From IMG/VR virus record IMGVR_UViG_3300046787_000116, positions 1 through 22,583 of that record: a stretch of DNA of 22,583 nt. One strand, given 5' to 3'. The stretch is from a virus. Shown here in pieces: positions 1 through 22,583 of the stretch. The stretch's first letter is position 1. Every line of letters begins with the position of its first letter. Both the position numbers and the translations under genes were made by a program. The notes under the pieces were generated by a model. It saw only the letters and a list, made by a program, of their open reading frames with translations. It ran no database searches and was not told the origin of the DNA.

Positions 1-2997
1 AGCTACGTTAATACGATCTAATGCACTTGCTGCACGAGCACGAGTCTTTTGACCGTAGTTAACTAAACCTGTTCCTGTGAAGAACGTAATTGGGTTGACT
101 TTAGTTTCATACAATGTATCACGTTGGCCGCCGTTCAGTGCAACTGACTTGAACTCACCTTCGCTGCTAACATAACCAACAGCCGTAGCGTTAGTAATAC
201 CGCCACGACGTACACCTGCTGGTGCAAACCATGGATAAGCTACTTGGTCATTTAATGCAATTGTACGTAAAATCATGTGGCTTGGTGGTACAGCAACGTT
301 ATTACCAAAGTTGTCACTTGTGTAACCCCATGGATAGAACATACCCATGTATTCGTCGAAGCTAGCTGCGCCAACATCGTTATCTTCTAATGCGCCGTTA
401 GCATTGTTACCCCATGCTAGCAAACTAGTTGCATCAGGTGTTAAACGTGCAGGTGTATCACCTACAACAAATGCTGTTAAACCACGATCGTAGTTCAAGC
501 TGATCATTTCACCAATTAACTCAGGATATCCTGGGCAAGCAATCAAGTTAAAAATGCGGCCGTCTTCGTCACGAATTTGTTGGTTAGCATTAACTAGAGC
601 TTGAAGAGCTTGTACAACAACTTTACGTTGTGCCTTGCGACCGAATGTACCTGAACCATCATCTTGATTACCTGATTCTGTTACCCAACGGTGTGGATAG
701 TAATCAGCCATTGCTTCGCTGTTGTTGTAACGCTCGTTATCGCTAGAAGTATCAATGTAATTTCTTACAAACTTCTTAACGTTAAATCCTGAACGACGTA
801 AATTCCATAGCAACATTCCCTTTGGATATAATGCTGGATCTGGTGCGTCTGGATCCAAATAATCACTGTCTAACAGGTCTGCAATTAATCCAGCTTCATC
901 GCTGTTTATGCCTGCTGTGTTGTAACGTGCATCTGCAAATAACACACCATCTTCAGAACTTTGATCAGTCTTGTCAACTAACACCCACTTTCTGCTGTTA
1001 AATCCAGCAACGTTAACTGCATCGTCGTTGTACTTGTAAATTGTTGGGAAATTTTCAAGATCGTTTGTATCAATCCATAGATCGCCTGTTACTAGAGCAC
1101 TAACCCCGTCGCTTTGTGTTTCTGGCATTGAAGCAGCTACAAGAGGACCTGCTGCATCTGTAAGACCTACACCATCACCAAAGTCATAGTTATTATAGCC
1201 TACCCATGTGTCGCCATCATGGATCATAATATCAATTTCATCAACTACACTGCTGTACCACAATGTGCCATCGTCAGTTAAGCTAGTTGGGGCATCATTG
1301 CCTGCTGTGTAAGTTAATGGAGCCCATAAGCTACCTACAAAGTTGTATCCGTCTAGTCCGGTAGGTGCTGCAAACAAGTTAGTAGTAGTTGTTGTACTGT
1401 AAATTGTTGACAATGGAGAATTTGTACCGTCATTGATTTGTACTTCACCACCTGCATTGTGTGTGATAACTAATCTATTTTGAGCATCAACGTCTGCAAC
1501 AATGTGTGCAAATCCTGCAGAGTTAATAGCACCTGCGATGAAATCTGCATCGCCTGTGCCGCCAGTTAATACTGAAGTTAAGGTGATAGTTTTTGCTGCG
1601 TCCATTACGCCGCCGACTAAACTTTCAGCCATATCAAATGTGTAAGTAGTTGCACTAGTGTACTGTGTAGCAATAACTGCGGAAGTTAATGTTGTTGCAC
1701 CTGTTGCAGATCTACGATAGATTGTAAAATCTACTACAGCTGGTGTGCTATCTTGACCACTAAGTTCGTTGTTATTAGTTTTTGTAAACAATGTGCCTGT
1801 AGCAATGTTTAAGCCACCGCCAGTTCTATCCAAGTTATAGATTGCATCTGCTGCACTGCTATAGATTGGAGATTCAACTGCTTCCCATAATGATGTAGCA
1901 GAGTTGAAGCGTTTAACGCGGAATCTTGCACCGTTATTTGGTTCAGTTGTTTTAACCCATACAGAACCTGTTGGACGGCCATTTGCAATGTCTTTTCTCT
2001 TGTATAGCGGAACGCTAGTGTGCTTAGACATTTGTAATGCTGGGCCAAAATATGTTCCAGCAGTAAGGCCTGTGCCCGTTAGTGTACCAGCAATAGTTAT
2101 ACCGCCGTCGGCTGTATTACCATCTGATTCGGCTGTTGCATCTACAAATATTTCTACTTTAGAATTACGCACTTCGGCAGTAACTCCTGGAATAGATGCA
2201 GTAGTAATAGCACCTGCTAGTGCTGTTGCAGACATAGCGGCTGTTGTAGTAACGGTTGTACCGTTAATAGTAAATGTGCTGCTGGTTGTTGTTCCAACAG
2301 TTGCAGCGATAACTGGCCAACTGTTTAACCAAGCTTCTGTACCAACTTGAACCCAAATACCGTCACGGTTTTTGTAAAAAAGTTTGTTTTCGCTGTTAGT
2401 TGCTACTACACAATAGTCACCTAATGCACCAAATGATGCCTTAGGATCGCCGTCTACGGAGTTACCAACTAGCTTAGTTTCGTCTGTAATAACAGTCGGA
2501 ACTTTGCTTGTAAATGTTTGCCCACCCGTAGTTGTTGCTAGGGCGTTGTTCCATTCAAAAAGACCGAATGTTGTAGTTTGTGTATCAAACCAGTATGTGC
2601 CATTAGCAGCTAATGCAGCCGGTGCATCTGCTGTTGCGTTTAGTGTATCTAGGTCAATATCAGCACGTACTACATAAGCACGATTGCTAACACCTAGCAA
2701 GCTGTAAGCTGCTTGTAGACCATATTCGTTTTGCTCGCCTGCATGAATTGGGTTGTTACTTGAGTCTGTCTTGAAGACTGGGTCACCGAACGTGTCCCCT
2801 AGATCTCTCTGACTTGTTAGAAGATAAACTTCTCCAGCGTTAGCTTTAAGTGTTCCCGGGGCGGTTCCGGTTGCTCCGCTGTTTGCTTTGTTTTCAGCAG
2901 TGGCAACGATAACCAAAGGAACGGTGCCCGGTGCTGCTGGTGTATAAAATGATTCGTCAATTACTTTGACTTCTACGCCTGGTGAACTTAATGCCAT
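1..2997 (-). CDS. 18: Contractile tail sheath protein, T4 gp18 type (3' end outside window)
   Basis: The frame starts at ATG 2997 and stays open to base 1, giving 999 visible codons with no stop, so the C-terminus is cut by the window edge. The N-terminus (MALSSPGVEVKVIDES, then LVIVATA, then an FGDP step and VVRAD near residue 115) follows the usual start of T4-family sheath proteins. From about residue 700 the conserved sheath core returns: LYPKGMLLWNLRRSGFNV, DEDGRIFNLIACPGYPE, VPPSHMILRTIALND, PWFAPAGVRRGGI and VNPITFFTGTGLVNYGQKT. It polymerises around the tail tube and contracts at infection. T4 gp18 is 659 aa, so this is at least 340 aa longer. The excess lies at about residues 120-700 in a Thr/Gly/Trp-rich stretch with recurring G-[TSD]-x-W segments. 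The start has a good Shine-Dalgarno (TAGGAG) and a late-promoter motif at 3031-3038. The family call is firm; the insert's role is unknown. Confidence 0.9.
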   Translation of the reverse strand, partial: MALSSPGVEVKVIDESFYTPAAPGTVPLVIVATAENKANSGATGTAPGTLKANAGEVYLLTSQRDLGDTFGDPVFKTDSSNNPIHAGEQNEYGLQAAYSLLGVSNRAYVVRADIDLDTLNATADAPAALAANGTYWFDTQTTTFGLFEWNNALATTTGGQTFTSKVPTVITDETKLVGNSVDGDPKASFGALGDYCVVATNSENKLFYKNRDGIWVQVGTEAWLNSWPVIAATVGTTTSSTFTINGTTVTTTAAMSATALAGAITTASIPGVTAEVRNSKVEIFVDATAESDGNTADGGITIAGTLTGTGLTAGTYFGPALQMSKHTSVPLYKRKDIANGRPTGSVWVKTTEPNNGARFRVKRFNSATSLWEAVESPIYSSAADAIYNLDRTGGGLNIATGTLFTKTNNNELSGQDSTPAVVDFTIYRRSATGATTLTSAVIATQYTSATTYTFDMAESLVGGVMDAAKTITLTSVLTGGTGDADFIAGAINSAGFAHIVADVDAQNRLVITHNAGGEVQINDGTNSPLSTIYSTTTTTNLFAAPTGLDGYNFVGSLWAPLTYTAGNDAPTSLTDDGTLWYSSVVDEIDIMIHDGDTWVGYNNYDFGDGVGLTDAAGPLVAASMPETQSDGVSALVTGDLWIDTNDLENFPTIYKYNDDAVNVAGFNSRKWVLVDKTDQSSEDGVLFADARYNTAGINSDEAGLIADLLDSDYLDPDAPDPALYPKGMLLWNLRRSGFNVKKFVRNYIDTSSDNERYNNSEAMADYYPHRWVTESGNQDDGSGTFGRKAQRKVVVQALQALVNANQQIRDEDGRIFNLIACPGYPELIGEMISLNYDRGLTAFVVGDTPARLTPDATSLLAWGNNANGALEDNDVGAASFDEYMGMFYPWGYTSDNFGNNVAVPPSHMILRTIALNDQVAYPWFAPAGVRRGGITNATAVGYVSSEGEFKSVALNGGQRDTLYETKVNPITFFTGTGLVNYGQKTRARAASALDRINVA

Positions 2998-3030
2998 CTT
3001 TGGAATCTCCTAAGGTTTTTGTTCTACTAG

Positions 3031-3038
3031 TATTTATT
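3031..3038 (-). promoter_or_regulatory. T4-like late promoter motif before the sheath gene
   Basis: The minus strand reads AATAAATA, matching the NATAAATA late-promoter element of T4-like phages. It sits 34 bases upstream of the sheath ATG and leaves room for a leader that contains the TAGGAG Shine-Dalgarno. The same motif precedes other minus-strand genes in this window at similar distances. Confidence 0.6.
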
Positions 3039-3100
3039 GATAAAATCTAAAAATGGCTAGTTATAACAGACCGAAAAGGTATTAAAAAGGGCAGCTAAAT

Positions 3101-3448
3101 ATGCGTATGACTAGACCTTTATGCAATTGCGGCCAACGACCAGCAGCTATTAACTATCGCAAAGGCGGTAAGATATACTATCGCTCTAAATGCGAAGTGT
3201 GTACTAGATATGGCGGTGTCGGAAAGGGGAATCCTAAGTGGTATCAGGACGGGTATCGCATGAAACTTGTATGCGACAAGTGCGGTTATAAGTCAAAGTA
3301 CAAAGAACAATTTAATGTGTTCCATGTGGACGGAAATCTTAATAACTCCCGCCCAGCTAATCTAAAATCAGTATGTGCTAATTGCCAACGGACTCTTCAC
3401 AGGGAAGGGTTTCAGTGGCGTCAAGGGGGTCTAACACCAGATTTTTAA
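3101..3448 (+). CDS. Small HNH-like zinc-ribbon protein
   Basis: This 115-aa protein carries four cysteine pairs: C8/C10, C31/C34, C58/C61 and C92/C95. The second half has the layout of an HNH nuclease: CDKCG, then FNVFHVDGNLNN with H75, NL at 87-88, CANC at 92-95 and H100. The usual His-His pair at the first position is reduced to one His (FHVDG), so activity is uncertain. Similar short zinc proteins ending in LTPDF recur, from memory, in T4-like marine phages, generally without a tested function. An AAGG about ten bases upstream supports ATG 3101 over the second ATG at 3107. The last 71 bases overlap the convergent dNMP kinase gene. It is the only plus-strand gene between two minus-strand blocks. 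Confidence that it is a gene is high; nuclease function is inferred. Confidence 0.75.
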   Translation: MRMTRPLCNCGQRPAAINYRKGGKIYYRSKCEVCTRYGGVGKGNPKWYQDGYRMKLVCDKCGYKSKYKEQFNVFHVDGNLNNSRPANLKSVCANCQRTLHREGFQWRQGGLTPDF

Positions 3449-4061
3449 TTTGGTCAAACAGGTCATCAATCGAACTATTATTCCAAACAGTATGGTCGAT
3501 GTTCCCGCCTACCCATGCTGTTTCACTAGCATGAATTCCTAATCTTTCAAGTTTAGCTTTGCTAATGCTCCACGTAGTATTGCCATTAGGGCCTTGATTC
3601 ATACTAGCAGCAGCGTCATACCACTCAGGATCATCACCACGCTTAATACGAATAACCAAACCTCCTGCATTGTGTATTGCTTTAATTTCGTTTGGAAATC
3701 GTACATCGCTAATAACAATGTTATCTGTAGTTTTACGCATTTTGTTTTCAACGCTTGCAATCCAAATATCATCGTGGAACCCTTTACGGCATACTTCTGT
3801 ACCCCAACGTTGTAGAACCCATCTTGGAGTGAGTTCAGGAATACCCAATCGCTCTGCCCACCAAGTATCTACTTGCTCTCGCCATTCTCTTGCTTCTTTT
3901 GTGCGCCCTTCAAGCAGAACGCGGTCCCAACCAAATACGTTAGCAACCGCGTCTTTAAGGGTATTAGCAAATGAGTCACGTCGGAATCCGTGAAAGTTAA
4001 CCAAATAGTCTGCGGCGGTATCTTTGCCGCTTCCGATAAAACCTACAAAGCCTATAATCAT
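3378..4061 (-). CDS. 1: Deoxynucleoside monophosphate kinase, T4 gene 1 type
   Basis: This 227-aa protein begins with a P-loop, GFIGSGKDT at residues 7-15, followed by a helix and FRRDSFANTLKDAVANVFGW, the pattern of phage dNMP kinases. Further family features are the Trp/Arg-rich lid-like stretch TPRWVLQRWGTEVCR and the VISDVRFPNE strand with its Asp-Arg pair. The enzyme phosphorylates dNMPs to dNDPs and supplies precursors, including any modified nucleotides, for phage DNA synthesis. Length is close to the T4 enzyme (241 aa). It is the last gene of the leftward neck block but has its own sigma70-like promoter (4083-4111), which fits early expression. A hairpin covers its start codon (4060-4082). 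Its 3' end runs 71 bases into the convergent HNH-like gene. The family assignment is strong. Confidence 0.9.
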   Translation of the reverse strand: MIIGFVGFIGSGKDTAADYLVNFHGFRRDSFANTLKDAVANVFGWDRVLLEGRTKEAREWREQVDTWWAERLGIPELTPRWVLQRWGTEVCRKGFHDDIWIASVENKMRKTTDNIVISDVRFPNEIKAIHNAGGLVIRIKRGDDPEWYDAAASMNQGPNGNTTWSISKAKLERLGIHASETAWVGGNIDHTVWNNSSIDDLFDQIKNLVLDPLDATETLPCEESVGN

Positions 4062-4082
4062 AGTATCTCCAGCTGATACTAT
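4060..4082 (-). promoter_or_regulatory. Start-codon hairpin of the dNMP kinase gene
   Basis: A perfect 8-bp inverted repeat, ATAGTATC at 4060-4067 and GATACTAT at 4075-4082, encloses a 7-base loop. In the leftward RNA the 3' arm contains the AU of the AUG start codon. The GGAG Shine-Dalgarno (4067-4070) sits in the loop and the first base of the 3' arm. Such a fold would hinder initiation in any RNA that includes the upstream arm. RNA started at the local promoter should begin near 4076 and would lack most of that arm. Confidence 0.6.
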
Positions 4083-4111
4083 ATATTACAGTTTTAATAC
4101 AATGATGTCAA
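4083..4111 (-). promoter_or_regulatory. Sigma70-like promoter for the dNMP kinase
   Basis: On the minus strand a consensus -35 box TTGACA (4106-4111) is followed by a 17-base spacer and TAATAT (4083-4088) as -10. This is a good match to a host housekeeping promoter. The expected start is near 4076, about 15 bases before the ATG, leaving GGAG as the Shine-Dalgarno. It lies in the short gap just after the stop codon of the preceding gene. Confidence 0.65.
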
Positions 4112-4117
4112 GAGCGA

Positions 4118-4495
4118 TTATACGCCGTATTTGTTCGTTTTGCGTTTTGCAACTGGGCTAACCTTATTAGTAGAGTCCAATTCCAAACTGCGCATATCGC
4201 CATGATTTAAATCTTCGTAGTCTGCGCCAACTACTTTAGCGGCTTGGACAAACATATCTTGTTCTTCTTTAGTATACGGATATATTGTTTTCTTTTTGCC
4301 GTGCCAGCTCTTGCCATCAATATCTGGTTTAGTTTTTCCGTCAGTTCCGGCCATTGCTTGCCCTAGTTTAAACGCCACATAGTCACTATTAGCTTTTTCT
4401 TTATCACCGTAAATATTCATGCCTTTAGTTGACTGTGATTGTCGTTTAGTAGGTTTTGTCTGCCTTACTTCAGTGATAATTTCTTGTACTCGCAT
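4118..4495 (-). CDS. Small conserved phage protein with capsid-targeting-like N-terminus (125 aa)
   Basis: I start the gene at ATG 4495, one base after the stop codon of the upstream gene (TAATATG). An ATG further upstream (4546) would need a long overlap and would hide the shared N-terminus. The protein opens MRVQEIITEV, which resembles the capsid-targeting sequence of T4 internal head proteins: a short leader ending in the prohead-protease site [L/I]-x-E, here I7-T8-E9. The body is basic and polar. A segment around DYVAFKLGQAMAG and a later PYTKEEQDMFVQAAKVVGADY recall, from memory, conserved marine-phage proteins of unknown function. There is no signal peptide or membrane segment. It is co-transcribed with the neck protein gp13 and a second protein with the same kind of leader. 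The function is unknown; packaging into the head is my inference. Confidence 0.7.
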   Translation of the reverse strand: MRVQEIITEVRQTKPTKRQSQSTKGMNIYGDKEKANSDYVAFKLGQAMAGTDGKTKPDIDGKSWHGKKKTIYPYTKEEQDMFVQAAKVVGADYEDLNHGDMRSLELDSTNKVSPVAKRKTNKYGV

Positions 4496-4496
4496 A

Positions 4497-5024
4497 TTAG
4501 CAATTCCACTTACGTAGTGCCAGAGCTTTACGAGTAGGCTTACCATTGGGCTTCTTCATGGGCCCTTTAACGCCGCCCATTCTAGCACAGAATGATTTAC
4601 GGCGCTTGGCTGCTTTTGAGCCTTTTTTTAACTTGCTAGGCTTTGTAGTCACAGCAGTTTGCAGTTTGCTACCTGGATTCTCTCTACGATAACTTGCAAC
4701 ACCCTTGGCATTTAATCCGCCATTTTTGTTCTTGCCCTTGCTAGTTCTCCAAGCGGCTGCTTCGTCTAGAAGTTCGTAGTCGTCCACTGAGTCAAAGTCT
4801 TCCCAAATAACATCGCTGTCAACTCCGTGTGCTTCGGCCCATGCTTCGACCATTTCTTCAATTTGATCAAATAGTTGATCTGCATCTTCTTTGATCTTTT
4901 CGCAGTCGTTTACACGCTTGCCTTTATTCTTGCCAGTGCCGGGTTGTGTACCCACTTTGCGATGGCCTGGCCAGCAGCTTTTCGGCCCTGCTACTCCTTC
5001 GGATAGGATTTCGTATACTTTCAT
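4497..5024 (-). CDS. Basic small phage protein with capsid-targeting-like N-terminus (175 aa)
   Basis: The protein opens MKVYEILSEG, matching the T4 capsid-targeting pattern with a candidate prohead-protease site L7-S8-E9. Next comes a Gly/Lys-rich stretch (CWPGHRKVGTQPGTGKNKGK) and an acidic helical segment (ADQLFDQIEEMVEAWAEAHG, about residues 48-67). The C-terminal 75 residues are strongly basic: GLNAKGVASYRRENPGSKL, then KAAKRRKSFCARMGGVKG, ending LRKWNC. That C-terminal block resembles a domain of unknown function (DUF6321, from memory) found in marine phages, and looks suited to nucleic-acid binding. ATG 5024 is three bases after the gp13-like stop and has AGGG upstream. The gene is confident. 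Delivery with the DNA and DNA binding are inferences. Confidence 0.75.
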   Translation of the reverse strand: MKVYEILSEGVAGPKSCWPGHRKVGTQPGTGKNKGKRVNDCEKIKEDADQLFDQIEEMVEAWAEAHGVDSDVIWEDFDSVDDYELLDEAAAWRTSKGKNKNGGLNAKGVASYRRENPGSKLQTAVTTKPSKLKKGSKAAKRRKSFCARMGGVKGPMKKPNGKPTRKALALRKWNC

Positions 5025-5027
5025 AAA

Positions 5028-5789
5028 TTACCCTATAACAAACGTGTATCCAGTTCCACCAGATATTAACGTTTCTAATTCTTTATCTAATTTTTCTATC
5101 TCTGCTTTACCGTCAGTTTTCAAGTCGCCGCCGTTTAATGCGCCGCCACCTTGTGGCCCAGCAATACTTTGAAACTTACTACGTGCTTCACCTAACATAA
5201 TCTTACAGTTAGCAAGAGCATAATCTCTTACCCATTGTTTAGCATAAATGTCTTCGATGATTGTGTAATCTGGCCTAAAATTCTGACAGCGTAATAATAG
5301 GGTTTCGCCTTCACTAAACGGACGTTGTAATATTCTTAGTGTGCGACTTGTAGGAATCCATTGAAATTCAATGTAACTACCAAACATTTTCCCAATTAGT
5401 TCTTGATAACTTGCAAACATATAATAGGTAGCTATGCCTCCTAGCATAGTACTGTTTAACAAGTAGGTATTTGTATAGGCTAAGTTAAACGGTTCAAAGT
5501 TACTGCCAGTGCCGCCACCGGTTCTAGATCCTAATGTTCGTCTAAAAACACTCTGCACATTGATAATTTCTTGCGGTAGGATATAGTCATTTTTATCCTT
5601 TTCTAGTTCTAAGAACATGTAGCTTTCTTCTACAGCATTAGGACTGCGCTGTCTAAAACGTGTTAGTGCCTTATCTAGAGCGGTTTCGTAATGAATCGGG
5701 TCTAGTTCAACATCGATCATGCCGTCACCTAACATAGTACGGCAGTAATCGAATACTTTTTGTTTAACAGCTTGTGGATTTTCTGACAT
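5028..5789 (-). CDS. 13: Neck protein, T4 gp13 type
   Basis: This 253-aa protein matches, from memory, the gp13 neck proteins of T4-like cyanophages nearly throughout. It opens MSENPQAVKQKVFDYCRTML, with LDPIHYETALDKALTRFRQR, EESYMFLELEKDKNDYILP, INVQSVFRRTLGS, LNSTMLGGIATYYMFASYQE, and a C-terminal WVRDYALANCKIMLGEARSK followed by IAGPQGG and ALNGGDL. Gp13 helps close the head after packaging and joins it to the tail. The ATG is preceded by GGGAG and a late-promoter motif (5805-5812). It is the first gene of a leftward unit containing two small proteins and dNMP kinase. Unlike the usual T4-like order, the gp14-type gene is not downstream but diverges from it. Confidence 0.75.
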   Translation of the reverse strand: MSENPQAVKQKVFDYCRTMLGDGMIDVELDPIHYETALDKALTRFRQRSPNAVEESYMFLELEKDKNDYILPQEIINVQSVFRRTLGSRTGGGTGSNFEPFNLAYTNTYLLNSTMLGGIATYYMFASYQELIGKMFGSYIEFQWIPTSRTLRILQRPFSEGETLLLRCQNFRPDYTIIEDIYAKQWVRDYALANCKIMLGEARSKFQSIAGPQGGGALNGGDLKTDGKAEIEKLDKELETLISGGTGYTFVIG

Positions 5790-5804
5790 TTAGTTCTCCC
5801 ATGT

Positions 5805-5812
5805 TATTTATC
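5805..5812 (-). promoter_or_regulatory. T4-like late promoter motif for the gp13 unit
   Basis: The minus strand reads GATAAATA 16 bases upstream of the gp13-like ATG, with GGGAG between. It abuts, without any gap, a plus-strand GCTAAATA (5813-5820), so two opposed promoter-like elements lie back to back. The spacing leaves only a very short leader. Confidence 0.55.
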
Positions 5813-5820
5813 GCTAAATA
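5813..5820 (+). promoter_or_regulatory. Late-promoter-like motif for the gp14 unit
   Basis: GCTAAATA differs from the NATAAATA pattern at one position. It ends seven bases before the preferred ATG at 5828. If it acts as a -10 element, transcription would begin at or beside the start codon. It is the only candidate promoter I see for the rightward gp14-gp15-Nudix unit. Confidence 0.4.
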
Positions 5821-5827
5821 TTGTACT

Positions 5828-7435
5828 ATGCCACGTTTATCACTTTACAAACCCGAAAAAGGTAACGACTATAAGTTTCTAGATCGCAGCATATCTGAAA
5901 TGTTTCAGGTAGGCGGCACTGACTTATATTTGCACAAATACCTTGGTCCTAAAAACCCATCTGACGCAAATGCTACAGCTGATCAGCCTCAGTATAATGT
6001 AGTCAAAGAAACTAATATTCAAGATTTATTGTTTTTAGAAAATAGGGATAGAAAGTACGATAACTCAATCTACACATTGCGTGGCGTGTATAATGTGCAA
6101 GATATTGATTTTAATTTAAGTCAGTTTGGACTATTTATTGACCAGGATACAGTTTATATGACTGTGCATATTAACGACTTTGTTAGTACTGTTGGTCGTA
6201 ATCCACTAAGCGGCGATGTAATAGAATTACCTCATTTGAAAGACGAGTTTGCAATTAGCGACTTTGATGTTGCTATGCCTCGTTACTTTGTAATTGATGA
6301 CGTAGGCCGTGCTGCTGAAGGATTTAGTAAAACGTGGTATCCACATTTATATAGATTAAAACTTAAGAAGATTGTTGATAGCCAACAATTTGCAGACATT
6401 TTGACAAAACCTATTAACACTGATGCAAACTTTGTAGGCGATTATGATCCAACCGCAGTGTATAATATTGGCGAAATTGTGAGATATCAAGGAACGTTGT
6501 ACACTACTACTGCTACCACAACTGCTGGAATATTACCTACAAATGCAGACTATTTTACTGGGTATGGCGGTCATACCTTACAAGATATTCTAAGCACAAG
6601 CAGCAAGAATTTACAAATTAACGATGCTATTATTGCACAGGCAGAGGCAGATGCTCCGCTTAGTGGTTATGAAACACAGCAATTTTTTACATTAGCGTTA
6701 GACGACAACGGTAACCCTGCTCTTATAACAGTAGACGATTCTGCTGCTCCACCAGATGCAAGTACTACATCATTAGATGCTAGTAGAATTAACCAAACGC
6801 CTAAACGATCTGGTTACACAGGCTATTTGTTAGGTGACGGTATGCCATCTAACGGAGCAGCATTTGGTTCTGGGATTGCTTTTCCTGCTGCTGCCGTTAT
6901 ACATGATCATTTTTTAAGAACTGATATGTTGCCGAATAGATTGTTTAGATATGACGGCGCAAGATGGGTCAAAGTTGAAGACGCAGTGCGTATGGATATG
7001 ACTAATACTAGCAACAGAATGACTCTTAGAACTGGTTTCATTAATAACAGCACGTTTACATATAATCAAATTGTCACGGCTGACACAGTTAAATTGCCTC
7101 CAGCAGAACCAGTTCCGTCAAACTATAGATATGTAATTCCAACAACTATTGATTATACTACAGAAAATACTACAGCATTGTATCTAGTAATTAAATTAGA
7201 TACAGTAGAGCTTGATTATGTTATTGCTGATACTACCGGTTTAATAACATCGTACTCTTACACTGATCCAGTTACTCAAGTAGTATCTAATAAAATAAAA
7301 GTTACTCTTCCTATTGTTGATTCTGTTCAACAAACAGTACCGGCAGACGGAGCATGGGAAGTAAGATTATATAACAATCGAGACGAACAGCGACAAAGCC
7401 TAAGCAAGGCGCTACGTCCTAAGGCGGATTTCTAA
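5828..7435 (+). CDS. 14: Neck protein, T4-like phage gp14 type
   Basis: I prefer ATG 5828 (535 aa, MPRLSLYKPEKGNDYKFLDR) over the open frame from 5774, because that opening is how I remember the family starting and the extra residues cover promoter-like sequence. No clear Shine-Dalgarno precedes it. Family segments include FQVGGTDLYLHKYLGP, IQDLLFLENRDRKYD, YNVQDIDFNLSQFGLFIDQD, SGDVIELPHLKDEF and FSKTWYPHLYRLK. Residues about 203-240 (DYDPTAVYNIGEIVRYQGTL) look like an inserted carbohydrate-binding module of the chitin-binding type. A later LPNRLFRYDGARWVKVED and GFINN are usual in the C-terminal part of this family. It should join the portal/gp13 complex to the tail. The gene overlaps the next by one base (TAATG). 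The gp14 name follows cyanophage usage from memory; the neck role is better supported than the exact number. Confidence 0.75.
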   Translation: MPRLSLYKPEKGNDYKFLDRSISEMFQVGGTDLYLHKYLGPKNPSDANATADQPQYNVVKETNIQDLLFLENRDRKYDNSIYTLRGVYNVQDIDFNLSQFGLFIDQDTVYMTVHINDFVSTVGRNPLSGDVIELPHLKDEFAISDFDVAMPRYFVIDDVGRAAEGFSKTWYPHLYRLKLKKIVDSQQFADILTKPINTDANFVGDYDPTAVYNIGEIVRYQGTLYTTTATTTAGILPTNADYFTGYGGHTLQDILSTSSKNLQINDAIIAQAEADAPLSGYETQQFFTLALDDNGNPALITVDDSAAPPDASTTSLDASRINQTPKRSGYTGYLLGDGMPSNGAAFGSGIAFPAAAVIHDHFLRTDMLPNRLFRYDGARWVKVEDAVRMDMTNTSNRMTLRTGFINNSTFTYNQIVTADTVKLPPAEPVPSNYRYVIPTTIDYTTENTTALYLVIKLDTVELDYVIADTTGLITSYSYTDPVTQVVSNKIKVTLPIVDSVQQTVPADGAWEVRLYNNRDEQRQSLSKALRPKADF

Positions 7436-8841
7436 TGCAGCATTTTTATGACGGTCAAATTAGACGATATCTTACTCAGGTTGTAAGATTATTAAGCAAT
7501 TTTGTAGTTAAGTACGGCGATGGTACGTTAGTTAGAGTACCAGTAATGTACGGAGACCAAGATAGGCAAGCAGCAAGTATTATCAACCAAGGCAGTGAAA
7601 ATGCTGTAGCAAGTGCGCCAAGAATTGCAGTATATGTTAGTGACTTAGATTTAGCTAGAGACAGGCTCGGCGATTCTACTTACGTGGGAAAATTAAATAT
7701 TCGTGAACGAGGCATAGACTACACTGATCCAGATAATCCAGTTTACACTAATGCTCAAGGTAACAACTATACAGTTGAAAGAATCATGCCTACGCCGTTT
7801 GATCTTACATTGAAGGTTGACATATGGTCAACTAGTACTGATCAAAAATTACAAATACTTGAACAAATATTAATGTTGTTTAATCCTAGTTTAGAGATAC
7901 AAACTACTGACAACTATATTGACTGGACTAGTTTAAGTGTAGTTGAGTTACAAGATGTTGTGTTCAGTTCTAGATCTGTACCAGTTGGTACTAACTCAGC
8001 AATTGACATTGCAACATTAAATTTTAAAACTCCTATTTGGTTGAGTCCGCCTACTAAAATTAAAAAGCTGGGCATTATTACTAACATTGTTGCTAACATT
8101 TATAATAGTACCGGAAGCCCAGTATTAGATTATATCGACGGGCTAGGAGTTGATATGACCCAGGGATCCGGTGCTCCTGTCAGCATAATAGCTGACCAGC
8201 AAGTTGCTCTTGGAAACTATGACATTTTTGTAGAAGAAACAGTAATAAGATTACAAACTGTTGATCTTCTACCTGGCACGTGGGCGTCATGGCTCAGTGC
8301 GCTTGAGCAATATCCTGGAAAGTTTGTAGCTGGGTTAAGTAAGATTTTCTTACCTCAACCTGACGGCACATTTGTAGTAGGAACATTAACATTAAATCCG
8401 TTAGATAATACGTTAATGACTGCTGTATGGGACACTGATACATTCCCCTCAAATACATCAATCACCGGACCGGCAAGACTAACAGGCGACTCTGGATACT
8501 TTGATGCCATTATTGACCCTACAACATATAATCCTAAGCTACATACTGTAGTAGCCGGAACTAGATATCTCATTGTTGACGATATTGGACACGAATCAAA
8601 TAGTGATGGCCCGGATGCTTGGAAAAACAACGACGGGTCCGACACTATCGCCGAAGTAAATGATATTATAGAATGGGATGGTGATCAATGGGTCATTGTA
8701 TTTTCGGCCAAAGAAACTACAGATACTATCGTGTATCAGATGAACTTTTACACTAGAACACAGTACAAATGGAACGGTGTTGAGTGGTCAAAGTCTTTTG
8801 AAGGCGAGTACAAGAAGGGAAAATGGAGAATAGCACTCTAA
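7435..8841 (+). CDS. 15: Tail completion / sheath stabiliser, T4 gp15 type, with C-terminal extension
   Basis: This 468-aa protein starts in the TAATG overlap with the gp14-like gene and has AAGGCGG upstream. The first 230 residues follow gp15: FYDGQIRRYLTQVVRLLSNF, VRVPVMYGDQDRQAA, APRIAVYVSDLDLARDR, MPTPFDLTLKVDIWS, KLQILEQILMLFNPSLEIQ and a final TLNFKTPIWLSPP. Gp15 caps the finished tail tube and sheath and binds the neck. T4 gp15 is 272 aa, so the last 225 or so residues are extra. They contain aromatic repeats (IIEWDGDQWVIVF, YKWNGVEWSKSFEGEY) like those in the neck and sheath proteins here. The end overlaps the Nudix gene by 19 bases. The core assignment is good; the extension's role is unknown. 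Confidence 0.75.
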   Translation: MQHFYDGQIRRYLTQVVRLLSNFVVKYGDGTLVRVPVMYGDQDRQAASIINQGSENAVASAPRIAVYVSDLDLARDRLGDSTYVGKLNIRERGIDYTDPDNPVYTNAQGNNYTVERIMPTPFDLTLKVDIWSTSTDQKLQILEQILMLFNPSLEIQTTDNYIDWTSLSVVELQDVVFSSRSVPVGTNSAIDIATLNFKTPIWLSPPTKIKKLGIITNIVANIYNSTGSPVLDYIDGLGVDMTQGSGAPVSIIADQQVALGNYDIFVEETVIRLQTVDLLPGTWASWLSALEQYPGKFVAGLSKIFLPQPDGTFVVGTLTLNPLDNTLMTAVWDTDTFPSNTSITGPARLTGDSGYFDAIIDPTTYNPKLHTVVAGTRYLIVDDIGHESNSDGPDAWKNNDGSDTIAEVNDIIEWDGDQWVIVFSAKETTDTIVYQMNFYTRTQYKWNGVEWSKSFEGEYKKGKWRIAL

Positions 8842-9269
8842 TAGAAATTGATTGTTCTGGTGCATTAATTTGTGCCAGAACAACTCACAGGTTTTTGTTA
8901 TTACAGAAAGCAAACGGTAAACATGCCGGACGTTGGGGATTAGTAGGTGGAACTAATCATTCGGGTGAATCAGCGTGGCAAGGTCTCAATAGAGAGATCG
9001 AAGAAGAATTAGGTGCAATGCCTGATATTAAGAAAACAGTACCATTGGAAAGATTTGTATCTAACGACAGTCTTTTTAAATTTCACACATATTTTTGCGT
9101 AGTTGAATCTGAGTTTGTACCTGTGTTAAGTAGCGAACATATTGCATGGGGGTGGTTTGATCTCAACAATCTTCCTAAACCTGTACATAAGGGATTGGAT
9201 CTTAGTCTGCGTAATCGCATTATACAAACTAAGATCCAAACAGTTATCGATATTATCGATAGTCTTTAA
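8823..9269 (+). CDS. Nudix hydrolase
   Basis: This 148-aa protein has a complete Nudix box at residues 43-65 (G-x5-E-x7-REIEEELGA), with Arg57, Glu58, Glu61 and Glu62 in place for metal binding. The strand before it (FLLLQKANGKHAGRWGLVGG) and the following segments fit the fold. The family cleaves a nucleoside diphosphate linked to another group (ADP-ribose, NADH, capped RNA, dNTPs). The substrate cannot be read from the motif. The length is typical of a single-domain enzyme. ATG 8823 has an AAGGG Shine-Dalgarno inside the end of the gp15-like gene, and the 19-base overlap suggests coupled translation with the structural genes. The stop codon shares the bases TTAA with the stop of the convergent 2308-aa gene. 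Confidence 0.9.
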   Translation: MENSTLIEIDCSGALICARTTHRFLLLQKANGKHAGRWGLVGGTNHSGESAWQGLNREIEEELGAMPDIKKTVPLERFVSNDSLFKFHTYFCVVESEFVPVLSSEHIAWGWFDLNNLPKPVHKGLDLSLRNRIIQTKIQTVIDIIDSL

Positions 9270-12200
9270 GCCTGCGCTTCACCCCAACGAATAATAATAT
9301 TAGAAGTTACTGCGTCGCCACTAACTTTATATACGTTAATTGCTAACACGTCAGGACCATTAGGAAATGTACCTCTACCGCCTAATGGAGTATTAGTTAA
9401 CTCTTTCAACTGCCCTAGATCTAATGTTGCACGTTCACCTGGGTTAGCAATGAACGAGAATACAGTTTCACCCGGTTGTGCATACGGAGGCTGTACGAAA
9501 CTAAATGTTATAGTACCTGTGCTAGCTGCAAGTGTTCCAGTATATGAGTTTGTAAACTGAACTTCGTAGTACTGTGTTGGTCCAAACGTTCTTAATGTAA
9601 TAGCGTTAATTGTAGTGTTAGTTGGGAATGTTACAGTGTTACCGGTTGTTACACTAGTACCAACCTTTGCTGATGTAGCTGCAAAACTTGTAGTATCAAA
9701 CCATGCAATGTTTCTGTTAGTTAATGATGACGTTGCTACAACCGTGAAAGCATTACTAGTGTTTGCATTAATATTACCAGACGTTGTATTAGATATTTGA
9801 AAGTATCCATAACTATCAGTAGGACTAATATATCCGCTAATGATAGTTGTATTAGATCTAATATTAGAACCAGTAATAGTCTTACCAGTCACTGCTGCTA
9901 AATCATTATTACCGAACGTTGCTCTATAATCAGTTGCGTTTACATATATGTAATTGCTGTTGCCGCCCGAGGCGTTGGTTCCAGAATCTAACTGAACTGA
10001 TACAACCGGTGATGATGTAGCAGTAGCAGTAGTTGCACTAGCACCTGATGACCATACAACAGAACCACCAGCAGCAACTTGAGAGAAGCTTGGCTGTCCA
10101 CCTTGCGCTACGCTGTTTAGTCTAGTCCAACCAACGTCACTTGGGTTTAAGGGATAATTATTTGGATTCAAAATTCCCTCAACAACAATGCCACCTGCTT
10201 GTGCAGTAGTTGGATTATCTGAAGTAATTTCAAGTCCTTGCAGTAATAACTGCGCACGGTTTAGAAGTTCACGTTCTCCCAAGTCACCAGTAATAGCATT
10301 AGAAACGCTAGGAGCTAGTCGAATCATGAATGCTGTTTGTCTAGTTGTTGAGATTGCAATATTCTTTTCTGCATATGAGAAAATGTAGCCACGGTCTTCA
10401 TCAAACCCGCCGTCTGTTAAGAACGCACTACCCCAGTGGCTAATTAACGGCGTAATTGTATTAGATAATAATATTACACCTGTTTTGTCAGCATGTGATA
10501 GTGCTGCGCCTGCTTCGTATGTACGGTCAGCTCCGGCTTGGAAGTTTGAAAACGGTGCTGATCGTGTGCATCCAGTTAATCTATGACCAGTTCTTCCTGT
10601 GAATGAAACTATCTCATTATCAATGTACACAGTACCAGCATCTGGGAAGAAGCTACCGTCTTCTAAATCAATGTACGTTTGTGAATTATCCATAGCTGCT
10701 GCTAGTTTACCCGGGAATCCTTCATTGCTTACTTCGTAACGAACAGGTAAGTTACCTGAACGCATAAACGCTTCAGTGTTGACGTTACTGTTACGCATTC
10801 TATGTGCAAATACAAAATTACCGTTTGAACCCCTTAACATGAAGTCGATAAAACCAGCACCATACCAACTGTATTGAATACCAATCATCTGCATTTTTGC
10901 AATATCTATTTTGTATCCGCTTGGTCCTGTTCCGTCTAATCGGTCTAAGTTAAATTCTGATTGTTTAACTTTCTTATCAACAATTAACATAATTTTAGTG
11001 CCGCTTGCAGCAGACACACCTCGGAAGTCGGGCGATACTGACATCTGAGTCTGGCTTATTACATTAGTTACAACGTGTGTCATACCTTTAATAACAATTC
11101 TGTCGCCGGCTTTAGTTTGATCACGGAACCGAGTATTTGTTCCAATTAATAAGTTATCGTCGACTGAAATGCTGCCGGTTCCTGACAATTGTTTAGTACC
11201 TGTTCTTTGATTAACGCTAAGGTTAGTACCGTCATATTCCCAGAAAATTCCGTTCTGATCGTCGAATATTCCGCTGCGGACTGTTGCACCGTGCCAACTT
11301 ATTACACTCATTTGTGCAGCGAAACCTAACACAGCCGTTGTTGAACCTAAACGTCTTTGAGCTCGAACTTTAAAAGTACGCTCATCTACAACGTCCACGA
11401 CTGTATAATCAAACTCAGGAGGTGTTGCAACATCACTTCCGCTGTTGTAGCCTTCTGTTTCAATACCTAATAATCGAATTACTCCGCCAACTTGTACGCC
11501 ATGATCGTTGTCGTCCGTTACTACAGTAATAAGAGAATTAACTTCGATTCCGTCTGCTTCAACTGATCTTAGATCGTAGCTTGGCGCAAATAATGCACCA
11601 GTAGTGTACATGATACCTTTACCGGACTGATATCGAATATACTTTTTACTTTGACGAATTGCCTGTGAACCATGTTGCGGACCGCCTGTGCCTAACTGAA
11701 CACCGCCATCAAAAGGTCGATGAGTGAAGAAGCTATCAGGCCTTGGATATATTGTTCCTAAGATTGGTGTTCCAACTGTACTAATTGCACCTGGTGCCCT
11801 GGCTTGATAACGCAAACTAGTAGTACTCGGTATATCTGTTGCAAAGTACGAACCCGATGCAAGTAAGTGGTTGTTCGACCCGTTATCACTGCTAACTGTA
11901 ACAATAAATGTATTACCAGGCACTAATCCATGTGGGTTTATAAAATCAACTTCTACAGTAGCTAGTGCAGAGAACGTTACTGTTGAACCTTCTAACACCA
12001 ATGAAGATGTTGGTTCTGTCATGTTTATTGTTGAGATAAACTCAAATGTTGCTCCAGCTGCTGCTGATGAGAAGTTAGTTGTAAATCCAGAAATGCCGCC
12101 GCTGCCGTTAACTCCTGTTACATTGATTAATAAATCATTTGCGGGCGATGTACCGTCTAACAATGTTCCTGGGATTATAATTCTGTTACCAACTTGGTAG

Positions 12201-15200
12201 CCGGTTCCTTGCACTGCATTTTGAATATTAGAATATGCACTAGAACCCCTAGTAAGATTAAATCGTGCGTTAAGCCCAGTATTTTGTTGATTGCTACCAA
12301 ATGCATCTGCATATGGGAAACTTGGAGTAGCTGCTGTACCTGAATCAGTAATTGTAGAAATTACTCCAGTAGTTACACCGTTAGTTGTAGCAATTGTAAT
12401 TGTCAAGTCGTTAGTTGGAGATGTACCAACTAGGCTAGTGCCAGGAATAACAATCTTCTGGTTAGGACCGTAATTAGTACCGCCGTTAGTTACAGTAGCA
12501 GTATATGCTCCTGCATCTAGCTCTACCGTAAATACTGCACCACTACCTACTACTACATCGCCGGCAACGCCAGTTACACTAACTGCGTTCTTAGCAGTAC
12601 CTGCCCAACCAACGTTGAGAATTTCACCAGTGGTTGGGTTTATACCATTAACTGTGATTACTAAGTTATTTGTCGGTGCAGTGCCGCCAAGTGCTGTTCC
12701 TAATACTGTTATAGTGTCACCTTCTTGGAAGTCTGTGCCGCCAGGGCTAACAGTGACTCCATACGACGATCCTGTAACTTGTACGTTAACTACAGCATCG
12801 ACTCCTAATCCCGAAGTAGTGTATGCTACTGTATTGAATGTTTTTAATGCATTTGGTGCAGTTCCTGCAATCGTTGCTGTTGTTATTGCACCAGACCCGC
12901 CAATGGCAGTTACAGTTATATACGCATCATTTGTTACGTCTGCACCACCAACTGGGTACATTAAACTACCTAGTACCTTTATTCTATCACCGACTGTATA
13001 CCCAGATCCTCCAGACCCGCCAACTGTAACACTAGTATAAACGTTGTTTTCCCACGAAACATTGAAGTCTCCAAGGACGCCAATGCCGCCTAAGTTTGTG
13101 CCCGTTATTCCAGTCAACGTAGTAGTTCCGGTAAATGGGTCGCCTGAGCTGTCAACTGTAAGAATGTTACCAGATACTCCAACAGATGCTACGATCAACA
13201 ATAGATCGTTTGTAGGTGTTGCTCCGCCAATAATTGTTCCACTAATAATAATTCTGTCGCCTACTTGGAAATCAGTTCCTGCGGTTGCAATAGTTACGTC
13301 ATATACACCTGCGTTATTGTCTACATCAAATGTTGCCCCCACACCAACTGAACCGTCGTTAGTACCTGCAATATTTGTGTAAGTTGCTTCATTTGCTGTT
13401 ACCTCAGCAGTAAACTCGTCACTGAAGTTTACAACATTACCAACTACTGATGTTACAAACATAGCAGTTCCGTCGCCTCTATCTACAGCAAGGTTAGGAA
13501 TTACGCCCGATGTTGATGCTAATTCAATACTTGAATCACCAATATTTGCATTTGCTGCTACGGGTTTAGAAGAATAAACGCCGCCACCGCCGTTAATAGA
13601 TGTAACTTGAGATCCCAATGGGATGTTAGCGTTAGTTAACGGTGATCCAACTTCCGGTGCCATTCCTGAGAATGCAAAAATTGAACTACCTGGCAGTGTA
13701 TCGAGCACTGTAGTTAAACTTCCACTTGACCCGTTACTTGAAATAACAAACGTAGGTCTTCCAATAGATGCACCTGTATAGAAACCAGATTTTCTTAATT
13801 GAGTGTAGTTAGTTGACAATACTTGACCATTTGCTGTTCCAACTTTTGCCTTTGCATAATATGTAAATGTTGTATTAGATGGCACCGTAGTAATAATAAA
13901 ATTACCTTCAGCACGGGCCGAACCGGTTACTGAACTAGCAAGTGCCTTAATTGATATAGGAGTACCGGGTTCAAATCCGTGCGGAGCAACGGTTGTTATT
14001 GTTATCTTAGATTGACCGATGCCACTAGTGCCTGTACTAGCATCTGTTACTACTGATACTACATCTGTATCAGTACCGGGTAATTCGTATACAGATGGAT
14101 ATCCCCTTAACGTACTAATTGCACTCCATTTTGTTGGCTGCAAGCCGTATTCAAAGTCAGCGTCAAGCATAGACTGCGGAGTTGCAATACGGTTACGTTC
14201 GATTGCATCTGTACCGAAGTCGTATGGTCGTGTTCTAACTTCAGGTTCTTCTATGAATACTTGAATGTCGTCTGTTGCTGCATGACTGCGAGTGTCGTAG
14301 TTGAATATTACAGTAGTGATGCCGTCGGTTGTTTGTAAGTATGTTACAAAATCGTCGTCAGTGCCTTTTAACTGAGTTGTTACTGTGCCGCCAGTTGATA
14401 CAGTTGAGAAGTTGTAAATAATTTGATTACGAGTAGTGTTAGTGATCAATAGCAATTCATTTGAATTGTAATTGCCTTGAATTTTAATAGATCCAACACC
14501 TTGTGCTACAGCAACTGGCATAGCACTTAAACCGTTTTCTATAACATCTACTGTATTTGTTACTAGGCCATTAATAGCAATAGATGCACTTGCAGTGATT
14601 GCATTTGTAGTTGCACTTACAAATAAATGTCGAGATGTATCAGACGAAGTGCCTACGTTTACTGTAATTGTTGTATCAGTAACTGCTGTAATATATACAG
14701 GAACATTATATGACGGATCTGTCGTTCTTGGATAGCTATGGTCTGTAGCATGGCCGTCTAGCGCACAGGTAAATGTCAAGCTGCTTGGTGCAATATTAAT
14801 TGGGCTGCTAACTGTAAGATTATGAGAACCAATAGTTAATACCATTACTCCGGTAGTCGGAGTGTATACTATATTTGTTGGAGTAAATTGATAAGACTCG
14901 GCCGTCTTAGTATTATCGATGACTTGTGGTTCAGTTCCTTGGACATCATACTGTTCGTTTAACAGAATATAATTTGTAATTAGATCGCCGATGAAAGCGT
15001 GTGTATCTATTTCTGGAATTCTAGTCCCGTCGACTTGCGCAACACTTCCTTCCCAATAGTACTTAATAACACTTCGTAATTTCTGATTTCCACCGTAGCG
15101 TAAATCGTGCAAATATGCATCTAGTACGTAGCCCAAATCTCTTTCGCATTTGCTTTGATTATACGTGTAATCGGGATCCCATGTAATTGATTCAATGATT

Positions 15201-16192
15201 GTTGTTTTAGCACTATCTATTGCAGTCTTTGATGCTTGCACACCAGCTGCTGCCCATGTAATAGACGGAACAGTGCGTGTGCCTGGTAGAGATCCGGTTC
15301 CGCTTTCAACTACGTCTGCAACAATATCAATCAAGTTAGCTACTACAGCGCCAGTACCAGAGTTAGCATTTGTACCCGATGTAACTTGTGTTTCAGTATT
15401 TCCTACACTAGCAGTAATTGCAATACCTTGCACAACATTAGAAATGATAGATTGCAAATGACGGTATGCAGCCACTGTCTGTGCAGTATGTTCTACAGAA
15501 ATGCCACTTGCACCGCTTGTTGCAAAATAATAAAAGAATTTTGCACTATCATAAGTTGCACTATTTCCGCCATATAACACATCGTATGCTGCTGCATATA
15601 ATGCATATTTTGTATCTCTAGTACACTTAGCTACATCATGATTATGTAACGGATACGTTACATTGACCCATGCATTCACTTCAGCAGCTAAAAAGTTTAA
15701 GTTTGCAATAATTTTATCTTTGGCAGCAATTTGACTAGCAGATGCATCGCTTGGATTACTATACGAATGTGTACTAGCAGCAGCGCGGCCATTTTGTGCA
15801 ATATCAATAATCTCATCGAAAGCCGCAGTTGATCTTGCTAATGATGTTACATCTAACGAAACTTCAGTTAGTGCGGCAACTGCATTTTTTGCTCTGTTTA
15901 TTGTTCTGAAGACTGTCGGTGATAAGTCGAGTGAATTAACTTCAGTTAAACCTAAGAAAATAGAATTATAATTTGTACCAAGTGCTATATCAAATGCAAC
16001 GCCGTCGAGGATGTACCCAATGTCGCGCTGGCATTTTGCAGCGTCAATAATTTCTTGATTTATATACGCAATACACTCAGCTAACAAAAAGTCTCTGTTT
16101 GCATTTAGTAAACTGTATGCATCTGGGTACACATAATCTAGAGCTCCAATGCCTGGAGAAAATACGTAATTCTTAATCTGCTTTTTTGCCAT
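9266..16192 (-). CDS. Giant virion structural / tail protein (2308 aa) with tandem repeats
   Basis: The protein opens MAKKQIKNYVFSPGIGALDY and has no signal peptide. The N-terminal part has three helical modules with a [CT]xRDxxYxLxAxxxD...G(G/T)N pattern near residues 54-81, 190-223 and 348-381, familiar from large cyanophage tail proteins. Thr/Ser/Gly/Val-rich beta sequence follows. Five tandem units of about 86-90 aa span residues 943-1374, each with a VGDRI-like step, a Gly-Thr turn and a PTNDL-like step. Later come YGAGFIDFMLRG, AHRMRNSNVNTEAFMRSG and a VYIDNEIVSFTGRTG region (about 1760-1880), then LLNRAQLLLQGLEI. It is probably a baseplate-periphery or fibre protein; I cannot assign a T4 gene number. 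It starts two bases after the upstream fibre gene, so it is co-translated with it. That it is a structural gene is very likely; its exact place in the particle is unknown. Confidence 0.8.
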   Translation of the reverse strand: MAKKQIKNYVFSPGIGALDYVYPDAYSLLNANRDFLLAECIAYINQEIIDAAKCQRDIGYILDGVAFDIALGTNYNSIFLGLTEVNSLDLSPTVFRTINRAKNAVAALTEVSLDVTSLARSTAAFDEIIDIAQNGRAAASTHSYSNPSDASASQIAAKDKIIANLNFLAAEVNAWVNVTYPLHNHDVAKCTRDTKYALYAAAYDVLYGGNSATYDSAKFFYYFATSGASGISVEHTAQTVAAYRHLQSIISNVVQGIAITASVGNTETQVTSGTNANSGTGAVVANLIDIVADVVESGTGSLPGTRTVPSITWAAAGVQASKTAIDSAKTTIIESITWDPDYTYNQSKCERDLGYVLDAYLHDLRYGGNQKLRSVIKYYWEGSVAQVDGTRIPEIDTHAFIGDLITNYILLNEQYDVQGTEPQVIDNTKTAESYQFTPTNIVYTPTTGVMVLTIGSHNLTVSSPINIAPSSLTFTCALDGHATDHSYPRTTDPSYNVPVYITAVTDTTITVNVGTSSDTSRHLFVSATTNAITASASIAINGLVTNTVDVIENGLSAMPVAVAQGVGSIKIQGNYNSNELLLITNTTRNQIIYNFSTVSTGGTVTTQLKGTDDDFVTYLQTTDGITTVIFNYDTRSHAATDDIQVFIEEPEVRTRPYDFGTDAIERNRIATPQSMLDADFEYGLQPTKWSAISTLRGYPSVYELPGTDTDVVSVVTDASTGTSGIGQSKITITTVAPHGFEPGTPISIKALASSVTGSARAEGNFIITTVPSNTTFTYYAKAKVGTANGQVLSTNYTQLRKSGFYTGASIGRPTFVISSNGSSGSLTTVLDTLPGSSIFAFSGMAPEVGSPLTNANIPLGSQVTSINGGGGVYSSKPVAANANIGDSSIELASTSGVIPNLAVDRGDGTAMFVTSVVGNVVNFSDEFTAEVTANEATYTNIAGTNDGSVGVGATFDVDNNAGVYDVTIATAGTDFQVGDRIIISGTIIGGATPTNDLLLIVASVGVSGNILTVDSSGDPFTGTTTLTGITGTNLGGIGVLGDFNVSWENNVYTSVTVGGSGGSGYTVGDRIKVLGSLMYPVGGADVTNDAYITVTAIGGSGAITTATIAGTAPNALKTFNTVAYTTSGLGVDAVVNVQVTGSSYGVTVSPGGTDFQEGDTITVLGTALGGTAPTNNLVITVNGINPTTGEILNVGWAGTAKNAVSVTGVAGDVVVGSGAVFTVELDAGAYTATVTNGGTNYGPNQKIVIPGTSLVGTSPTNDLTITIATTNGVTTGVISTITDSGTAATPSFPYADAFGSNQQNTGLNARFNLTRGSSAYSNIQNAVQGTGYQVGNRIIIPGTLLDGTSPANDLLINVTGVNGSGGISGFTTNFSSAAAGATFEFISTINMTEPTSSLVLEGSTVTFSALATVEVDFINPHGLVPGNTFIVTVSSDNGSNNHLLASGSYFATDIPSTTSLRYQARAPGAISTVGTPILGTIYPRPDSFFTHRPFDGGVQLGTGGPQHGSQAIRQSKKYIRYQSGKGIMYTTGALFAPSYDLRSVEADGIEVNSLITVVTDDNDHGVQVGGVIRLLGIETEGYNSGSDVATPPEFDYTVVDVVDERTFKVRAQRRLGSTTAVLGFAAQMSVISWHGATVRSGIFDDQNGIFWEYDGTNLSVNQRTGTKQLSGTGSISVDDNLLIGTNTRFRDQTKAGDRIVIKGMTHVVTNVISQTQMSVSPDFRGVSAASGTKIMLIVDKKVKQSEFNLDRLDGTGPSGYKIDIAKMQMIGIQYSWYGAGFIDFMLRGSNGNFVFAHRMRNSNVNTEAFMRSGNLPVRYEVSNEGFPGKLAAAMDNSQTYIDLEDGSFFPDAGTVYIDNEIVSFTGRTGHRLTGCTRSAPFSNFQAGADRTYEAGAALSHADKTGVILLSNTITPLISHWGSAFLTDGGFDEDRGYIFSYAEKNIAISTTRQTAFMIRLAPSVSNAITGDLGERELLNRAQLLLQGLEITSDNPTTAQAGGIVVEGILNPNNYPLNPSDVGWTRLNSVAQGGQPSFSQVAAGGSVVWSSGASATTATATSSPVVSVQLDSGTNASGGNSNYIYVNATDYRATFGNNDLAAVTGKTITGSNIRSNTTIISGYISPTDSYGYFQISNTTSGNINANTSNAFTVVATSSLTNRNIAWFDTTSFAATSAKVGTSVTTGNTVTFPTNTTINAITLRTFGPTQYYEVQFTNSYTGTLAASTGTITFSFVQPPYAQPGETVFSFIANPGERATLDLGQLKELTNTPLGGRGTFPNGPDVLAINVYKVSGDAVTSNIIIRWGEAQA
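12071..13365 (-). repeat. Five tandem ~270-bp coding repeats in the giant tail protein
   Basis: Five consecutive units encode the same beta-rich pattern: Gly-x-Gly-Ala-x-Phe, then G-x-Y-x-V-T-V, GGT-x-[FY]-x-VGD-x-I, GT-x-LGG-[TS]-[AS]-PTND-L and a G-x-I turn. The VGD-like steps lie near 13255, 12985, 12713, 12452 and 12183, giving spacings of 261-272 bases. Unit 2 has a longer turn (YPVGGADVTND). The units have diverged, so this is an old repeat, not a recent duplication. Confidence 0.75.
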
Positions 16193-16194
16193 TT

Positions 16195-17076
16195 TTATAT
16201 TCCAAATGCTATTGCCAATGCGGTGGCTGTACTATCAACATACAATTTATTTGTAATGTTATTATTTGTTGTAGGTAATTCTGTTATCGATGCTGTTACA
16301 AAGGTAGCAGAAGATGGAGTAACGTCCCCAATTACTGTGTCATTGATTGTTGTGTTAATAACTGGGACTGTTGATCCCGACACACCTATTGTTCCAGTTA
16401 CCGTGTTGTTTATTCTGATTGATAAGTTACCAGTGCTTGATAATTCTAGAGTAGATGCTGATGTAATTAAACTGCTAGATAACTCATTAGCGGTAATAGT
16501 TTCACCTACGTTGAGATTTTCAGTAATTCCTGCGCCGCCAACTACTGTTAGAGAACCAGTAGTAGCAGATGTTGAGCTAATATCTTCAGTAATGTTTACT
16601 GTACTAAATTGACCAATTGCGTCGCCGACTGTAATTAATCCAAAGTCACCCGTTGATTGATTTCCGTAATATAATACATCTGGTGCATTTACAGGGATGA
16701 GCCAAGATATCTTGCCTTCCTGTTTGCTCAATGCATCGACTCCAATAGATCCATCGGAGTGTTTTATTCCAGCAGTATATAAGGTTGACTGATCTTCTAA
16801 GTATAAATTAAATACTTGTACACTAAGGTCTAAGCTGAACACATATGTACTTGATCTAAAAACTTCAATAGGCGGGTTGTTCAGTGTCGACGGAGCTATG
16901 TAAAATGAGGCTCCGCCTGTTGATTCAGTTACTTCAAAGTCGACAGGAGCATCGTTAGCAGTGCCTTCGCTTTGTATAATAGAACGAGCAATTACATTTC
17001 CTAAGGCGTCGACAGAAAAGTTTGGACTAGAAAAACCAAACTCAGATTTAAACGGCGAACTTATAATAGTAGACAT
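16195..17076 (-). CDS. Tail fibre / virion structural protein (293 aa)
   Basis: The N-terminus (SPFKSEFGFSSPNFSVDALG, then NVIARSII) and a beta region with NPPIEVFRSSTYVFSLDLS, GKISWLIPVNAPDVLYYGNQ and FGLITV are patterns I recall from T4-like marine phage fibre proteins. Residues about 165-200 hold SSTSATTGSLTVVGGAGI followed by LNVGETITANEL, the Ser/Thr-Gly step repeat common in trimeric phage fibres. The C-terminal NKLYVDSTATALA also recurs at fibre ends. No catalytic motif is visible. The start has a strong Shine-Dalgarno (CGGAGGAG) and a late-promoter motif CATAAATA 19 bases upstream. Two bases separate it from the 2308-aa gene, so the pair probably form one assembly. A fibre or baseplate-attached role is likely but inferred. 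Confidence 0.7.
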   Translation of the reverse strand: MSTIISSPFKSEFGFSSPNFSVDALGNVIARSIIQSEGTANDAPVDFEVTESTGGASFYIAPSTLNNPPIEVFRSSTYVFSLDLSVQVFNLYLEDQSTLYTAGIKHSDGSIGVDALSKQEGKISWLIPVNAPDVLYYGNQSTGDFGLITVGDAIGQFSTVNITEDISSTSATTGSLTVVGGAGITENLNVGETITANELSSSLITSASTLELSSTGNLSIRINNTVTGTIGVSGSTVPVINTTINDTVIGDVTPSSATFVTASITELPTTNNNITNKLYVDSTATALAIAFGI

Positions 17077-17094
17077 GTACTCCTCCGACTAACA

Positions 17095-17102
17095 TATTTA
17101 TG
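17095..17102 (-). promoter_or_regulatory. T4-like late promoter motif before the 293-aa fibre gene
   Basis: The minus strand reads CATAAATA, an exact NATAAATA match, 19 bases upstream of ATG 17076. A strong CGGAGGAG Shine-Dalgarno lies in between. It could drive the 293-aa and 2308-aa genes separately from the upstream enzyme cassette. Confidence 0.65.
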
Positions 17103-17112
17103 CTCTAAAAAT

Positions 17113-17541
17113 TTAGATAGTCAAAGGTTGCTGATTGCAAAAATATTGAACTGTATATATTGCTTTTGCGCCTGCGCTTGTGAAAGTTACTTGGTTGTTT
17201 ACTGTAACTTCTATAGGATTTATAGAAACTTCAACATAGCTATTATTGACGTCAACTGACACATTTAGCAAATCATTACCTAAGTTATTTCTAGCATATA
17301 TTATAATGCTAGCAGTTTGCACATTAGCGACTACTAAACATTTGATGATCTCTCTGTTAGACATGCTGAGATCTGTTGAAATTGTATATTCCGCACTAGA
17401 AAAATCACCAACGTGCCATCTATCTATTACGGTATTAGGGTACGCTTGTTTCCAAGGCCCGTTGTGAGATACGGCTGCATTGTTTTTAGCTAACAATGAG
17501 CCGTTTGCTCCTATCCCAAAAAACTTAGTTATATTAAACAT
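17113..17541 (-). CDS. Small virion-associated protein (142 aa), function unknown
   Basis: This protein opens MFNITKFFGIGANGSLLAKN and continues with WHVGDFSSAEYTISTDLSMS, NREIIKCLVVANVQTASIII and a beta-rich C-terminal half with alternating hydrophobic residues. The segment A-E-Y-T-I-S-[TV]-D followed by K-x-L-V-V-A is one I recall from small proteins beside fibre genes in T4-like marine phages. No enzyme motif, membrane segment or signal peptide is visible. The gene lies 36 bases upstream of the 293-aa fibre gene and just after the carbamoyltransferase. It has a late-promoter-like motif but no recognisable Shine-Dalgarno before ATG 17541, and no alternative downstream start is convincing. 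It is probably a fibre- or baseplate-associated beta protein. Confidence 0.65.
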   Translation of the reverse strand: MFNITKFFGIGANGSLLAKNNAAVSHNGPWKQAYPNTVIDRWHVGDFSSAEYTISTDLSMSNREIIKCLVVANVQTASIIIYARNNLGNDLLNVSVDVNNSYVEVSINPIEVTVNNQVTFTSAGAKAIYTVQYFCNQQPLTI

Positions 17542-17545
17542 GTAG

Positions 17546-17564
17546 TATATGATTGTATCATATA
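17546..17564 (-). promoter_or_regulatory. Palindromic hairpin upstream of the 142-aa gene
   Basis: TATATGAT and ATCATATA form a perfect 8-bp stem with a 3-base loop, between the carbamoyltransferase stop and ATG 17541. Its upstream arm overlaps the late-promoter-like motif at 17563-17570. No U-run follows, so an ordinary terminator is unlikely; RNA processing, or a protein-binding site, are alternatives. Confidence 0.4.
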
Positions 17565-17570
17565 TTTATT
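17563..17570 (-). promoter_or_regulatory. T4-like late promoter motif before the 142-aa gene
   Basis: The minus strand reads AATAAATA, 22 bases upstream of ATG 17541, and includes the TAA stop of the carbamoyltransferase gene. It fits the NATAAATA pattern and the spacing seen at the other genes. Confidence 0.5.
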
Positions 17571-19374
17571 TGTTTTTAACTGTTATCATTACCCCGTATT
17601 CTGGCAAATATAAGTATTCTAGCTCGCTTTGCTGTAGAGTCCATAGAGCATCTTCTAACGTCTCAACTAAGGGTTCACCGCCTAAGTTGAAGCTGGTATT
17701 AAACACCATTGGCACACCTTTTCGGGCTTTGAACGTTTTGATAATATTGTAGTAGTGTGGATTCTGCTCGCGTGTTACTGTTTGAATCCTGCAAGATCCA
17801 TCTACGTGAATAATACTAGGAATCTTCTCTGCAACACCGGGTCTGCAATGTACTGCATACATCATAGTTGGACTACTATCCATGCCGCGAAGGTCAAACC
17901 ATTCATGCACATCTTCTTCTAAAATACTTCCTGCAAAAGGCCTAAAATATTCACGATGTTTAATCATATTAACAAAGTCTTTGCCGTCTTCGAACGTTGG
18001 GTCAAATACTAAACTTCTATTGCCTAATGCACGTGGACCGTTTTCGCTGCGACCTTGGAACAATGCTACGATGTTTTTTGAGGTAATTAAATCAACTAAG
18101 GTATCGTGTGTTGCCGGAGCAACTGTGCCGCCGTATAGTGCAGCTAATCTTTCAATTTCAGATTGATCGTACGAATATTGTGGACCTAAATACAATGAAT
18201 CTTGTCTTGTAAATTTAACATCATCAACCTTAAGTCCTTTATAGAACAGCAATGCGGCACCAATTGCTGTTCCTGCATCATTAGATATGGGTTCAACATA
18301 CAACTTAATACCATGCTTGTTAAGTGTTTCTAAATAATAGTAGTTAGCAACACAGTTTAAACCGTAGCCACCGCTGAGCACAACATTTTTATTACCTGTC
18401 ATCTCAACAGCTTTTAAAATTAAATTTAAAACTTGCTCTTGTGTTTCAGTTTGACATGCATATGCTAAATCTCTACGATTTTGCATCTTTGTCAGGTCCG
18501 AACTTGAACTGTCTGCTAGTTCTTCAAACATATCTGCATTAACTGATGCGCCGTTTGGGTATGTAGGAATTACTACATTCCTGTCTGACTGCGGGTATTT
18601 TGCATTAGAGGTAAACAGTTTAGGAATTTTATCGTTAGGCTTACCGTATGGAAATAGTCCCATAGTTTTACCAGCTTCAATACTGCTAAACCCGCAATAT
18701 TGTGTTACTGCTTCATATACTTTAGTAATACCAGCTTTTTCAGTAATAACGGCTATGTGTGTACTTTCAGTTCCGTCTTCGTTAACTTCCCCGTAGAATC
18801 CGCTAGGACATTTACTAACAACAGTTTCGGGCATAGGACCTCTTGTACCAATATGCTTGTATGCTGTAGTAAAATTTGCAGGGTAATTACATTTAAATAC
18901 TGTCTCGGTTTCCCAGGCAGTGATACTTTCGTGAGCAGTGTTAAGGGTTAAGAAAGTACCGGCACCGTCAACTACTACTGCGGTTGCAGTGTCAAACCCT
19001 GAACGATAAAATGCACAAGCTGCGTGTAGTTTATGATGCAAGTGACTTAGGTCAACTACTTGGTTGTGCTCAATTAAGTTGCCGTGTTGAGCAATTAATC
19101 CTAATTTTCTAGCCAAGCCAGTGTATACATCATCTCCGGTAAAATCAATCTTACCGGCAGTATCTTTTAAACTCTGTGTATGTGCTACTACTAAGTAATC
19201 TAATTTCTTGGTGTAGTCTAAAATTTTAATCATAGAGGCGAATGGGCCGCCGTCATATTTGTTTCTAGAAAATCTTTCTTCTTCGATACTAAAAATAACT
19301 TCTCCGTTTTTTAGTAAACATACTCCTGAGTTATGTCCTCGGGCAATTGCTGCAATCCAAATATCTTTTTTCAT
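17566..19374 (-). CDS. Carbamoyltransferase, NodU/CmcH family
   Basis: This 602-aa protein is a full-length member of the family that moves a carbamoyl group from carbamoyl phosphate, through a carbamoyl-adenylate, to a sugar or other hydroxyl. The N-terminal ASKHA-like domain opens IAAIARGHNSGVCLLKNGEV with SIEEERFSRNKYDGG. The metal-site histidines lie in DLSHLHHKLHAACAFY (about 108-123), followed by VVVDGAGT. The C-terminal YrdC-like part has GRSENGPRALGNRS (about 441-454), YFRPFAGSILEED and FNTSFNLGGEPLVET (about 557-571). All main motifs are intact. The ATG overlaps the stop of the SGNH-like gene by four bases (ATGA), so translation is coupled. With the upstream GT9-like and SGNH-like genes it forms a sugar-modification set inside the fibre operon. 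The acceptor is unknown. Confidence 0.92.
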   Translation of the reverse strand: MKKDIWIAAIARGHNSGVCLLKNGEVIFSIEEERFSRNKYDGGPFASMIKILDYTKKLDYLVVAHTQSLKDTAGKIDFTGDDVYTGLARKLGLIAQHGNLIEHNQVVDLSHLHHKLHAACAFYRSGFDTATAVVVDGAGTFLTLNTAHESITAWETETVFKCNYPANFTTAYKHIGTRGPMPETVVSKCPSGFYGEVNEDGTESTHIAVITEKAGITKVYEAVTQYCGFSSIEAGKTMGLFPYGKPNDKIPKLFTSNAKYPQSDRNVVIPTYPNGASVNADMFEELADSSSSDLTKMQNRRDLAYACQTETQEQVLNLILKAVEMTGNKNVVLSGGYGLNCVANYYYLETLNKHGIKLYVEPISNDAGTAIGAALLFYKGLKVDDVKFTRQDSLYLGPQYSYDQSEIERLAALYGGTVAPATHDTLVDLITSKNIVALFQGRSENGPRALGNRSLVFDPTFEDGKDFVNMIKHREYFRPFAGSILEEDVHEWFDLRGMDSSPTMMYAVHCRPGVAEKIPSIIHVDGSCRIQTVTREQNPHYYNIIKTFKARKGVPMVFNTSFNLGGEPLVETLEDALWTLQQSELEYLYLPEYGVMITVKNK

Positions 19375-20321
19375 TCTAAACCTTCATCTCTAAAATGTAT
19401 AAACCCTTTTATCATATTGGGCCAACGCGGTAATTTAAACTGTTCTATAAATAGACGTTTTTCAAATTCTGTTTTAAGTCGTTCCTCTTCAGGCATACTT
19501 AGGTATATTTCATTAACACGATCTGCAACTGCATTGTATCGATCAGTTTTTGCAGTTAAGTTTAACTTAGGAAGCAACACTTCCTTAAGCCATTCAGCTT
19601 GCTCGTTTGTACGGAAATGTTGATCCATAAAATTCTTGCCAGCGCCATCTGTAAAAATATAAAACATTTCTTTTTTATTTTTAGCAATAATGTACGGCCA
19701 TATTGGATCTAACCACTTGTCTTTATGTACTCCCCAAATAGGATCGTCATATACTTTTAAGAAAGGACTAATCTTGTAGCCAAACTTTTCAGGAGATCCT
19801 ACAAATTTTTCCTTAAGCTGATCAAAAATTGAAGTTTCACCGTATTCGACTTTATAGTTAAGATCAGTTCCTAACTGACGTACATCTCCTACACTAGTCA
19901 TAAGCCAAGTTGCACCTGTATTTTCAAGCAAGTTCTGTATCATTGAGATATAGTTAAGTGTATGCATGAAATACGCTTCTTCATCAAAGAATGTACGATA
20001 CCAGTTTTCATCATATATAGGAGCATTTAAATAGTTAAAAATACTCCCTGCTGTTTTCCATCCGGGAAGTCGATTAACTAGTGTGCCTTCTTGATGAAAG
20101 AAATCGTTTCTCAGGTGGGTTGACCATTGTACTATAATAGTATCGCCTGGTTGAAATTTATTTTTAGCATTACACTCTGTGATGCGCTCAGCAATTGCTC
20201 GGTTACCTATACCAGCAAGACCCCAATTTTCAAAATAATCAAAGTCTATACTTAGTAAGTCTGACCAACCAGGCCAAGAATACGAGGTATAACTACACCC
20301 GAATACAAATAATCGTTTCAT
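19371..20321 (-). CDS. SGNH/GDSL-hydrolase-like protein
   Basis: I start at ATG 20321 (316 aa), which has AAGGAA upstream. An upstream ATG at 20345 would overlap the previous gene and add eight residues before the conserved strand. The protein opens MKRLFVFGCSYTSYSWPGWS, an SGNH block I with Ser10 in GCS instead of GDS. A Gly-Asn step in NWGLAGIGNRAIAERI fits block II. IIVQWSTHLRNDFF sits where the third block is expected, and FMDQHFRTNEQAEWL offers an Asp-x-His pair near the end, one residue closer than the usual DxxH. Phage proteins of this outline are generally left as unknown or SGNH-like. It could add or remove acyl groups on sugars. It sits between a glycosyltransferase and a carbamoyltransferase and shares four bases with the latter. 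The fold is moderately supported; catalysis is uncertain. Confidence 0.6.
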   Translation of the reverse strand: MKRLFVFGCSYTSYSWPGWSDLLSIDFDYFENWGLAGIGNRAIAERITECNAKNKFQPGDTIIVQWSTHLRNDFFHQEGTLVNRLPGWKTAGSIFNYLNAPIYDENWYRTFFDEEAYFMHTLNYISMIQNLLENTGATWLMTSVGDVRQLGTDLNYKVEYGETSIFDQLKEKFVGSPEKFGYKISPFLKVYDDPIWGVHKDKWLDPIWPYIIAKNKKEMFYIFTDGAGKNFMDQHFRTNEQAEWLKEVLLPKLNLTAKTDRYNAVADRVNEIYLSMPEEERLKTEFEKRLFIEQFKLPRWPNMIKGFIHFRDEGLE

Positions 20322-20332
20322 TAATTTCCTTA

Positions 20333-21334
20333 TTAGCCGCAGCAAGCCGGTGTATTACATACTTCAACTAATGGTTCTGATGTAGGCTGTGCTGCTACGT
20401 GGTACTTTTCAACTAGTTCGTTAACAGAATTAGCAATGAACTCTTCTATTTTGTCGTTCATTTCCATAATGCCTTCGTTAGTGCGATCAGCTACTTCATC
20501 TATGGTGATTCTAATAGGGCTGTAACGTCGACGATCTCCGCCCATATCGTGTACTTCAAATTTATCAGCACCTGGGTAAGATACATTTTCCATAAATGTA
20601 CTACCAACTACTACTGTAGCAGGTTTATGTAATGCATACGCAATATGTTGACCTACACTATCGCATCCTAAGAAACAATCGGCTTCATTGATGATACCTG
20701 CCCAGTGACGTAATGTTGCATTTTGTGGAGCAGCAACCGGGCTAGTGCAGCCGTGTTTAGAAAAATCAATTCCAAACTCCGACATTATGATAACTGCATG
20801 TTTTTCCTGCAATTTCTTAATAATGTTTACTACATGAATCGCTTCGAAGCTTCTTCCAGACGGGTCAGAAATAATATTATTTTCAGCACGGGTGCCTCTT
20901 CCAAACGGCTGAAAGACTACCACAGTGTCCTTGCCTGTTTTTTCTTTTACTTCTTTTACAATATTTTTGCCGGTAAGTGCTTCGTCAACTGATAATCTTA
21001 CAGTAGGGCGCGGTAATTCTCGAACACCTTTCCCGTTGATCTCAATATCAAATGCCTGAGATAGATTGCATTGTTGATTGTAGTATTCCCAAACACGATA
21101 CGGCTCAGGTGTTACTATGGTCATATTAATAAGTTTTTCTTCAAACAGGTTTTTGTGCCAATTGTCGTAAACTTTAGGATATAGCGTTGGGTGCCCTTTG
21201 AAGAAGTCAGTGCCTCCTTCGCATACAATGATGAAGTCCTTGTCTCCTGATTCTTCTCTGTATTTTTCAAGAGCCGGAATTGAACAAATAACGCGGCCGG
21301 CACCACCGTTAATAAAAAAGGCCTTAGATCTCAT
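20333..21334 (-). CDS. Glycosyltransferase family 9 / heptosyltransferase-like protein
   Basis: ATG 21334 is chosen because AGGAG stands seven bases before it; the frame extends eight codons further to 21358 without a good site. The 333-aa protein opens MRSKAFFINGGAGRVICSIP, the nucleotide-sugar transferase opening of the LPS heptosyltransferase family (usually GD, here GG). A central VVVFQPFGRGTRAENN and a C-terminal IINEADCFLGCDSVGQHIAY with ALHKPATVVVGST are the family's sugar-nucleotide-binding half. The last residues, CNTPACCG, form a cysteine tail that I do not associate with the family. It probably transfers a sugar; donor and acceptor are unknown. It is the first gene of a three-enzyme cassette with its own late-promoter motif. 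The next start is 11 bases after its stop. Confidence 0.75.
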   Translation of the reverse strand: MRSKAFFINGGAGRVICSIPALEKYREESGDKDFIIVCEGGTDFFKGHPTLYPKVYDNWHKNLFEEKLINMTIVTPEPYRVWEYYNQQCNLSQAFDIEINGKGVRELPRPTVRLSVDEALTGKNIVKEVKEKTGKDTVVVFQPFGRGTRAENNIISDPSGRSFEAIHVVNIIKKLQEKHAVIIMSEFGIDFSKHGCTSPVAAPQNATLRHWAGIINEADCFLGCDSVGQHIAYALHKPATVVVGSTFMENVSYPGADKFEVHDMGGDRRRYSPIRITIDEVADRTNEGIMEMNDKIEEFIANSVNELVEKYHVAAQPTSEPLVEVCNTPACCG

Positions 21335-21381
21335 TGTGTCTCCTAAAATATAGTGCAATATTTATAGAGTAGAGATCTAAG
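21323..21381 (-). promoter_or_regulatory. Inverted repeat spanning promoter and start of the glycosyltransferase gene
   Basis: CTTAGATCTC at 21323-21332 and its exact reverse complement GAGATCTAAG at 21372-21381 are separated by 39 bases. In the leftward RNA the 3' arm covers the G of the AUG and the next three codons. The late-promoter motif (21359-21366) and the AGGAG Shine-Dalgarno lie between the arms. Confidence 0.5.
21359..21366 (-). promoter_or_regulatory. T4-like late promoter motif for the glycan-enzyme cassette
   Basis: The minus strand reads TATAAATA, the exact T4 late-promoter consensus, 25 bases upstream of ATG 21334 with AGGAG between. It lies in the only sizeable gap of the right-hand block and is the best promoter for the GT9, SGNH-like and carbamoyltransferase genes. 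Confidence 0.7.
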
Positions 21382-21395
21382 ACCTTCTTGGTCTT
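21379..21395 (-). terminator. Possible hairpin after the fibre-assembly gene
   Basis: AAGACC and GGTCTT form a 6-bp stem with a 5-base loop, eight bases after the stop codon of the upstream gene. The leftward RNA has no U-run after the stem, so efficient intrinsic termination is doubtful. The downstream three bases are shared with the 10-bp inverted repeat at 21372-21381, so the two folds exclude each other. Confidence 0.3.
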
Positions 21396-21402
21396 GATTT
21401 AA

Positions 21403-22035
21403 TTATTTTCTAATTGGATGTGTAGGAAGCCAAACTTTGTATGCGTCAACTCCTGCCCAAGTTGTTTCAAAATTTTCCAATTCTGTCTTATATGCAGTAA
21501 GTGTTGCAAGCAAACTAGGCGGCATATCTGATAACTTAGCAAGTTCGAGTGTAACTTCGCTCAATTGAGTAGCAACAATAGTTCTAATATTATCCCAAGT
21601 TACCCATGTTGATTTCCAAGGATAAGTCCATGATTGTGTTTCTGGATTATATACTGCTCCGTTGAACTCGTATGTATGATCAGGCATTGGGTCCATTGGT
21701 CTAGTATAAGTTTCACCGTTAGGTAATTCTTCAGAATATTGAGGTAACGAGCCGCCGTCTACATGCTCGCTTGCTCCAATAAGAGTACAAAAAAGCGGGT
21801 TAGAATTGCAATCTATTTCTAGCTTAGTACATCCTTCCGGAGTAGGTATAGTGGGACCATCTTCTTCTAACGTATAAAAATTAGTACCAAACGGCGCATT
21901 AGTTTCGTTATCAACAAACATCCAAATACGGTCAGGTCCGCGATATGTCCATGCACCAGTTTTTCTTAATTCATTAGTTTGCGCAAGATAATCATCTGCT
22001 AAATCGTATGTAAAAAGTTTTGAAATTATTGTCAT
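21403..22035 (-). CDS. Tail-fibre-associated protein, possible fibre assembly chaperone (210 aa)
   Basis: The N-terminal half (MTIISKLFTYDLADDYLAQT, then TGAWTYRGPDRIWMFVDNET) is not recognised. The C-terminal part has TYPWKSTWVTWDNIRTIVAT, LELAKLSDMPPSLLATLTAY, a Trp in FETTWAGVD and an ending VWLPTHPIRK. The order of a Trp-rich strand, an amphipathic helix with Ser-Asp, a second helix and a short Pro-rich end resembles phage tail-fibre assembly chaperones, although the hallmark W-x-x-YR-x-x-LRD is not present. Its position directly after a fibre gene, four bases beyond that stop codon, is where such chaperones usually lie. No membrane segment is seen. A structural accessory protein of the fibre is the alternative. 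Confidence 0.5.
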   Translation of the reverse strand: MTIISKLFTYDLADDYLAQTNELRKTGAWTYRGPDRIWMFVDNETNAPFGTNFYTLEEDGPTIPTPEGCTKLEIDCNSNPLFCTLIGASEHVDGGSLPQYSEELPNGETYTRPMDPMPDHTYEFNGAVYNPETQSWTYPWKSTWVTWDNIRTIVATQLSEVTLELAKLSDMPPSLLATLTAYKTELENFETTWAGVDAYKVWLPTHPIRK

Positions 22036-22039
22036 AATA

Positions 22040-22583
22040 TTATCCGTAAGTTACCATAACTAGTCCAGCTGCGCCGTACCAACCGCAGTAACAAGCTCCA
22101 CTGTGTACTTGTGCAGAAAATCCGCCACCGCCTGGAAATACTGGTTTACATAGAGACCCGTTGCCAATGCCCACATATGGTGTACATCCGCTTGGTCCAA
22201 ATACTGGTCCTGATACTGTGCCTGGAGCTACCGGAGCCCATTGCTGACTACCTGCATAACAGAAGAATTGAATAACCGATCCACCACATGTGCCGCTGAT
22301 ACATACATCACCACCAGTTGCACAGCATACGTTAGAACTTTGATGACAAGTATGTCTGCATGAACAAAAGCCATAGCATCTTACGTCGCCGCCGCATCCA
22401 CCACGTGCGCAAAAATTTGATAAATTTGTGCCAGTAACATAACTAGTATTTCCCGGGCATCCGTCGTTTGTATTTGACACTGCACTAGTTCCGCCAGCGC
22501 AAATAGTGTAAGTAGTGCCAGGCACTACTTGAGCGCCTGATAATGTTTTTACAGCATAAGATCCGCTACCACCTGGCCATCCT
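22040..22583 (-). CDS. Cysteine- and glycine-rich tail fibre/adhesin, C-terminal part (5' end outside window)
   Basis: The frame is open through the right edge of the window, so this is the C-terminal 180 residues of a longer protein. A GTG at 22525 is not needed as a start, because the frame continues upstream with GWPGGSGSYAVKTLSGAQVV. The sequence is dominated by Gly, Ser, Thr and Cys, with 17 cysteines in its last 161 residues, including CYGFCSCRHTCH, VCCATGG and GACYCGW. It ends WYGAAGLVMVTYG, a Gly-rich end I associate with phage adhesin tips and host-recognition fibres. The Gly-rich part may form a glycine-sandwich tip like those of T-even gp38 adhesins. The next gene looks like a fibre chaperone. 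A fibre identity is likely; the cysteines' role, whether metal binding or disulfides, is unknown. Confidence 0.7.
   Translation of the reverse strand, partial: GWPGGSGSYAVKTLSGAQVVPGTTYTICAGGTSAVSNTNDGCPGNTSYVTGTNLSNFCARGGCGGDVRCYGFCSCRHTCHQSSNVCCATGGDVCISGTCGGSVIQFFCYAGSQQWAPVAPGTVSGPVFGPSGCTPYVGIGNGSLCKPVFPGGGGFSAQVHSGACYCGWYGAAGLVMVTYG

Follow-up and report, generated by a model that had tools for sequence, protein, structure and literature searches.

The kinase gene and its neighbors

The locus studied here raises the question of how an early gene for an enzyme of nucleotide metabolism could remain in a late operon. The window, by which we mean the whole 22,583-nucleotide stretch that was analysed, is a 22.6 kb viral contig, and its source phage belongs to a large, uncultured family of T4-like phages. 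On the minus strand, a gp13-like neck gene is followed by a DUF6321 gene, an ORF of 142 aa and a dNMP kinase gene, as follows.

5805–5812, minus strand: late-promoter-like motif GATAAATA, 5' of gp13 (motif scan)
5028–5789, minus strand: gp13-like neck / head-tail adaptor gene, heading the presumed late unit (phrog_211, E 1.7e-33)
4497–5024, minus strand: DUF6321 protein gene, a member of the presumed read-through unit (PF19846, E 3.8e-22)
4118–4546, minus strand: 142-aa ORF adjoining the kinase gene on its upstream side, with its stop 56 nt before the kinase start
3378–4061, minus strand: dNMP (deoxynucleoside monophosphate) kinase gene, 227 aa (Pfam PF21448, E 6.6e-11; phrog_139, E 1.5e-51)

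The 142-aa ORF is usually missing from relatives, and gp13 is found upstream of the kinase gene in 169 of 200 distinct relatives. The motif before gp13 in these relatives is mostly CTAAATA or GTAAATA, the former being the inferred late motif of the T4-like phage Aeh1 (PMC1524935). An earlier note on this DNA had placed the kinase gene behind a late gp13 unit, and gp13 with a late promoter motif of the T4/Aeh1 type is indeed what lies upstream. Among cultured phages, no kinase with at least 60% identity to that of the window was found. The nearest cultured kinases are those of giant phages, including CBB, 121Q, RaK2 and Munch, and in most of the nearest cultured giant phages the kinase gene is flanked by the neck gene and the tail-sheath gene.

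Other genes of the window were seen in passing. An HNH-endonuclease-like ORF (3101–3448, plus strand; phrog_10822, a weak match) runs on the opposite strand and shares 71 nt with the 3' end of the kinase gene, and a similar ORF occupies the same position in the relative L168. An ORF of 2308 aa (9266–16192, minus strand) matches no Pfam family, and a Nol-like carbamoyltransferase (17566–19374, minus strand; phrog_1601) is an auxiliary gene.

A predicted promoter within a hairpin at the kinase start

The 56-base gap between the 142-aa ORF and the kinase gene contains a promoter-like sequence, TTGACA-17-TAATAT, and most of a hairpin. The elements are these.

4106–4111, minus strand: -35 box TTGACA (sequence; TTGAC is retained in most relatives)
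4083–4088, minus strand: -10 box TAATAT, 17 bases from the -35 box (sequence; TAAATT, TAAAAT, TATAAT or TATACT in relatives)
4076 +/- 1, minus strand: predicted transcription start, within the left arm (placed only by its spacing from the -10 box)
4075–4091, minus strand: left arm of the masking hairpin (core 4075–4082; extension 4083–4091 with A4084 bulged; overlaps the -10 box; folding, covariation)
4067–4070, minus strand: Shine-Dalgarno sequence GGAG, three bases in the loop and the final G paired (sequence)
4052–4067, minus strand: right arm of the masking hairpin (core 4060–4067; extension through the AUG and codons 2–4; folding, covariation)

The earlier note had described a sigma70-like promoter and a perfect 8-bp stem (4060–4067 with 4075–4082) that takes in A4061 and T4060 of the ATG, and both were found at the positions given there. 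The Shine-Dalgarno sequence, read at 4070–4067, lies mostly in the loop as claimed, with three bases unpaired. After the -10 box the minus strand reads ATAGTATC (4082–4075), the loop AGCTGGA (4074–4068) and GATACTAT (4067–4060). The 8-bp core thus stands, but the note had understated the feature, which extends to 16 pairs with one bulge (4091–4075 with 4067–4052). When 4097–4030 was folded, CUGUAAU-[A]-UAUAGUAUC paired with GAUACUAUG-AUUAUAG, with one bulged A, at -14.9 kcal/mol (z -2.4; 4 of 200 shuffles were equally good). The extension pairs C4091–U4085, a segment made up of part of the -10 box and spacer, with codons 2–4, and the 16-bp hairpin covers part of the Shine-Dalgarno sequence, the entire AUG and codons 2–4, its other side taking in most of the -10 box.

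For a read-through RNA of 300 nt, folding predicts every one of the eight core pairs with a probability of at least 0.99. The predicted cost of opening the start region is 11.8 kcal/mol in the read-through RNA versus 4.9 kcal/mol in RNA beginning at 4076, and folding of both RNAs thus agrees with the proposal that the start would be hidden in the first and not in the second. The RNA from the kinase's own promoter is still structured; its 4.9 kcal/mol is about that of an average gene, and the ribosome binding site is not highly accessible.

Taken by itself, the 8-bp stem is unremarkable and not significant: the window holds 11 perfect 8-bp stems with loops of 3–10 nt, compared to 4.4 +/- 3.0 in shuffles. 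The promoter is one of 46 scan matches versus 57 expected, with no excess over shuffles. No Rfam family matched the window at its gathering score, and the exact hairpin sequence was present in one further contig. A hairpin before the gene at 17541, beside a late-like motif, was dropped as a candidate, being AT-rich, with no Shine-Dalgarno sequence and a z of -0.94. Because stem and promoter were weak by sequence alone, relatives were collected. Eighty loci with the window's kinase, and further sets with more distant kinases, gave 200 distinct leaders, including 69 of clade A, whose kinases begin with MI(I/V)GFVG, and 57 of clade B, whose kinases begin with MI(I/V)G(V/I)CG.

Conservation of the promoter

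The exact hexamer TTGACA occurs in 42 of the 58 distinct leaders of the first set, most of the others deviating at the last base only, and nearly all 58 have a -10-like hexamer at the 17-base spacing. Most of the 200 leaders retain TTGAC-17-TAnnnT. As the earlier note had it, the predicted start follows most of the left arm, the conserved sigma70-type promoter having its -10 box in that arm. Other promoters of these phages are mostly TTGACA-17-TATAAT, many of them in blocks, a pattern consistent with host-type early promoters. No match to the T4 late promoter TATAAATA with at most one mismatch was found within 4060–4120. Given the resemblance of TAAATT to TAAATA, the -10 box was also considered as a late promoter; this reading was rejected, since clade B and the window have TATACT and TAATAT and the -35 box is retained.

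The promoter spacer (4083–4111 and its counterparts in relatives) is also conserved, as a direct repeat TGTAAT-N5-TGTWAT with an 11-nt period that is clearest in clade B. In ten larger contigs this repeat had a single match, at the displaced kinase promoter of L168, and therefore no regulon was found; the repeat is a possible regulator site.

Conservation and covariation of the hairpin

A contiguous stem of at least 8 bp over the AUG was present in 40 of 58 kinase leaders versus 2 of 71 clusters of other genes from the same contigs. In a structure-free test, the -10 box fixed the left columns and the AUG the right ones, and every register was compared. In clade A and in clade B alike the stem came out as the top register; marine clade C had no single shared register in this test. 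Kinase trees from which the first 12 codons were left out require at least 16 changes from one Watson-Crick pair to another in clade A and at least 40 in clade B. The stems are divergent yet complementary, examples being AGTATC/GATACT, ATTATC/GATAAT, AACATC/GATGTT, AGAGC/GCTCT, AGCGT/ACGCT, AGTAGT/ACTACT and AGAACT/AGTTCT. In clade B (18 rows), pairing was 87% and the covariation score was 0.353, compared to 0.183 +/- 0.032 for shuffled and 0.036–0.159 for slid alignments. Covariation in clade A (17 rows) was weaker, moderate but positive, its score being reached by 2 of 500 shuffles.

Swapping the halves of the hairpin among leaders weakened the interaction from -8.2 to -6.3 kcal/mol in clade A, from -7.7 to -5.3 in clade B and from -7.6 to -5.7 in clade C, and in none of 100 permutations were swapped halves as good as native ones in any of these clades. 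The same comparison 30 nt upstream was negative, with z scores of 1.3 and -0.6 versus -7.7 and -9.2 for the hairpin; therefore relatedness alone does not explain the advantage of native halves. The median predicted cost of opening the ribosome binding site, in read-through versus own-promoter RNA, was 10.2 versus 4.8 kcal/mol in clade A and 7.7 versus 4.9 in clade B. The earlier note had named loss of the stem in relatives as an outcome that would tell against it; instead, relatives retain the stem through compensating changes. In sum, comparison of the leaders indicates that the hairpin is a feature of the RNA, preserved through compensating base changes, and that the arrangement is real and conserved.

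Leaders lacking the promoter or the hairpin

Among 174 leaders, 131 had promoter and hairpin, 18 the promoter only, 13 the hairpin only and 12 neither. Fisher's test, which ignores relatedness, gave a p of 1e-4 for this co-occurrence; with phylogenetic pairing the link was not significant (median p 0.375), there being too few independent events. About one in eight promoter-bearing leaders (18/149) lacks a clear hairpin, and distant relatives have hairpins with no recognisable promoter. Promoter-less leaders have a median opening cost of 4.7 kcal/mol, and in most promoter-less relatives the kinase start forms an ATGA overlap with the upstream ORF. The start hairpin is absent in the promoter-less leaders L107, L146, L137, L160, L162, L154, L161 and L151. 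In clades A and B, the class with the promoter, the upstream stop is mostly 40–69 nt from the kinase start, so that terminating ribosomes should not open the hairpin. In L168 an extra ORF separates the promoter from the kinase gene and the hairpin is lost. That ORF (L168:1977–2492) matches phrog_274, labelled DNA endonuclease V, and its ATG lies nearly at the predicted transcription start.

Alternative explanations

The inverted repeat overlaps a promoter, and it might be a DNA operator at which a dimeric regulator, bound over -10 to +17, controls that promoter; the conserved spacer repeat shows that a regulator may bind nearby. A DNA site of this kind is very unlikely given that the arm sequences are fully divergent among relatives while their complementarity is kept, that loop length varies, and that pairing reaches into codons 2–4. 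Counts of G-U versus A-C in a fixed register were ambiguous owing to base composition and were replaced by a comparison of sense and antisense folds. The sense fold was the stronger in 55 of 69 clade A leaders and 49 of 57 clade B leaders, a bias that a DNA site does not need, and RNA is therefore favored over a DNA operator. An RNA site for a protein, such as the kinase itself or a repressor like RegA or gp43, would be a translational operator, and T4 has start-site operators of this kind (PMC3014915). We consider it highly improbable here: the left arm would be missing from RNA made at the conserved promoter, and the loop sequence is unconserved except for the Shine-Dalgarno sequence. That the pairing merely reflects chance complementarity between an AT-rich promoter and a Shine-Dalgarno region could be argued from the 11 comparable stems in the window and from promoter matches that are not over-represented, but it is scarcely credible in the face of the covariation, swapped-half and strand tests with their controls.

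The element might also be mainly an intrinsic terminator of read-through, with masking secondary. A U run follows the stem in some relatives and in a second gene family treated below; in the kinase leaders L254, L259, L260 and L264 the hairpin AATGCTC/GGGCATT and a T run stand directly before the ATG in a terminator-like form. Terminator-like hairpins are also present at the same place, between gp13 and the kinase gene, in the cultured giant phages CBB, GAP32, Hallingskeid and Munch, where they may be another way to block read-through from gp13. In the window, however, ACTATGATTATAGG and not a U run lies 3' of the stem, as a U run is missing in nearly all of clades A and B, and neither the G+C-rich stem and U run of intrinsic terminators nor a hit of the terminator scan was found there. 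Termination as the main role is very unlikely.

Proposed mechanism

We propose that the hairpin is probably a translational insulator that the kinase gene's own promoter bypasses. Read-through RNA from the gp13 unit would carry both arms, so that the AUG and part of the Shine-Dalgarno sequence would be hidden and translation would be poor. RNA from the sigma70-type promoter would begin after most of the left arm, could not form the hairpin and would be translated. Synthesis of the kinase would then follow the activity of its own promoter, which probably precedes late transcription, and would not scale with the amount of RNA for virion proteins. We infer the start at 4076, the early use of the promoter, the read-through from gp13 and the loss of translation. 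As to purpose, shut-off of the kinase late in infection, the earlier note's suggestion, and simple insulation of kinase levels against late RNA are equally compatible with the data.

The same layout in other genes

Four large contigs were scanned, and 54 genes had a promoter near the start. For 12 of these (22%) the start was more than 6 kcal/mol costlier to open in read-through RNA than in RNA from the gene's own promoter, versus 5.9% of genes without such a promoter, for which a 15-nt leader was used in the scoring. The 12 include four kinase genes and two genes for a small phrog_12534 protein that also matches phrog_639, a transcriptional regulator. In 56 distinct leaders of this second family the Shine-Dalgarno sequence is often paired with the promoter spacer, the median predicted opening cost is 8.1 kcal/mol in read-through versus 1.2 in own-promoter RNA, and native halves beat swapped ones (0/100 permutations); the sense fold was not stronger than the antisense fold. 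In L384, L386, L390, L404, L423 and L445 the pairing is with the spacer between the -35 and -10 boxes, often with U5-6 after the stem, and therefore the element may terminate read-through as well as mask the start.

Two further cases were noted. At a J-domain (DnaJ-like) gene (L452, near 3500; G002:63490–63600) a perfect hairpin, AAAAAGGTATAGTA..TACTATACCTTTTT, carries the gene's -10 box in its loop. In Agrobacterium phage Atu_ph07 a 13-bp hairpin, GGTATTCTCTGTATAT/ATATAGAGAATACC (L089:2440–2492), stands directly before the kinase start and holds the probable Shine-Dalgarno sequence; it is a possible independent case, its promoter being uncertain.

We suggest, tentatively and at somewhat less than even confidence, that self-bypassed insulators against read-through form a general class in T4-like giant phages. 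They would serve single early genes left behind within late operons, mirror the logic of T4 e and soc and have arisen repeatedly. In such a class a host-type promoter would be built into a hairpin's left arm, and the hairpin would mask the start, terminate read-through, or both. Its repeated origins would include kinase clades A–C, the phrog_12534/phrog_639-like gene and probably a J-domain gene.

Comparison with known systems

The start sites of T4 genes e, soc, 49 and I-TevI are sequestered in read-through RNA, in e and I-TevI an inner promoter yields RNA free of the mask, and masking lowers translation of gene e about 100-fold (PMC3014915; PMC2988022). The kinase leader resembles these genes, and mobE of Aeh1, in that the ribosome binding site and AUG are predicted to lie within a helix of the longer RNA. 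It resembles e and I-TevI in that a promoter inside the left arm, with a predicted start, gives RNA without that arm. The inner late promoter of the T4 class is not found here. T4 combines a late inner promoter with masking of early or middle RNA, whereas here the inner promoter is of the sigma70 type and a late-type motif precedes the upstream unit; therefore the timing appears reversed. Further, the kinase serves nucleotide metabolism, unlike the T4 genes, which serve lysis, structure or homing. The masking mechanism is thus already known from T4, and the apparent reversal of timing is what seems to differ. No description of a reversed phage case was found in the open-licence literature.

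Fold-back inhibition of the IS10/Tn10 transposase, reportedly described by Davis, Simons and Kleckner in 1985, is the nearest precedent for a gene's own promoter bypassing a mask against outside transcription. There, too, outside RNA is said to fold over the transposase start, and RNA from the element's own promoter, pIN, to lack the upstream arm. IS10 differs in that it shields a mobile element from chance outside promoters, whereas the kinase gene belongs to a timed phage operon. The PeSL cassettes of T4-type phages, reportedly described by Arbiol et al. in 2010, likewise couple a sigma70-like early promoter to a stem-loop; that stem-loop is said to be a terminator, whereas the kinase hairpin covers the AUG and has the -10 box within an arm. 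In lambda int retroregulation by sib, as here, the fate of an RNA is set by the promoter that made it, but sib acts through RNase III and decay from the 3' side, and the kinase hairpin masks a start.

Implications

Start masking in what appears to be the reverse direction would keep a gene for nucleotide metabolism out of late expression behind a neck gene, a proposal for which comparative support is strong. The design is compact, promoter and mask occupying about 60 nt, and it carries a caution, that -10 boxes and start codons can be mutually constrained through pairing. It would explain how an early enzyme gene could remain in a late operon.
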